Part shown: positions 1-64,000 of the stretch, in pieces
Layout: each line of letters opens with the position of its first letter
How positions within the stretch are numbered: position 1 is the first letter of the stretch
Origin: Gammaproteobacteria bacterium
GTDB taxonomy: Bacteria > Pseudomonadota > Gammaproteobacteria > Pseudomonadales > Halieaceae
NCBI GenBank assembly: GCA_009937065.1
Contig: JAACDF010000019.1
Location: 42,055-106,054 of the forward strand
Length of the DNA stretch: 64,000 bases
Direction of reading: 5' to 3'
Notes under the pieces: generated by a model
Told to the model about the DNA's origin: nothing
Database searches by the model: none
The model's input: the letters and a program-made list of their open reading frames with translations, nothing else
Translations under genes and position numbers: made by a program

Positions 1-35
1 GCCAGCTAAGGCTATAAATACATAATTTTTCAATA

Positions 36-890
36 TCAACTGGCCTTTGCCCTTCGACCAAAGTCGAAAAAGGCATCCAGCAACACCGCTATGAGCACGC
101 CTACCTTGAGCAAGTCAACAAATGTCCAAAGCATGTAACTCACAGCCAGAAATCCAAATCCAAGCTGTCGATCCCGCGCTACGTGATGCAGTAGTGCAAA
201 ACCGCAAATCGTGACAGGAATACCTGCCAAGGCAGTCCATGCTGCCACTTCTCTTCCGCCCACGGCGCCAGCGATGACGACCAAAACCAAGGCAGCGGCC
301 CATAGTGAGGGCAACCGCAACGCCCTGAACTCATCGCCAAAAGCACCCGGCTTGTATAGCGCCGCCTGCCAATACCGGCCCAATAGCAAGCTAAGGCAGG
401 CAAGCAACGAGTTACCCACTGCCATGAGCCCCGCCACTTGCGGCACGGATGGCCTCATTATCTCGATAACGGCAGCATCGTCGGCACCGGACTCCAGTGC
501 TTCAATCCACGTATCGAACATCATCAACAACGCGTCCAAAAAAGCGGAGTTGAATGCCAGCAGTACCACACCACCCAAGGCGGATACGGGTACGACCGCT
601 ACAAGCGCCAGTGACAGACTGTAGGTCTGTGCTAGCACTGCTGCACCCACAAAGACTGAGAGCAACAAGAGACCTGTACCGTAATCTCCGCTCACCCAGC
701 CCAGTAAGAGGGCGGGGAGCAACGACCACAATGCAATCCAAGCGCCATCTCGCACACTGCGACCCAAGGTCACAAGTGCAATGGCTGCCGCACTCACAGG
801 TGCGGCAATGACAAGCACGGAACCAATCACAGCGACCGCCAGCGCTTGCCAACGACCGCGCATGATGAATTCAGCGAGGTCGCGCATCAT
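36..890 (-). CDS. DUF2232-type polytopic membrane protein
   Basis: A 284-residue, strongly hydrophobic protein with about eight predicted membrane helices spread over its length; the first follows a short basic N-terminus (MMRDLAEFIMRGRW). It lies 3 nt downstream of rpsR. In many gammaproteobacteria a DUF2232 (YybS-like) protein sits in this slot between rpsR and rplI, which supports the family call. rplI itself would lie beyond the left window edge. The molecular function is unknown. Two adjacent ATG codons are available as start and the ribosome-binding site is weak, so translation is probably coupled to rpsR. The family call rests on position and topology, not on a sequence motif. Confidence 0.8.
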   Translation of the reverse strand: MMRDLAEFIMRGRWQALAVAVIGSVLVIAAPVSAAAIALVTLGRSVRDGAWIALWSLLPALLLGWVSGDYGTGLLLLSVFVGAAVLAQTYSLSLALVAVVPVSALGGVVLLAFNSAFLDALLMMFDTWIEALESGADDAAVIEIMRPSVPQVAGLMAVGNSLLACLSLLLGRYWQAALYKPGAFGDEFRALRLPSLWAAALVLVVIAGAVGGREVAAWTALAGIPVTICGFALLHHVARDRQLGFGFLAVSYMLWTFVDLLKVGVLIAVLLDAFFDFGRRAKAS

Positions 891-893
891 GTC

Positions 894-1121
894 TTACTGG
901 TGCGAATCCGTGTAGGGCAGCAGTGCCAGGTAACGGGCGCGCTTGATGGCCGTAGCCAATTGACGCTGATACTTCGCCTTTGTACCTGTGATACGACTAG
1001 GCACAATCTTTCCAGTTTCACTGATGTACTGCTTTAAGACTTCTAAATCTTTATAGTCGATTTCCTGCACACCCTCGGCAGTAAAACGACAAAACTTTCT
1101 ACGTCGGAAAAAACGTGACAT
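894..1121 (-). CDS. rpsR: 30S ribosomal protein S18
   Basis: A 75-residue basic protein of normal S18 length. It opens with the typical [11 protein letters not shown] block and carries the conserved segment ending in [20 protein letters not shown], which binds 16S rRNA. S18 forms a heterodimer with S6 in the platform of the 30S subunit. The gene begins 3 nt after the rpsF stop codon, so the two partners are made from one message, as is usual in proteobacteria. Nothing is unusual in the sequence. Confidence 0.98.
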
Positions 1122-1124
1122 GGA

Positions 1125-1649
1125 TTAAGCCTCCTCTTCGCTGTCGTGTGCAGCCGGCGCATCGTCTGGCTCTGCTGCCTCTGCGGTTTCTTCAACCACT
1201 TCTTCAGCTACTTCTTCAGCAGCGTCTGCATCACCCGAATCATCTACCTCAGCTACTGAAGCTTCCTCTTCGGCCTTCGCCTCAGCGGCTTGGCGCTCCT
1301 GATAACGTGACTTACGCTCGCGATCTTCCTTCTCAGACTTCATGATCAGTGACTCTTCAGTCACTGCGTCGTCTCGACGGATCACGAGGTTGCGAATGAC
1401 AGCATCGTTGTAGCGGAACGTTGTCGTAAGCTCTTCCATTGCCTCGTTACTGGCTTCAACATTCATCAAGACATAGTGCGCCTTGTGAATCTTGTTGATG
1501 TGGTAAGCGAGTTGGCGGCGACCCCAATCCTCGAGGCGATGCACTTGGCCGCCATCCTTGGTGATCACATTGGTATACCGTTCAATCATGCCCGGTACTT
1601 GTTCCGACTGGTCCGGGTGGACCATAAAGACGATTTCGTAGTGTCGCAC
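1125..1649 (-). CDS. rpsF: 30S ribosomal protein S6 with long acidic tail
   Basis: S6 binds S18 and the central domain of 16S rRNA. I place the start at the GTG at 1649-1647, giving [14 protein letters not shown]. This is the canonical S6 N-terminus, preceded by an AGGGAGAG ribosome-binding site; a longer reading adds only a non-conserved leader. The protein is 174 residues. Residues 1-100 are the S6 fold (including [10 protein letters not shown] and the VRNLVI-like strand). From about residue 105 there is a charged linker and then a tail very rich in Glu, Asp and Ala that ends in DSEEEA. E. coli S6 is about 130-135 residues and receives C-terminal glutamates from RimK; here a much longer acidic tail is genetically encoded. 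Confidence 0.97.
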
Positions 1650-1738
1650 TAACGATCTCTCCCTTCGGTTGTAGCTGCCTGACAATCAGTGCAGCAAGGA
1701 GTTAAGGCTCTAAGAGCCCGGCTAATTGTGAGGCGCGG

Positions 1739-1767
1739 AGTCTACATAGGCCCGCAGTGGAATGCAA
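1739..1767 (-). promoter_or_regulatory. candidate sigma70 promoter of the rpsF operon
   Basis: On the minus strand TTGCAT (1767-1762) and TAGACT (1744-1739) are separated by exactly 17 nt. A GC-rich discriminator (CCGCGCC) follows, as expected of growth-rate-controlled ribosomal promoters. The -35 match is only partial. The leader of about 90 nt down to the rpsF GTG contains a short hairpin (GGCTC/GAGCC). S6-S18 autoregulation through leader RNA is known in other bacteria, but I cannot confirm the motif here. Confidence 0.45.
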
Positions 1768-2511
1768 TCACCCGGCGGTGCGCTGGCGTACGGCCTCAAA
1801 TAGACACACACCGGTCGCCACCGAAACATTGAGACTCGAGACGTCACCGGCCATCGGGAGCTTGACCAGAAAGTCACAGGCATCAGTCGTTAATCGACGC
1901 ATACCGGGACCTTCAGCGCCCATTACAATGACGACGGGAAGGGTGAGATCTTGATCGTAAAGCACCGCATCCGCTTCGCCAGTCGTCCCGATGACCCAAA
2001 GCCCCGCTTCTTTTAATGCCTTGAGTGTCCGCGCGAGATTGGTCACGCGAACAAGTGGAATAGCTTCTGCGGCACCACTAGCCACCTTCCTTGCCGTTGC
2101 GTTGAGCTCTGCGCTGTTATCTTTTGGCACTACCACGGCGTGAACTCCGGCCGCATCGGCACTGCGCAGGCATGCGCCCAAGTTGTGAGGGTCGGTCACG
2201 CCGTCCAGGACAAGCACCAAGGGCCGCTCACAACTCGCCAAGTAAGAGATAAGGTCTCGTTCGTTAACGTTACTTTCTGACGATATGCGCTCAATGACAG
2301 CGACAACGCCCTGATGACGTTCGGCTACCTTGTTATCCAAATCTGCCTTAGGCACCCGGTTAACAGATACGCCTTGATTCTTCGCGAGCGCGAGGATTGC
2401 TTGGATGCGCTTATCGTTGCGATCAGTCTGAATAAACAACGCCAGAATGCGCTGTGGAGACCGTCGCAATAGGCTGTCGACTGCATGGATGCCAAAGGCC
2501 ATATCGCTCAT
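1768..2511 (-). CDS. rlmB: 23S rRNA (guanosine-2'-O-)-methyltransferase
   Basis: A 247-residue SpoU/TrmH-family (SPOUT) methyltransferase that methylates the 2'-OH of G2251 in 23S rRNA using S-adenosylmethionine. The N-terminal substrate-binding domain begins FGIHAVDSLL. The catalytic knot shows all three signature motifs: DPHNLGACLRSADAAG around residues 108-123, the VMGAEGPGMRRLT block, and the C-terminal LPMAGDVSSLNVSVATGVCL segment. Its ATG overlaps the rnr stop codon by 4 nt (ATGA), so it is translationally coupled to RNase R, an order seen widely in gammaproteobacteria. Confidence 0.97.
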   Translation of the reverse strand: MSDMAFGIHAVDSLLRRSPQRILALFIQTDRNDKRIQAILALAKNQGVSVNRVPKADLDNKVAERHQGVVAVIERISSESNVNERDLISYLASCERPLVLVLDGVTDPHNLGACLRSADAAGVHAVVVPKDNSAELNATARKVASGAAEAIPLVRVTNLARTLKALKEAGLWVIGTTGEADAVLYDQDLTLPVVIVMGAEGPGMRRLTTDACDFLVKLPMAGDVSSLNVSVATGVCLFEAVRQRTAG

Positions 2512-4958
2512 GCGTTACGACCCCTGCGCTTTGGTGCGCCTTTGTTCTTGGACGCCTTGCTCTTCGATGATTTTTTCTTCGACGCGCTCGCTGATGACCG
2601 AGCTTTATTATCTGACTTTTTTTCTGATTTGTCAGATCGACGCTCCGAGCGGGAACCGGCGTTTCCTCGTTTGGCATCACCCGAAACATGCCGGGCCTTC
2701 CGCGACCTAATCGACGGCTTGTTACCGCGGCGCCCCGCTCCAGGCGTCACGACACCAACCAACTCAAGATCAATTTTGCGATCATCGAGGTCGACGCGAG
2801 CCACCTGAACTCGGACTGCATCACCCAACTGATAAGTTTGCCGAGTGTGTTCACCAACAAGGCGCTGCGATGCATGATCGAAGTGGTAGTAATCGGATGG
2901 CAACGCACTGATATGAACCAGACCTTCCATGTAGATATCGGTTAACTCGACAAACATGCCAAAGCGAGTCACTGACGCAACAACACCCGCGAACTCATCA
3001 CCAATATGGTGTCGTAGATACTCACACTTGAGCCACAATTGAACGTCGCGCGTCGCATCATCGGCTCGTCGCTCGGTCATCGAGCAGTGCTCACCTGCCG
3101 CAACGAGGTCGGTCATCGTGTAGGGATAGAGTCCTCGGGTTTTCTCTTTTGACAGCTTCCTTGGCGTGGAGCCTGAAGCAGTGGCCAGACGCTTAATCGC
3201 CCTGTGAACTAGCAAATCGGGATAGCGCCGAATGGGCGAGGTAAAATGCGCATAGGCCTCGTAGTTAAGGCCGAAATGTCCGCCATTATCTGGCTTGTAG
3301 ACCGCCTGACTGAGCGAGCGAAGCAACATCGTTTGAATGACCTGAGCGTCATCTCTCTCTGCCAAGCGCGACAGCACGCTTTGATAATCCAATGGTGTGG
3401 GATCCATGCCACCCGGCAAGTCGAGTGCAAGCTCTCCCAGAAATGTTCGTAGTGCTTCCAATCGCTCGGCGGACGGGCCTTCATGCACACGGAACAGTGC
3501 CGCCAGTTCGGATTCCTCTAAGCACGCTGCAGTCGCAACATTGGCCGCCAGCATGCACTCCTCAATGAGCTTATGAGCATCATTGCGATTGACCGGCACA
3601 ATGGCGTCAATCTTGCGGTTCTCGTCAAACAGAATCCGCGTCTCTACGGTTTCGAAATCGATAGCACCCCGCGTCGATCTCGCCTCTCGGAGCACTTTAT
3701 ACAGCGCATGAAGTCGGAAAAGACCCTCCACCCGGTCAGTGTGCACATCAGCATGCCACCCGTTCTCAAGCACCTCGCCCACCTGCGTGTAGGTCAACCT
3801 CGCATGCGAGTGAATGACGGCCTCATAGAATGAGGCATCAGTCACCTGGCCTTCTGAATCAATGGCCATCTCACAAACCATGGCGAGGCGATCAACTGAA
3901 GGCTTTAACGAGCAGAGTCCATTGGAAAGCACCTCGGGGAACATCGGTACCACCCGCTCGGGGAAGTACACCGAGTTACCTCGATTAAACGCTTCCTCAT
4001 CAAGCGCACTGCCAATTTGGACGTAATGACTTACATCAGCAATCGCCACCCAGAGCCGAAACCCTGACCCTTCAGTCTCACAATAGACCGCATCATCGAA
4101 ATCTCGGGCATCCTCGCCGTCAATGGTGACAAGTCCAAGCTGCCTCAAATCAATGCGATTTTGCTTGTCCGACTCGGAGGGTTCATCACGAAGCGCACCC
4201 GCTTCAGATAGCACGGCATCCGGCCACTCATGAGGAATATCGTGAGCACGAATTGCCACATCAATCTCGAGCCCTGGATCGAGATGATCACCTAAAATCT
4301 CCTCAACCTCACCCTTGGCGCCCAGCACTTCCGTTGGGTAATCGGTGAGTTTGACTGAGACAAGCTGACCAGACTTCGCACCATGCTTCGATTTGGGCGG
4401 TATCAACACGTGATTGCTGATGCGGCGGTTGTGGGGCAACAAATATCCAATCCCGCCCTCTTCCATGTATCGACCCACAATGTGGGTGTGCGCGCGAGTC
4501 AGGACTTCAACGACCTGGCCCTCAGGTCGTCCTTTATCGTCATGACCTGACTGGGCCACCAGCACCTCGTCACCATCAAACACGCTGTACATCTGCCGAC
4601 TGGATAGAAAGAAGTCATCACCACCTTCAGCGGGTGAGGCAAAACCATAGCCATCTCGGTGACCAATAATTTTGCATTTCACCAAGTCCATCTTCTTTGG
4701 AAGACCGAGGGCACCGCGTCGGCCCGAAATCAACTGGCCCTCTCGTTGCATCGCCTTAACGCGCTTCTGAAGCGAAAAAAGATCACTGTCGCCATGAATA
4801 CCGAGTGCATCCGCGAGCTCAGTAAAGCGCATGGGTACATCGCGTTCAGCCATGACAGCGAGAATCAACTCTCGACTTGCGATGGGTTGATCGTATTTTT
4901 GGGCCTCGCGCACTGCTTCAGGGTCGGTCAGCGCGGTAGCCTTAGAGGGTTTCTTCAA
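2508..4958 (-). CDS. rnr: Ribonuclease R
   Basis: An 816-residue 3'-to-5' exoribonuclease able to digest structured RNA. Domains in order: an N-terminal winged-helix region (about 1-90), two cold-shock domains (about 90-230), the RNB catalytic domain, an S1 domain (about 640-725), and a Lys/Ser/Arg-rich tail typical of RNase R. The RNB active site is intact: the TIDGEDARDFDDAV segment supplies the four metal-binding Asp residues and FTSPIRRYPDLLVHR supplies the catalytic Arg. The best start is a TTG (4958-4956) preceded by GGCGGA; no ATG lies nearby. It is upstream of and overlaps rlmB. Confidence 0.97.
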   Translation of the reverse strand: MKKPSKATALTDPEAVREAQKYDQPIASRELILAVMAERDVPMRFTELADALGIHGDSDLFSLQKRVKAMQREGQLISGRRGALGLPKKMDLVKCKIIGHRDGYGFASPAEGGDDFFLSSRQMYSVFDGDEVLVAQSGHDDKGRPEGQVVEVLTRAHTHIVGRYMEEGGIGYLLPHNRRISNHVLIPPKSKHGAKSGQLVSVKLTDYPTEVLGAKGEVEEILGDHLDPGLEIDVAIRAHDIPHEWPDAVLSEAGALRDEPSESDKQNRIDLRQLGLVTIDGEDARDFDDAVYCETEGSGFRLWVAIADVSHYVQIGSALDEEAFNRGNSVYFPERVVPMFPEVLSNGLCSLKPSVDRLAMVCEMAIDSEGQVTDASFYEAVIHSHARLTYTQVGEVLENGWHADVHTDRVEGLFRLHALYKVLREARSTRGAIDFETVETRILFDENRKIDAIVPVNRNDAHKLIEECMLAANVATAACLEESELAALFRVHEGPSAERLEALRTFLGELALDLPGGMDPTPLDYQSVLSRLAERDDAQVIQTMLLRSLSQAVYKPDNGGHFGLNYEAYAHFTSPIRRYPDLLVHRAIKRLATASGSTPRKLSKEKTRGLYPYTMTDLVAAGEHCSMTERRADDATRDVQLWLKCEYLRHHIGDEFAGVVASVTRFGMFVELTDIYMEGLVHISALPSDYYHFDHASQRLVGEHTRQTYQLGDAVRVQVARVDLDDRKIDLELVGVVTPGAGRRGNKPSIRSRKARHVSGDAKRGNAGSRSERRSDKSEKKSDNKARSSASASKKKSSKSKASKNKGAPKRRGRNA

Positions 4959-5025
4959 AATTCCGCCAGTGGGGTAGTGAATAGCTGATTGCTATTGGAT
5001 AGCCGAGAAGTGTACGGGGATGCGA

Positions 5026-5054
5026 TTGACAAATAAATGGTCAACCCTTAGCCT
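5026..5054 (+). promoter_or_regulatory. sigma70 promoter of tRNA-Leu
   Basis: A perfect -35 box TTGACA (5026-5031), a 17-nt spacer and a -10 box TAGCCT (5049-5054) are followed by the GC-rich discriminator CGCGATCC. The tRNA begins 25 nt after the -10 box. This is the usual arrangement of a strong, stringently controlled stable-RNA promoter. Confidence 0.75.
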
Positions 5055-5079
5055 CGCGATCCTTCGTTTTGCCTTACCT

Positions 5080-5166
5080 GCCCAGGTGGTGAAATTGGTA
5101 GACACGCTAGCTTCAGGTGCTAGTGCTCGCAAGGGCGTGGAGGTTCAAGTCCTCTCCTGGGCACCA
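5080..5166 (+). tRNA. tRNA-Leu (anticodon CAG)
   Basis: An 87-nt class II tRNA including an encoded CCA end. The acceptor stem GCCCAGG pairs with CCTGGGC. The anticodon stem CTAGC/GCTAG encloses the loop TTCAGGT, with anticodon CAG at 5114-5116. A long variable arm (TGCTCGCAAGGGCGT) marks it as leucine type, and the T-loop reads TTCAAGT. The last 16 nt (5151-5166) recur exactly at 6257-6272, which is the mark of a tRNA-located attachment site. Confidence 0.97.
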
Positions 5167-5291
5167 AACTTTTCACTAACACTAATAGTTCGTAGTCATC
5201 TCGCCTATCGTAGTTTTTGCGTGGAGAGGACTATTCCAGCTGCGCGCCTGCCTCTGCTAACATCAGACGCTTGCTTTCGTTGGCTCGCAGC
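5151..5291 (+). repeat. Left copy of a bipartite direct repeat starting in the tRNA-Leu 3' end
   Basis: This copy pairs with 6257-6396. Block 1 is an exact 16-nt match (5151-5166 with 6257-6272) covering the 3' T-stem strand, acceptor strand and CCA. Block 2 is an exact 20-nt match (5229-5248 with 6335-6354). Block 3 is a near-exact match of about 30 nt (5262-5291 with 6368-6396). All three blocks are offset by the same 1106 nt, and the spacer between blocks 1 and 2 is 62 nt in both copies although its sequence differs. This fits attL/attR of an integrated element or an old duplication. Confidence 0.75.
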
Positions 5292-5309
5292 GATGCCTCT
5301 GTCTGACGC

Positions 5310-6161
5310 TTAATGCTCAAATCTTAGCTCCGTCACCAGAGCCTTCTTAACTTCAAGTTTGCCTTCTGGCTCACCCTTTAAAGCAACATCAAAAAAGGAC
5401 TCAATGTAGTAAGTCATTTCCTCGTGAAATCGCACGCTAAGTGGTCGATCTGTCCAAGAGGAGTGCCTAGCCCTTTTAAAAATTTGTAGATATTTTGGGC
5501 TAGGCGTTTGGTCATATGCGCCATTGGACTTGGCTAAATCTGGGGTTATTGGACGATCTTTTGAACCTCCCTGATAGAGCGTTCTGACATTAGCAATTCT
5601 CTTTATCTGCTTCTGGTCAGCGTAAGGTTTGTGCCATGGGGATAACAAAGCAATAGCAATTACTTCATCTCTTTTCCATGACTCCCATGCTCCGGCCAAT
5701 CCCATGCATGAGTAGCCCCCCATTGAGTGTCCCAAACACCCCACTTGATCGAAGCTCTTGATGTGTTTTGCAAAATCCGTAGAAGACAAAGCGTCGAGTA
5801 TTTTATGGATGTCATCTCTGCGGTCACTGTTGGTTTGACCTGTCCACTCCCGAGGCTTTCGCCAAGATACGTCTGGAGTTGTTAGACGCTCGATGCAGTC
5901 CGCATGTTTAGGGGCCACGACTATATAGCCAGCGTTAGCAAGTTGACTCTGTATACCGTCAACACCAGATGGGCATCCACCCATACCATGAGAAAAAATG
6001 ATTAATGGATACACCCCGTCGCCGGCTCTTCTGATTTCTACCGGCACTCCGTCGATAGAAGTTGTCGTCATGATATTTGCCAGTGATTCCTGCTCAACTG
6101 CCTGCAGTGGCAATGATGTCAACAGAATAAAAAAGGCACTAATTAACCGTCTACATGACAT
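5310..6161 (-). CDS. Secreted alpha/beta hydrolase (dienelactone hydrolase / PAF-acetylhydrolase-like)
   Basis: A 283-residue protein with a signal peptide (basic start MSCRRL, hydrophobic core to about residue 20, probable cut after LQA). The alpha/beta-hydrolase core shows the oxyanion-hole segment FSHGMGG at 56-62 and the nucleophile elbow GHSMGG with Ser146. Asp near residue 202 (GGSKDRPITP) and His near 237 (RARHSSW) are likely triad partners. The substrate cannot be read from the sequence; esters or small polymers are plausible. A strong GAGGAGG ribosome-binding site precedes the ATG. The gene is visibly more AT-rich than its neighbours and is the only gene between the two tRNA-derived repeats, so it is probably acquired cargo. 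Confidence 0.75.
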   Translation of the reverse strand: MSCRRLISAFFILLTSLPLQAVEQESLANIMTTTSIDGVPVEIRRAGDGVYPLIIFSHGMGGCPSGVDGIQSQLANAGYIVVAPKHADCIERLTTPDVSWRKPREWTGQTNSDRRDDIHKILDALSSTDFAKHIKSFDQVGCLGHSMGGYSCMGLAGAWESWKRDEVIAIALLSPWHKPYADQKQIKRIANVRTLYQGGSKDRPITPDLAKSNGAYDQTPSPKYLQIFKRARHSSWTDRPLSVRFHEEMTYYIESFFDVALKGEPEGKLEVKKALVTELRFEH

Positions 6162-6466
6162 AGTATCGTTAGCCTCCTCTCGAGTCGCTGCGCCTCAGCT
6201 TGTGTCAGCTATACAAATCTCTAGAAGTGAGAGTCTAACTTAAAACCCTGACTCACCCTCTCCTGGGCACCATCTTCAGAGACTATCGAACAATCCCTTC
6301 GCCCGCATCGGCATCTTGCCAACAAGAGCAAGAAGACTATTCCAGCTGCGCGCCCGCTATAACGAAAATCAGACGCTTGCGTTCGTTGGCTCGCAGCAGC
6401 GCTGCTCAAAGCCCCAACTGATCCTCGTCTGGGTGACCGTGTTTTTTAGCCACATCTGACTTCACC
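6162..6466. other. 305-bp non-coding stretch with the right-hand tRNA-derived repeat
   Basis: It holds the upstream region of the hydrolase gene (6162-6256, no confident promoter), then the right repeat copy (6257-6396), then about 70 nt with no recognisable feature. Short open frames on the minus strand here have no ribosome-binding site and lie across the repeat, so I do not call genes. Confidence 0.6.
6257..6396 (+). repeat. Right copy of the bipartite direct repeat (tRNA-Leu 3' end fragment)
   Basis: The segment starts with the 16-nt CCTCTCCTGGGCACCA, identical to the 3' end of tRNA-Leu, but nothing upstream of 6257 resembles the rest of a tRNA. It is therefore a fragment, not a second gene. 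Block 2 (6335-6354) and block 3 (6368-6396) follow at the same distances as in the left copy. Block 3 differs from the left copy at a single G/T position. Confidence 0.75.
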
Positions 6467-6757
6467 CTACAGCGCAGTGACCATAAGGATGGTTGACCGA
6501 CCAATGACGCCCAAAGGTAACGCCTCGGGAAAAGAGCTAAACAAAAACAATAAGCTGCCACCTGCAGCAGCGACTGACATCTCCTCCTTACCCAGTTTTG
6601 GGGTCTTAGGGGTAGAGACCGTACGATCATCAATGCCTGGCACTTCCACGACAGAAGACTGATCGGGTAAATGGGGCGAAGTTTGTTTTCCACCCTTGAG
6701 GTCATCACCGCTTTCAATGCGGGGCTTAGTAGTAAAACGAAAATTAAACCCCATCAT
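6467..6757 (-). CDS. Small hypothetical protein with C-terminal hydrophobic segment
   Basis: A 96-residue protein beginning MMGFNFRFTT. Its ATG shares one base with the TAA of the upstream small exported protein (TAATG), which suggests translational coupling; GGGG lies just ahead. The middle is polar and rich in Pro, Lys and Ser. The last 35 or so residues (from MSVAAAGG) are hydrophobic and could form a membrane anchor. I recognise no family. It could be a spurious frame, but the coupled start argues for a real gene. Confidence 0.4.
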   Translation of the reverse strand: MMGFNFRFTTKPRIESGDDLKGGKQTSPHLPDQSSVVEVPGIDDRTVSTPKTPKLGKEEMSVAAAGGSLLFLFSSFPEALPLGVIGRSTILMVTAL

Positions 6758-7053
6758 TATCCCCAATTACACTGGATAACGATTCGCCGGTTATCGTTCT
6801 GCTCTGCCACTAAAATAAGGCCCCAGCTACGTGACTCAGCTTCATTAACCTGCCAACCCAGAAGCTGCAGTTGATTTTGATGGTGCTGAAGAACCGCGTG
6901 ACAATCGCCTATACCGGCAGCGTAGGTTCCTAAGAATTCCTCGCCTTGGTAAACGGCCCCGCTGTAGGGACCTGCGATGGCATTTTCGACAAAAGATAAA
7001 CTGGCAATCATCAGAAGGCTGACGACCAGCGTGTCTTTGATGTTGGAAATCAT
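6757..7053 (-). CDS. Small exported protein of unknown function
   Basis: A 98-residue protein. The start is the ATG at 7053, placed 8 nt after an AGGAG ribosome-binding site; a GTG three codons upstream would sit on that site. Residues 1-27 form a clear signal peptide ending SFVENAIAG, leaving a mature domain of about 70 residues with two Cys, at GDCHAVLQ and near the C-terminus (IQCNWG), that could form a disulfide. The tail pattern of alternating charged and hydrophobic residues suggests a small beta-rich fold. No family is recognised. Confidence 0.6.
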   Translation of the reverse strand: MISNIKDTLVVSLLMIASLSFVENAIAGPYSGAVYQGEEFLGTYAAGIGDCHAVLQHHQNQLQLLGWQVNEAESRSWGLILVAEQNDNRRIVIQCNWG

Positions 7054-7143
7054 GTGTTGCACTCCTGGTTAAAACAACGTCTGGAGGCGCAGCTAGCCCA
7101 TGGCTTCTGCACCCAAATAGCGACAGTCATTTTCTTTTTCAGG

Positions 7144-7160
7144 AGTGAACGAAGTTCACT
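7144..7160. repeat. 7-bp perfect inverted repeat, possible operator
   Basis: AGTGAAC-GAA-GTTCACT is a perfect inverted repeat with a 3-nt centre. It lies about 90 bp upstream of the small exported protein gene, in a 231-bp gap with no other feature. Neither strand has a following T-run, so it does not look like a terminator. A dimeric regulator could bind it; none is identified. Confidence 0.3.
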
Positions 7161-7284
7161 AAAGACGGCTTCTTCCTGAAGCTCTGGCGATAGTTTGCGT
7201 CACAGCGTCAGGAACACTCAACACCCTCGAAGGGGTATCTGCCAACTGGAGGACAAACGGCTCAACGTATTTGGGGTGTGCTGA

Positions 7285-8013
7285 TTACCAGATCTCTTTG
7301 TAGGGCCTCAAATCGAGCTCATGCGTCCATGCGGAAGCAGGCTGAGCATGCAGTGCCCAAAATGCCTCGGCGATCGCATCGGGATCTAACGCGCCATCAT
7401 CACCAAGCGACTCCAAATAGTCCGAGAAACGGCCTTGCACAATATCGCCGTTAACCACACCGTCGATGATGACGTGTGCAACATGGACGCCCTGTGGCCC
7501 GTATTCACGCGCGAGTGCTTGGGCGAGATTTCGAAGCCCTGCCTTTGCTACTGCAAAATGCGCAAAGTTGGGACGGCCCCTCAGCGACGCAGAGGCACCG
7601 GTAAAAAAAAGTGACCCACTACCTTGTTCAGACAACAGCGGAAGTGCGAGACGCGAGGTTAAAAACGCACCAAAACAGCCGATACGCCAAAAGTCTTCAA
7701 ACTGCTCAGGGGACAGGTCACTAAACTTAATCGGAAGATTGCTCCCAGCATTGTAGATCACTGCGGCTAAGGGCTCATTGCGCTCTCGAACGATCTCAAA
7801 GGCGCGGTGTTGATCTTCCTGCGAGGTGACATCGGCAACAATGGACTCAATAGAACCCCCTGCGGCGCTGATATCCGCAGCGGTTGCATCGAGCTTTTCA
7901 AGTGTCCGGCCAGCGATCATTACATGGTAGCCAGCCCCGGCAAATTTGCGCGCTACAGCAGCTCCAACACCCGCAGCGGCTCCAACACCTAAAATCAGTA
8001 CCGTTTCTGACAC
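7285..8013 (-). CDS. Atypical short-chain dehydrogenase/reductase family protein (catalytic Tyr replaced by Phe)
   Basis: A 242-residue Rossmann protein of SDR length. The nucleotide-binding turn reads GVGAAAGVG (G11, G15, G17) without the usual leading Thr; DVTS at 61-64 and YNAG at 87-90 follow. At the catalytic site Ser141 or Ser143 and Lys157 are present, but the YxxxK Tyr is Phe153 (HFAVAK). I recall a classical-like SDR subgroup (CDD SDR_c10) defined by this Phe substitution and an incomplete Gly motif. It probably still binds NAD(P), but normal alcohol/ketone chemistry is doubtful. Acyl-CoA genes nearby suggest a lipid-related role, by inference only. Confidence 0.85.
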   Translation of the reverse strand: MSETVLILGVGAAAGVGAAVARKFAGAGYHVMIAGRTLEKLDATAADISAAGGSIESIVADVTSQEDQHRAFEIVRERNEPLAAVIYNAGSNLPIKFSDLSPEQFEDFWRIGCFGAFLTSRLALPLLSEQGSGSLFFTGASASLRGRPNFAHFAVAKAGLRNLAQALAREYGPQGVHVAHVIIDGVVNGDIVQGRFSDYLESLGDDGALDPDAIAEAFWALHAQPASAWTHELDLRPYKEIW

Positions 8014-8156
8014 GGTTATTCCCTCACCTTATATTGCAGAATACTTGGATCATAACGCTCGGTGTAACTTCGGCGATCAAACATCAGTATGCCGTTAATG
8101 CCGGTTAGTGCCCAGATAGACGTAAAGCATCAATAATGACGCTTAACCTTACTTGG

Positions 8157-8444
8157 CTACTGCATGGAATCAGCGCTCATAATCGATGACAAATCAATCG
8201 CGTGATCAAGAATACGCGTGACTTGAAGCTCCACATCGGGAGTGAAGGTAAAGCCAAGGAAGGCACAACGACCGAGCTCGATACAGCCCATCATAACCGC
8301 ACCCTCATCAGAAGCATCGCCAATCATCTCTGACACGCCATTGAAGAAAAGGTATTGATCGAGCTCACCGGCTTTCATCAGATCAGCACACAATGCATCC
8401 AATGGATTTTTAATCTGGTCTATCACCACATCTGAAAAGTCCAT
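8157..8444 (-). CDS. Hypothetical acidic protein
   Basis: A 95-residue acidic cytoplasmic protein without signal peptide or membrane segment. A good AGGAGA site stands 5 nt before the ATG, which supports a real gene. The sequence alternates helical segments (VVIDQIKNPLDALCADLMK) with a small-residue-rich middle (GDASDEGAVMMGCIELGRC) that carries two Cys. I recognise no family. It is divergent from the DUF2835 gene with a 176-bp gap between them. Confidence 0.6.
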   Translation of the reverse strand: MDFSDVVIDQIKNPLDALCADLMKAGELDQYLFFNGVSEMIGDASDEGAVMMGCIELGRCAFLGFTFTPDVELQVTRILDHAIDLSSIMSADSMQ

Positions 8445-8620
8445 ATTGTCTCCTGAACTGCTACTTCACATACGGTATCTGGTTACGGCAGCGCCGCCAA
8501 CGAAAACTCCCAGGTTGCTCCAAAACGGACGAAGAACAGCTTGGGCGTTTAACAGTGGTATGTGTGAAAAAAACCAACTTTTATGTAAGGCTAAGCCAAT
8601 CGGAAACATCGGAAACATGA

Positions 8621-8845
8621 ATGGCCGTCAGGCAATCCCTATTTTCAATTGATCTTGAGTACGACGAGGCGCGCGTCTTTTACACCGGTGCGAAGAATCG
8701 TGTGCAAGTCACTGCCAACGACGGCAAGACGATCAATTTACCGTGGTCGATGCTTCAACCGTTCTTTACACCATCGGGCGTACAAGGGCAGTTCGTAATC
8801 CAGTACACCGACGAAGGAAAAATGCTCAAAATCGACAGATTGTAG
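8621..8845 (+). CDS. DUF2835 family protein
   Basis: A 74-residue protein with the DUF2835 pattern: an N-terminal FSIDLEYDEARVFYTG strand-turn, the central VQVTANDGKTINLPW segment, LQPFFTPSGVQGQF, and a final LKIDRL. The family consists of short, probably beta-rich proteins of unknown function found in gammaproteobacteria. Just upstream the nonamer CGGAAACAT is repeated twice in tandem (8601-8618), and no strong ribosome-binding site is seen. Confidence 0.8.
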   Translation: MAVRQSLFSIDLEYDEARVFYTGAKNRVQVTANDGKTINLPWSMLQPFFTPSGVQGQFVIQYTDEGKMLKIDRL

Positions 8846-8873
8846 CGGTCTAAAACGGGAGTTATGCCGCTAC
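8842..8873. terminator. Possible bidirectional terminator
   Basis: GTAGCGG (8842-8848) and CCGCTAC (8867-8873) can form a 7-bp stem with an 18-nt loop between two convergent genes. It overlaps the last codons of both. The following TTTAATC is only weakly T-rich, so the call is tentative. Confidence 0.3.
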
Positions 8874-9949
8874 TTTAATCTCTGAATGGCGCGTTCCGCT
8901 CCATTGAGGGCTTTCAAAATCCCCTCACGTAAGCCGTCCATGTCGACACCCTCAGTGCTCTTTTGACCGGCGCGATAACGCGCATACACACCGTGCAAGA
9001 TAGCCGCTGTCTTCCAGTTATTAAATCCGACGTAGTAATCGAGAAGATCCACCGGAAACCCTGTTCGCTCTGAGTAGCGCTGAGCCAGCTCTGCGCGGAA
9101 GGGGAATCCAGGAACTGCAGTGGGTGCGGTGGGCTCAAGGTGAGGGTCGTCGGCACTCTCGGGCCAAGCACGAAGCGTGTAGCCCAAATCAGCCAGTGGA
9201 TCACCCAGCGTCGCCAGTTCCCAATCAAGCACAGCTGATACCTTTGAGTCCTGACCAAATAAGCAGTTGTGCAAATAGTAGTCACCGTGAACCACGCTGG
9301 CGGTCACCTGCTCTGGCTGGTTGGCAAGGAAGTAGTCTTTAAAGTCATGGGCGCGAGGGTCGTCCAGTTCCGCATAGGCAATGGAAGATTCCCATGACCG
9401 ATACCAGGCTTTAATTTGGCGCCCAACGTAGTCCTCTTTCTTGCCAAGCGTGGAGAGTCCAATAGCGTCAGGATCTAGCACATGCATGTCCGCCAAGGTG
9501 TCGATAAACGAATACGCTAGAGTCCTCCTTTGCCCTTCAGGAACCCACGCCAACGTATCTTCATTGCTAAATAGTGGTCGGCCCTCCGAAAAGCCCATCA
9601 CATAGAAGCGGGCTCCAGTTACCGATAGATCCTCACAAAAGCCGATGGGTTCTGGCACGGGAAACCCTTGCGGTGCAAAAGCGGCGATTAACGACCACTC
9701 CCGGTTCATGTCGTGAGCTTTTGGTAAGAGTTCGCCCATGGGCGGACGACGTACGACAGCTCGCTTACCCGAGTCATCCTCCAGCCTATAGGTCAAATTA
9801 GAGTGCCCGCCCTCTAATCGCGTCCATGAAAAAGGCGGCTTAAAGTAATCGGTGTTTGCAGCAATCCAAGCCTCTACCGCCGGAATGTCGTAACCCTCAG
9901 CTAATCTTGTTTGCTCGTTTTGATTATTGTTCATCGGCGACTCAGTCAC
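8870..9949 (-). CDS. ACAD10/11-type aminoglycoside-phosphotransferase-fold kinase
   Basis: A 359-residue phosphotransferase-family protein. The kinase-like fold shows a Gly-rich region (LEGGHSNLTYRL, 46-57), a Lys/Arg cluster for ATP (AVVRRPP, 64-70), the catalytic loop HGDYYLHN at 221-228 with Asp223 and Asn228, and the metal-binding DWELATLGDP at 242-251. This pattern is closest to the stand-alone APH domains associated with acyl-CoA dehydrogenases (human ACAD10/11 relatives), which phosphorylate 4-hydroxyacyl-CoAs. It is therefore more likely a fatty-acid enzyme than an antibiotic resistance gene. Start: GTG at 9949 or an ATG 15 nt downstream; neither has a strong ribosome-binding site. 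Confidence 0.85.
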   Translation of the reverse strand: MTESPMNNNQNEQTRLAEGYDIPAVEAWIAANTDYFKPPFSWTRLEGGHSNLTYRLEDDSGKRAVVRRPPMGELLPKAHDMNREWSLIAAFAPQGFPVPEPIGFCEDLSVTGARFYVMGFSEGRPLFSNEDTLAWVPEGQRRTLAYSFIDTLADMHVLDPDAIGLSTLGKKEDYVGRQIKAWYRSWESSIAYAELDDPRAHDFKDYFLANQPEQVTASVVHGDYYLHNCLFGQDSKVSAVLDWELATLGDPLADLGYTLRAWPESADDPHLEPTAPTAVPGFPFRAELAQRYSERTGFPVDLLDYYVGFNNWKTAAILHGVYARYRAGQKSTEGVDMDGLREGILKALNGAERAIQRLK

Positions 9950-10116
9950 TGGATATCAGACATTTATTCAGATCGTACTTAGGCTTTGATCAGCTGCCAA
10001 ATCGAATTCACTGATAACCCCTATTGCGGTAGAGCCAATTAGACCAGCAGGCAGTTATAGTGCGATGACTCTAATTCAGCTTAGACCAACAACGCCCGTT
10101 GAGGCGAGGAGGCTTT

Positions 10117-10395
10117 GTGCTATATCACATCCTTTGTCACGACAAACCCGGAAGCCTACAAACGCGACTAGATAACCGAGATGCTCATTTAGCTGCGGTG
10201 AAAGCTCTCGGCGATCATCTTTTTGCGGCAGGCCCCTTGCTCAATGGGAATGACGAAATGATTGGATCAGTGCTTATTATCGACTTCGATGATGACGCCT
10301 CCGCCGAAGCTTTTTGTGAGCAAGACCCGTACGCAAAAGCAGGGTTATTTGAGCAGGTGACTGTCACGCGCTGGCGGAAAACATTGCCGGCCTGA
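10117..10395 (+). CDS. YciI family protein
   Basis: A 92-residue protein starting at the GTG at 10117, four nt after a strong GAGGAGG site; this gives MLYHILCHDKPGS, the usual YciI N-terminus. Conserved features include the NRDAHLAAVKAL helix with the family His, FAAGPLL, the acidic IDFDDDASAEAFCEQDPY segment and a C-terminal VTVTRWRK strand. YciI proteins are small ferredoxin-like (dimeric alpha-beta barrel) proteins; biochemical roles are mostly unknown. Confidence 0.85.
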   Translation: MLYHILCHDKPGSLQTRLDNRDAHLAAVKALGDHLFAAGPLLNGNDEMIGSVLIIDFDDDASAEAFCEQDPYAKAGLFEQVTVTRWRKTLPA

Positions 10396-10439
10396 GGATC
10401 CACAGCCGACACGGGTGCGTCTTAGTTAGAGCTTGATGC

Positions 10440-12623
10440 CTAGCTAAAGACGTCAAAGGTGTGCGAAAACTTCAAAATCCACTCGCGCCGCTTTTCGGTG
10501 AACAGGCCCACGTCGTCATCTCGTGTTTCGTTATAAACGAGGTAGAAACCCGCGTCAGCCGATGTCAGCCACGCGAATCGGATATTCGACGCGACGACAT
10601 CAGTCGCATCGTTATATTGCACCAGAGCCTGAAGCGAGACCTTGGGATTAAACGAATAGGTCATTCGCAGTGAGCCCACATTAATCTCTAGCTTTTCGGA
10701 GCTATTGGGACGCTGAATCTCGTTATAAGTCCATCCCAAGCGCGCATTAAACGTCTCACCAATTCGGTATCTGAGACTTGGCGTTAGCTGCGTACGGTCA
10801 CCACCAAAAAAACCGCCAATCTTTGCAGTTACATCAAACGATAGCGGCTGACTATCGTCAGTCATAAGAACCAGCTGCAGCTCTTCATCATCGTAATCCC
10901 CCGCCTCGACGATTTGGCCGGGCGCAAGCTCAAAGTCTTCACGAACTCCTTCATGCAACAGATTCACACCTGTATGAATCTCAAAGCCTGACTTCCATTC
11001 CCAATGATTATCAAGGTGGAAGAACCCTGTCTCGTGCAGGCCATCGCCACCCCAGTAGCCTCGGTAAGCAATATGGGGCCGGAGCTCAAGCAGATGTTTC
11101 CACGACGGATCCCGCCATCGTTTCAACGCGAACAGCCAGCCGCGTTTAAAATCTGTTCGCTGTAGAAAGCCAACCTCGGGATTAAAGTTTTCACCTACCT
11201 CTGTGAAACTTGCTGAATAGGACCACTCCTGCGTATCCGCCGCCGCCGAAAGGTAGAGGGCGGTGTCGTCGCCGTTTAACCCCGGCGTATCGGTTTTAGC
11301 AAAAAAGCCCGAGAGTAAACCGTCATCACCCAAACCTAACTGCCCATCCACCGAATAGGTCCGGTTGTAATGATCAGGTCCACCATCAAGGGATCCATTT
11401 TCCTCTTTATTTACTACTAGGAATCCAAGACTTGAGCGGTTTTCGAACTCCTGACTGACTCTCGCCACACTGAAATCCGTCTGCGGCACGATACCGGGTA
11501 CTTCATCCGCCTGCATGTGGAGCAGACCCACATTAGTCGCTTCACCCACTTTCCCTGACAGACGTGCACCTGCCTTTATCGGTATCTGGCTGCCGTCACT
11601 GGCAATACCAATCCGCCGACTAAAAAACAGCTCTACCTCACGCGAGACACCGACTGAAAACTGCCCGGCGTTCTCGAGAAAAAATGGCCGCTGCTCAGGT
11701 AGGAATAGACTGAATCGATCGAGGTTAATCTGAAACTCATCAACCTCCACTTGCGCAAAGTCGGTGTTGTAGGTCATGTCCAACGTCAAACTTGGCGTCA
11801 CAGAGTATTTGATATCAAAGCCCAATTCCTGCTCGCTCAAACTTTGAATGCGATTCCCATTTCGCTCCTTGGCCAACCCATAGGGCGTTATTTTTAAATT
11901 TCGCTGTCGCGGCGCCGATATGTTCCCGACGCGACCCGCATCGGCGAGGCGTGAGAGGCTGTATTGCCGAGATATGGGTGCCCAATAGGCAACCTCGTTA
12001 TTGCGTCGGATGGTGCGCTTAAAATTAAAGCCCCAGCTATGAACATCTGCATTGCCAAAACGCAGTGACTTAAACGGGATTTCGAACTCAGCAGACCAGC
12101 CATAATCGCCTATCTTTGTCGCTACCTGCCAATTGGTATCCCAGTTGAGATTGAAGCCAGCTCCTCGGCTCATTGCGCCGCTAGCTTCCTTACTTACCTG
12201 CGCATCGTATTCGATACCCGCCGGGTTAGTGCCGAAGACGAAGCCATTTTGCTGATCCCGAAAAGCATCAATGATGAAACTGAAGCTGTCACCATTATCT
12301 AACGATGCATCACGCCGGCTATCCGCAACGATGATGCCCGCAGGATTGTCATCGTAAGCAACGACGCCGATGTACAAAGTGGTGTCGGTGTAGCCGATGT
12401 AGACATCGGTTTGCTGCGTTGACGGCGCACCCTCGACGGGACGCTGTTGCCAGAAGCCACTCAGTGTTCGCTTGCCCCAGGCAGCATCGCCCAGAACATC
12501 GCCATCGATCACAGGCTTACTCAATAACCTCACCGCATCAGCGGACGGTTCAGCAAGGCCATATGGGGACCAAGAAAAAAAGGCAACTACAAAAATCGAG
12601 CGGCATAGAGCGCGTAAAATCAC
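10440..12623 (-). CDS. CBM9-like / DUF5916 outer-membrane protein
   Basis: A 727-residue exported protein. The signal peptide covers about residues 1-24 (ending YGLA). Residues about 30-220 resemble the carbohydrate-binding family 9-like fold, with PVIDGDVLGDAAW, TTLYIGVVAYDDNP, and GDSFSFIIDAF. The remainder is the DUF5916 region, predicted as an outer-membrane beta-barrel (alternating strands, many aromatic residues, a plug-like FLPEQRPFFLENAGQF segment typical of the family). Members are common in marine Bacteroidetes and gammaproteobacteria and are often associated with glycan or lipid uptake, but no substrate can be assigned. The only start is a GTG directly beside a 12-bp palindrome and without a ribosome-binding site. 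Confidence 0.85.
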   Translation of the reverse strand: MILRALCRSIFVVAFFSWSPYGLAEPSADAVRLLSKPVIDGDVLGDAAWGKRTLSGFWQQRPVEGAPSTQQTDVYIGYTDTTLYIGVVAYDDNPAGIIVADSRRDASLDNGDSFSFIIDAFRDQQNGFVFGTNPAGIEYDAQVSKEASGAMSRGAGFNLNWDTNWQVATKIGDYGWSAEFEIPFKSLRFGNADVHSWGFNFKRTIRRNNEVAYWAPISRQYSLSRLADAGRVGNISAPRQRNLKITPYGLAKERNGNRIQSLSEQELGFDIKYSVTPSLTLDMTYNTDFAQVEVDEFQINLDRFSLFLPEQRPFFLENAGQFSVGVSREVELFFSRRIGIASDGSQIPIKAGARLSGKVGEATNVGLLHMQADEVPGIVPQTDFSVARVSQEFENRSSLGFLVVNKEENGSLDGGPDHYNRTYSVDGQLGLGDDGLLSGFFAKTDTPGLNGDDTALYLSAAADTQEWSYSASFTEVGENFNPEVGFLQRTDFKRGWLFALKRWRDPSWKHLLELRPHIAYRGYWGGDGLHETGFFHLDNHWEWKSGFEIHTGVNLLHEGVREDFELAPGQIVEAGDYDDEELQLVLMTDDSQPLSFDVTAKIGGFFGGDRTQLTPSLRYRIGETFNARLGWTYNEIQRPNSSEKLEINVGSLRMTYSFNPKVSLQALVQYNDATDVVASNIRFAWLTSADAGFYLVYNETRDDDVGLFTEKRREWILKFSHTFDVFS

Positions 12624-12635
12624 AGGGCTAGCCCT
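12624..12635. repeat. 12-bp perfect palindrome abutting a start codon
   Basis: AGGGCTAGCCCT is perfectly self-complementary and touches the GTG start of the DUF5916 gene, occupying the place of its ribosome-binding site. It could form a hairpin in the message or bind a dimeric repressor. No partner is identified. Confidence 0.4.
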
Positions 12636-12772
12636 AGAAAGGAGGACAGATTGTCAAAGGCTAAGGGTACCATCCGTGGGAGGTCCCGCTCTGAGCCCTA
12701 CCCCTCGGGCGTTAGGCCGATTGGAGGATATTCGTCACATTTGAGTACAATGTGACCGGAACAACACCTTCC

Positions 12773-14422
12773 TTAGCGCCAACAAATTACCAAGGTTTTA
12801 CGCTCCGCGGACTCAACCGCCATCGCCGCGGCCTCCTCATCAAACCGATCTGAAATTTGGTCCCGTTTTATTTTCAGTGTTGGCGTCAATACGCCATTTT
12901 CGATACTCCAAGGCTCATAAGTCAGAATCGCCCCCCCCATCCGCGCATGCTTTTCGACCACACCGTTCAACTGCTCCAAGGTCTTGAGCACAGATGCCTC
13001 GATGACATCACGGGGCGCATCGCGCATGGTCTCCGATACCACGGCCACCATAATCGTTTTGTTCATACCCAATCCAACGAGGCACTGCTGCTCAACACAG
13101 GGATTGTCGGCAAACTGCGCCTCAATAGGGGTGGGTGCAACGAATTTTCCCTGAATCGTTTTGAAGTAATCTTTGATCCGGCCCGTGATATACAGGAACC
13201 CGTCTTCATCCTGTCGGAAGCGATCGCCGGTATGCAGCCAACCATCTTGGATTAGCTCAGCCGTTTTGTCCGGCTGCTTGTAGTAGCCAGGTGTGCAACC
13301 GTCAGCTCTAATCGCTAACTCACCCTCATCGGTGATCTTGATATCAACCCCAGGTGCCGCCTTGCCCAATGAGCCAAGACGTCGTGCACCTTCCCGACTG
13401 ATAATCAGACTCATCGCCTCTGTCTGACCGAATCCTTCCATCAAAGAAATACCCACACTGTCCCACCACTCCATCAGCGGCGCCGGTAGCGGGGCAGATC
13501 CCGTGAGGTGAAACTCGCAGCGGTCGAGACCCAGTGCTGTCTGGACCGTATGGGCGATTGCCTCTGGGTTGGCACCCAATGCAGCATCAAACGCCTCCCG
13601 CCCACCAAACTTGGCCAGAATTGCCTGCTGAAGTTGCTCCCAAACCCGAGGGGCTCCAAAGAAGAAAGTGGGTCGCGTCCGCTGCATGTCGCGGCCTAGA
13701 AATTCCAACCCCTCGTTGAAGCTTACAGGCGCTCCGTGGCACAGCGACGTAAATTCAATGACCTGTCGCTCGGCTAAGTGCGACAGAGGCAAGTAGGAGA
13801 AGTAAATGGGATCCGCCTCGATCGCGAGGAACTCACTGCCGCGTCGAATAGGGATAACGTTGCTATCGTTGGTTTGAATTACACCTTTGGGTCGACCCGT
13901 AGTACCGGAGGTGAAAATGAGTGCGATCATGTCATCGTGCTTAGGAATGTGGCTGGGGCTCTCACCCTCACCTTCGCTCAGTAGCTGATCCCATGTCAGC
14001 GTCGCCTCAGGAATATCGGCACCTGGCAAGCTGATGATAGTCACGTCATCGGCAAGCACCTCTTTGACTCGGTCCCAGTTCTCCGCCTCGCCCACAAAGA
14101 TGGCTTTGGATTCCGTAAATTCGGCAATGTACTGAGCAACATCCGCGTTCAATGTAGTGAAAAGACCCACGCTGACATTGCCCGCTGCCATGATAGCGAG
14201 GTCCGCAAAGAACCAATGTGCCCTGTTTCGTGACAAGAGCAGAATTTTGGTTTCTTTGTCGAATCGCTGCTCTAGGGCAGATGCAACCGCATGAATTTGG
14301 CGCCGGCTTTCTCTCCAAGAATAATCGTCACTGCCCTCGCCTTTAAAATCACGCAGCCAGATCTCATCGGATTTCTCTGCTGCCCACTGATCGAGGTAAG
14401 CCAACAAGGTATCGTGTTCCAT
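12773..14422 (-). CDS. AMP-dependent acyl-CoA synthetase (long-chain type)
   Basis: A 549-residue ANL-superfamily ligase that activates a carboxylic acid to acyl-AMP and then acyl-CoA. I start at the ATG at 14422 (MEHDTLLAYL), 8 nt after GAGG; a longer frame adds a non-conserved basic leader. Motifs in order: the phosphate loop FTSGTTGRPKGV, YLPLSHLAER (shared with long-chain and very-long-chain enzymes), GFGQTEAM, the WLHTGDRF motif with the ribose-binding Asp, and TGRIKDYFKTIQGKFVAP with the hinge. The fatty-acid type is suggested by the LSHLAER and eukaryote-like FKTIQGK motifs. Chain length cannot be determined. Confidence 0.9.
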   Translation of the reverse strand: MEHDTLLAYLDQWAAEKSDEIWLRDFKGEGSDDYSWRESRRQIHAVASALEQRFDKETKILLLSRNRAHWFFADLAIMAAGNVSVGLFTTLNADVAQYIAEFTESKAIFVGEAENWDRVKEVLADDVTIISLPGADIPEATLTWDQLLSEGEGESPSHIPKHDDMIALIFTSGTTGRPKGVIQTNDSNVIPIRRGSEFLAIEADPIYFSYLPLSHLAERQVIEFTSLCHGAPVSFNEGLEFLGRDMQRTRPTFFFGAPRVWEQLQQAILAKFGGREAFDAALGANPEAIAHTVQTALGLDRCEFHLTGSAPLPAPLMEWWDSVGISLMEGFGQTEAMSLIISREGARRLGSLGKAAPGVDIKITDEGELAIRADGCTPGYYKQPDKTAELIQDGWLHTGDRFRQDEDGFLYITGRIKDYFKTIQGKFVAPTPIEAQFADNPCVEQQCLVGLGMNKTIMVAVVSETMRDAPRDVIEASVLKTLEQLNGVVEKHARMGGAILTYEPWSIENGVLTPTLKIKRDQISDRFDEEAAAMAVESAERKTLVICWR

Positions 14423-14552
14423 TAAATCGCCTCTTTGGGATTTTTTGTTTTTATGGCGCTCAGAGTGTCGCTCTCTTGCCCATTCTGAGCATGCCAGACT
14501 GCCCAACTAAGGCAAGAGCGCGGTTCTCGCAAAACTCAGTTGAGGGGGCGCA

Positions 14553-15692
14553 TCAGGATGCTGCGCAGGACCGAATAGTGTTGAAGTCTGATAGCTGAGC
14601 GTCGCCTCCAATCAGGCCATCATTCTTACCGGCTTCGCTGAAGTGCATCAATAAAAGCGTCTGCGAATCGGGCTCGAACTCTTGGGTAGGTGGCTCAAAC
14701 GATGCGCGGTAGCGCGTCTCATTGCTGATGCGAACCTCATCGACCAAGCCATTGAGAACCTCGTAATAGCCGCGACAGCAGTTGTTGCCACCAATCGCGA
14801 TATTCTGATATCCCAGCTGGGCAGGGCGGGCGCGGAACTCTTTTTCTGCCGCCAGTTCGCCATCGACAAACAAGCGCATCAACCCCTCCTCGTTGGTCGA
14901 GGCGACGTGCACCCAGCGGTTTTTAGGTACCAGGTAATCGGAAGTCAGGCCCCTCGAGTTTGCCAATGTTCCATCGATAGAAAACCAGCCACGGAGCAAG
15001 CCATCCTTATCCACTGAGAGCCGGTACTCGCGTCCGCGTCCTGATCCGGAGTACTTATCTACGATAACGCCACCGCGCGAGTAATCCCGCAGGAAGACCC
15101 GTGCCTCGATGGTGTAATAGTCGTCAAGGTGGAGTTCTTGCGTATTGCTGACAGTGATTGCCTGCGAACCCTGATAGGGATCAAAGTCTGCGGACATGCC
15201 ACAGAACGCACTGCTGTCATCCTCCGTCTCAGGCGCACAGTCGGCTTGGCCCTTCTCACAATTAGTTATCTTAAGGAGTCCATCGGCACTCCCCTTGGTC
15301 GTATGGTCAATCAGAATTCTGGTGTCATCGACCAACAAAATGAGATCTATAGCGGGTTCTCTTTCAGTTACACCAATCTTTAATTTGTATCGCCCCGCGA
15401 TTGGCTGGAAGGGGAGCATCAACTTAATTCGGGAGGCGTTGTAATCGATTAGTCGTGGTTCGAAGAGGCGGTCTGCATCTTCAGCCCCAAAAAAGATTTT
15501 GTAATCCGGATTGCTGAGCAACTGCTCTCCATAAACATTTAGGCGCGGACCGCTCATCTGGACCTGAAAAACAGGACCCGCCTCCAAAGTAGACGGGTGA
15601 GAAGCCCACAAAACCGCAGGTGTTGACAGGAACAACACCACGATCAGGACAGCATGTTTAACCGCTCGTAATTCTCTCAATTGGGTTTTCAC
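14553..15692 (-). CDS. Secreted LamG/concanavalin-like domain protein
   Basis: A 379-residue protein with an N-terminal signal sequence (hydrophobic core about 13-29, cut near LWA-SH). Residues about 35-125 form a beta-rich domain that looks IPT/TIG-like (VYGEQLLSNPDYKIFF). Residues about 185-360 have LamG-like features: YYTIEARVFLRDYSRGGVIVDKYS, NRWVHVASTN, LMRLFVDGELA, IAIGGNNCCRGYYEVLNGLVDEVRI. Such domains bind glycans or other ligands. Several Cys, including an adjacent pair, suggest disulfides. It stands alone, downstream of a tandem-repeat leader, so its partner is unknown. Confidence 0.75.
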   Translation of the reverse strand: MKTQLRELRAVKHAVLIVVLFLSTPAVLWASHPSTLEAGPVFQVQMSGPRLNVYGEQLLSNPDYKIFFGAEDADRLFEPRLIDYNASRIKLMLPFQPIAGRYKLKIGVTEREPAIDLILLVDDTRILIDHTTKGSADGLLKITNCEKGQADCAPETEDDSSAFCGMSADFDPYQGSQAITVSNTQELHLDDYYTIEARVFLRDYSRGGVIVDKYSGSGRGREYRLSVDKDGLLRGWFSIDGTLANSRGLTSDYLVPKNRWVHVASTNEEGLMRLFVDGELAAEKEFRARPAQLGYQNIAIGGNNCCRGYYEVLNGLVDEVRISNETRYRASFEPPTQEFEPDSQTLLLMHFSEAGKNDGLIGGDAQLSDFNTIRSCAAS

Positions 15693-15710
15693 CTGAAAGC
15701 TCTAGCGCCG

Positions 15711-15750
15711 TAATCGCGAAGTAATCGCGAAATAATCGCGAAATAATCGG
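15711..15750. repeat. 11-bp tandem repeat, 3.6 copies
   Basis: The unit TAATCGCGAAA occurs at 15711-15721 (last base G), 15722-15732 and 15733-15743, followed by a partial copy at 15744-15750. Each unit contains the palindrome TCGCGA. It starts 19 bp upstream of the LamG gene and so lies in its leader or promoter, where copy number could vary. Confidence 0.8.
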
Positions 15751-15954
15751 TTAGTAATAGTGTAATGCGCACGCGAAAAAAACTTTCCGAGTACCTAAGA
15801 GACAAATTGGACAAAAAGCCTGTCTTAAAAGTGTTGTATTAAAAGCATCGCTACTGTCACTAGATGGGACTTACCAATAATAGCCTGTCCAATATCGCTC
15901 GCGCCACGGGTCATAACGAAGCGCTTACCTTTAACTGTTATCGACTGTGACTAT

Positions 15955-15982
15955 TTTTCTGTCACGTCTTTTCTGTCACGTC
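15955..15982. repeat. 14-bp tandem duplication
   Basis: TTTTCTGTCACGTC occurs twice back to back just beyond the 3' end of the CoA-transferase gene. The whole gap 15693-15999 (307 bp) holds only the 11-bp tandem array, this duplication and AT-rich leader sequence; I see no gene and no clear terminator in it. Confidence 0.7.
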
Positions 15983-15999
15983 TCGCTCTTTAAGACTAA

Positions 16000-17178
16000 C
16001 TACGCGACGACACCGTTAGAACTGAGCTTACCGATGTCAGCGTCACTCACGCCGAAGCTCTCTAGCACCTCACGAGTGTGCTGCCCGTGTGTAGGCGCGC
16101 CGCTCCCTGGCTCCAACCGCTCACCGCCAAACAAGGGTGGCGCGAGAATACGCCTAGACGAGCCCGCGACAGGATGGTCGTAAATATCCACCGTACCATT
16201 GGCCGATAACTGCTCTTGTGCGAGCACCTCGTCTCGCGTCATGACCTTGGCGCAGGGCACATCGACTTCACGTAACCGCCTCACCATTTCGTTACAGCTC
16301 AGCTCGGCACATCGCTCGGAAGCGAGGCCTTTGAGCACACGGATGTTGCGCATTTGGTTCTCAAACGTCGCAAATCGCTCATCTTCCAAAAGATGCTGCA
16401 TATCAATGGATGTCAGGAAACGCTTCTGCATCTCATAACTGCCGGCTGAGATGATGACGCCGCCATCGCTGCATAGCCACGGATCATAGAGAATATCGAT
16501 GAGCATTCCACCCTGCTCATGATCGTCACTAAGCAAGGTGTGATTTTGAAAGCCATCCAGGAAGATGAAGAAAAGCCCAGAATCGATCATAGAGAGGTCT
16601 ATGTGCTGGCCTACCCCAGTTCGCTCTCGCAAGAAGAGCGCGCTTGTAACCGCTTGGCAGGCAGTGTAGCCCGTGATCTTGTCGCACAAGAGCGTCCGCA
16701 TGAATGCAGGCTCATTACCTTTACCTTGAGTGGCAGCAACCCCCGCGTGAGCTTGGATGATGGGATCGTAAGCAGGCGCGCTACTCATGGGGCCTTGCGT
16801 ACCGAAGCCAGATATTGCGGTGTAGATGAGCTTTGGGTTGATGCCACGAAGCGTCTCCGACCCCAAACCCAACTTGTCCATGACGCCGGGGCGGAAGTTG
16901 TGAATGACCACATCGACCGATGGAATCATCGCCTTGATGACGCGCACGCCATCCTCTGACTTTAAGTCGATCCGCAGCGACTCCTTGCCTCGATTGCAGT
17001 TGGCAAATAACGCTGAAATATCAGCCTTGCGAGCACCGATGTAGCGCATAGGGTCGCCAATCGCCATGGGCTCCACCTTGACAACACGTGCGCCTTGCTC
17101 CGCCATCATCATCGAGGCAAGTGACGCTGTAATCATGGTTGAAAATTCAAGAATCGTGATTGACTCAAGTGGCTTCAT
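16000..17178 (-). CDS. CaiB/BaiF family CoA transferase
   Basis: A 392-residue class III CoA transferase, which moves CoA between carboxylic acids through an enzyme-bound aspartyl thioester. The N-terminus LESITILEFSTMITA and the GARVVKVEP segment bind CoA, and NRGKESLRIDLK is a family hallmark. Asp166 in CDKITGY is the expected catalytic residue. The C-terminal part has FGGERLEPGSGAPTHGQHT, typical of the family. The substrate is not predictable. It fits with the acyl-CoA synthetase and ACAD-type kinase in the same accessory block, suggesting a lipid, sterol or carnitine-like catabolic context (inference). Confidence 0.9.
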   Translation of the reverse strand: MKPLESITILEFSTMITASLASMMMAEQGARVVKVEPMAIGDPMRYIGARKADISALFANCNRGKESLRIDLKSEDGVRVIKAMIPSVDVVIHNFRPGVMDKLGLGSETLRGINPKLIYTAISGFGTQGPMSSAPAYDPIIQAHAGVAATQGKGNEPAFMRTLLCDKITGYTACQAVTSALFLRERTGVGQHIDLSMIDSGLFFIFLDGFQNHTLLSDDHEQGGMLIDILYDPWLCSDGGVIISAGSYEMQKRFLTSIDMQHLLEDERFATFENQMRNIRVLKGLASERCAELSCNEMVRRLREVDVPCAKVMTRDEVLAQEQLSANGTVDIYDHPVAGSSRRILAPPLFGGERLEPGSGAPTHGQHTREVLESFGVSDADIGKLSSNGVVA

Positions 17179-17516
17179 ATCGGCTCCGTCGCTTTTTATT
17201 CATATGCCTAAGGAGACGCTAGTGGCAGACCAAGCGATAATCAAGTGATGACTCAAGAATCACATCCAGCGGATCGCACCCTAACCAGTCTTCAACACCA
17301 AAAAGGTGAACAGGCAGAGGTTATGCCGGCTCCTAAAGACATGCGCTCCCAAAATAGCCATAGAGAAATCTAGACGTCACATGGCGAATGACACCACTAA
17401 AACCAAACATTGGATGAACATACCCATGCCTAAAAATAACGGTGATTACCGCCTTGATGTTTTCTAAGCTAGGCGCACGACAATTTGGCGACAATACGCA
17501 AAAAGAAAAGCGTATT
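17179..17516. other. 338-bp non-coding stretch
   Basis: Between the CoA transferase (start) and the sulfotransferase (end), both on the minus strand. Apart from a weak 4-bp hairpin (CACC-AAAAA-GGTG near 17300) I see no gene, repeat or confident promoter. A minus-strand open frame that crosses into the sulfotransferase has no ribosome-binding site and is treated as a shadow. Confidence 0.6.
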
Positions 17517-18488
17517 TCAGGCGCTATCGACCTCGAGAAGGGCCTGAGAAATGGTAAGCAGCGGCTCATAATCAGAGTGATAAAGCTCCTTAAGCTGCTC
17601 TCGCATGCCACCTCTACTCATCAAATCCCAGTCGCGGTAACTCACTCGGTCATACCCGTGTTTAATGAAGTTAGCGCGAAGCTTTCTCATGGGCTTCAAC
17701 CAATACGTCCAGTAAAAATGACTTGGCCCGTCGTCAGAAAGGGAGACCGGATTGGCTGATGCAGGGCCACCCGAGCAAAAACGTTCGATGGCGTGTGCGG
17801 AATAACTCCTGTTCTTCACTTTGTCTGGCTGAAGGTCAGGTAATTGCTCCAGTCCAACCAATTTGCGCAAGCAATCCAGAACTTCGCTCTTATGACTACG
17901 AACATGTTCAAAACATACGAGTACGACCCGATCGCGGCCGAATAATTCGACACAGTGACTGTAAATTGATCGAACCGGAAACCGACGGGCATCTATGTTA
18001 CGCATGCCATCTGCATAGACGGCTCGCTTCTCACCAAAGCTGCCATTTCTGAAATTGAGAAATGTCTCGATAGGGCCGCCACGGCCCTTGACCAGCGATT
18101 GCCGGTAGGCCGAGTGCAGCCAGTCCGCCGGATGCCGCGCCACATAGAGAATGTGAGCCTCCGGCATCAACTCCTTCAGTAACGCGAGATACTCCGGATG
18201 CTGCGGGTAGCCATCGTACATTTCACCCGGGATATCGGGCTTCGATATGAGCAGGCATTTCCCGCGTCCGGTCCGCCGCAACTCCGCCAAGGCGGCCATC
18301 ACCTTTGCTTTGCAGTCGTCTGCCGAAGGATCGCGATAAAGGGCGTGCAGGGGCGTCATCAGGGCAGACGGATTGAAAAGTACACCGACATTCTTTAACT
18401 GAGCAAACACGAAATTTTGAAAGAAGCGCGTCGCTGTTTTATGCAATCCAATGTGCACAACAATGCGAAGCGGCGATGAATCAGACAC
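17517..18488 (-). CDS. Sulfotransferase family protein
   Basis: A 323-residue cytoplasmic protein with the PAPS-binding signatures of sulfotransferases. The 5'-phosphosulfate loop is GLHKTATRFFQ at 14-24, after a hydrophobic strand. The 3'-phosphate-binding region is YVARHPADWLHSAYR at 115-129 with Arg118 and Ser126. A DRVVLVCFEHV strand and a C-terminal Tyr/Trp-rich part follow. The acceptor could be a carbohydrate, lipid or protein; nothing in the neighbourhood decides this. It is monocistronic, with 169 bp to the divergent AraC-type gene. Confidence 0.8.
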   Translation of the reverse strand: MSDSSPLRIVVHIGLHKTATRFFQNFVFAQLKNVGVLFNPSALMTPLHALYRDPSADDCKAKVMAALAELRRTGRGKCLLISKPDIPGEMYDGYPQHPEYLALLKELMPEAHILYVARHPADWLHSAYRQSLVKGRGGPIETFLNFRNGSFGEKRAVYADGMRNIDARRFPVRSIYSHCVELFGRDRVVLVCFEHVRSHKSEVLDCLRKLVGLEQLPDLQPDKVKNRSYSAHAIERFCSGGPASANPVSLSDDGPSHFYWTYWLKPMRKLRANFIKHGYDRVSYRDWDLMSRGGMREQLKELYHSDYEPLLTISQALLEVDSA

Positions 18489-18657
18489 CTGTGTTTCCTA
18501 CTCAAACAACTCTTGGTCTCATGATGAATAGCCTGAAGATCAAGTTCAAGCTTGCGCTCAAAAATCATCAAATACAGTCATTCACTGGCATTTCACCCAA
18601 CCTACGCTATGTTTAAAGAGCCCACGGATGGGCATTGATGTTCACAAGGAGGTGACC

Positions 18658-19158
18658 ATGACCTTACAACTGAAAGACTCAAGCAACCGCTCCGATGAGA
18701 ACGGCCTGGCTGTATCAAACACACCCCGCCCACTAGCGCGCGGTCGCGATTGCGACATCTTTGCACTTCGACTACGTGAGCGCCCGCCCGAGCCACCAGA
18801 ACGGCTGCTCGAGTTCTTCGAGCGGAAGCCCCAAACACCTCTGTCTCACACAACCCTGAAAGTCATCGATGTCTTATTGACCGGCGACCTGAGCCGAATT
18901 CGATCGGAAACGCTGGCTGATAGTTTGCGCATCAGCCCGACTACGCTTCGACGCCGACTTAGTAGAGACGGCATGAGTTATCAAACCATATTGGACGCGG
19001 TTCGACGCCATCGCTGTGAAGAAAGCCTGGCTGACGACTGGATGCCAGGAAAATGTCTCGCCTGGGATTTGGGCTATGCCGAGGTCAATAGCTTTTATCG
19101 TGCCTTTCGGCGTTGGACAGGCCGAAACTACAGTGACGTAAAGTTATTGCTGGTCTGA
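18658..19158 (+). CDS. Short AraC-type HTH regulator
   Basis: A 166-residue protein, starting at the ATG at 18658, which follows a near-perfect AAGGAGGTGA ribosome-binding site. The first 75 residues are polar with no recognisable sensor domain. Residues about 80-160 form a double HTH of the AraC/XylS type: LADSLRISPTTLRRRLSRDGMSY for the first HTH and LAWDLGYAEVNSFYRAFRRW for the second, ending TGRNYSDVK. Full AraC proteins are about 280-300 residues, so the ligand domain is missing or replaced. Its last 15 bp overlap the convergent YdcF gene. The target may be the sulfotransferase gene, which it faces away from. Confidence 0.8.
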   Translation: MTLQLKDSSNRSDENGLAVSNTPRPLARGRDCDIFALRLRERPPEPPERLLEFFERKPQTPLSHTTLKVIDVLLTGDLSRIRSETLADSLRISPTTLRRRLSRDGMSYQTILDAVRRHRCEESLADDWMPGKCLAWDLGYAEVNSFYRAFRRWTGRNYSDVKLLLV

Positions 19159-19940
19159 CGACGAGTCGACAGTATCAATGGGATCGAAACGTCCCATCTT
19201 GTCGTAGACCCAAAAACCGACCCACTCGTGAATTGCAGCAGTGCTGGTTGAGAGGTGCTCGACGGTGGGCATCCATCCGGGAATAGCATGAGGGTATCGA
19301 TGAACACGATGATCGGTGGGTGCTGCAGTCACTTTGAATCCCTGCGCAGTAAATAAACCGACCGCACGCCGCATATGCAGGGATGATGTAACCAGTAGCA
19401 GATGCTGGTTGCTACCGCCCTCTAGTTTGGCAACCTGCTCAGCATTACTCTGAGTTGTCAGACTCTCTTCCTCAAGTGTAATCGCTGACTCAGAGACGCC
19501 AAGGCGAACCAATAGGTCACGCATCCGAGCGGCCTCCGAGGTTGAGCCCTGCGTCTTACCACCACTGACAATCAATCGCTGTGCTTTCTTTGCCTGCCAT
19601 AGTTCGGCACCCATGAGCACACGGTCACCTGCTTCATTGAGATCTGCCCAGCGGCCGAACTTTCCCTCGGCCTCAATACCGCCGCCCAGCACCACAATTA
19701 TGTCACCGTCGGGAAGCTCCTCGGGGGAAAACGCCGGATAGCGTGCCTCTAAGGGTGCTGCGAATGTATTCACACCAAATTGCGTCGACGGAAAGTACAG
19801 AATCCCCAATGCTAAAAACGTGTAGAGCCCTGCGGCCGCGCGATTGCCGCGCAGCTGGCCCCACAGCGACAGGCCAACAAAGAACAGCCCTAGAGATAGT
19901 GGGTAGACGAAAAGGGAAAGTATTTTCGTCAACGTGAACA

Positions 19941-19941
<1 letters not shown>
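19144..19941 (-). CDS. YdcF/ElyC family (DUF218) membrane protein
   Basis: A 265-residue protein with two N-terminal membrane helices (about 8-26 and 37-55) and a DUF218 domain: DIIVVLGGGIEAEGK, RVLMGAELWQAKKAQRLIVSGG, LEEESLTTQSNAEQ, and LLLVTSSLHMRRA. In E. coli the ElyC member affects peptidoglycan and envelope polysaccharide assembly at low temperature; the exact reaction is unknown. Its ATG shares one base with the purA stop codon (TAATG), so it is the last gene of the purA operon and probably translationally coupled. Confidence 0.85.
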
Positions 19942-22396
<2,455 letters not shown>

Positions 22397-22439
22397 GTTT
22401 TTGCCCAAGCTATGAAGGTAGGCGATGAACCGCCCTGTA

Positions 22440-22469
22440 ACCGTACCGGCGCATTATCGCCGGTACGGT
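22440..22469 (-). terminator. Strong 12-bp hairpin between hflC and hisZ
   Basis: ACCGTACCGGCG and CGCCGGTACGGT form a perfect 12-bp stem with the 6-nt loop CATTAT (22452-22457). It lies 20 nt beyond the hflC stop. No T-run follows on the minus strand, so it may be a 3'-end stabiliser, a processing signal or a partial terminator within the long operon instead of a simple Rho-independent terminator. Confidence 0.5.
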
Positions 22470-22489
22470 CGCAGAGATACAGTGGAAGA

Positions 22490-23362
22490 TTACTTACTCG
22501 CTTTTGGATCTCTCAAGTATTGGAAGAACTGACTATCTGGCTGGAGCAACATAATGTCGCTACCACTCGAAAACGTCTGCTGATAGGCATTCAGACTGCG
22601 AGTAAACGAGTAGAACTCAGGATCGCGGTTAAAGGCGTCGGCGTAGACGCTAGTGGCAGTAGCATCACCGTCACCGCGAATAATTTCCGCGTCCCTGACC
22701 GCCTCTGCCTCAATGACCGTCACCTTTCTGTCTGCCTCTGCGCGCATACCTTCGGCAATTTCCTTACCTTCAGATCGCAACTCCCGCGCTTCCTTTTCTC
22801 GTTCAGCATTCATCCGACGGTATACTGATTGAGATACCTCGTTCGGCAAATCAATCTTCTTAACACGGACATCAATCACCTCAACACCCAGCTCAGTCAG
22901 CACAGTTTCATTAAGTCGCGCTTTCACAGCTTCCATCAGCTGATCTCTCTCGCCTGACACCACCTCCTGAACAGTGCGGCCTGCAACCTGGTTACGAAGG
23001 TCATCGTTAATCCGCTGAGACAGAAGTGCCGCCGCACGAAACTCCTCGCCATTGGTTGCCGTGTAGTATTTGGACGTATCGATAACACGAAACTTCGCGT
23101 AGGAATCAACAATCAACTGCTTCTGTTCCTGCGTGAAAAAACGCTCGGGAGTGGAGTCAACCGTCAATATACGACCGTCAAATTTCCGCACCGAATCGAC
23201 AAAGGGAATTTTAAAGTGAAGCCCGGGCATAAGGTCGGCCTCAACAACCTCACCAAACTTGAGAAGAACGCCACGCTGTGTCTCACTGATAACGTATAAC
23301 GAATTGCTCAACACAATGAAGCCGAAAAATATCAGTGTTCCTAATAGATTAGATCTGGACAT
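22490..23362 (-). CDS. hflC: HflC, SPFH/band-7 membrane protein, modulator of FtsH
   Basis: A 290-residue inner-membrane protein with one N-terminal helix (about 7-25) and a periplasmic SPFH/PHB domain beginning VISETQRGVLLKFGE. A long helical stalk rich in Glu, Arg and Ala (about 180-245) follows. With HflK it forms the large vault-like complex that encloses FtsH proteases. It starts 2 nt after hflK ends. The C-terminus ends LRDPKASK after the usual FYSFTRSLNAY block. Confidence 0.97.
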   Translation of the reverse strand: MSRSNLLGTLIFFGFIVLSNSLYVISETQRGVLLKFGEVVEADLMPGLHFKIPFVDSVRKFDGRILTVDSTPERFFTQEQKQLIVDSYAKFRVIDTSKYYTATNGEEFRAAALLSQRINDDLRNQVAGRTVQEVVSGERDQLMEAVKARLNETVLTELGVEVIDVRVKKIDLPNEVSQSVYRRMNAEREKEARELRSEGKEIAEGMRAEADRKVTVIEAEAVRDAEIIRGDGDATATSVYADAFNRDPEFYSFTRSLNAYQQTFSSGSDIMLLQPDSQFFQYLRDPKASK

Positions 23363-23364
23363 GA

Positions 23365-24522
23365 TTAACGCCCTCCCCGAGTGTTGCGATTGCCGAGGTC
23401 TCTTCTGAGCTGTTCTGTTACAGCGTCCGTAACTTCTCGGAGTTGCTGAGACGTGAGGCCTCTGCTCATGACGTTGCCGGGCATAGCGTTGTTGCCACCG
23501 GCGGGTGCCAGTTTATCGAGTGGTAAGTACATCATGTTATTACCCCCCTCAACGTCGACCATGACCTTACTGGTGTTTGTCAAAACGGACTCTATCGCAT
23601 CAATATATAAGCGCTCCCGAGTGACCTCAGGCGCTTTCTCGTACTCGGCTAGAAGCTGATTGAAGCGTTGCGCCTCACCCGTAGCTTTAGCGATGACTTG
23701 CTGACGGTAGGCCTCTGCCTCTTCTTTAATCCGCTGTGCGCGACCCCGTGCCTCCGGAACAATACCGTTCGCATAAGACTCGGCCTCATTTTTAACGCGC
23801 TCCTCGTCCTCTCGGGCCTTAATCACGTCATCAAAGGCTTCCTGCACCTGTGAGGGTGGGCTAGCGTCATCAATATTGACCTTCCGAACATTAATGCCGG
23901 TTGTATAAGCAACTAGGTATTGCTGAAGACGATCACGAACCTGGATTGCGATCTCGGCTCGACCTTCGGTCAAGACCAAGCCCATCGTGCTCTCGCCCAC
24001 GACATGACGAAGCGCGCTTTGCGCTGCATGCTGAAGCGAACGCTCTGGGTCACGGACCTCAAGGACGAAATTTTTGGGGTCGTCAATCACATACTGAACC
24101 GACATGCTCACATCCACAATGTTCTCGTCTTGCGTCAACATCGTCTCGCGGAACTGCGCTGATCGTACTTGTGTGACATTAACGCGAGTCAGCGAGTCGA
24201 TCCCTCGTGGGTACCAAAACAAGCCCGGTTGTGCCGTTCGATTGTATTCACCCAGCCGAAGTACAACCGCACGCTCTTGCTCACCGATCTGGGTCAAACC
24301 AAGCAAACCCCACACAGTGACAACGACAACGAGAGCAATTGTAAGTAGACCACCGGATCCGCGACCAGCACCGCCACTTCCGCCGCGAGATCGACGACCA
24401 AAGAGGCCGTTCAGCTGATCCTGCAATTTACGCAGTGCCTCGTCGAGATCGGGTGGACCCTGATCCTTTCCGCCCCAAGGATCGCGCGGGCCTTTATCGC
24501 CACCGGGCTCATTCCATGACAT
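23365..24522 (-). CDS. hflK: HflK, SPFH/band-7 membrane protein, modulator of FtsH
   Basis: A 385-residue partner of HflC. The start is the ATG at 24522 (MSWNEPGGDKGPRDPWGG), with GAGGAAG upstream; this Gly/Pro-rich cytoplasmic tail and the following GPPDLDEALRKLQDQL are typical. One membrane helix (about 62-80) is followed by the SPFH domain (LTQIGEQERAVVLRLGEY) and a coiled stalk. A C-terminal tail is rich in Asn, Met and Arg. Longer upstream readings overlap hflX and are rejected. Confidence 0.97.
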   Translation of the reverse strand: MSWNEPGGDKGPRDPWGGKDQGPPDLDEALRKLQDQLNGLFGRRSRGGSGGAGRGSGGLLTIALVVVVTVWGLLGLTQIGEQERAVVLRLGEYNRTAQPGLFWYPRGIDSLTRVNVTQVRSAQFRETMLTQDENIVDVSMSVQYVIDDPKNFVLEVRDPERSLQHAAQSALRHVVGESTMGLVLTEGRAEIAIQVRDRLQQYLVAYTTGINVRKVNIDDASPPSQVQEAFDDVIKAREDEERVKNEAESYANGIVPEARGRAQRIKEEAEAYRQQVIAKATGEAQRFNQLLAEYEKAPEVTRERLYIDAIESVLTNTSKVMVDVEGGNNMMYLPLDKLAPAGGNNAMPGNVMSRGLTSQQLREVTDAVTEQLRRDLGNRNTRGGR

Positions 24523-24599
24523 ATCTACTTCCTCGATAGTTGATTCTGACAGTCTAACAAAACCAGCCAAGATAGGGGCGTTATTAGCCGCTCCCGCTC

Positions 24600-25862
24600 T
24601 CAAAAACCGTACTGATGCTTCAAACGCGTCCAATCAGATTCAGGGAGATAGATGTCAAGCTCACTGCCACCGGCCTCCAACCAATCCTCAGACTTAACTG
24701 CACCCATCTCGTAAAGGGCCGCGCGCAGTTTTCCCTGTGCTGGCGCTAACTCGACAGACCCCCTAAAAAAGTTACCCGCGAGTCGCTCGCCAATCGCGTC
24801 CCTCAACAAATCAAGACCAGCACCGGTCTTTGCTGAGACAGACACCGAGTCAGGTCGGCCTTCACTGTCTCGTGTAATGCGTGGCTCACGCTCCAACAGG
24901 TCAATCTTATTGAAAACAATCAGCTGAGGTATGTCCCCCGCACCAATCTCATCGAGCACCGATTCGACTTCCATTTTTAAAAACTCGCGATCATCCGCAG
25001 AGACATCAATAACGTGAACAAGCAGCGAGGCATTGAGCGTCTCTTCAAGCGTTGCCCGAAAGGCTTCGACCAACGTGTGGGGCAGGTCAGCAATAAAGCC
25101 CACCGTATCTGCAATGATGACCCCACCCAACCCCTTGATCTCGACACGGGCCAGCGTTGGATCCAGGGTTGCGAATAGTTGATCAGCAGCATACACGCCC
25201 GATTCGGACCAGGTGTTAAACAAGGTGGACTTCCCCGCGTTGGTGTAACCAACCAACGAGACCAAAGGCACCTCGGCCCTCTGTCGAGCCCGCCGGTTCT
25301 GCGCCCTCTGCTGGCGCACTTTATCTAACCGGGACTCAATCGTACTGACACGAGCTCGCAGCAACCTTCGGTCGGTTTCCAACTGTGTTTCACCGGGTCC
25401 TCGCAGCCCAATACCACCCTTCTGGCGCTCAAGGTGAGTCCAGCCACGAATCAAGCGAGTGCTGATGTGCTTGAGCTGAGCTAACTCGACCTGCAGCTGC
25501 CCCTCATGCGTTCTAGCCCGCTGGGCAAAAATATCGAGAATGAGACCTGTTCGGGCGATGACACGGCACTTCAAAAAAGCTTCGAGATTGCGCTCCTGGC
25601 TGGGTGACAGGGCATGATTGAAAACCACCAGCTCCGCTTCCACTCGTTCTACCTCAGAAGCAATTTCTTCAAGCTTGCCCTTCCCGACAAAATATTTTGC
25701 TGTGGGAGCCCGGCGTGACCCTCGAACAACGACCGCGGGATCACCACCGGCAGACCTGACAAGCTCTATAAACTCACCCAGATCTGGCTCGTTGGCTACA
25801 CCGTCGATAGCAATCTGGACGAGCACAGCGCGTTCGCCACCACTGTGGAGATCAAAGAACAT
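24600..25862 (-). CDS. hflX: GTPase HflX
   Basis: A 420-residue ribosome-associated GTPase, implicated in splitting or rescuing stalled ribosomes. The N-terminal HflX domain (about 1-180) includes the KYFVGKGKLEEI and LSPSQERNLE blocks and GGIGLRGPGETQLETDRR. G-motifs: GYTNAGKST (205-213), DTVGFI (252-257) and NKID (318-321). It lies between hfq and hflK in the conserved hfq-hflX-hflK-hflC order; the 77-bp gap to hflK leaves room for a separate promoter or processing site. Confidence 0.97.
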   Translation of the reverse strand: MFFDLHSGGERAVLVQIAIDGVANEPDLGEFIELVRSAGGDPAVVVRGSRRAPTAKYFVGKGKLEEIASEVERVEAELVVFNHALSPSQERNLEAFLKCRVIARTGLILDIFAQRARTHEGQLQVELAQLKHISTRLIRGWTHLERQKGGIGLRGPGETQLETDRRLLRARVSTIESRLDKVRQQRAQNRRARQRAEVPLVSLVGYTNAGKSTLFNTWSESGVYAADQLFATLDPTLARVEIKGLGGVIIADTVGFIADLPHTLVEAFRATLEETLNASLLVHVIDVSADDREFLKMEVESVLDEIGAGDIPQLIVFNKIDLLEREPRITRDSEGRPDSVSVSAKTGAGLDLLRDAIGERLAGNFFRGSVELAPAQGKLRAALYEMGAVKSEDWLEAGGSELDIYLPESDWTRLKHQYGF

Positions 25863-25906
25863 GGTATGTCTCTACGCGTGTTACTGAAGCGCGCTGAAAG
25901 CCGATA

Positions 25907-26149
25907 TCAGGCGGCCTCTTCCTCGATTGGCGCAATGGGGATGCGCACGTTGCGCGCAGGCACAACCGTGGAAATTGCGTGCTTATAAACCATCTGCGAT
26001 ACGGTGTTCTTTAACAGAACAACAAATTGATCGAACGACTCAATCTGGCCCTGTAGCTTGATGCCGTTTACGAGATAGATTGAAACCTGAACGCGCTCTT
26101 TTCTCAATGCGTTTAGGTAAGGGTCTTGTAGCGTTTGCCCTTTTGACAT
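25907..26149 (-). CDS. hfq: RNA chaperone Hfq
   Basis: An 80-residue Sm-like protein that forms a hexameric ring and pairs sRNAs with mRNAs. The core is canonical: [17 protein letters not shown] at the proximal face, [17 protein letters not shown], and the Sm2 motif [10 protein letters not shown]. The C-terminal tail is short (about 15 residues, ending IEEEAA), shorter than in enterobacteria. A strong AAGGAG site precedes the ATG. The 76-bp gap to miaA contains two short inverted repeats (26172-26193 and 26200-26214) but no convincing terminator. Confidence 0.98.
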
Positions 26150-26225
26150 GGGAGCTCCTTAAAATGTCAACGGCCGCAAAAAACGAGGCGGCCCAATATC
26201 CCCTAAAATCGGGGCCAATAGTCTA

Positions 26226-27143
26226 CTACGACAGCGGAGCCTCTAGGTAGTTCCTAAGATGGTTCTTGACCTGCTCTCGACCATCTTTTGCTTCGCTGTC
26301 TATCAAGTGTAGACCAGACCAGCTGCGAAGCCACGTTATTTGACGCTTGGCTAATTGCCGTGTCGCCGCAATACCTTTATCTCTCGCTTCCTCGAGTGAA
26401 TACTCACCCGACAAATGTGACCAAATCTGTCTGTAGCCCACTGCTCGGATCGCAGGAAGATCGACATGCAAGTCTCGCCGCTCGAAAAGCGCTTTGACCT
26501 CCTCCACAAAACCTGCCTCCAGCATAAGGTCGAAGCGAGCCTCAATCCTGGCATGCAGGGTGGCTCGGTCGTTGGGTGCCAGCGCAATACAGATGGCCTC
26601 GCGGCGATCCTGAGTGCTGGCTCGCTGCCACTGGCTCATTGGGATGCCCGTTTGACGAAATACCTCGAGGGCGCGCGAAATGCGCTGACTATGATTGGGA
26701 TGCAGGTTATCGGCCGTATCAGGATCCACCTTCGCCAACGCTCGATGCATCTCAGACCAGCCCAGTTGCAATGCCTCCGCCTCTATCTCAGCGCGAACCA
26801 CCCGATCTGTGGCGGGCATGTCAGCCAGCCCCTCTATGAGTGCTCGGTAATACATCATCGTACCGCCCACCAATACGACCCGCCGTCCGCGTGACCGCGC
26901 GTCTGCAATGCAGTTCAGCGTATCCTCGACGAAATTTGCGGCCGAATAAACATCAGCGGGGTCGCGAATATCAATGAGGTGATGCGGATAATCAGGCTGC
27001 GCAGCTCCAATACACAAACCTCGATAGACAAGCGCCGAGTCAACGCTAATCAACTCCACATTAAACGACTCAGCGAGGGCAATGGCGGCATCTGTCTTCC
27101 CTGCAGCCGTGGGGCCCATAAGACAAATTAGTGGTTCCGGCAC
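26226..27143 (-). CDS. miaA: tRNA dimethylallyltransferase
   Basis: A 305-residue enzyme that isopentenylates A37 of tRNAs reading codons that start with U. It shows the P-loop GPTAAGKT at 10-17, the substrate-binding DSALVYRGLCIG segment (QVYRGMDIG in many relatives), LVGGTMMYYRAL, and the RTRQLAKRQ-like helix near the C-terminus (ATRQLAKRQITWLR). The start is a GTG, 7 nt after GAGGA, one base beyond the mutL stop codon. Confidence 0.97.
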   Translation of the reverse strand: MPEPLICLMGPTAAGKTDAAIALAESFNVELISVDSALVYRGLCIGAAQPDYPHHLIDIRDPADVYSAANFVEDTLNCIADARSRGRRVVLVGGTMMYYRALIEGLADMPATDRVVRAEIEAEALQLGWSEMHRALAKVDPDTADNLHPNHSQRISRALEVFRQTGIPMSQWQRASTQDRREAICIALAPNDRATLHARIEARFDLMLEAGFVEEVKALFERRDLHVDLPAIRAVGYRQIWSHLSGEYSLEEARDKGIAATRQLAKRQITWLRSWSGLHLIDSEAKDGREQVKNHLRNYLEAPLS

Positions 27144-27144
27144 A

Positions 27145-29001
27145 TCAACGTCCTCGCAGAAACAGCTTATCTAACTCGTCATGTCCCAATTGGATCCACG
27201 TAGGGCGACCATGATTGCACTGACCCGAGTTTTCAGTGGTTTCCATGTCCCTCAACAACCCGTTCATCTCAGCAATGGACAGCGCTCGGTTCGCGCGCAC
27301 CGACCCGTGGCAGGCCATGGTGGCCAGAATCTCATCCATTCGCGCCGAAAGACGATCGCTATGACCCACCTCCGCGAGATCACCCAGTACGTCACGTAAG
27401 AGGTTGGCGGCATTATCTCTGGCGAGAATGACTGGAATTTCCCTTATCAAAACCGTGTCATCACTTGCTGCATCAACCACCAATCCAAGTTGCGAAAAGA
27501 GCTCGGAGAACTCTTCGTAAGCTCCCATCTCTGCGGTTGTGAGTTTTATCGGCTCGGGGACGAGTAGCGGCTGACTGGCAATCGATGCCGTCGCACGCGC
27601 CGCCTTCAAACGCTCGTAGGTGATGCGTTCATGTGCAGCGTGTGCATCGACCAAAACCATGCCTTCCATGTTCTGCGCGACGATGTAGGTGCCATGAAGA
27701 TGGGCGATAGCGAAGCCCAGTGGAGGTACATCACTCCCCTGAAGCACAGCTGCTGACGACAATGCTGAGCTCATCCCCGCGCTGACTAAGCCTCTGTCAG
27801 AACCCGGTACCGCAAACGACGTCGGTTTCGACAACGGCTCACCGAAGGGGTTCGCACCGACTGCGGGCTCGCTCAGACTGTCGATGCCCCTCGGAATTTC
27901 AAGCCCCATCGAGACCTGCTGAAACTGACTTTCGAATGGCTGCGATTCCGCTACTTGGTCGAGGTTAGCCCGGTTTGCAACATCCGAGGGTCGTACATCG
28001 GCCAAAGCGCGCCCCAGTGTGCTGAAGACAAACCCGTGAACCGATCGACTGTCGCGGAACCTCACCTCGTGTTTTGTAGGATGGACATTTACATCAACAC
28101 GATTGGCGTCCAACTCGAGGAATAGGACGTAGGCTGGATGGCGTCCACCGTAGAGCACATCTCGGTAAGCTTGCCGAACCGCGTGCGTAATGACCTTATC
28201 TTTGACCACTCGGCCGTTGACGAAAAAATACTGCAAATCTGCCTGTGACCGTGAAAAGGTCGGTAAACCCACCCAGCCATGCAGTGACAGACCGTGCGCG
28301 ACTCGATCGACGACGACACTCTCTCGCGCAAACGGCTCGCCGCATATACCAATGACACGCCGCTGCAGATCATGGTCTGACGTACCGGCTGTCAACCGGT
28401 GAAGTACTTTGCCGTTGTGTGACAAGACAAAGGTTGCATCAGGTCGGGCCAAAGCGGTCCGCTTTACCACCTCTTCAACCCGCGCCAACTCCGTTCGCTC
28501 CGTGCGCAGAAATTTTCGACGCGCTGGCGTGTTGTAAAACAGGTCACGTATCTCAAGCGTTGTCCCTCTGGGATGTGCGGCTGGTGATACTGTGACTTTC
28601 ATCTCACGACCCTCGCAGCGCGCTACCTGACCCTGACTGGGGTCCTCAGAGGTGTTTGATGTGACAGATAACTTGGACACGGACGCGATCGAGGCCAGTG
28701 CCTCACCTCGAAAACCCAAGGTTGCTACAGCCTCAAGATCATCAATCGACGCAATTTTGCTTGTAGCATGGCGAGCCAGTGCCAGGGGTAATTCTCCCCC
28801 TGCTATGCCGGCTCCATTATCAGTAATGCGTATTCGTTTGACGCCACCCTCGTCGACATCAATGGTAATAACCGTTGCACCGGCATCGAGGGCATTCTCC
28901 AGCACCTCTTTAACCACAGAGGCTGGACGCTCAACGACCTCACCTGCCGCTATCTGGTTGGCCAGCCGATTGTCGAGCTGTTTGATCTTCCCAATCGACA
29001 T
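27145..29001 (-). CDS. mutL: DNA mismatch repair protein MutL (probable endonuclease type)
   Basis: A 618-residue GHKL ATPase. N-terminal motifs: the Glu/Asn of VVKEVLENALDAGAT (29-43), DNGAGI (61-66), and GFRGEALASI (97-106). The linker (about 335-425) is low in conservation. The C-terminal domain contains DAHAAHERITYE at 452-463, which fits the DQHA(X)2E(X)4E endonuclease metal motif with Ala for Gln, and a CNHGRP motif near the end. E. coli MutL lacks these, relying on MutH, so this protein probably nicks DNA itself. Its ATG overlaps the amiB stop codon (TGATG). Confidence 0.96.
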   Translation of the reverse strand: MSIGKIKQLDNRLANQIAAGEVVERPASVVKEVLENALDAGATVITIDVDEGGVKRIRITDNGAGIAGGELPLALARHATSKIASIDDLEAVATLGFRGEALASIASVSKLSVTSNTSEDPSQGQVARCEGREMKVTVSPAAHPRGTTLEIRDLFYNTPARRKFLRTERTELARVEEVVKRTALARPDATFVLSHNGKVLHRLTAGTSDHDLQRRVIGICGEPFARESVVVDRVAHGLSLHGWVGLPTFSRSQADLQYFFVNGRVVKDKVITHAVRQAYRDVLYGGRHPAYVLFLELDANRVDVNVHPTKHEVRFRDSRSVHGFVFSTLGRALADVRPSDVANRANLDQVAESQPFESQFQQVSMGLEIPRGIDSLSEPAVGANPFGEPLSKPTSFAVPGSDRGLVSAGMSSALSSAAVLQGSDVPPLGFAIAHLHGTYIVAQNMEGMVLVDAHAAHERITYERLKAARATASIASQPLLVPEPIKLTTAEMGAYEEFSELFSQLGLVVDAASDDTVLIREIPVILARDNAANLLRDVLGDLAEVGHSDRLSARMDEILATMACHGSVRANRALSIAEMNGLLRDMETTENSGQCNHGRPTWIQLGHDELDKLFLRGR

Positions 29002-30344
29002 CAGCCGGACTCCGGAATGATCAAGACCTGACCCACTGTAATGGTCTTCGATGACAGCGAATTGCTTCGCATTAACTCGTCAACTGACACCGCGTACTTG
29101 GCAGCAATTCCGGACAAGGTGTCACCCCTGACCACCTGCACCGTGCGCTCAATAGTGGCCTCCCCCGAGGATGATCTCGCGAAAATAGTGCCCGGTGGTG
29201 GATTTGATTTAAACCAACGGTGAACCCCGCGAAAAATTGCCTCCGCCATCTTGTCCTGATAACCGGGCGTTGCCAGTAATGACGATTCTTTGGGGTTAGA
29301 GATAAACCCTGTCTCCACGAGAATTGAGGGAATATCAGGGGACTTCAACACTAGAAAGGCAGCTTGCTCCACCTTGGTTTTATGGAGTCTCGGTGCCACC
29401 TTACCCATCTCACCGAGCACTTCTGCGCCCACGTCCAAGCTAGAGTCGAGCGTCCCGGTCATCGACAGATCAGTTAAAACGCCAGCCAAGATGTCGTCCA
29501 TATCTGACACGGCGACACCGCCTACCAAATCGGCTGCATTCTCTTTATCCGCCAGAAATTGTGCCGTTGTCGAGGTGGCGCCTCGGGTCGATAGCGCATA
29601 AACCGAAGCACCATTGGCCGACGGGTGAGTGAAGGCATCGGCGTGAATTGAAATAAAGAGATCGGCCTGATTTTTCCGCGCAAGGTCTCGCCGACCCTTG
29701 TGTGTAATGTAGTAATCTCCAGTTCGAATCATCACTGGCCGAAACTGAGGTGCAGCATCAAACTTTGATTTCAGACGGTTAGCAATCTGCAGGACGACGT
29801 GTTTTTCGCGCAATTTTTTGGGGCCTGACGCGCCTGGATCCTCGCCACCATGCCCGGCATCAATGGCCACCACGACGGGGCGTCGTGTATCAGCTTTGCT
29901 GACTGTTTTCTTAGGAGGTGCAGTCACGGGTTGGTTGGACGTCTCGGCGTCGAATAAATCTAACACCAGACGATGACCCGTTCGCTCGTTGGGCGCCAAC
30001 TGAAAACTCTTGGGCTTCACCTCGGCAGAGAGATCAAATACCACTCGCAAGTCTTCACCCTGCCGAATACCTGACCGGACCCGAGCAATCGGTGTTCCAT
30101 CAAGTGGCAAATCAGTCAGCACGCCAACCAGTGAGGCGTCGTCGACGTCAAGCACCAACCGGGAGGGATTTGCCAGCTCGAGCACCTTATGGGTGGTGGG
30201 ACCAGACAAATCCAAGACCACTCGCGTGTGGTCCGGAGCACGCCACAGGCGAATGTCTTCCACCTGCACACTTGCGAGCACCCGAGGCGCCAAGAGGGTC
30301 ATCAAACAGCCGGTCGCCACCAGAAAGCTATGAAGGTTAGGCAC
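29001..30344 (-). CDS. amiB: N-acetylmuramoyl-L-alanine amidase AmiB
   Basis: A 447-residue periplasmic zinc amidase that cleaves the peptide from MurNAc during septum splitting. The start is the GTG at 30344, after GGGAGGT; it overlaps the tsaE end by 8 nt. Domain order: signal peptide (1-24, ending VLA), AMIN domain (about 27-130) for septal targeting, Amidase_3 domain with the zinc His of DAGHGGEDPGASG, SIHADAF and the catalytic Glu of VETGFISN, and a C-terminal LysM motif (VVRGDTLSGIAAKYAVS). LysM is present in AmiB of Pseudomonas relatives too. Confidence 0.97.
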   Translation of the reverse strand: MPNLHSFLVATGCLMTLLAPRVLASVQVEDIRLWRAPDHTRVVLDLSGPTTHKVLELANPSRLVLDVDDASLVGVLTDLPLDGTPIARVRSGIRQGEDLRVVFDLSAEVKPKSFQLAPNERTGHRLVLDLFDAETSNQPVTAPPKKTVSKADTRRPVVVAIDAGHGGEDPGASGPKKLREKHVVLQIANRLKSKFDAAPQFRPVMIRTGDYYITHKGRRDLARKNQADLFISIHADAFTHPSANGASVYALSTRGATSTTAQFLADKENAADLVGGVAVSDMDDILAGVLTDLSMTGTLDSSLDVGAEVLGEMGKVAPRLHKTKVEQAAFLVLKSPDIPSILVETGFISNPKESSLLATPGYQDKMAEAIFRGVHRWFKSNPPPGTIFARSSSGEATIERTVQVVRGDTLSGIAAKYAVSVDELMRSNSLSSKTITVGQVLIIPESG

Positions 30345-30819
30345 GATGACCTCCCATCCGAACCAGTAAGTCATCACCTTGGGTTGTCAACGCGTTAATC
30401 GTTAGTTGGCGTCCGTCACCCGATTCGTGAAGGGCAACCTGAAGATCAGGTACCGGCAACCATCCTTCACCCTTTGATGGCCATTCGATAAATAAAATAG
30501 CGCCGCTGGCAATGTAGTCGCGAATTCCCAAGAACTCCAGCTCCTCAGGGTTTGATAGCCGATACAGATCTAAGTGGCAAATTTGACCAGCCTCGGCGAG
30601 ATCATAGGGCTCACACAGAGTGTAGGTTGGACTCTTCGCCGAGCCAGCATGGCCAAGGGCACGAAGCGCGCCCCGTGTGAAAGTGGTTTTTCCCGCACCA
30701 AGCTCACCTATTAAAAAAACTACGCAACCTGCATTGAGCGCGCGTCCAATCGCAGAGCCTGCGGCGACAGTCGCGGCCTCGTCTGGAAGAAATTTCGTGA
30801 ATGAACCCAAACTACTCAT
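30337..30819 (-). CDS. tsaE: tRNA threonylcarbamoyladenosine biosynthesis ATPase TsaE
   Basis: A 160-residue P-loop protein needed, with TsaB, TsaC and TsaD, for the t6A37 modification of ANN-decoding tRNAs. It shows Walker A IGELGAGKTTFTRG (37-50), the family motif SPTYTLCEPYD, HLDLYRL and LFIEWPSKGEGWLP. It is the first gene of the minus-strand cluster. In Pseudomonas nnrE normally separates it from queG; that gene is absent here. Confidence 0.96.
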   Translation of the reverse strand: MSSLGSFTKFLPDEAATVAAGSAIGRALNAGCVVFLIGELGAGKTTFTRGALRALGHAGSAKSPTYTLCEPYDLAEAGQICHLDLYRLSNPEELEFLGIRDYIASGAILFIEWPSKGEGWLPVPDLQVALHESGDGRQLTINALTTQGDDLLVRMGGHRA

Positions 30820-30865
30820 GCCGAGAGTGTACCTTGGTCAGCCGCGTATCTGTCACAATGTTGCG

Positions 30866-31918
30866 GTGAATAACGAAGAGCACAATGAATTAGTCGATAC
30901 CATCCGTCGCTGGGCCAACGAGTTGGGTTTTCAGGATGTTGGGTTCACAGGAATCGAACTCAATGAACACGAAGCCTACCTCCAAAAGTGGTTGGATGCC
31001 GGCTATCACGGCACCATGAGCTGGATGGACCGCCATGGTACTAAGCGAAGTCGACCCTCAGAACTCGTTCCTGGGACCTGTACTGTTATTTCTTGCCGCA
31101 TGGATTACCGGCCCGAAGCCATGGATTCCTGGCAGGTTCTGAATGCCTCGGAAAAAGGCTTCGTATCTCGGTATGCGGTCGGTAGGGACTACCATAAAAT
31201 CATTCGATCACGACTGGCCAAACTTGCCGATCGCATAGCGTTAGAACTTGGCTCGGGTGATTTCAGAGCCTTTGTAGACAGCGCACCAGTACTCGAACGC
31301 GCCATTGCAGAGCAGTCAGGTCTAGGCTGGATAGCAAAAAATACGATGCTAATTAATGAGTCTGCCGGATCCTACTTTTTCCTTGGAGAGATCTACACGG
31401 ATATCCCGCTACCACGCTCCAAGCCCAAAGAGGATAAGCACTGTGGCAGCTGCTCCGCCTGTCTGACTGCCTGCCCAACCGATGCTTTCGTTGCGCCTTT
31501 TGTTCTCGATGCACGACGTTGTATCTCTTATCTCACTATCGAGCATGAGGGCTCGATAGCAGAGGAACTCAGGGGAAAAATGGGTAATCGCATTTACGGC
31601 TGCGATGACTGCCAGATGGTCTGCCCTTGGAATAAGTTCGCCTCGATATCAAACGAATCAGACTTTGCACCGCGGTGGGATTTGGACAACCCCAATTTAG
31701 TCGAACTCTTCGCCTGGACAGAGCAGGAGTTCCTTGAACGACTTCAAGGCTCACCGATACGGCGTATCGGCTATAAGAAGTGGCTTCGAAATATTGCCGT
31801 AGCTTTAGGCAATGCTGAAACATCACCCGAAGTGCTTCAGGCACTCAAGTCTCGTGAACATCATACGTCTTCTCTTGTAAGAGAACACGTGACGTGGGCG
31901 CTCAGTCAGCACAACTAA
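30866..31918 (+). CDS. queG: Epoxyqueuosine reductase
   Basis: A 350-residue cobalamin- and Fe-S-dependent enzyme that makes the last step of queuosine in tRNA. I choose the GTG at 30866 (MNNEEHNELVDTIRRW), because an upstream ATG would lie inside the start of divergent tsaE and adds a non-conserved leader. Conserved blocks: GYHGTMSWMDRH, YAVGRDYHK, FVDSAPVLERAIAEQSGLGW, and two 4Fe-4S clusters in CGSCSACLTACPTDAF and YGCDDCQMVCPWN. The DUF1730 region precedes the clusters. The 46-bp gap to tsaE must hold both promoters. Confidence 0.95.
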   Translation: MNNEEHNELVDTIRRWANELGFQDVGFTGIELNEHEAYLQKWLDAGYHGTMSWMDRHGTKRSRPSELVPGTCTVISCRMDYRPEAMDSWQVLNASEKGFVSRYAVGRDYHKIIRSRLAKLADRIALELGSGDFRAFVDSAPVLERAIAEQSGLGWIAKNTMLINESAGSYFFLGEIYTDIPLPRSKPKEDKHCGSCSACLTACPTDAFVAPFVLDARRCISYLTIEHEGSIAEELRGKMGNRIYGCDDCQMVCPWNKFASISNESDFAPRWDLDNPNLVELFAWTEQEFLERLQGSPIRRIGYKKWLRNIAVALGNAETSPEVLQALKSREHHTSSLVREHVTWALSQHN

Positions 31919-31943
31919 GCTCACTGCACACTTAATTCGAAAT

Positions 31944-32483
31944 CTACAATCGGATGAGGTGCTCTCTGAAATACCGGAGTTCCTCAATGGACTCGATGAT
32001 ATCCGCCAGGGCTTCATGGACGTTACGTTTCGGAGCTGGCGGTAACTCCGGCCGCCAGTAGTTGGCGAGCAATTTCAAGGTCGTGACGTCGAGATTACGA
32101 TAGTGGAAGAACGTCTCGAGACTGGCGAGGTGACGGGCCATAAATCGACGGTCCTGACAGATCGAATTGCCGCACATTGGCGAGCGGTTCGGTGTCACCC
32201 AATCATCGAGAAACCGCAGTGTTTCTTGCGCCGCCGCGGTCTCGTCCATCGTGCTGGCTCTGACGCGATCGACCAGTCCAGAGTTCGTGTGCGTTCGGGT
32301 ATTCCACTCATCCATTTTCGCGAGCACGTCATCGCTCTGATGTATTGCAATGACCGGCCCCTCAGCCAATATGTCGAGATCTAGAGATGTAATAATCGTT
32401 GCTATCTCGATGACCCGGTCGGAATCCGGATCTAAGCCCGTCATCTCCATATCGACCCAAATCAGCCGCTTGTCCTTATCCAT
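31944..32483 (-). CDS. orn: Oligoribonuclease
   Basis: A 179-residue DEDDh exonuclease that degrades RNA dinucleotides, including pGpG. The start is the ATG at 32483 ([18 protein letters not shown]), after AGAGGA; a much longer frame running into rsgA is a shadow. Catalytic residues: Asp and Glu of VDMEMTGLD, the central Asp of [10 protein letters not shown], and the His and Asp of VHEALADI. The length matches E. coli Orn (181). It is convergent with queG and divergent from rsgA, as in Pseudomonas. Confidence 0.98.
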
Positions 32484-32546
32484 TATGCACCGTCCTCTCA
32501 AAAGCAAACTACATCGTTTCGGGAGCTGACAGGGTACACTGACTTT

Positions 32547-33518
32547 ATGGGGAATAGACGACTGACAGATCAGCAGCGAAGGCGCATTGAAGAAAATGCA
32601 GTGAAGCGGCGCGAGAACGCCAGCGCCGGAATCACTGAGGATAAAGAGGGAATGATCGTTGCGCGCTACAGCAAAACCGCGGTGGTTAGAGCGGGCAATG
32701 GGGAAACGCACAACTGTCACCTGCGCCCAAACCTGTCCCACCTCGTCGCAGGGGACCAAGTACTCTGGGCCAATGAAGAGACCGGCGCCTACGTTACAAG
32801 TCAGCTGGAGCGACGATCTGAACTTAAACGACCTGACGCCCGAGGCCAGCTTAAGGCCGTAGCAGCCAATGTCGACCTCATTGCCATCGTCTTCGCACCA
32901 GAACCTGAGCCCCATGCCAATCTGATTGATCGTTATCTGGTGGCCGCTCATATGGCGAACATCGACACCATTATCATTCTCAACAAATCGGATTTACTGG
33001 ATCAGCACCCAGAGCATGATGCATTGCTGGAGAGCTATCGAACGATTGGTTACGAGGTGATGACAAGCGGACCGACGCCTGAGGAAACGCAGGCGCTTAG
33101 TGACAAGCTGGGAACACGGACGTCAGTCTTCGTTGGGCAGAGCGGTGTGGGGAAATCCTCCATGCTCAACCGCTTGTTACCGGATGCGGAACTGCGGGTT
33201 GGCGCCTTATCCGAGGGTGTTCTTAAAGGACGTCATACAACGACGACAGCGGAGGTATTTGCGCGTCCGAATGGGGGCTTCATCATCGACTCACCTGGGA
33301 TCCGAGAGTTTGGACTGCAACACATTGATCTCACGCTGGTGGCACCTGGCTTTATGGAGTTCAGACCCTTCCTAGATCAATGTCGATTCCGAGATTGCAG
33401 TCATCTCGTTGAAAAAGACTGCAGGGTACTCGCCGCCGTTGAGAGCAATGAGATTAGTTCAGAGCGCTACGAAAGCTTTGTGAATATCGTCAGAGATATC
33501 GATACGCAAAGCTATTAA
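32547..33518 (+). CDS. rsgA: Small-subunit assembly GTPase RsgA
   Basis: A 323-residue circularly permuted GTPase that acts late in 30S maturation. The N-terminus [17 protein letters not shown] is typical. An OB fold (about 35-115) precedes the G-domain in the permuted order: NKSDLL (G4), [12 protein letters not shown] (G1), [15 protein letters not shown] (G3). The zinc-binding finger [14 protein letters not shown] follows at about 275-290. Confidence 0.97.
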
Positions 33519-33625
33519 AGCACTTGGTAGCAAAGCCAGTTATAAAGCGTCACCGATCGAATCGTGTCCTCAATAGATCACTCAAAACACTATTGGACGA
33601 CCTGTTTCTGGCATAGACTGAAACC

Positions 33626-34615
33626 ATGAACATCGTTCGAGTCACAGGGGGTCTGTTGCTGGGCTTTTGCTTTGCTCTGAATGCACACGCACTCGGACAA
33701 AGCTCCGATGAAGTGGCATCCCCGGAACTCAAGTCCGAGAATGTGGCTACGGCGGCGCGAGAGAGAGCTGAGCGATGGGTTGACTCGAGTCATCGATTTG
33801 CAACCGATCGAACCATGGCGCTGACGCGCTGGGTAGACAGCTTTTTTGGTGACATGGATGGTGACGCAGAAATTGCGGAGTCTCGATTACGGCTGAAAAT
33901 CACAGCTGATTGGGATGAGCGCCTCGGAACGGAAACTCGCGTTAGCGTAGGCGGCAAGGTCAATCTGCCGCGATTGGCGGATCGCGTAGATCTAGTCTTC
34001 CGCGGTGATGACCCCGACGAACTTGTACCGGGTGATGAGGACGACCCCTCGCAGAGTCAGGTAGGCTTGCAGGTTATGCTCGATGAAAGCGCCAGCGGGA
34101 ACCACCGAACCGACTTCACCGTAGGCTTATCCGGCGCCGGACCAAAGCCGGGGGTGAAGTATCGCTACAAGACACTCTGGGGGCCAAATACCTCGTTTCG
34201 ATTTTCTCAGCGAGCACAATACGATTTTGATGACGGGGGGTTTGCGACTACCAAACTCGATATCGACTACGCACTCTCAAGACGATCGCTTATAAGAACT
34301 CAAAACCGCGTGCTGTATGGCGAGAACTCAGATGGCGCGGAGTGGTCCTCCAATATTGGTGTCGTGCGCCAGTGGGCGGTCGAAAACGGATTCGAGCGCG
34401 CGGCTTATTTGTACGCTGGAATAAGAGGCCATACCGAGCCTGATAGCTACGGAGAGAACTACCAAGTGGGGCTGCGATTGAGAGCGCAGGCCATCCGCGA
34501 GTTCTTATTTTTTGAGCTTGAGCCCACGCTCAGTCAACGCATCGACGCTCCAAATTTACCCCGAGAAACCGCCTGGGCAGTGGAGGCTCGAGTCGAGTTT
34601 CTCCTCTTCGACTAA
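33626..34615 (+). CDS. Exported, probably outer-membrane beta-barrel protein of unknown family
   Basis: A 329-residue protein with a signal peptide (1-23, cut near AHA-LG). After a helical charged stretch (ATAARERAERWVDSSH) the sequence changes at about residue 85 to alternating beta-strands with many Arg, Asp and aromatic residues and Asp-rich turns (FRGDDPDELVPGDEDDP). It ends in VEFLLFD. This fits a small barrel (perhaps 12 strands), but no family is recognised. It occupies the place taken by motAB next to rsgA in Pseudomonas. No ribosome-binding site is obvious. Confidence 0.65.
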   Translation: MNIVRVTGGLLLGFCFALNAHALGQSSDEVASPELKSENVATAARERAERWVDSSHRFATDRTMALTRWVDSFFGDMDGDAEIAESRLRLKITADWDERLGTETRVSVGGKVNLPRLADRVDLVFRGDDPDELVPGDEDDPSQSQVGLQVMLDESASGNHRTDFTVGLSGAGPKPGVKYRYKTLWGPNTSFRFSQRAQYDFDDGGFATTKLDIDYALSRRSLIRTQNRVLYGENSDGAEWSSNIGVVRQWAVENGFERAAYLYAGIRGHTEPDSYGENYQVGLRLRAQAIREFLFFELEPTLSQRIDAPNLPRETAWAVEARVEFLLFD

Positions 34616-34665
34616 AGCGACGTTGCTTACGACTCCGAGTACCACGCTCGACAAATACTCTCGGC

Positions 34666-36102
34666 TTAGAGATTTTCCTCTGCGAACGCAGCGAGTCTCG
34701 ATCTTACAATGCCATTGATATGCATGATGCCTGCATGTGGGTAAGGCTTTACGCGCTCGACTAAGTAGGTGAGGCCCGAGGTCAGGGGTGAAATATATTT
34801 GTTATCGATCTGAGCCAGATTCCCTAAGACCACAATTTTTGAGTCTGAACCCACACGACTGATAATTGATTTCAGCTGAAACTGAGTCAGGCCTTGTGAT
34901 TCATCAATGATGATGTAGGCGCCATTGAATGACCTGCCGCGCATAAAGTTGAGCGACTTAAACTGAAGATTGGCGCGCTCCTTCACGTACTCGATGCTGC
35001 CATTAGAGCATTCATCTGCGCCATGAAGAATTTCCAGGTTGTCGTCAAATGCCGCAAGCCAGGGCGCCATTTTCTCTTCCTCGGTCCCGGGTAAAAAGCC
35101 AATCTCTTCAGCCATGGGCGGCGTTGAACGCGCGACGATAAGCTTTTTGTACTTTTTCTGCTCCAAAATGGCGTGAAGGCCATAGGCCAATGCTAAAAGG
35201 GTCTTACCCGACCCCGCAGGTCCCGTCAGTACGGTCATATCCAAATCATCATTATCGAGAAGACGCATGGCCATGGCTTGCTCCAAATTCCTGGGTGCCA
35301 AACCCCAGAAGCGCTGATTCATCAAGTTATCTCGACTATCGACCGCGAGGTAGACGAATTCCTGATCAACATGGTCGACAAAAGCGATAAAGCCATTGTC
35401 GTCATACAGAAACTGATTGGGGTAAGCCTCAGGTAACTCTGATCGTGGAATTCTGTGAAGCGTCAGATCCTCTTCACGCACCGTATCCACACGATCAATG
35501 CCTTGCCAAAACTCGCCCTCGCTCTTCTGGTAACCGGTGGCGAGAAGGTCAATATCATCAAGCACACGATCGTGACGATAATCCTCGACATGCAATAACC
35601 CGGAGCCCTTAGCCTTGATCCGCATGTTGATGTCTTTGGTTACCAGACATACAAACTCGCCCGGGTGCTCTATTTGATATTTAAGCGCGACATTGATGAT
35701 GCGATTGTCGTTAGCCTGATCCTGAGTACTATCGAGAAACGGCACGTTCTCGTTAGCGCTCAACAGCTGGTCCGGAAAAATCGCCAAACGTCCCAATGCA
35801 CCAGACAATGTGGATCCTGGGATTTCAACACCGTCCTGTATAGCTTGTGGTGACGAAGATCCCACTACTTTATCGATCATCTGAATAGCAATACGTGCCT
35901 CCCGACTGACCGATTTATCCCGCCGATCCTTAATGTGATCCAGCTCTTCCAGAACGGTCATTGGAATCACAACCCGATGCTCTGCGAATGCTGCGATTGC
36001 CGTTGGATCATGAAGTAACACGTTGGTATCCAAGACATACGTCTTTACTCCCGCGGGGGATAGTTGCGTGACTTCGTTAGGCAAGTTTGCAGATTGCGTC
36101 AT
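34666..36102 (-). CDS. PIN-domain/PhoH-domain ATPase (PhoH2 type)
   Basis: A 478-residue fusion. Residues about 20-150 form a PIN ribonuclease domain: YVLDTNVLLHDP with Asp25, LEELDHIKDRRD and the later NDNRIINVA motif. Residues about 235-470 form the PhoH ATPase, with Walker A GPAGSGKTLLALAYG, the YIIIDESQ Walker B and RVGSDSKIVVLGN. Such PhoH2 proteins act as RNA-unwinding, RNA-cleaving enzymes. The start is the ATG at 36102 after GGAGATC. Confidence 0.92.
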   Translation of the reverse strand: MTQSANLPNEVTQLSPAGVKTYVLDTNVLLHDPTAIAAFAEHRVVIPMTVLEELDHIKDRRDKSVSREARIAIQMIDKVVGSSSPQAIQDGVEIPGSTLSGALGRLAIFPDQLLSANENVPFLDSTQDQANDNRIINVALKYQIEHPGEFVCLVTKDINMRIKAKGSGLLHVEDYRHDRVLDDIDLLATGYQKSEGEFWQGIDRVDTVREEDLTLHRIPRSELPEAYPNQFLYDDNGFIAFVDHVDQEFVYLAVDSRDNLMNQRFWGLAPRNLEQAMAMRLLDNDDLDMTVLTGPAGSGKTLLALAYGLHAILEQKKYKKLIVARSTPPMAEEIGFLPGTEEEKMAPWLAAFDDNLEILHGADECSNGSIEYVKERANLQFKSLNFMRGRSFNGAYIIIDESQGLTQFQLKSIISRVGSDSKIVVLGNLAQIDNKYISPLTSGLTYLVERVKPYPHAGIMHINGIVRSRLAAFAEENL

Positions 36103-36461
36103 GTGATCTCCGACCATTGTCCAAACAGTAAAATGAGGGCCACCTCGCTCTTATAGAGGGGCGAGTGCACGGCGCTGATACGAGGGATAAAGAATAGGCG
36201 GTTGCAGATACACAACACAGTGGCGTGGTACGAGGTGTCAAGGCGGAGCCGACAAACGTCATTACCAATAAACCGTCCTACTCTTTCTATTTCGGGCAGT
36301 TTCAGTAAAACCATGGAATGCCCGCGTGTCAATTACCGGGTAATGAATTTTTTTGATCACCACAAAAGCGTGAAAAGTGGGGGCCTCTCAGCTAGGATTT
36401 ACCCTTCGATGGTAAAGACCATCTCGGCGATACCACCCTTTTTCAAGAGATTCCTCGTTGT
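36103..36461. other. 359-bp divergent intergenic region (phoH2 / rnb)
   Basis: This region must carry promoters for both the PIN-PhoH gene (minus) and the RNase II gene (plus). I see an imperfect short inverted repeat ATTAC-CGG-GTAAT (near 36340) and ATGGT-AAAG-ACCAT (near 36410), and no convincing -35/-10 pair. Short minus-strand open frames here lack ribosome-binding sites and are not called. Confidence 0.5.
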
Positions 36462-38414
36462 ATGTTAAATAAAAACGCCCTAAGTCAACTTCAGGGCCTA
36501 AAAGACAAGATAGAAGCAGAAAAAGAATACGCCGAGGGAACTGTCAAAGCGACACGGAGCCGGTTTGGTTTTGTGGTGCTGGATGACAACCGAGAGATAT
36601 TTCTACCTCCCGATGAAATGCATCGTGTCTTTCCTGGTGATCGGGTGTCCATCATCGTCAAACCGGCACCTGAAAAAGACAAGTCAGGTAAAGAACAAAG
36701 CACAGCGGAGCTCGAAAAATTAATCTCTACCGCAACCAGCGATTTCGTCGGAGAGGTCGTTCAAAAGGGCAAAGCATTTTTCGTCGCGCCTGATATCCCT
36801 GAACTCATGCATTTCACCCGGTGGCTCTTTATACCGCCTAATGCACGCTCCGGAGCTAAGGCCGGCGATCTGGTTCAGTGCCGACTTCAAAGGCACCCAT
36901 TTGCGGATGGTAAGCCCTCGGTAAAAGTACTTCGGTCATTCGGACCCGTGGGAACGCCAGGGCTTGAGAATGACTACTGCGCCGCGCGAGCGGGCATCGA
37001 GAAGATGCTCCCAAAAGAGCAGTTCAAGGCGATAGAGGCGCTCGTTGGTGACGGTGATACTCTCGACGAGATCAGAGAGGACCTGCGCTCCCTGCCGCTA
37101 GTCAGTATCGATTCTCAACATACCGTGGATATCGACGATGCTTTGTGCGCTGAACCCCACGAGAATGGCTGGAAACTGACGGTTGCCATTGCTGACCCCA
37201 CCACCTTTGTTAAAGAGGCGCCGGACCTGACAACCTTGATTGCAACGCGAGGGACGTCGCATTACTTTCATGGTTTGGCGATTCCGATGCTGCCAGAGGT
37301 GCTAACACAGAGCGCCGCATTAAGGCCTCTTGAGGATAAAAACGCCCTAGTGTGTCGTCTCCTTATCTCTACAGAAGGCGCCATTACAGATTCGAGCATC
37401 CAACTTTCCATTATCCGATCTAAAGCCAAGCTCAGCTATCAAGAAGTGGAAGACGTATTAACGGATGGCGCTGAGCACGAGTTCGCCGAGCATTTGAAAT
37501 ATCTTAACGACTGCTATGGCGCGCTCCGTTCCTGGCGGGAATCGAGAGAGCTCGTCATAGAGCATCGTCCAGAACATCGTTGGTTGCTGAATGAGAGGAA
37601 ACAAATCGATCGTATCGAAGAGGTGCGAAAGAAAGGATCACAGTTGCTGGTCGAGGAATGCATGGTCGCGGCGAATCGGTGCATTGCCCAAGCCCTAAAG
37701 GATGCTGAGCTGCCTGGTCCATTTGTAACGCACGCGGGCATAAGACGCGATCGCGCCGACGAGGCAAGAGAGTTTTTGACACGCTTTTTACCCGCGGAAA
37801 ACACCCTTGATTTCTCGACGCTCGACGGTTTTCGTACACTGATTACCGAGTTAAATGACTCATCCGATGAGCGGCCCTTGCGCTCAATGATTAATCGCTT
37901 AATGTCGCGAGCAAGCTTCAGCGTTAAGCCCGCACCGCATATGGGCATGGCATTACCGGTATACACAAATGGAACATCACCCCTTCGCAAAGCTCTGGAT
38001 TTTTGTGTACATCTACAACTCAAAGCCATGCTTGGCGATCCGAGCATTAAGACAGCGCCGGCCACAGTATTCGATCTTATCAATCAAGCCAGTTCGAAAA
38101 ACCGTCAGGCGGTGAATGCGGCCAACAATTGGCTGAGTTGTAACTACCTCAACGCACAATCGGCCGAGGGTCAGTCCGAATATGAGGCAGAGATTGTGCA
38201 CATCAACACCTCTGGATTTACGGTCAAACTGGCAGGCATTGGACTCGAAGGCACCGTTGATCTCAGAAAAGAGGAAGAGAAATTTAGCTTTGATAAATGG
38301 GAGATGGCGTTGGCAAGCAAAACTCGACGCTATCAATTGAGGCAGCATGTCCGTGTTCAATATAAGCCAGTCGAAAAACCACGCGGAGAGAGCGCCGGCT
38401 TTTCCGTAATCTAG
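36462..38414 (+). CDS. rnb: Exoribonuclease II
   Basis: A 650-residue RNase II-family exonuclease, cytoplasmic, degrading single-stranded RNA 3' to 5'. It has N-terminal cold-shock domains (VKATRSRFGFVVLDDNREIFLPPDEM), the RNB domain and a short S1-like C-terminus. The four metal Asp are kept: VSIDSQHTVDIDDAL gives Asp217, 223, 225 and 226, matching E. coli 201, 207, 209 and 210. HYFHGLAIPMLP holds the Tyr clamp. The catalytic Arg block reads TSPLRKALDF where most relatives have SPIRKYxD. It lacks the basic tail of RNase R. A second family member, rnr, lies about 31 kb to the left. Confidence 0.9.
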   Translation: MLNKNALSQLQGLKDKIEAEKEYAEGTVKATRSRFGFVVLDDNREIFLPPDEMHRVFPGDRVSIIVKPAPEKDKSGKEQSTAELEKLISTATSDFVGEVVQKGKAFFVAPDIPELMHFTRWLFIPPNARSGAKAGDLVQCRLQRHPFADGKPSVKVLRSFGPVGTPGLENDYCAARAGIEKMLPKEQFKAIEALVGDGDTLDEIREDLRSLPLVSIDSQHTVDIDDALCAEPHENGWKLTVAIADPTTFVKEAPDLTTLIATRGTSHYFHGLAIPMLPEVLTQSAALRPLEDKNALVCRLLISTEGAITDSSIQLSIIRSKAKLSYQEVEDVLTDGAEHEFAEHLKYLNDCYGALRSWRESRELVIEHRPEHRWLLNERKQIDRIEEVRKKGSQLLVEECMVAANRCIAQALKDAELPGPFVTHAGIRRDRADEAREFLTRFLPAENTLDFSTLDGFRTLITELNDSSDERPLRSMINRLMSRASFSVKPAPHMGMALPVYTNGTSPLRKALDFCVHLQLKAMLGDPSIKTAPATVFDLINQASSKNRQAVNAANNWLSCNYLNAQSAEGQSEYEAEIVHINTSGFTVKLAGIGLEGTVDLRKEEEKFSFDKWEMALASKTRRYQLRQHVRVQYKPVEKPRGESAGFSVI

Positions 38415-38495
38415 GACGCTACCGGAGCACCGGACGCACCGTATCTCAAGGCAGTAAAATATGCATCTACAATACGATAGCTAGGAAAAATCATC

Positions 38496-39893
38496 ATGTC
38501 GCAAGCCCACTCTGTAAAAAATCTCCTCGGCGATGAGGCACTGATCGGGAGTCTCGTGACCGTTCAAGGGTGGCTGAGGAGCAAGCGAGACTCGAAAGCG
38601 GGCATCTCATTCCTAGCGGTAAACGATGGTAGCCACTTCGATAGTTTGCAATGTGTTGCGCCTAAGGAACTCTCTAATTACGAAGATGAAGTTTTAAAAC
38701 TGTCCACAGGCTGTGCCGTCATCGTATCGGGTGAACTCGTGGCATCGCAGGGCGGCGGTCAGTCGGTTGAAATCCAGGCATCTAAAGTTGAACTTATCGG
38801 AGATATTGACGACCCCGAGTCGTACCCAATCGCAAAAAAGCGTCACACCTTTGAGTACCTTCGCACACAGGCCCATCTGCGAACGCGAACCAATACCTTT
38901 GGTGCCGTAACAAGGGTCCGCCACACCTTAGCGAAGGCCATCCATGATTTCTTTCATACGGAAGATTTCTACTGGGTCAATACGCCCATTATTACAGCCA
39001 GTGATTGTGAAGGTGCGGGGGAGTTGTTTCGCGTCAGCACACTCGACCTCACTAACCTGCCCCGAGATGACAAAGGACAAGTCGACACTTCTCAGGACTT
39101 CTTCGGCAGTGATGCGTATCTGACGGTATCGGGGCAACTCTCGGTCGAGTCTTACTGCCTGTCTATGGGCAAGGTATATACCTTTGGGCCGACATTCCGG
39201 GCCGAAAATTCAAATACCTCAAGGCATCTTGCAGAATTCTGGATGGTTGAGCCTGAGGTGGCGTTCGCGGACCTTGCTGATAACGCAGCGCTGGCTGAGC
39301 GGCTTTTGAAATCTGTCACGCAGCGGGTGCTAAATGACTGCGAGACAGACCTTGGCTTCTTCCAACAGCGAATCGACAACACAGTGCTCGAACGATTGAC
39401 CAATATCGTCGATAAGCCGTTCGTGACAGTCACCTATTCTGACGCTATCGACATCTTGCTGAAGTCGGGTAAGACATTCGAGTTCCCCGTCGAATGGGGT
39501 ATCGATATGGCCTCTGAACATGAGCGCTTCCTCTCAGAGCAGCATTTCAAAGCCCCTGTGGTGGTTACGGACTACCCCAGAGAGATTAAGGCTTTCTACA
39601 TGCGACTCAACGACGATGAGCGCACCGTGGCGGCAATGGATGTGTTGGCGCCCGGTATCGGGGAAATCATTGGAGGCAGCCAACGCGAAGAGCGTCTCGA
39701 TGTATTAGATGCGCGAATGGATGAGGCTCTGAAAGATACCTTGTGGTGGTACCGAGACCTTCGTCGCTACGGCACGGTCCCGCACGCCGGTTTTGGCCTA
39801 GGGTTTGAGCGTTTGGTTGCCTACATTACGGGAATGGAAAATGTGCGAGATGTTATTCCATTCCCTCGAACCCCCGGCAATGCCGAGTTTTAA
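38496..39893 (+). CDS. asnS: Asparaginyl-tRNA synthetase
   Basis: A 465-residue class IIb synthetase that charges tRNA-Asn. The N-terminal OB fold ([26 protein letters not shown]) recognises the anticodon. Class II motif 2 is [21 protein letters not shown] (contiguous core [12 protein letters not shown]) and motif 3 is [15 protein letters not shown], followed by [13 protein letters not shown]. The presence of AsnRS means Asn-tRNA can be made directly. An AGGA site lies 10 nt before the ATG. Confidence 0.97.
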
Positions 39894-39894
39894 T

Positions 39895-39931
39895 GGCTCT
39901 TCATGAGGCTCTTTATGAGGGCTCCGCATGA
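39895..39931 (+). repeat. 12-bp tandem repeat that supplies the cinA start region
   Basis: GGCTCTTCATGA, GGCTCTTTATGA and GGGCTCCGCATGA stand in tandem between asnS and cinA. The third copy contains the cinA ATG (39928), and the ATGAGG junctions supply the purine-rich ribosome-binding site. The duplication therefore creates several similar start-like sites in a row. Confidence 0.65.
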
Positions 39932-41214
39932 GTAAGCGAGTACAGGTCGCCCTCCTACTGACGGGCAACGAATTGATGAGCGGGGATACGGTCGACAGTA
40001 ATTCGTCGCGCATCGCACTTGCTCTGGGTGCCCATAAAATTGGCGTGGGCAAAAAGATTACCGTCGGTGACGACCCCGAGTTACTCAGCGATAGTCTAAT
40101 CGATCTCTGCGCGAGCGCAGAAGTCGTCATCATAAATGGCGGCCTTGGACCCACTGAAGACGACCTCACCGCAGAGTTGATCGCGGAAGTCGCAGGTAAA
40201 GTACTGGTTAATCACCCCAAGGCCATAGAGCATCTCGAGATGTGGTGCGAGCGAAGAGGATTAGAGCTCAATGCGAGTAACCTCAAACAAGCCTTGCTTC
40301 CTGAGGGCGCTGATTTGGTCGCTAATCCGATTGGCAGCGCGGTGGGATTTGCGACAGAGGTCAATGGCGCACTGGTGATTACAACACCGGGGGTACCCGT
40401 TGAGCTCACTGCCATGCTTCCCGAAATCTGCGATCGCATTGCCACGCGTGTGGGCGCCGGCACCGCCTTCATACGAAGACTACAAACCTTTGGTATTGGC
40501 GAGTCGACCATTCAAGAGTTGGTGAATAAACGCAATGATGATTGGCCGAGCGGAGTGACCTTGGGCTTTCGTTCGGGACTGCCTCAGCTGGAACTAAAGT
40601 TACAAGTCGATGATGCCGACCTCCTTACTAAACGAGACGAAGCTGAGTCGCTACTGCATGAGTTAATTGGCGATCACATCATCGGTCATGACGACGATCA
40701 GCTAGCCATGGCCTTACAACGGGCGCTGCTTGGGCAGCAGATGTCGGTGACAACGGCTGAGTCCTGTACCGGCGGTTTGATTGCATCGCTCATAACCCGC
40801 GAGGCGGGTTCTTCACAGATCTTTGGAAGTGGTTTCGTCACCTACTCAAATGCAGCCAAGAACAGCGTGCTGGGTGTTCCCGAAGCAACCCTGGTCAAAC
40901 ACGGTGCCGTGAGTGAGCCTGTTGTCCTTGCCATGCTGACCGGCGCATTGGAAAAGAGCGGCTCGGACATTGGCATTGCCGTATCTGGCATTGCAGGTCC
41001 CGGGGGCGGGTCAGACGACAAACCTGTAGGCACCGTCTGGATGGCTTGGGGTGCCAAAGAGCACCACCGGGCCATTCGACTGCAGGTACCAGGCTCGCGG
41101 GAGCGTTTTCAGGTTATCGTCGCGGCCATTGGCCTAGACATTATGCGCCGACAAGTCCTAGCGCTTCCGCCAATACCGCACTACATCCAACGATTTATTC
41201 ACCGCGCGCCGTGA
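39928..41214 (+). CDS. pncC: CinA family protein / nicotinamide-nucleotide amidase
   Basis: A 428-residue two-domain CinA. The N-terminal MoCF-like (COG1058) domain has GNELMSGDTVDSNS and INGGLGPTEDDLTAE. The C-terminal amidase domain (about 265-415) has TTAESCTGGLIASLI with the catalytic Ser/Cys region, FVTYSNAAKNSVLGV and AVSGIAGPGGG. In characterised members the N-terminal domain is an ADP-ribose pyrophosphatase and the C-terminal one deamidates NMN for pyridine nucleotide recycling. E. coli PncC has only the second domain; this is the full-length form. Confidence 0.93.
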   Translation: MSKRVQVALLLTGNELMSGDTVDSNSSRIALALGAHKIGVGKKITVGDDPELLSDSLIDLCASAEVVIINGGLGPTEDDLTAELIAEVAGKVLVNHPKAIEHLEMWCERRGLELNASNLKQALLPEGADLVANPIGSAVGFATEVNGALVITTPGVPVELTAMLPEICDRIATRVGAGTAFIRRLQTFGIGESTIQELVNKRNDDWPSGVTLGFRSGLPQLELKLQVDDADLLTKRDEAESLLHELIGDHIIGHDDDQLAMALQRALLGQQMSVTTAESCTGGLIASLITREAGSSQIFGSGFVTYSNAAKNSVLGVPEATLVKHGAVSEPVVLAMLTGALEKSGSDIGIAVSGIAGPGGGSDDKPVGTVWMAWGAKEHHRAIRLQVPGSRERFQVIVAAIGLDIMRRQVLALPPIPHYIQRFIHRAP

Positions 41215-41215
41215 C

Positions 41216-41848
41216 CTAGGGTTGCAGCCGCGAGCGACCCCAGCCATCGGCATACTGGTACACGAAGCGGTCGTGTAGACGGTCCTCTCCACCTTGCCAA
41301 AACTCGATTCGCTCAGGGACTAATCTAAAGCCACCCCAATGCGGCGGTCTCGGCACGTCGCTTCCATCAAACCGCCGAAGCGTCTCCTGATACTGGTGCT
41401 CCAACACTGAGCGGCTGGCGATTGGCCGACTTTGCTGGGAAGTCCAGGCCGCAATCTGACTGGCACGCGGCCTGGCAGCGAAGTAGGCATCAGACTCAGT
41501 TTCAGCGATTTTTTCTACCCTCCCCGAGACACTGACCTGCCGATCCAGTTCATTCCAAGGAAACAGCATCGACGCCCGATCGTTGTCGGCTAGTGCCACA
41601 GCCTTATCACTGTTGTAGTTAGTAAAAAACACAAAGCTGCGCTCACTGACACCTTTTAACAACACAAATCGCTGACGAATCGACCCATCGGGCTGAACGG
41701 TCGCCACCACCACGCCCGTGGGATCTGCCAACCCCGCCGCACTGGCGTCTTGCTGCCACTGCTCGAACAACGCCATTGGATCATCCGGCATCGACTCATC
41801 GCGAAGGCCGCCTTTGGTGTATTGCCGGCGGTAATCTTTTAATTCCAT
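41216..41848 (-). CDS. pdxH: Pyridoxamine 5'-phosphate oxidase
   Basis: A 210-residue FMN enzyme that oxidises PNP or PMP to pyridoxal phosphate. The start is the ATG at 41848 (MELKDYRRQYTKGGL), behind a strong AGGAGG. FMN/substrate motifs: RFVLLKGV, FFTNYNSDKA, RQVSVSGRVEKI, SQIAAWTSQQS, and the C-terminal FWQGGEDRLHDRFVY. Longer frames in the ggt upstream region are spurious. It ends one base from the convergent cinA gene. Confidence 0.97.
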   Translation of the reverse strand: MELKDYRRQYTKGGLRDESMPDDPMALFEQWQQDASAAGLADPTGVVVATVQPDGSIRQRFVLLKGVSERSFVFFTNYNSDKAVALADNDRASMLFPWNELDRQVSVSGRVEKIAETESDAYFAARPRASQIAAWTSQQSRPIASRSVLEHQYQETLRRFDGSDVPRPPHWGGFRLVPERIEFWQGGEDRLHDRFVYQYADGWGRSRLQP

Positions 41849-41960
41849 GACTCCTCCTGAAGACCCTATGGTAATCGAAGTCGGGGGTACTCTGCGTAAA
41901 CTCAATGATGTGATAGCTTTGCACCCACATTGCCACACCAAAAGTTTTGGAGACTCCCTC

Positions 41961-43694
41961 ATGCGCTTCGCCAGCCTGGTCATCGCCACCGCGATGATGT
42001 TCAACGCCTCACCCGTTACTGCACAAACCGAAGACCAAGGCGGGCCACTGATTGACTACGGGACTCGCTTCATCCCCGCCATTGCATCCAAAGGCATCGT
42101 TTCTGGCCCAGAGAAGCTCGCATCGGAGGCTGGACTCGACATGCTCAAGCGCGGCGGCAATGCGATTGATGCAGCGGTAGCAACCGGTTTTGCCCTCGCC
42201 GTCACCCTTCCCCGCGCAGGCAACATTGCTGGCGGTGGTTTCATGTTGGTGCACCTCGCAGAATCCAACGAACAGGTGTTCATCGATTATCGAGAAATGG
42301 CACCAGCCAGCGCCTCACGAGATATGTTCCTCAATGAAGATGGCACTGTGAATAAACAGATGGCCTACAACAGTGTCAGCGCCGCCGGCATCCCGGGCAC
42401 GGTAGCTGGGATGATTTACGCCTTACAAAAGTACGGGTCCCTCGATCTCAAAACAGTGATTCAACCTGCTATCGATCTAGCGGAAAAAGGTTTCGAGGTT
42501 CCTGCAGCTTTGCATCTCAATTTACGCTCTGCCTCAAAACGCTTGTCCAGGAATGAGGAGGCCAATCGTGTTTATCTCGGCGGTAACGGTACCGCGCCGG
42601 CCATGGGAACAGTGTTCAAGCAACCTGACTTAGCCGAGACCCTAAAGCGTATTCGCGATAAGGGGAGCGACGGGTTTTACAAAGGTAAAACCGCCGAATT
42701 AGTCGTTGCAGAGATGCGGCGAAATGGCGGACTGATAACCGAGGCTGACCTCGCGAGCTACCGCGCGATAGAGCGCGCGCCGGTACGATCTACGTTTCGT
42801 GACTATGAACTCGTCAGTGCACCGCCCCCGTCGTCCGGTGGCGTCCATGTCTCTCAGATATTGAAATTGCTTGAGCCATTCCCGCTCAAAGAATTGGGTC
42901 ACAACAGCGCTGGGTACCTGCACCTCCTCATTGAATCGATGAAGCTCGCCTACGCCGATCGAAGTGAGTATTTGGGTGACCCCGACCGAACGGCTATTCC
43001 CATCGCACAATTGACGAGCGAGGATTATCTGGATCAGCGCCGGACCATCATCCGTGACGAAGTGGCGACGCCCTCGACTGAAATCCGACCCGGCAACTTC
43101 GAAGATCTAGAGAGCACCGAAACGACCCACTACTCCATAGTCGATCAATTCGGGAATGTAGTCTCAAACACCTACACCATTAACTTTAGTTTCGGCTCAG
43201 GCATCGTCGTACCAGGCACTGGCATGCTCCTGAATAACGAAATGGATGACTTTGCAGCCAAACCCGGATTCCCTAATGGCTATGGCTTGGTTCAAGGTGA
43301 AGCCAATGCAGTATCGGCGGGCAGTCGACCGCTATCCTCTATGACGCCGACGCTCGTATTTAGGGGCGGAAAGCCTTGGATAGCCACTGGTAGCCCCGGT
43401 GGGTCGCGCATCATTACTGCCGTCGCACAAACACTGCTCAATGTCATGGCGTTTGACATGACGTTGGGTATGGCGACGTCGGCACCCCGAATTCACCACC
43501 AATGGATGCCCGATATGGCCATGGTGGAACCCGGCATTTCACCCGATACCGTGTCGATTCTCGAGGCGAGCAAACACAAAATACTGCGTTCTAATAGCAC
43601 CATTGGCCGCGTCAACTCAGTGCAGATTGAAGATGGCTGGTTCTATGGTTATGCAGACCCAAGACGGCCGGGAGGCCATGTCGCGGTCTGGTAG
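41961..43694 (+). CDS. ggt: Gamma-glutamyltransferase
   Basis: A 577-residue periplasmic Ntn-hydrolase that hydrolyses or transfers the gamma-glutamyl group of glutathione. The start at 41961 gives a signal peptide ending VTAQ (1-21); a GGAGA site precedes it. GGNAIDAAVATGFALAV, GNIAGGGFM and the autoprocessing site TETTHYSIVD (nucleophile Thr388) are all intact, and YTINFSFGSGI and SSMTPTLVF follow in the small subunit. It is divergent from pdxH and convergent with the thioesterase gene (1-bp gap). Confidence 0.95.
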   Translation: MRFASLVIATAMMFNASPVTAQTEDQGGPLIDYGTRFIPAIASKGIVSGPEKLASEAGLDMLKRGGNAIDAAVATGFALAVTLPRAGNIAGGGFMLVHLAESNEQVFIDYREMAPASASRDMFLNEDGTVNKQMAYNSVSAAGIPGTVAGMIYALQKYGSLDLKTVIQPAIDLAEKGFEVPAALHLNLRSASKRLSRNEEANRVYLGGNGTAPAMGTVFKQPDLAETLKRIRDKGSDGFYKGKTAELVVAEMRRNGGLITEADLASYRAIERAPVRSTFRDYELVSAPPPSSGGVHVSQILKLLEPFPLKELGHNSAGYLHLLIESMKLAYADRSEYLGDPDRTAIPIAQLTSEDYLDQRRTIIRDEVATPSTEIRPGNFEDLESTETTHYSIVDQFGNVVSNTYTINFSFGSGIVVPGTGMLLNNEMDDFAAKPGFPNGYGLVQGEANAVSAGSRPLSSMTPTLVFRGGKPWIATGSPGGSRIITAVAQTLLNVMAFDMTLGMATSAPRIHHQWMPDMAMVEPGISPDTVSILEASKHKILRSNSTIGRVNSVQIEDGWFYGYADPRRPGGHVAVW

Positions 43695-43695
43695 C

Positions 43696-44484
43696 TTAAC
43701 TCATCGATCGTACTTTCATTGTCTGGCGGCCAACAGCAACGAGGTCGCCATTGGCATCCCAGATCTCGCAGTCCTGCTCGGTAACACCCTTGATCAGGGT
43801 ATGCGACCTAGCCCTGCATAGGATTGGTCCAGGTGCAGGCTTACCGCGCAACTGAACCGTCATTTCTACGGTCGGTACCCAACCGACATTGGGCACCAGA
43901 GTGAATGAGGGCGGGGGCATCATATCGCCAAACATCAAAAGATCGATTGGCTGGATGTTAGCTCCATCAACATATTGCATATAAGCAATAAACTCACCGG
44001 TGTTGGTGGGTTCTTGATCAGCAAAAAACTCCGCGCCCTTCACTATGCGCGTATCGATCGTGTTGTGAATTTCCAGCACGTTGTGCTTCGGTACGTCGAT
44101 GGACTCGAAGGGTGGTACGTCAGGCGGCGTCATCACCGTATTAGTAGGGCCCTTCAATCGATCGAGATCGGTGTAGGCTGCATTGGCGATGATCTTCAGG
44201 TTGCCCTCTTGGTAGAGGCGAGCTGACGCGAACTGAGTGCCTTTGCCAAGCCGCAGAATTTCAACCTCAACCTCGGCCTCACCCAACTGAGTTGGCTCTA
44301 AATAAAACGCGTTGATAGACAGTGGATCCGCATGGTTCAGCGACTGCGATATCGCACGCCCCACGATCGCCAAAACATAGCCACCGTTGGGTACACGGCC
44401 TATGCGCCACCCCTTTTGGAGATTGGCGCGCCATCGATTTTTGCCAATCGCTTCAAGTGTCGTGTCCTCTAAGAATTTGCCCAT
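43696..44484 (-). CDS. TesB-like acyl-CoA thioesterase
   Basis: A 262-residue double-hotdog thioesterase family protein. The start is set at the ATG at 44484 (MGKFLEDTTLEAIG), after GGTGAG; a frame 22 codons longer is possible but not conserved-looking. Family features: NGGYVLAIVGRAIS in the first hotdog helix, DPLSINAFYLEPTQLGEAEV, and GWVPTVEMTVQLRGKPAPGP in the second. It probably hydrolyses medium or long acyl-CoAs; the substrate is undefined. Confidence 0.85.
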   Translation of the reverse strand: MGKFLEDTTLEAIGKNRWRANLQKGWRIGRVPNGGYVLAIVGRAISQSLNHADPLSINAFYLEPTQLGEAEVEVEILRLGKGTQFASARLYQEGNLKIIANAAYTDLDRLKGPTNTVMTPPDVPPFESIDVPKHNVLEIHNTIDTRIVKGAEFFADQEPTNTGEFIAYMQYVDGANIQPIDLLMFGDMMPPPSFTLVPNVGWVPTVEMTVQLRGKPAPGPILCRARSHTLIKGVTEQDCEIWDANGDLVAVGRQTMKVRSMS

Positions 44485-44590
44485 TTGCTCACCCAGTGTT
44501 ATCACCTGTCCAGATCGCGCCCATTCTTGGGTCGCGGCGGAAGTGTACACACCTTGCGCTAAGACGTAGAGATTAGGTGAAAACTATCTC

Positions 44591-44596
44591 TATACT
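44591..44596 (+). promoter_or_regulatory. Possible -10 box of the 13-gene operon
   Basis: TATACT lies 22 nt upstream of the GTG of the first gene in the only sizeable gap (134 bp) ahead of the operon. No good -35 box is found at 16-18 nt, so an activator or another sigma factor may be needed. Confidence 0.25.
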
Positions 44597-44618
44597 TGGG
44601 TGAAAAGAGGACTGACTC

Positions 44619-46088
44619 GTGAAAGTGTTTTCGGCAGGTCTCGCATTATCGACCGCATTGACAGCAGCGACACTCACACTGACCGTGCCATTGGCGTCGG
44701 GACAGGACCTGATGTTGGGTGCCTACGACCCCCGTCAGCAGGAAACACTCTGGAATGACGCCATCTACCTGCAAAGTAGTGGACAGCACAGCGAAGCCAT
44801 TGAAAAGCTTAAGCGCGCCGCACACCTAAGTCGCATAAACGATGGACTCAACGCGAAAAGTCAGCTCCCTTATCTCCGCGCCGAAATCGCCAGCCATCGC
44901 GCCTTGGAGCAGCTTGCTATTGCGGATGAGCGTCAGGCATACCTCTCCCGCATTGAATCAACAACGATTCCGTCGGGTCCGGAAAAGGTAAAAGCATTGC
45001 TGGCGCAGGCCGAATGGCATCAGTACGCACTGCTGCAGGATATTGACGAAGAAGAGGAAGCGACCGCCCGCATGGGCAAGGCATGGAACTTCTATCGTCG
45101 GGCGCTCAATGAATCGATAGCTACCTATGGCGAGGATTCGGAGGAGTTAATTCCAGCGCTTGAAGGGATGGTTCGTGCGCAATATCTACTGGCAAGTCAC
45201 CGCGGAATCGGAGCCGCTATGCCAGGAAAAATGGATCGTAACGCCACCAATTATGCTGCGGGTAAGAGCGCCTTTAAACGGGGCCTTGCTGTCCTTGTTG
45301 CGATGCAGCAACTCAATCGAGACCGCTTGGGCGTTAATCGTGAAATTCAAGCTGACGACCTGATTCGTATGGGTGACTGGGCGTGGTGGACCGGTAATCG
45401 AATGAACGCCATTAGTTTTTACCAAGATGCTCTCGCCCTCGCCAATGGCGAGAGTTTGGTAACAAGTGATGAAACAAATTCAGACACCAAGGAGAAAGTA
45501 CTTGATACAGTAGTGGACGAGGTGAATGGTGCCAGTGCGGTTAACGCTCCACGATCAAGCGGCGCTTCAAAGCCCGAGGTTAAAGAGACCGATATCGCTG
45601 ATAACGCAACACCACTTGCGCCGATGACGATTGCCGATGTGCAACGGGATCCACCTGAAACGACGAGCATTCCTGATCCTGTGGTCGAGATGACTGACGT
45701 TGACGGAGAGCAACTGGAAAGTGCCGTTGCAGTAGCATCGACGGAACTCTACCCAACCTTCCGTATACTTGATGCACCCGTAGCATTACCGGCAGTACCG
45801 GGCTTTGACCCCGTACTCGATATCAAGCAGGGTGAGCCCGCTGAAGGTGACCTGGTTGTGAGTTTCAATATTAGTATGACCGGTAAGGCAGTCAATTTGG
45901 AACGCATTCAGTTCCCAGCGGTCGAAGGTACGAGAGGTCCGGAACGCGTCATCCGACGGCTGAAAGAAATGCGTTTCAGGCCGGTATTCGAGGACGGTAA
46001 TCCAGCCGAAAGTGAGAGAATCACTTGGGTATTCGAACCGAAACACTGGGCAATGCCGAGAGCAACAACGACGGAGACATCGACATGA
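44619..46088 (+). CDS. Exported TPR-like protein with TonB-C-like terminal domain (operon gene 1)
   Basis: A 489-residue protein, starting at a GTG after GAGGA. A signal peptide covers about 1-28 (ending LASGQ). Residues about 40-290 are helical with TPR-like repeats: ETLWNDAIYLQSSGQHSEAIEKLKRA is the clearest unit (central part DAIYLQSSGQHSEAIEKL), and a later one is AISFYQDALALANG. A Thr/Glu/Pro-rich linker (about 295-395) follows. The last 90 residues resemble the TonB C-terminal fold: DLVVSFNISMTGKAVNLERI and RRLKEMRFRPVFEDGNPA. It could contact an outer-membrane partner. The gene overlaps the next by 4 nt. Confidence 0.75.
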   Translation: MKVFSAGLALSTALTAATLTLTVPLASGQDLMLGAYDPRQQETLWNDAIYLQSSGQHSEAIEKLKRAAHLSRINDGLNAKSQLPYLRAEIASHRALEQLAIADERQAYLSRIESTTIPSGPEKVKALLAQAEWHQYALLQDIDEEEEATARMGKAWNFYRRALNESIATYGEDSEELIPALEGMVRAQYLLASHRGIGAAMPGKMDRNATNYAAGKSAFKRGLAVLVAMQQLNRDRLGVNREIQADDLIRMGDWAWWTGNRMNAISFYQDALALANGESLVTSDETNSDTKEKVLDTVVDEVNGASAVNAPRSSGASKPEVKETDIADNATPLAPMTIADVQRDPPETTSIPDPVVEMTDVDGEQLESAVAVASTELYPTFRILDAPVALPAVPGFDPVLDIKQGEPAEGDLVVSFNISMTGKAVNLERIQFPAVEGTRGPERVIRRLKEMRFRPVFEDGNPAESERITWVFEPKHWAMPRATTTETST

Positions 46089-47221
46089 GTGTTAACGCAA
46101 TGAAGGGGCTTATTGCGGTGGCTGCGATTTTGCCAATCTTGGCGGGCTGTCCGTCGGCCAGTATGCCAACAACACCTTCAACCCCCTCTGCATCGATGCC
46201 ACCCGGCGGCAGCTCCGGATCTAGTGGCTCATCCGGGAGCTCATCTTCGAGCGGTGGTGGCTCAGGTGGTTCATCGAGTTCGTCTGGTGGGTCATCGGGC
46301 GGTGGTTCGTCCGCCGGCGGATCATCGGGCGGTGGGGCTTCGGGTGGAGGCTCATCGAGCTCCGGCGGCTCAGCGGGAAGTGGCAGCGCCGGTGGTGGTT
46401 CCGCGGGTGGCGGTATGCCTGGCGGAAGTCAGGGCAGTGGCTCAGGTGGCATGGAAAGCGGCAGCTCTAATGGGTCGGGCGACGGCGCCATGGCAGGGGG
46501 CGATCCTGGCTTTGGTGATTCCATCGGCGGTGATCTTTCACTTCCCAGTCTTGTCGATGAAGAGCCCGTCTACAGCGCCTCGTCTGGCAGCAGTGGTAAC
46601 GGCAGCGGGTCGAGTAACAGCTCCAGTAATGGAGGTGGGACCTCATCGGGTAGTGGCTCCAGCGGCGCGAGCGATGGAAGCTCTTCCTCTGGTGCCACCG
46701 AGGGGCAAGTTGCGTCTACTGCGGGCTCAGATGCAGGCCAAGGCGGTGGCACACGAGTACAGGGTGGTTTAGAGCCCGAGTGGGGAACTACGGACACCAT
46801 GACAACCGCAGAGCGTGTTGCAGTGCTCGATAGACAACTCGAAGAAAGCACTGGCGTGTTTGACGCCATCATTCGAGAAGAGCAACGTCAGCAGCGGACA
46901 AGTCGGCGAGAGCAAGGTGCCAATAATCAAAGCTCGGGTGACTCGGGAACCGAGCAAAGTTCAGGCGGTCGAAACCCTTATGAAGCAGATGAGCAAGGCG
47001 GTTACGGTTCTGTCGGCGGTGGCATGGGTGGACGTTCGGGCGGCGCACCTGATGCACCGGCGGTCTATGAGGCTCCCGAAGACATCCCATCCGGTAACGA
47101 CGACGACATAGTTGCACGTCAGCTTCGCGAGGCCGCTATGCGGGAGCCTGATACGGATATTCGTGAGGCGTTATGGAACGAATACCGAAAGTACAAAGGT
47201 ATTGAGATACCCGAAGAATGA
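46085..47221 (+). CDS. Ser/Gly-rich lipoprotein (operon gene 2)
   Basis: A 378-residue protein starting at 46085 (MSVNAMKGL), inside the stop region of gene 1 (ATGA overlap). The lipobox ILAGC places the lipidated Cys at 22. Residues about 35-145 and 180-225 are almost only Ser and Gly (repeats of GGSSG, SSGSS), a flexible or extended linker. Between them is SIGGDLSLPSLVDEEPVYS. The C-terminal third has charged, more ordered sequence: TTAERVAVLDRQLEESTGVFD and VARQLREAAMREPDTDIREALW (core QLREAAMREPD). No known family. The low complexity gives unreliable shadow frames on both strands. Confidence 0.75.
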   Translation: MSVNAMKGLIAVAAILPILAGCPSASMPTTPSTPSASMPPGGSSGSSGSSGSSSSSGGGSGGSSSSSGGSSGGGSSAGGSSGGGASGGGSSSSGGSAGSGSAGGGSAGGGMPGGSQGSGSGGMESGSSNGSGDGAMAGGDPGFGDSIGGDLSLPSLVDEEPVYSASSGSSGNGSGSSNSSSNGGGTSSGSGSSGASDGSSSSGATEGQVASTAGSDAGQGGGTRVQGGLEPEWGTTDTMTTAERVAVLDRQLEESTGVFDAIIREEQRQQRTSRREQGANNQSSGDSGTEQSSGGRNPYEADEQGGYGSVGGGMGGRSGGAPDAPAVYEAPEDIPSGNDDDIVARQLREAAMREPDTDIREALWNEYRKYKGIEIPEE

Positions 47222-48408
47222 TTAATCGGCTTACGACACTGCTAACTCTGCTGACTGTGCTTGGCGGATGTGTAACAGAGACTGTCAAAACAACTGCGGT
47301 GCCGACGCTGAGCACCTATGAGACATCACTACCGAGTGATGAGGTGCTCGATATTGCAGTGGTCGTTTTTGATCCGGGCATTGCGGAAGTGGATCCAGAG
47401 GAAGGTATCTACCCGGAAATTAGGCGCGCCGAGGCAACCTTTATGGCGAGAGAGCTTGCTCTCGTTCTGGATGATCAAGGCGTGTGGGGGGCGAGTCGAG
47501 TGGTGCCCTCCGCCGAACACATTACTGATGTCCTGGTCACTGGAGCGATAGAGCGGTCGGATGGCGAGGCGCTAGCCCTCGTAATTAAAGCTATCGACGC
47601 TCAGGGGCGCACCTGGCTCGATAAACAGTACGCTGGAACAACCAGTCGCTATGCATATCAACAGACTCAGCGCGTTAAGAAGGATCCGTTTCTCGCCGTC
47701 TATAGGGACGTCGCAAACGACTTAATCGCCGTTTTCAAATCGTTAGCCCGTCGTGATCGACTTGCCATCAGAGATGTATCCAAGCTGAAGTTTGCTCAGA
47801 GTTTCGCGCCAGAAGCTTTTAAAGGCTACCTCAGCGAGGGTGAGGGTGCGCTCACACACCCTGTCAGGCTTCCAGCAGAGAGTGATCCGATGATGTCCCG
47901 TATCGGTGCCATTCAACAGCGCAACCACATCTTCGTTGACACGCTGCAAGGTCATTACGATAACTTTTCCGGCTCGATGGATGGTCCCTACAATGAGTGG
48001 CGACGGTTGAGCTACGAAGAGACTGTCGCGTTACGTGAGCTTGAAAACGAGGCGCAGACCCAATTAATCATGGGGGGGATTTCTCTATTAGCGGGCATCG
48101 CGGCAGCTACGTCCGATGATCGTAATGTTAGGACTGCGGGCGCTGTTGGAATGTACGCGGGTGGTGGCCTGATTAAGAGCGGATTAGAGCGCAGGGCGGA
48201 AGCCAAAATTCACTCACTCGCTCTTGAGGAGCTAGGACAGTCGTTAGAAGCGGAAATCACACCTCAGGTGATTGAGCTGGAGGACCGAACCATCGAGCTT
48301 TCAGGTACGATTGAAGATCAATACGGCCAGTGGCGTGAGATCCTTAGTGATATCTACGCTGCGGAAATTTCTGAGCTTCCAACTGATATAAGCCAGTCCT
48401 CTCAATAA
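47218..48408 (+). CDS. Lipoprotein of unknown function (operon gene 3)
   Basis: A 396-residue protein, overlapping gene 2 by 4 nt (ATGA). The lipobox VLGGC puts the lipid at Cys18. The N-terminal half (about 45-190) is an alpha/beta domain (DIAVVVFDPGI, VVPSAEHITDVLVTGAIERSDG), of a kind seen in periplasmic proteins that bind other envelope factors. The middle has YLSEGEGALTHPVRLPAESDPMMSR; then GGISLLAGIAAATS is a hydrophobic segment of about 20 residues flanked by coiled-coil-like stretches. I recognise no family. Confidence 0.7.
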   Translation: MINRLTTLLTLLTVLGGCVTETVKTTAVPTLSTYETSLPSDEVLDIAVVVFDPGIAEVDPEEGIYPEIRRAEATFMARELALVLDDQGVWGASRVVPSAEHITDVLVTGAIERSDGEALALVIKAIDAQGRTWLDKQYAGTTSRYAYQQTQRVKKDPFLAVYRDVANDLIAVFKSLARRDRLAIRDVSKLKFAQSFAPEAFKGYLSEGEGALTHPVRLPAESDPMMSRIGAIQQRNHIFVDTLQGHYDNFSGSMDGPYNEWRRLSYEETVALRELENEAQTQLIMGGISLLAGIAAATSDDRNVRTAGAVGMYAGGGLIKSGLERRAEAKIHSLALEELGQSLEAEITPQVIELEDRTIELSGTIEDQYGQWREILSDIYAAEISELPTDISQSSQ

Positions 48409-48425
48409 ACGAGTCTTGCCGATAG

Positions 48426-49970
48426 ATGACAAACGATAGCAAAGACACGTTGCGCGCGGCGTCCTTTGAACCGAAAGCTAAGTCTCAAAGCGTCCAGGAG
48501 GTCCCGGATAACCCTCGACCAGTGGGTACGTGGATAGCACTGGCCAGTGGCGCCGTTTTGCTTGGGCTTGTCGTATTTGTCCTACCTCAATTTGCACCTA
48601 AACCCCAGATTCCGTCTTCATCAGACGCCAGCACTGCTGTGTCAGCTGCGCCAGCAGCTTCAATGTCATCAGCCGCTAGGCCGCAGGAGAGCGTTTCCGA
48701 ACGAAGCCCGTTCGCAGAAGCACAGCTCGCCAAAGTCCGACGCTCAGCTCAAGAGGTACTGCAATCATTACTGGAAACCCAGTCTCGACTCGAATCGCGG
48801 GGTGTTGATCAATGGGAAGAAGATGGTTTCACCGCGGCAAGTGCCATTGCAGTTGAGGGTGATGCGTTATACCGAGCGCAAAAATTTGATGAGGCCGAAG
48901 CCTTGTATCAACAAGCTCTTGACGCCTTGAATGCGCTGGAGGCCTCACTAAGCGACGAAATCGACAGCAGACTCGCTCTGCTGCTCGAGGCTATTGAATC
49001 AGGCGATGAAGCCACAGCCGACGCTATCGCACCCTTGCTTCAACAAATGGCACCTGACAGCGATGCCGTTTTTGACGCCGTTGAGCGTGTCCCCCTCATG
49101 CCTGAAATTGCGAATCTAGAAACGTCGGCTAAGGCGAGTTTCGAGCAAGGTGGCTTCGGCGAGGCGGTATCTCAAATCGCCGAGGCACTGCGGGTCGATC
49201 CCGTCCACCAGCGTCTGGCAGACGTCCTAAGGCAATACACGGTGGCACTGACAAATCAGCGCTTTGAAGATGCAATGACGCAGGGGTTCGCATTGCTGAG
49301 CGCTAGCGATTTCGCCAACGCTCGGACTTCGTTTCAATCTGCAAGACTAATCCTTCCCGCCGCCGATGGTCCCAGTGCTGCCCTGGCACAGCTTGAAGAG
49401 GCAGAAACCTTGTCTCGCCTGAATGCATTACTGGGTCGAGCCGCTGATTTATCTGCACAAGAGCAATGGGCAGAGGTAGTTGCTGTATTAGAAAAGGTAC
49501 TGGCCATTGATGCCAGTCTTGTTGAGGCGTCAGATGGCCTGGAAAAAGCCCGCCCATTGGCAGAGCTGTTTGCAAAACTGGATACGATCGTCGAGAAACA
49601 AGCGCGGCTGGTTGATCCCGTCGTGCTGAGTGAAGCCCAACTCTCTCTGTCAGAGGCCGAGACGGCGCTGGCGACCAACCCACAGGCATCGCCCCTGTTA
49701 GAGGAGAGAGTGATCGCTGTGCGATCGGCAGTGGCAACCGCCAGCACACCTTTGCCGGTACTTATTACTTCCGACGGCCTAACTGAGATAACCATCAAAC
49801 GCGTTGCGCGTCTCGGTGCTGTCTCATCGAGGACGGTGTCGCTTCGACCAGGCCAATATCAATTTCTGGGTAGCCGCGACGGTTACCGAGACGTGTTGGT
49901 CACTGCCAGTATCAACGCCGCATCCGATAATCGTATTGACGTCCGATGCGAGGAGACGATCATTCGCTAA
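48426..49970 (+). CDS. Membrane-anchored TPR protein with PEGA-like C-terminus (operon gene 4)
   Basis: A 514-residue protein. Cytoplasmic tail (1-32) contains ASFEPKAKS; one membrane helix lies at about 34-54 (WIALASGAVLLGLVVFVLP). The periplasmic part (about 90-440) is helical with TPR-like repeats: GDALYRAQKFDEAEALYQQAL, ANARTSFQSARLILP and WAEVVAVLEKVLAID. The last 70 residues form a beta domain (VSLRPGQYQFLGSRDGY) that resembles the PEGA domains of the next protein. Gene 5 starts on the last base of its stop codon. Confidence 0.75.
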   Translation: MTNDSKDTLRAASFEPKAKSQSVQEVPDNPRPVGTWIALASGAVLLGLVVFVLPQFAPKPQIPSSSDASTAVSAAPAASMSSAARPQESVSERSPFAEAQLAKVRRSAQEVLQSLLETQSRLESRGVDQWEEDGFTAASAIAVEGDALYRAQKFDEAEALYQQALDALNALEASLSDEIDSRLALLLEAIESGDEATADAIAPLLQQMAPDSDAVFDAVERVPLMPEIANLETSAKASFEQGGFGEAVSQIAEALRVDPVHQRLADVLRQYTVALTNQRFEDAMTQGFALLSASDFANARTSFQSARLILPAADGPSAALAQLEEAETLSRLNALLGRAADLSAQEQWAEVVAVLEKVLAIDASLVEASDGLEKARPLAELFAKLDTIVEKQARLVDPVVLSEAQLSLSEAETALATNPQASPLLEERVIAVRSAVATASTPLPVLITSDGLTEITIKRVARLGAVSSRTVSLRPGQYQFLGSRDGYRDVLVTASINAASDNRIDVRCEETIIR

Positions 49971-52051
49971 TGTCTAACGAGCGCAACCAATCCGAGTCCT
50001 TGTCACCCACGGCATTTGAACCTCGCAGTGAAAAGACAGTGGCGACAACTCGACGCCTTACACCAGCCACCGCATTGCTGGTTGTGGCGGGCTTGGTCAT
50101 CGCTTATGTACTGTTCTTCTTGCTCACGGCTCGATCGGTATCAGTCACTGTGGAGTCAGAAACGACACCTACTATCGATATCTCAGGACTGCATTTACCC
50201 TTCGGTGAGCGTTTCCTAATGAGGCCCGGCTCCTATGAGCTCAATGTCACCGCGGAGGGATATCAGACCTACACCGGGTCTTTACGCGTAGACGATGCCG
50301 AGGTGCAGACACGGGCGGTGGTGTTAACGCCTCTGCCCGGCACATTGATCATCGAGTCCATACCGCCATCAGCGACTGTGTCATTGAGCGGGACCGAGAT
50401 CGGCGTCACGCCCTTGACCATCGATGAGGTAGACGCGGGCGAGGTGACCGTGAACTTGGTGGCCGAGCGTTATCTCCCTTACGAGACCACCATTGAAGTG
50501 ATGGGCAGAGCCCAAACACAGCGGTTCTCTACCAGCCTGACTCCGGGCTGGGCTAGAGTGTCAGTCGAGACGATTCCTGCCGAGGTCTCAGTAAGCATTG
50601 ATCAGCAGAGCGTTGATCGGTCAGCGGTCACATCCAGCAAACAAGTAATCGAAGTGATGCAAGGAGCGCGCGAAATCACTTTCAGTGCGCCGGGCTATAT
50701 CGACGAGGTGGTCGAGCTAAAGGCCGTCGCTGATACCGATGTCGACCTCGGTACTATCGAACTCACACCGGCGGCGGGGATACTTCGTTTAACTTCTGTC
50801 CCCGCGGGCGCGGTTGTCACCCGCGATGGTCGCTTTGTCGGCGCCACTCCAACTGACGTAACTATGGAACCCGCGGCACGACATCGCATCGAGCTAAGAC
50901 GGGCGGGCTACTTGCCCGAATCATTTAGCCTCTCACTGGAAAAGGGTGCGAGCATCGACCGGCAAGTCGTTTTGTCACCGGCGCTGGGTGAAGTCGACAT
51001 CCAAGTCACACCCCGCAATGCCACCATTCAGGTCAATGGCGACGATCGCGGCAAGGGAAGTCAAATATTGGCCTTACCGGGTATAGAACAAGTAATTACC
51101 ATCAGAGCACCGGGGTACGCCAGCGTGGAAAAGCGCGTAACACCGCGCGCAGGGCTTAAACAACAGATCAGTGTGGCACTCCTGACAGAAGAAGAAGCCA
51201 GAAAAGCAGCCATCAAACCGGAGATAACCAGCTCGGTTGGTCAAACATTGCTCTTGATTGATCCTCAAGTGAGTCCGGTGAATGAGTTCACCATGGGCGC
51301 TCCTCGACGCGATGCCGGAAGAGGTGCCAACGAGGTCGAACGACCCGTTAGACTGACGCGTGCGTTTTACATGGCAACAACCGAGGTCACGAATGCGCAG
51401 TTTCGTCAGTTCACAGCGAATCATGAGTCGGGACAAGCCGGAGGTAAGAGCTTAAACCGCGAGCACCAACCCGCTGTACAGCTCTCTTGGCAGCAGGCGG
51501 CCAGCTTCTGTAATTGGCTAAGCGCGCGCGAGGGCCTAGCTCCCTTTTATACTGAGCGAGATGGCATCATCACCGGGTTCAACAGCACCTCAACCGGATA
51601 CCGTCTCCCAACCGAAGCTGAATGGGCGTTCGCGACCCGCGTACAGGGAGAGGGTATCTGGCGATTTGCCTGGGGCGAAGCCTGGCCACCTGAAGACGGC
51701 AGCGCCAACCTCGCCGATGCCTCCTCCGCGCTCGTCACAGGTCGCATCCTTAATGGTTACACTGACAACGTTGTCGTAAGCGCTGAGGTTGGAAAGTTTC
51801 CGCCCAACCCCAGAGGTCTATACGATATGGGTGGTAATGTCGCTGAGTGGGTCAATGACGTGTACCGGATTCCGGTACCTAATGAAGTAATTGAAGAGAA
51901 TCCGCTAGGGGATCCACAGGGCGATAACTACACTATAAGAGGTGCGAGTTGGAGCTTGAGTCGTTTGCGTGAACTCCGTCTGACCTACCGTGACTACGGT
52001 GAGCGTGGACGTGATGATGTTGGATTTAGGGTGGCAAGGTATGCAGAGTAA
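49970..52051 (+). CDS. Membrane-anchored PEGA-repeat / SUMF1 (FGE-sulfatase) domain protein (operon gene 5)
   Basis: A 693-residue protein starting at 49970 (TAATG overlap with gene 4). A cytoplasmic tail with TAFEPRSEK and one helix (about 34-53) precede the periplasmic part. Residues about 60-430 hold four or five PEGA-type repeats, for example SIPPSATVSLSGTEIGVTPL and SVPAGAVVTRDGRFVGATPT. Residues about 440-693 form a SUMF1/FGE domain: EVTNAQFRQF, YRLPTEAEWAFATR, YDMGGNVAEWVNDVYR, RGASWS and GFRVAR. The only Cys in this domain is in ASFCNWLS; the paired catalytic Cys of true formylglycine-generating enzyme are missing, so it is probably a structural or binding module. Confidence 0.85.
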   Translation: MSNERNQSESLSPTAFEPRSEKTVATTRRLTPATALLVVAGLVIAYVLFFLLTARSVSVTVESETTPTIDISGLHLPFGERFLMRPGSYELNVTAEGYQTYTGSLRVDDAEVQTRAVVLTPLPGTLIIESIPPSATVSLSGTEIGVTPLTIDEVDAGEVTVNLVAERYLPYETTIEVMGRAQTQRFSTSLTPGWARVSVETIPAEVSVSIDQQSVDRSAVTSSKQVIEVMQGAREITFSAPGYIDEVVELKAVADTDVDLGTIELTPAAGILRLTSVPAGAVVTRDGRFVGATPTDVTMEPAARHRIELRRAGYLPESFSLSLEKGASIDRQVVLSPALGEVDIQVTPRNATIQVNGDDRGKGSQILALPGIEQVITIRAPGYASVEKRVTPRAGLKQQISVALLTEEEARKAAIKPEITSSVGQTLLLIDPQVSPVNEFTMGAPRRDAGRGANEVERPVRLTRAFYMATTEVTNAQFRQFTANHESGQAGGKSLNREHQPAVQLSWQQAASFCNWLSAREGLAPFYTERDGIITGFNSTSTGYRLPTEAEWAFATRVQGEGIWRFAWGEAWPPEDGSANLADASSALVTGRILNGYTDNVVVSAEVGKFPPNPRGLYDMGGNVAEWVNDVYRIPVPNEVIEENPLGDPQGDNYTIRGASWSLSRLRELRLTYRDYGERGRDDVGFRVARYAE

Positions 52052-52397
52052 GTTTTGGGTCGGCGTGTTGTCGTTTGCAGGTGTCGTCCTGTTTGCCCAC
52101 GCGCAGGATGACACTTCTGCCTCGTCCAATGTTTCTAAAGATGAGGCGGTAGCGGCGGCATCCGCATCCGATTCGACAGGAGTCAACATAGTCAATGGTG
52201 GTGGTGTCGAAGCCACTGTGGAAGCACCAGACGAAGGACCTTTAAACGGTATTTTAAAAGGAGCTGATGGACCCTCTTCTGACGCACCGGGCCTACCGAT
52301 TGAAGACACCCCATCGGCCGCAACCGTGGATGACAACTACACACCCACCGAACGAATTAGCGAAGATCGATCCGTATCTTTTCCGGTTGATATCTAA
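52041..52397 (+). CDS. Small exported protein (operon gene 6)
   Basis: A 118-residue protein starting at 52041 (MQSKFWVGVLS), 11 nt before the end of gene 5, with a GGGTGG/AAGGT region ahead. The signal peptide is about 1-20 (cut AHA-QD). The mature part is acidic, rich in Ser, Ala, Asp and Pro, and probably disordered; it has no Cys. No family is recognised. It may be a linker or adaptor of the complex. Confidence 0.6.
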   Translation: MQSKFWVGVLSFAGVVLFAHAQDDTSASSNVSKDEAVAAASASDSTGVNIVNGGGVEATVEAPDEGPLNGILKGADGPSSDAPGLPIEDTPSAATVDDNYTPTERISEDRSVSFPVDI

Positions 52398-52408
52398 GGT
52401 GCATGCGT

Positions 52409-53212
52409 ATGTCTAAAACGAGAATCCCGTCAGAGTTTGCGTTTCAGCTATTAGCATTGCTTGCGGCCGTAATCGTCGTGCATGCCTTTTACGTAGGCTT
52501 GATACGACCCTCTGCCGATGTGCAACTAGCAGCACAAGCGGCTCTTCAGGCGTCGGGAGAAGCTTTTGTACCCGAGCGCTCGCTGTATGTTGTGATTCGA
52601 GATTTCGAGCAGGAAGCGTGTTTCATTCTCATGATCTGGGCCCTGGCGATCATGGGCCTCAAAGCATGGACGACGCGCGAGGAAACCACGATGCTCGAAC
52701 GCAACCTGATTGAAGTTAGCGAGGGCACAACCCTACTACCCCAGGATGCGAGAAATTACGCGCGCGGTATCGAAGCACTACCCGAAAACGAGCAGGAACT
52801 ACTTTTACCGCGAACACTGCTCAATGCGCTCAGCCGTTTCTCTACAACGGCCAGTATTCCTGCCGTCTCTGAAGCCGTACGCGAGCAATGTGATATTGAG
52901 GCAGACAAGCTCGACTCTGAATTATCGATGGTTCGGTACATCAGCTGGGCAATTCCATCTATTGGATTTATTGGAACAGTTCGCGGCATCGGAGATGCGC
53001 TTGGACAAGCCTACAAGGCGGTTGAGGGTGACATTTCAGGCGTAACAGTTAGCCTCGGGGTTGCCTTCAACAGCACGTTCGTGGCGCTGGTCTTGTCCAT
53101 CATCATCATGTTTGCGTTGCACCAGCTGCAGCTTTCGCAGGAACGACTGGTCCTGAACACGCAGCGTTATGTGGACAAGAAGCTCATTCGTCATCTGGCA
53201 GCGCCTAAATGA
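52409..53212 (+). CDS. MotA/TolQ/ExbB-like proton channel protein (operon gene 7)
   Basis: A 267-residue membrane protein. I choose the ATG at 52409 because AAGGTG lies 8 nt ahead; an ATG two codons upstream is too close to that site. Helices are predicted at about 11-31, 69-86, 178-198 and 214-237. The last two form the MotA/ExbB signature: IPSIGFIGTVRGIGDALGQA, then VSLGVAFNSTFVALVLSI. Residues between helices 2 and 3 form a large cytoplasmic loop (about 90-175). Such proteins use proton flow with a one-helix partner (MotB, ExbD, TolR) to do work in the envelope. The likely partners are the two VWA proteins below. Confidence 0.88.
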   Translation: MSKTRIPSEFAFQLLALLAAVIVVHAFYVGLIRPSADVQLAAQAALQASGEAFVPERSLYVVIRDFEQEACFILMIWALAIMGLKAWTTREETTMLERNLIEVSEGTTLLPQDARNYARGIEALPENEQELLLPRTLLNALSRFSTTASIPAVSEAVREQCDIEADKLDSELSMVRYISWAIPSIGFIGTVRGIGDALGQAYKAVEGDISGVTVSLGVAFNSTFVALVLSIIIMFALHQLQLSQERLVLNTQRYVDKKLIRHLAAPK

Positions 53213-54489
53213 GTCGTGCTTTCCTCGACCTCACCGATACTAGCCTGACGCTCAGCGACGGCCAGCGTATCTTCCGATCACCTGGCATCGCCTTTTCGCA
53301 GGCAAATGAGGTCGTATTTGGAGACGCAGCCTTTGCGCAACTCAAACGCAGACCACTGGACGTCCGAACTGACATACTTAATCAGCTTTCCACCGCGCCA
53401 CTGAGCAGTACATTTGGAAACGCGCGACACACGGCAGATTTGATCTACGAGCACCTCAAAGGTCTGCTCGCATCGATGGATCACCCGGAGGATCTCTGTC
53501 TCATCGCACCGGGAAACTTCGAACAAGCTCAGCTTGAGTTGCTATTGGGCATCCTGGACTCGCTCGGAGCGAGTCCTGCTGCGGTAGTCGACAGAGCGCT
53601 TTTGGCGCATCCCACACACTTGGGATCAGGTATTAACTTGAATCTACAGTGGCGACAATTGGTGGTAAGCAACGTCACCGTTAATGCCAATCAGTGCCGG
53701 GTAGAAAAAGTAACGGCTGTTCCCGGCATTGGCTATCTCGATTTACTTGAACTGTGCCTTGAAGAGTGCGCTGATGCCTGCATCGATCAAACACGGTTCG
53801 ATCCACGACGCAGTGCTGAGTCTGAGCAAACCCTGCTCGATGCCCTACCTGACCTCCTGGCATCGCTGGAAGGTCGCCCAGAGGTATCCGTTGAGCTTGG
53901 AACAACATCATTTAAAGTCTCGAGAAGTCGTCTTGAGAAAGCCGGACAAAAGATCGCATCAGTGATTGGAAATAAGACGGGGGTGATTAGCATCGATGAA
54001 TCGCTGTCGATGTTTCCAGGAATCAGATTTGATGCGGTTACGTCGATTGATTCTTTAACAGCGGCGGCGGCAGACCTATTGGCTGATCACCGAAGCGATG
54101 AGCCACTAACACGCATTTCCAATCGAGAAATAGCGGGAGCCGGGGCGTCCGCTGATGAGTCCACGACAACACCTGCCGCACTGGACATGACGAGCGAACC
54201 TACTACAGCCATTGAACGTCAGAAAAACGAGACACCTTTGGTGGATACACAGGGTGATCAGCCCACCCATGTTCTCATTGACGCCGTAGCACATCGTATT
54301 TCGGAAACAGACACCCAAGGCGCGGGGTTTGGTGTCGTCTACCGCGATGGTATTGCCTGCATCGACGGGTCACAGCGCGACCAAGTGAGTGTTCTGTCGG
54401 TCTCCGGTTCTCATGACCGGCTGACCGTCGGTAGTCGTTTATACCGTAACGACGGCAAGGAAGCCGTGCTCATTTTCGTCGAGTCGTAA
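53209..54489 (+). CDS. Cytoplasmic actin/Hsp70-like protein (operon gene 8)
   Basis: A 426-residue protein without signal peptide or membrane helix, overlapping gene 7 by 4 nt. The start FLDLTDTSLTLSDG, then RSPGIAFSQANEVVFGDAA and LKRRPLDVRTDILNQL, follows the layout of the MreB/Hsp70 phosphate-1 region, but the canonical DLGTT reads DLTDT. A later VELGTTSFKVSRSRLEKAG resembles the Hsp70 TRxxFE segment. A Thr/Glu/Ala-rich linker (about 305-350) leads to a C-terminal domain of about 75 residues. I infer a degenerate actin-fold ATPase or a pseudo-ATPase; no family is confirmed. Confidence 0.55.
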   Translation: MSRAFLDLTDTSLTLSDGQRIFRSPGIAFSQANEVVFGDAAFAQLKRRPLDVRTDILNQLSTAPLSSTFGNARHTADLIYEHLKGLLASMDHPEDLCLIAPGNFEQAQLELLLGILDSLGASPAAVVDRALLAHPTHLGSGINLNLQWRQLVVSNVTVNANQCRVEKVTAVPGIGYLDLLELCLEECADACIDQTRFDPRRSAESEQTLLDALPDLLASLEGRPEVSVELGTTSFKVSRSRLEKAGQKIASVIGNKTGVISIDESLSMFPGIRFDAVTSIDSLTAAAADLLADHRSDEPLTRISNREIAGAGASADESTTTPAALDMTSEPTTAIERQKNETPLVDTQGDQPTHVLIDAVAHRISETDTQGAGFGVVYRDGIACIDGSQRDQVSVLSVSGSHDRLTVGSRLYRNDGKEAVLIFVES

Positions 54490-54492
54490 ACG

Positions 54493-55584
54493 ATGCCCCG
54501 GCGGAAACGACAGGCCAATACATTCAATCTCAGCTTCCTGGACATTATGTCCTGCGGCTTTGGTGCCGTTGTTCTTGTATTCCTGATCATCGATCACTCG
54601 ATTGAGATTCAAATTCAGTCGGTAAACGCAGAGGTGCTATCCGAGGTCGATCTGCTGGAGGACGACATTCGAGAAGGTGAAGAGGGTCTCGTGCGATTGC
54701 GCAATGCGATTAGTAGTACCGACCTTGAGATTGTTGAAGCGCAGGGACGCGCACGCGTCGTTACCGAGGAGCTTGATCAACTAGAGGCGCTGATCGCCTC
54801 ATTAGAAGAATCGGATGTCAGCGAGACAACGGACCTCGAGGCCCTTAAAGCAGAGATCAACTCACTAGAGGAGCGAATACAGCAATTACGTGAAGCGGCC
54901 GAAGCGGATGGTGGTCGCAGCGCACGTGAGTTTCAGGGCGAGGGAAATCGTCAGTACCTGACCGGACTCAAACTGGGCGGTAATCGAATCGCTATTATGA
55001 TCGACGCGTCGGCGAGTATGTTGGCGCCCGAGGTGGTTAACGTCATTCGACTACGAAACCAATCGAGTGATAGGCAGCGCGCGGCTCGAAAGTGGGTGCA
55101 AGCCCTAGATACGGTCGATTGGCTGACGGCTCAACTGCCAACTGGCTCGCGCTATCAGATCATTCTGTTTAATACTGAGGCCCGATTTGCCCTCCCCGAA
55201 ACGCAGGGCAGATGGCTTGAAGTCGCCAACAGCGATCAAGTCGAGCGGGTGATCTCCGCGGTTCGTGAGACATTGCCCGCAGGCGGAACCTCCCTCTACA
55301 ACGCCTTTGCCTTTCTCAATGAGCTCGACAGCAAGCCCGATAATATTTTTATTATCACCGATGGATTACCGACTCAGGGAAAAGACGCGCCTCGAAAAAA
55401 TACCGTTTCGGGTCCCGCTCGACTGAAGCACTATCGCGATGCGATCGATAACTTACCGACCAACGTGCCGGTAAATGTGGTGCTCTCGCCCATGGAGGGT
55501 GACCCCATGGCAGCGTCTGAATTCTGGAAGCTAGCGCAGAATACGGGTGGCAGTTTCATGGCACCTGCGGAGGATTGGCCGTAA
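54493..55584 (+). CDS. Membrane-anchored VWA-domain protein, MotB/ExbD-like anchor (operon gene 9)
   Basis: A 363-residue protein. A basic N-tail is followed by one membrane helix beginning LSFLDIMSCGFGAVVLVF, with Asp17 at its cytoplasmic edge. This resembles the Asp-containing plug helix of MotB/ExbD/TolR. A coiled coil occupies about 50-138. The VWA domain (about 160-355) has a MIDAS motif DASAS at 171-175 and the later FIITDGLPTQG, so metal-dependent ligand binding is likely. It is placed in the periplasm by topology. Its stop codon overlaps the start of gene 10 by one base. Confidence 0.85.
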   Translation: MPRRKRQANTFNLSFLDIMSCGFGAVVLVFLIIDHSIEIQIQSVNAEVLSEVDLLEDDIREGEEGLVRLRNAISSTDLEIVEAQGRARVVTEELDQLEALIASLEESDVSETTDLEALKAEINSLEERIQQLREAAEADGGRSAREFQGEGNRQYLTGLKLGGNRIAIMIDASASMLAPEVVNVIRLRNQSSDRQRAARKWVQALDTVDWLTAQLPTGSRYQIILFNTEARFALPETQGRWLEVANSDQVERVISAVRETLPAGGTSLYNAFAFLNELDSKPDNIFIITDGLPTQGKDAPRKNTVSGPARLKHYRDAIDNLPTNVPVNVVLSPMEGDPMAASEFWKLAQNTGGSFMAPAEDWP

Positions 55585-56582
55585 TGCGAAAGCGTCGATC
55601 CGCACCTGAGATTTCACTGTCGTTTTTGGACGTTATTTGTTGCGGCTTCGGCGCCGTTATCTTGCTTCTGATGATCACCAAAACAGTGGAGCCCCAGGTC
55701 CTCGAAGAGTCAACGGTTATAGCGGAGGGACGCGTCGCGGAATTAACCCAGCAGCTATTTGAAATAAGGGGCGAAACGACCGTGCTCAATCGAGATCTGT
55801 CAGCAAAACGAGAACAGATATCGGAATTCGAAGAGCGAATTGCCGTTCTCCAGGGTTCGCTGGCATCTTCGAAGTCTCGTTATGACTCTCTACAAACAAC
55901 GCGGAATTCAAACAGCATTGTCGCTGAGCAACTCGCTATTGCACGCCAGGAGTTGAGCGATGAAGAAGAGCGATTACTCGGACGCGATGCTGAAAAGAAG
56001 AATCAACTGATTGGTGGCATTCCCGTCGACAGCGAGTACATCATCTTCATCATCGACACTTCGGGCTCCATGTTCTCCTATGCGTGGCAACGCATGCTGG
56101 GTGAAATGGAGGCAACGCTCAACATCTATCCCAATGTGAAGGGCATTCAGGTCATGAACGATATGGGGAACTACCTGTTTTCTCGCTACGCGGGTCAATG
56201 GATTCCCGACACCCCTGCGCGACGGCAGCTGATCTTGCGCAACCTCGCCAATTGGAACGCGTTTTCTAACTCGTCACCTGTGGAAGGTATTACACAAGCT
56301 GTCAGATCGTTTTATGACCGAGATAAGAAAATCTCCATCTACGTCTTTGGCGACGAATTTACCGGAAGATCGATCGAAGAAGTTGTGCTCACGGTGGATC
56401 GATTGAACGCCGAGGCCGGGACGGGGGAACGACGTGTGCGCATCCATGCAGTAGGCTTCCCCGTACAGTTTATAAGACCGCCCGAATTGCAGGATACGGG
56501 CATTCGTTTTGCTACACTCATGAGAGAGCTAACGCATCGGAATGGTGGGACGTTTGTTGGACTCAATGACTTTAGGCCGTAA
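55584..56582 (+). CDS. Second membrane-anchored VWA-domain protein (operon gene 10)
   Basis: A 332-residue protein starting at 55584 (TAATG overlap with gene 9). It repeats the plan of gene 9: basic tail, then ISLSFLDVICCGFGAVILL with Asp16, a coiled coil (about 45-135), and a VWA domain with MIDAS DTSGS at 158-162 and VFGDEFTGRS. Outside the membrane motif the two VWA proteins are clearly divergent, which points to an old duplication or a hetero-oligomer. It overlaps gene 11 by 17 nt. Confidence 0.85.
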   Translation: MRKRRSAPEISLSFLDVICCGFGAVILLLMITKTVEPQVLEESTVIAEGRVAELTQQLFEIRGETTVLNRDLSAKREQISEFEERIAVLQGSLASSKSRYDSLQTTRNSNSIVAEQLAIARQELSDEEERLLGRDAEKKNQLIGGIPVDSEYIIFIIDTSGSMFSYAWQRMLGEMEATLNIYPNVKGIQVMNDMGNYLFSRYAGQWIPDTPARRQLILRNLANWNAFSNSSPVEGITQAVRSFYDRDKKISIYVFGDEFTGRSIEEVVLTVDRLNAEAGTGERRVRIHAVGFPVQFIRPPELQDTGIRFATLMRELTHRNGGTFVGLNDFRP

Positions 56583-57234
56583 GGCGCAGCGTCTACTGAC
56601 GCTGATTACCCTCATCGCACTGGCGGCATGCTCGACCCGCGAAGTCGTTGTGGAAGGATCATTTCCAACACCTCTTGTCGATCCTGTACCGGTATCGGTA
56701 GGCATTTTATTCACCAAGGAATTCAAAGAGCATGAGCTAGTCGACGATGCCACCGGCCGCGGTGAGGTCAGCTGGCGCGTGAGCACAGGCACAGCACAGG
56801 TCGAGTTCTGGTCTACCCTCCTCCCCGCGTTTTTTCACAATGTGGTGTTCATCGAGAGCTACGAGGACCTGCAGACCTACGATGTCGATGCCGTCCTCAT
56901 TCCAAAAGTGGCCGACGTACAGTACGCCATCCCCCTGTACACCAACGTGAAAGTTTATGAGATCTGGATGCGCTACAACTTGGCGCTCGTAGAGCCAGAG
57001 CAAATTATCGACAAAGAAAATTCCACCATCTCACTGGAAAATATTCAGCCTTTTGCTGAGTGGCCACTGACCGCCTACGGAAAGACCCCCACCGCCTTCA
57101 TGCAATCAGATAGTGATGCAGTCAATTTGGCAGCGGTTATGGCTCTGCGCGATGCTGGTGCCAACTTTATTACCAGCTTCCTACGTGTCCCTGGCGTGAT
57201 GGATTGGATTGATAATCCCGAGGAGGCTCAATGA
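56566..57234 (+). CDS. Lipoprotein of unknown function (operon gene 11)
   Basis: A 222-residue protein. The ATG at 56566 (MTLGRKAQRLL) gives a compact lipoprotein signal with lipobox LAAC (Cys22); an ATG eight codons upstream is also possible. The mature protein (about 200 residues) has alternating beta and helical segments (VSVGILFTKEF, DAVLIPKVADVQYAIPLYTNV, LAAVMALRDAGANFITSFL), reminiscent of the periplasmic lipoproteins that work with outer-membrane assembly, but no family is recognised. It overlaps gene 10 by 17 nt and gene 12 by 4 nt. Confidence 0.7.
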   Translation: MTLGRKAQRLLTLITLIALAACSTREVVVEGSFPTPLVDPVPVSVGILFTKEFKEHELVDDATGRGEVSWRVSTGTAQVEFWSTLLPAFFHNVVFIESYEDLQTYDVDAVLIPKVADVQYAIPLYTNVKVYEIWMRYNLALVEPEQIIDKENSTISLENIQPFAEWPLTAYGKTPTAFMQSDSDAVNLAAVMALRDAGANFITSFLRVPGVMDWIDNPEEAQ

Positions 57235-57890
57235 AGCGCGCACTGCTCTCTGTTTTTTTACTGGGCGGCTTACTCGGCGGCTGCGTAACCGCCAATGTCG
57301 ATGAAATGACCTTTGATGCGCCGGTCGCGGGTATGACCGATGGCAGTATTGTTATTCTGGGTAGACGCCACGCGCCCGATTACGATACCGAGCCCGACTT
57401 TATAGATTGTATTGGCAGTCATATAAGCCGTGGCAGCGAAAATATTAACGTCATTCCAGAGGGACAGTTTGTCGATGCCATGTACCCCTGGTTCGAGCCG
57501 CGGACTGCGCCATTAAGCATCGAAAGCGTTGGTCGACTAATGGTGCTCCCCAGCGTTGCGGGCAAGCTGTCGGAGTTGGATCTCGATTACATGATCTGGA
57601 TTGATGGCCGAACTCAGGATACCAATAGCAGTGGCTCCATGACCTGTGGCGTCGGACCTACCGGCGCCGGATGCTTTGGTTTCGGGACCTGGGGTACCGA
57701 GTCCGAGTACGAAGCCACCATATGGAACTTTGATGCCGGTGCCGAGGTCGGAAAGATGAGTGCCTTAACCAGTGGACAAAGCTACATGCCTGCCGTTGTT
57801 GTTCCTATTCCCATCATTGCGCCAGTTCAGGATACTGCCTGTGACAGCTTGGGAACCCAGCTGTTGCAGTACCTGTCTGCCGGGTCGTAA
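57231..57890 (+). CDS. Lipoprotein of unknown function (operon gene 12)
   Basis: A 219-residue protein with lipobox LLGGC (Cys18) and ATGA overlap with gene 11. The mature part contains IVILGRRHAPDYDTEPDFIDC and a Gly/Cys-rich turn (TCGVGPTGAGCFGFGTWG), followed by YEATIWNFDAGAEVG. Four further Cys could make two disulfides. The sequence suggests a compact beta-rich domain; no family is recognised. Confidence 0.7.
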   Translation: MKRALLSVFLLGGLLGGCVTANVDEMTFDAPVAGMTDGSIVILGRRHAPDYDTEPDFIDCIGSHISRGSENINVIPEGQFVDAMYPWFEPRTAPLSIESVGRLMVLPSVAGKLSELDLDYMIWIDGRTQDTNSSGSMTCGVGPTGAGCFGFGTWGTESEYEATIWNFDAGAEVGKMSALTSGQSYMPAVVVPIPIIAPVQDTACDSLGTQLLQYLSAGS

Positions 57891-57893
57891 GCC

Positions 57894-59303
57894 GTGAAAC
57901 GAATTATTGCCTCGCTTTGCCTGGCCGCATTCATCGTAGGCTGTGCGGGATCATCGACCGTTACCGTGGGTGGGCGTCCGGTGAACATTCCAACCGATGC
58001 CGCTGAAGAGCACGAGAAGCTCATTGAGAACATCGGTATCTATGACGATCCGGAGTTACAGGCCTACATTGACGAAATCGGTGCGCGATTAGTTGCCAAC
58101 TCCAGCATGCCCAATCAGGACTTCACTTTTACGTTGCTGGACTCCCCTGACATCAATGCGTTCGCCCTGCCCGGCGGTCTCATCTACATCAATCGAGGTC
58201 TGCTCGCCTACCTCGATAGTGAGGCGGAGCTTGCTGGGGTGATTGCACACGAGATCGGGCATATCACCGAGCGGCACCACTCTCGTCGCAGGACACAGAC
58301 GATTACCAATCAGGTGGCGGCCGTATCGGCGTTGATCCTAACCGGATCGGGTGATCTATATGACGCAACAAGCATGTACGGCGCAGAGCTCATCTCAGGC
58401 TTTGGTCGCGATATGGAACTCGAAGCTGATGCGGCCGGCGCTGAATTCATGCATAAAAGCGGATACGACGCCGATGCCTTGTTGTCGGTAATCGGTGTCC
58501 TCAAAGACCAGGAGCGTTACCGGAAAGCCGTTGCCAAGGCCTCTGGCAAGCCCTCCGGTACATACCATGGGCTATACGCCAGTCACCCGAGAAACGACCT
58601 GCGGCTACAAACCGTCATCAAGACGGCCAACAGTTTAGATCTCGACATGATGCCCGAGAACCCAGAGTTGCCGGGGCGGTTCAGGCGTGAAACCGAGGGT
58701 ATGGTGATCGGCGCGAGTGCCGAGGCGCAAAGTGACCCTCTGCGTTACTACCACAACAAACTGGACTTCACGTTTGAGCACCCCGAAGGCTGGCTTGTCA
58801 CTGCAACCACGCGGGAAATTGTCGCTCAGGCCCCCGACTCCGATGCAGCGCTCAAAATCAAAATAGCGAAAGTCGATCCTGATAAAAGCCCCAATGACGC
58901 CCTCCCTGAACTTGCCTCTGGTGAGATCAGTGGGCAAGAGTCCATTGAGAATGAAGGTCTCAAGGGTGCGACGGCACTCGCAAGCACTGCCGGCGTTCAA
59001 AAGCGTTTGGGTATTATTGATCATCGATTCCGATTCTTGTTCGAGGGCGAGGCCAGTGACTTCAGCACCGCCGACGAGGGATTCAAAACCATTATCGCTT
59101 CTTTCAGGCCGCTATTCGCCAGAGAGAAAAAGCGCGGTGAAAGCCACGTATTGAACTACGTTCAAGTACCGAGAGGTGCTACTTTCGGATCGATGAGCTC
59201 GGGCGTTCGAGTGCCTGATGCAGAAAACCAATTGCGCTTGATTAATGGCTACTACCCCAGTGGCGAGCCGCGTACTGGTGATTGGTTAAAAGTCCTTCGA
59301 TAA
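57894..59303 (+). CDS. M48-family metalloprotease lipoprotein (operon gene 13)
   Basis: A 469-residue protein starting with GTG at 57894, 3 nt after gene 12. The lipobox IVGC gives a lipid at Cys17. The M48 domain (about 40-255) shows the zinc motif HEIGH at 119-123 and the third ligand Glu175 in ELEADAAG. It resembles BepA/LoiP-type proteases that handle outer-membrane proteins. Residues about 270-405 form an added beta domain (FEHPEGWLVTATT), a C-terminal extension not found in the smallest members; GYYPSGEPRTGDWLKVLR closes it. It is the last gene; the next begins 59 bp later with its own ribosome-binding site. Confidence 0.88.
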   Translation: MKRIIASLCLAAFIVGCAGSSTVTVGGRPVNIPTDAAEEHEKLIENIGIYDDPELQAYIDEIGARLVANSSMPNQDFTFTLLDSPDINAFALPGGLIYINRGLLAYLDSEAELAGVIAHEIGHITERHHSRRRTQTITNQVAAVSALILTGSGDLYDATSMYGAELISGFGRDMELEADAAGAEFMHKSGYDADALLSVIGVLKDQERYRKAVAKASGKPSGTYHGLYASHPRNDLRLQTVIKTANSLDLDMMPENPELPGRFRRETEGMVIGASAEAQSDPLRYYHNKLDFTFEHPEGWLVTATTREIVAQAPDSDAALKIKIAKVDPDKSPNDALPELASGEISGQESIENEGLKGATALASTAGVQKRLGIIDHRFRFLFEGEASDFSTADEGFKTIIASFRPLFAREKKRGESHVLNYVQVPRGATFGSMSSGVRVPDAENQLRLINGYYPSGEPRTGDWLKVLR

Positions 59304-59362
59304 ACCCGCTGCTGTGTCCGAGTATTTCATGACATGATGGCCGGGCGATACAGGGAGGCCTC

Positions 59363-61069
59363 ATGCGCCCAATAACAATAATTGTTGCTCTTGCACTGCT
59401 GTCAATCACACACTCTATTCGCGCCGAAACGGTGGTCTATACGGCCAAACTGATCCGAACGATGGAGCCTGCGCTACCCGAGGCAACCGCCGTAGCGGTC
59501 GAGGATGGAAAAGTGTTGGCGGTGGGATCATTGGACAGTCTGAGTCCGTTGATCACCGCACGCGGAGCCAAGATCGATCGGCAGTTCGAAGACAATGTAC
59601 TGACGCCCGGATTTATCGACCCGCATGTGCATCCAACGCTACCCGCCGTTTTGACGCAATTTCCTTTCCTTGCCCCCGACGACTGGCATCTTCCCACCGG
59701 TGACTTCCCCGGCGCGACAACACCCGAGGACTACAGAAGCGCTCTTCAACATTTGGTCGCGCAACATAACGATACGTCGGTACCCTTTGTCGCTTTTGGC
59801 TATCACCCGCTGTGGCACGGCGAGGTGTTTCGGGATGATCTCAACCGCTGGTTCGGCGATACGCCGGTCATGATTTGGCACCGCTCATTTCATGAGCTCA
59901 TCGGTAACGATGCCGCGTGGGACCTCCTCGGCGTAACCAAAGAAGACGCCGATGCCATCCATGAGGGCGCTCATTGGGAGCGAGGGCATTTCTACGAGTT
60001 AGGGCTTCGCGCTGTCTTCCCTCGCATGAATTTCCTATTCGAACCAAAGCGCTACATGACGGGCATGAAAAACTTCCTGGCGATGATGCACAAGTCCGGT
60101 GTCACCACGGCAGCCGACATGGGTACAGGTATCTTCGGTAATCCCGTTGGAGAAATTCAAGCCGTTAAAGCCGCCGTAGCCAATGACCCCGTGGGCGTTC
60201 GCGTTTTACTAACACCGATCATTACGGACTTTATTACCCGAGGTAAGACGGCTGACGAGGCGCTCGCCGAGGTGCTGAGCTGGCAGGGTATGAATGACGA
60301 GCAAGTATCGGTGAGCAATCACTTCAAGCTCATGATCGACGGCGCGATCTTTTCAGGTCTTTCCCAAATGGGGTCGCCCGGCTACCTCGACGGCCATACG
60401 GGTGTCTGGATGGTCGATGTGCCCACACTGGAGGCATTCGCTAAAACGTTTTGGGACGCCGGCTTTCAGATTCATGCGCACAGTAACGGCGATGCCGCTA
60501 CGGCAAGGTTCATTAATCTACTCGACTACCTTCTGCGCGAAAGTCCTCGCGCCGATCATCGCATGACACTGGAGCACTTTGCCTACAGTACTGAAGATCA
60601 AAATCGAAAACTTGCCGCCTTGGGCGCGGCGGTGTCCGCAAACCCTTACTACCATTACATCTTGTCAGAGATGTACAGCGGAGATTGGCTAGGACCTGAT
60701 CGAGGTCCACAAATGGTGCGGCTCGGTTCGCTGGAAGCCAAAGGCGTTCCCGTTGGACTTCACTCTGACAGTCCAATGGCACCACTCTCACCGCTCACGC
60801 TCATGTGGACGGCTGTCGCACGAGAGAACATATCAGGCGATAAAACCGGGCAAGAAGAAGTAATGAGTCGATACGGTGCGCTGAAAGCGATTACCATCGA
60901 TGCGGCATGGATCTTGGGACTAGAGGATTCCATTGGTTCGATACGGGCGGGTAAGGCGGCTGACTTTACCGTTCTGTCAGCCGACCCCATGACCGTACCA
61001 CTTGAAACATTGCGATCAATCGACGTCATCGGTACCGTCTTCGCCGGCACCGCACACCGAAACCAATAA
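59363..61069 (+). CDS. Exported amidohydrolase (YtcJ-like, metal-dependent)
   Basis: A 568-residue protein with a signal peptide (1-21, ending IRA-ET) and a GGGAGG site before the ATG. The amidohydrolase TIM-barrel has the metal motif TPGFIDPHVHP at about 79-89, a later HAHSNGDAA, MTLEHFAY and LHSDSPMAP. This is the pattern of the YtcJ/N-substituted formamide deformylase-like group. An exported member is less usual. Substrate unknown; cyclic amides or imides are plausible. Confidence 0.87.
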   Translation: MRPITIIVALALLSITHSIRAETVVYTAKLIRTMEPALPEATAVAVEDGKVLAVGSLDSLSPLITARGAKIDRQFEDNVLTPGFIDPHVHPTLPAVLTQFPFLAPDDWHLPTGDFPGATTPEDYRSALQHLVAQHNDTSVPFVAFGYHPLWHGEVFRDDLNRWFGDTPVMIWHRSFHELIGNDAAWDLLGVTKEDADAIHEGAHWERGHFYELGLRAVFPRMNFLFEPKRYMTGMKNFLAMMHKSGVTTAADMGTGIFGNPVGEIQAVKAAVANDPVGVRVLLTPIITDFITRGKTADEALAEVLSWQGMNDEQVSVSNHFKLMIDGAIFSGLSQMGSPGYLDGHTGVWMVDVPTLEAFAKTFWDAGFQIHAHSNGDAATARFINLLDYLLRESPRADHRMTLEHFAYSTEDQNRKLAALGAAVSANPYYHYILSEMYSGDWLGPDRGPQMVRLGSLEAKGVPVGLHSDSPMAPLSPLTLMWTAVARENISGDKTGQEEVMSRYGALKAITIDAAWILGLEDSIGSIRAGKAADFTVLSADPMTVPLETLRSIDVIGTVFAGTAHRNQ

Positions 61070-61083
61070 CCGAGGATATATTT

Positions 61084-62160
61084 ATGAGTGCTCTGGCAGC
61101 TCCCTTTACCTTTGCCAACGGATCGACCATCAAGAACCGTTATATGCTCGCCGCGCTGACCAATCTTCAGAGTGGTGCTGATGGCGTACTGAGTGACGAT
61201 GAATATCACTGGCTCACTCGCAGAGCCGAAGGCGGATTTGGATTGACCATGACCTGTGCCACTTCGGTGCAGCACAGAGGTGTTGGCTTTCCCGGTCAGC
61301 TCGGAGCGCACGAAGACTTGCACCTTGAAGGTCTCGCAAGGCTCGCAAAGGGCATCAAGGCGAATGACAGCCATGCGGTAGTCCAACTCCACCACGGTGG
61401 TATGCGCGCCATGAGTAGCTATTGCGATGCCGTACCGATGTGCCCCTCTGACGATGAGTCGACCGGATCAAAAGCCATGACTATCGAGGAGGTAGAAGGG
61501 TTCATTGAGGATTGCATCGCTGCCGCAGTTCGTAGCCAGCGAGCAGGGTTTGATGGCGTTCAACTCCACGGTGCCCATGGATATCTTCTAGCGCAGTTCC
61601 TTAGCCCCCAATTTAATCGGCGCGACGATGCCTACGGTGGCTCGCCAGAAAAGCGTGCAAAAGTACTCTTTGACATCATTACGGGAATCAACCAAGCCTG
61701 TGGCCGCGAGTTCAGCTTAGGCGTGCGCCTCTCGCCCGAGCGTTTTGGCCAGCGAACAGAAGAAATACGCGACCTCGCATCAGAACTTTTGGTCGACCCG
61801 CGCCTTGACTACCTTGATATGTCACTTTGGGATGTTTTTAAAGACGCGCACGACGAAGCCTTTGCAGGACAGTCATTGATGAAGGTGTTTACCGATTTGC
61901 CTCGCAAGGGCGTTGCGCTTGGCGCCGCTGGCAAGCTCTACTCAGCGGAGGCCTGTGAGAAGGCCATAGAAAGTGGCCTCGATTTCGTCTTGGTAGGCCG
62001 TGCGGCCGTTGTTCATGCTGATTTCCCGCATCAGGCGCTGGCAAATCCAGGTTTTGAAATGCATACCTTGCCGGTGACAAGAGATCATTTGGCGGCCCAA
62101 GGATTAAGTCCTAAGTTCATCGATTACATGGCGACCTGGGACGGATTTGTTGCCGCCTAG
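61084..62160 (+). CDS. NADH:flavin oxidoreductase, Old Yellow Enzyme family
   Basis: A 358-residue FMN-binding TIM-barrel protein; GAGGA precedes the ATG. FMN and substrate residues lie in LAALTNLQSGADG, VQLHHGG, and the signature GVQLHGAHGYLLAQFLSP followed by NRRDDAYGGSPEKR. The C-terminal GLDFVLVGRAAVV binds the FMN phosphate. The 4Fe-4S extension of the DCR/enoate-reductase branch is absent, so this is a simple ene-reductase. It is 14 bp behind the amidohydrolase and may be co-transcribed with it. Confidence 0.92.
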   Translation: MSALAAPFTFANGSTIKNRYMLAALTNLQSGADGVLSDDEYHWLTRRAEGGFGLTMTCATSVQHRGVGFPGQLGAHEDLHLEGLARLAKGIKANDSHAVVQLHHGGMRAMSSYCDAVPMCPSDDESTGSKAMTIEEVEGFIEDCIAAAVRSQRAGFDGVQLHGAHGYLLAQFLSPQFNRRDDAYGGSPEKRAKVLFDIITGINQACGREFSLGVRLSPERFGQRTEEIRDLASELLVDPRLDYLDMSLWDVFKDAHDEAFAGQSLMKVFTDLPRKGVALGAAGKLYSAEACEKAIESGLDFVLVGRAAVVHADFPHQALANPGFEMHTLPVTRDHLAAQGLSPKFIDYMATWDGFVAA

Positions 62161-62172
62161 GTGAACACAGAG

Positions 62173-62823
62173 TCAACCAAACTGGGTGTCAGCAACAAAC
62201 GGATTTGTTGCTCGCTCACGGCCAAACGTCGAATCTGGCCCGTGGCCGGGCACAAACTGAACGTTATCCCCGAGCGGGAACAACTTTTCTCTTATCGAGT
62301 GAATGAGTTCGTCGTGGTTGCCTTTTGGGAAGTCGGTGCGCCCGATCGAGCCCGCAAAAATGACATCACCCACCCAGGCGAGTTGCTGAGCACCGTCGAA
62401 AAAGACCACATGCCCGGGGGTATGACCAGGGCAATGAATCACCGCAAGCTCAAGCGCTCCCACCGTGACGGTATCACCATCAACAAGCCAGCGGTCAGGC
62501 TCAAATGCATCAGCCATGGGAAAACCTGACATCTCACACCACTTGGGCAGATTATCAATCCAGAAACGATCACCCTCTTCTGGACCTTCAATCGGTACCT
62601 GCCATTCTTTACGCAAGACATCTGCTGCTGCGCAATGATCCATGTGACCGTGAGTCAGCAAAATCTTTTCTACCTTGGCACCCATTTTATCAATGGCAGC
62701 CTTGATGCGATCTGTATCGCCACCCGGATCGACCACAGCGGCTAAGCCTGTTGTCTCACACTTTATAATGGAGCAGTTCTGCTGATAGGGCGTAACCGGT
62801 ACGACGGTAACTGACAGGCTCAC
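62173..62823 (-). CDS. MBL-fold metal-dependent hydrolase (YcbL/glyoxalase II-like)
   Basis: A 216-residue metallo-beta-lactamase fold protein. Metal ligands: THGHMDHC at about 57-64, HCPGHTPGH, GDVIFAGSIGRTDFPKG, and FVPGHGPDSTFGRER. Length and motifs match the short YcbL-type glyoxalase II-like hydrolases, which act on thioesters; the C-terminal HAGH helical domain of true glyoxalase II is absent. Its ATG overlaps the symporter stop codon by 4 nt, so the two are co-translated. Confidence 0.88.
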   Translation of the reverse strand: MSLSVTVVPVTPYQQNCSIIKCETTGLAAVVDPGGDTDRIKAAIDKMGAKVEKILLTHGHMDHCAAADVLRKEWQVPIEGPEEGDRFWIDNLPKWCEMSGFPMADAFEPDRWLVDGDTVTVGALELAVIHCPGHTPGHVVFFDGAQQLAWVGDVIFAGSIGRTDFPKGNHDELIHSIREKLFPLGDNVQFVPGHGPDSTFGRERATNPFVADTQFG

Positions 62824-64000
62824 GACGCTACCCTTTGTGTCTCGTCATCGCCCTCAATATCCGCATCAGGATCGTTAAACACCACCTCATTCAGCTGTCC
62901 CTCGTGATAGGCAACCACCGTCGATACTGTTGCATCGCCCGTGACATTAACCGCTGTCCTAACCATATCCAGCAAGCGGTCGACACCAAGAATAAGCGCG
63001 ATTCCCTCGACCGGCAGCCCAGCCTGAGTCAGAACCAATGACAGCATGATCAACCCTGCACTCGGTACCGCAGCCGTGCCGATAGACGCTAGTGTGGCCG
63101 TTAAGACCACCATTAAGAGCTGACTACTAGAGAGATCAATACCGTAGACCTGGGCAATAAACACAGTAGCGACGCCCTGCATAATGGCGGTCCCATCCAT
63201 GTTAATTGTGGCTCCCAGTGGCACAGAAAAGCCGGCGACACTTTTATTCACGCCAAGTCGCTTCTCAACAGTTCTTAGCGTGACAGGCAGAGTAGCTCCC
63301 GATGATGAGGTTGAAAAAGCAAAGGCCCAGACCCGTCGCATCTTCTGCCGCAGCATCGCAGGGGAGAGAGGTGTGAGCGTGCGCAGTACCAGACCATAAA
63401 CAACCAATCCATGGAATAAAAGCACGCCGAGCAGGGTAAAGAAGTAGGCTGCCAAATCAAAAATAGTGCCGAATCCCATCGTGGCAAATAGCTTGGTTAG
63501 CAGGGCAAAAACACCGTAAGGCGCAAGCTCGATCAGTACACCCACCATTTTCATGACCACGACTTCCATGTCCTGGAACCAGGCAATCAGACGCTCGCCC
63601 GCCGCGCCTGCACGCGTCAATGCAAAACCCACTAGCAACGCGAAGACGATCACCTGAAGCATATTGCCCTCTGCCATCGCTGCGACAGGGTTCGTCGGGA
63701 AGATATTGATAAGCGTTTCTTTGATGGGCGGTGCTTCTTTTGGAACAAAATCAGAACTCGCGACCGCATTAACGCCCTCGCCGGGGCCGACGGCCAGCGC
63801 AATAGCCAAACCTAGGCTCACCGCAATACAGGTTGTCACGAGATAAAGCCCCAGTGTCTTTCCTGCAATTGGCCCCATCCGGCTACTTGCACCAAGCGCC
63901 GCCATGCCACAAATCAGGGATACGAGAACCAATGGCACAACCAGTAACTTAAGCGAGGCAATAAAAATTCGCCCGAGAACATCGAACAGCCCCATTACCA
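62820..64000 (-). CDS. Dicarboxylate/amino acid:cation (Na+ or H+) symporter, 5'-partial
   Basis: At least 391 residues of a DAACS (GltP/DctA-like) transporter. The frame is open to the right window edge and the first membrane helix of the family is missing from the part shown, so the gene starts outside the window. Visible signatures: MLVVPLV-like LKLLVVPLVLVSL, the Ser-rich re-entrant loop FSTSSSGATLP, LGATINMDGTA, and DRLLDMVRTAVNVTGD near the C-terminus. These define the substrate and ion sites. An acidic tail follows. The preferred substrate cannot be decided. Confidence 0.93.
   Translation of the reverse strand, partial: VMGLFDVLGRIFIASLKLLVVPLVLVSLICGMAALGASSRMGPIAGKTLGLYLVTTCIAVSLGLAIALAVGPGEGVNAVASSDFVPKEAPPIKETLINIFPTNPVAAMAEGNMLQVIVFALLVGFALTRAGAAGERLIAWFQDMEVVVMKMVGVLIELAPYGVFALLTKLFATMGFGTIFDLAAYFFTLLGVLLFHGLVVYGLVLRTLTPLSPAMLRQKMRRVWAFAFSTSSSGATLPVTLRTVEKRLGVNKSVAGFSVPLGATINMDGTAIMQGVATVFIAQVYGIDLSSSQLLMVVLTATLASIGTAAVPSAGLIMLSLVLTQAGLPVEGIALILGVDRLLDMVRTAVNVTGDATVSTVVAYHEGQLNEVVFNDPDADIEGDDETQRVAS

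Follow-up and report, generated by a model that had tools for sequence, protein, structure and literature searches.

The locus described here is a run of thirteen genes (g1-g13) on the + strand, at positions 44619-59303 of a 64,000-nucleotide stretch of DNA, hereafter the window, which is part of a 2.76-Mb genome. Close channel-profile matches of the window are Luminiphilus and other Halieaceae records, and the operon is also carried by cultured Halieaceae and Microbulbifer isolates. No relative was found among plasmid records. The run holds a gene for a MotA/TolQ/ExbB-family channel and a pair of genes for VWA-domain proteins, in the following order (fractions give the loci in which a gene was found):

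g1, 44619..46088, + strand: exported TPR-like protein (489 aa) that opens the cluster; conservation is weak.
g2, 46025..47221, + strand: Gly/Ser-rich, lipoprotein-like; the core has a homologue (in the minimal form a small secreted protein).
g3, 47218..48408, + strand: lipoprotein of 396 aa without a Pfam family; core, 57/58 loci.
g4, 48426..49970, + strand: N-terminal TM helix followed by periplasmic TPR; core, 63/64 loci.
g5, 49946..52051, + strand: TM helix at the N-terminus, five stretches of PEGA domain and a C-terminal FGE-like domain; core, 68/69 loci.
g6, 51990..52397, + strand: small, poorly conserved ORF, probably secreted.
g7, 52409..53212, + strand: MotA/TolQ/ExbB-family channel with four hydrophobic segments; alternative ATG at 52403.
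g8, 53209..54489, + strand: protein of 426 aa with a predicted actin/Hsp70-NBD fold, predicted to be cytoplasmic, and a small C-terminal beta domain.
g9 (VWA1), 54493..55584, + strand: TM helix bearing Asp17, then a coiled coil and a MIDAS-containing VWA domain.
g10 (VWA2), 55584..56582, + strand: TM helix bearing Asp16, then a coiled coil (40-135) and a VWA domain that has MIDAS motif 1 and D257; TTG also at 55575.
g11, 56542..57234, + strand: lipoprotein, accessory; 63/63 close loci, not in the minimal forms.
g12, 57231..57890, + strand: lipoprotein, accessory; 63/63 loci.
g13, 57894..59303, + strand: M48 metallopeptidase, accessory; 44/54 loci.

An earlier, sequence-only reading of this DNA had recognized a MotA/ExbB-like channel paired with two VWA proteins. 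All three are indeed present, but the intervening gene g8 (53209-54489) went unmentioned. The g7 product scores 51.9 bits against PF01618 (curated cut-off 22.9; E 8e-14) and has a GTV stretch that aligns with TolQ. Conservation was assessed on 80 loci found by the channel profile together with five loci from other genomes, and all 86 channel sequences keep Thr190 and Thr223, two threonines of the last two helices. None of the PADLOC defence models matched the cluster in a meaningful way, and a Zorya system (ZorA with a ZorB partner) was considered and dropped since the hit, at E 0.0085, covered no more than a generic part of the channel.

Both VWA proteins begin with the basic tail reported earlier (MPRRKRQ in VWA1, MRKRR in VWA2), followed by the shared motif LSFLD...CGFGAV, although the spacer, earlier given as one or two residues, is three residues long in both (LSFLD-IMS-CGFGAV and LSFLD-VIC-CGFGAV). 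Asp17 of VWA1 and Asp16 of VWA2 (numbered from the ATG at 55584) occupy the positions first ascribed to them and open the only strongly hydrophobic segment of each protein. The retention of this residue in homologues, on which the idea of a proton-carrying plug helix depends, is complete (79/79 VWA1 and 74/74 VWA2 sequences). Among about 160 other ORFs whose N-terminus forms a hydrophobic helix, 7 have an Asp at the same place. The cysteine of the motif is dispensable, as some helices in a second lineage read FLDIMASGLGA or FLDIISSAFAA with the Asp retained. From the basic N-tail, and by the positive-inside rule only, the VWA domains are predicted to be periplasmic (N-in/VWA-out), in agreement with the earlier proposal. 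The two proteins are paralogous, with BLASTP E-values between the types mostly from 1e-7 to 1e-15 across relatives. PF13519 matches VWA1 at E 2e-7, while VWA2 lies under the Pfam VWA cut-off (E 0.06) and owes its assignment to an AF2 model and Foldseek: a helix at residues 14-34, a long coil at 40-135 and an alpha/beta domain matching VWA domains. Model confidence is low over most of residues 1-42, so that the membrane helix of VWA2 rests on hydropathy and conservation. The MIDAS residues are retained in both proteins, D171, S173, S175 and D290 of VWA1 in 77/77 sequences (with T266 present as T or S) and D158, S160, S162 and D257 of VWA2 in 71/71. The PF13519 search also found two more neighbouring VWA-domain ORFs on another contig of the genome (G000:C98:10311-11623).

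The three genes are tightly linked across genomes. Counting only loci with enough sequence, searches starting from the channel find VWA1 in 68/68 loci, VWA2 in 65/65 and g8 in 68/68, and VWA1 and VWA2 co-occur wherever enough sequence exists. This co-occurrence is compatible with the hetero-dimeric pair suggested earlier, without proving one. Starting instead from the motif, the back-translated pattern FLD[VI]xxCGFGA occurs 33 times in a set of 369 genomes of Gammaproteobacteria, 24 of which have at least one match, and its reversed control is absent among the matches listed for the same search. The expected tie between the motif and an ExbB-like gene is borne out, with the channel in the operon in 22 of the 23 genomes besides that of the window. 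The sole exception (L198, G637:C5:5000-23000) retains g2, g4, g5, g8 and the VWA pair; tblastn finds no channel within the region read, and MotA_ExbB genes occur on other contigs of that genome. In two relatives of this locus (L196 and L197), from one family, the channel is placed after VWA2 and not before the VWA pair. Given the homology of VWA1 and VWA2, the invariant Asp, the base rate of such an Asp in other ORFs and the control pattern, the channel/VWA1/VWA2 pattern is not a chance feature.

In nine genomes the surroundings of the cluster contain no ExbD gene; the ExbD genes of these genomes sit on separate contigs or at a distance of tens of kilobases. PF02472 (ExbD/TolR) matches neither VWA protein at E 0.1, and the match of the VWA helix to the ExbD profile is not significant in hhalign (probability 2.5%), although Asp aligns with Asp. 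The replacement of ExbD/MotB by the VWA proteins as channel partner, the central proposal of the sequence-only reading, is nevertheless well supported by the invariance of the Asp and Thr residues, the near-constant linkage and the lack of ExbD near the cluster. If the VWA proteins instead bound the side of the channel in the manner of TonB/TolA, the true plug would be an ExbD encoded elsewhere, and the host genome does have ExbD-family proteins at other loci. Each of these ExbD genes, however, shares its contig with another ExbB-family gene, and the VWA helix has an Asp of the ExbD type but no SHLS motif, the very features by which VWA types are separated in PMC12204202. Side-binding is therefore very improbable.

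The composition of the operon varies in a way that delimits its core. One genome (identified as HTCC2080) carries a second, minimal copy (L029, G016:C18:1-12000) beside the full one, consisting of g3, g4, g5, the channel, VWA1 and VWA2, and the same set recurs at loci L143-L146 and L149, which belong to a less closely related group within the same phylum. A g2-like gene accompanies most of these minimal loci, while g8, g11, g12 and g13 were undetected in them. The content of the minimal loci defines the core as g2-g3-g4-g5-g7-g9-g10, and this core is common to a second, distant proteobacterial lineage. The g2 product of the window (46025-47221) contains a long Gly/Ser-rich stretch and a conserved segment.

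The fold of g8 emerged from structure rather than sequence. A search of its sequence against the PDB gave only weak FHA and other matches, while its model (pLDDT 89) matches the nucleotide-binding domains of DnaK/BiP in Foldseek at E 1e-13, with weak FHA-like matches to the C-terminal part. The glycine motif of phosphate-2 is seemingly missing, the consensus at the expected glycine-rich loop being LELQLHQ (position assigned by eye), and this makes an ATPase activity doubtful. The gene diverges much faster than the channel (about 21-75% against 60-96% identity to the window copies) and its position is fixed. A predicted cytoplasmic location and the weak FHA-like tail suit a different role for the cluster, in which the VWA pair would gate or sense: a regulated ion pathway or mechanosensor, with the plug freed by a MIDAS ligand and g8 relaying the signal to the cytoplasm. 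The conserved MIDAS residues of both VWA proteins point the same way, as does the link between a VWA domain and surface sensing by type 4 pili that PMC9210963 reviews. On the other hand, g8 is missing from the minimal forms and force-generating channels have just this set of invariant Asp and Thr residues (PMC12204202), and we regard gating as quite unlikely.

GldKLM/PorKLM of the Bacteroidota combine a motor driven by the proton motive force with a non-enzymatic FGE-like periplasmic protein, and the FGE-like domain of g5 offers a lead towards such a design. Its catalytic Cys (after the GNVxEW motif) is absent in 75/75 sequences, and among solved structures PorK/GldK chains come closest to it (E 1e-19), followed by true FGE at about 1e-13. 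The score against the NCBIfam GldK model TIGR03525 is 96.9 bits, far under the cut-off of 350, and this match is discounted because an unrelated PvdO-like, FGE-like control protein from a related genome (L209) matches the GldK model too, at 1e-29. In the PDB the control prefers PvdO and FGE, which leaves g5 an affinity to PorK that is only modestly specific. The domain may hence hint at a T9SS-motor-like design, not at membership of that system. The cluster could still be a trans-envelope machine like the T9SS/gliding apparatus, moving or secreting at the cell surface, where the channel and VWA pair would correspond to the GldL/GldM motor and the PEGA-FGE protein to the GldK/PorK ring or track; that g3, g4 and g5 travel with the channel and the VWA pair in two distant lineages is in line with this. 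With the sub-threshold GldK match and the modest specificity of the PorK affinity counting against it, such a machine is unlikely; it would be a narrower version of the motor explanation given below and does not exclude it. Equally improbable is the proposal that the whole operon forms a single machine across the envelope, controlled by the cytoplasmic g8, whose hetero-dimeric VWA plug drives both a PEGA-FGE scaffold resembling PorK/GldK and the outer-membrane lipoproteins; it would be a proteobacterial counterpart of the T9SS/gliding motor made from other parts.

The cluster probably encodes a motor of the inner membrane, driven by the proton motive force and of the 5:2 type (MotAB/ExbBD/TolQR), in which a VWA1:VWA2 plug acts on a periplasmic scaffold and lipoproteins. 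The analysis establishes the gene content, the invariant residues, the predicted folds of VWA2 and g8, the linkage and the lack of ExbD near the cluster; from these we infer the subunit stoichiometry, the flow of ions, the movement, the contacts and the role in the cell, as follows. A pentamer of the MotA/ExbB-like protein would enclose two membrane helices, one from VWA1 and one from VWA2, and each helix would bind the transported ion through the Asp at its cytoplasmic end, facing the Thr ring of the channel. Ion flow would move the VWA pair, whose periplasmic MIDAS domains may, via the coiled coils, exert force on a scaffold made of the g4 TPR and g5 PEGA-FGE proteins or bear its load. The outer-membrane lipoprotein g3, and in close relatives also g11 and g12, would be engaged, and g8, where present, probably acts at the cytoplasmic face. 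Counting against such a motor are the VWA pair without a channel at L198, the lack of significance of the helix/ExbD profile match and the mostly low confidence of VWA2 residues 1-42.

The essence of this replacement has been put forward before. In PMC12204202 (Mol Biol Evol 2025, msaf138), heterologous pairs named 'TPH-vWA' are proposed as replacements of ExbD/TolR: the vWA proteins, tethered by a TMH, are tightly linked to tolQ homologues without tolR/exbD, and their transpore helix has a conserved Asp, the pair of which is set in the Thr ring of the channel in AF3 models. The proteins described here show the same traits, that is, an N-terminal helix with a conserved Asp and the VWA domain outside (topology by the positive-inside rule only), and a heterologous pair beside a tolQ-like gene with no tolR/exbD near. 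Since msaf138 already predicts that VWA proteins stand in for ExbD, the idea first raised for the window is correct in outline and not new. The main text of that paper contains neither 'PEGA' nor 'formylglycine', has 'actin' only inside 'Actinobacteria' and does not treat the wider operon. What we add is the definition of the operon and its division into core and accessory genes, the PorK-like FGE domain of g5 that lacks the catalytic Cys, g8 as a partner with an actin fold, and the counts of conserved residues; some of this may stand in the figures or supplement of that paper. A search of the open-access literature found no functional study of the system.

To our knowledge, the number of ion-driven 5:2 motors described so far is small, and every one of them drives a central process of the envelope. 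The conserved operon points to g3, g4 and g5 as the likely load-bearing partners, and with partners named and invariant residues to mutate, the published prediction of a force transducer becomes directly testable.

Compared to the known systems, the cluster shares with ExbBD/TolQR a PF01618 channel and an Asp that starts the single helix of the partner, but a coiled coil and VWA domain here replace the ExbD/TolR fold and the two partners differ from each other. MotAB likewise has a channel with four hydrophobic segments and an Asp in the partner helix; unlike MotAB, no OmpA-like domain was found in the partner here and the operon is without flagellar genes. The resemblance to GldKLM/PorKLM lies in the pairing of a motor driven by the proton motive force with a non-enzymatic FGE-like periplasmic protein, whereas here PEGA repeats tether the FGE domain to the inner membrane, a VWA domain forms part of the motor partner and other T9SS partners are not seen in the operon. 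The SHLS-type vWA transducers (PMC12204202) are similar in having membrane-tethered VWA proteins adjoining tolQ-like genes; they still occur with tolR genes and have a helix that binds the side as TonB does, whereas the present helices bear the Asp instead. With TPH-vWA (msaf138) the cluster has in common the TolQ-like channel, the VWA pairs, the transpore Asp, the Thr ring and an occurrence in Proteobacteria, the reference organism being Idiomarina there and a Halieaceae relative here.
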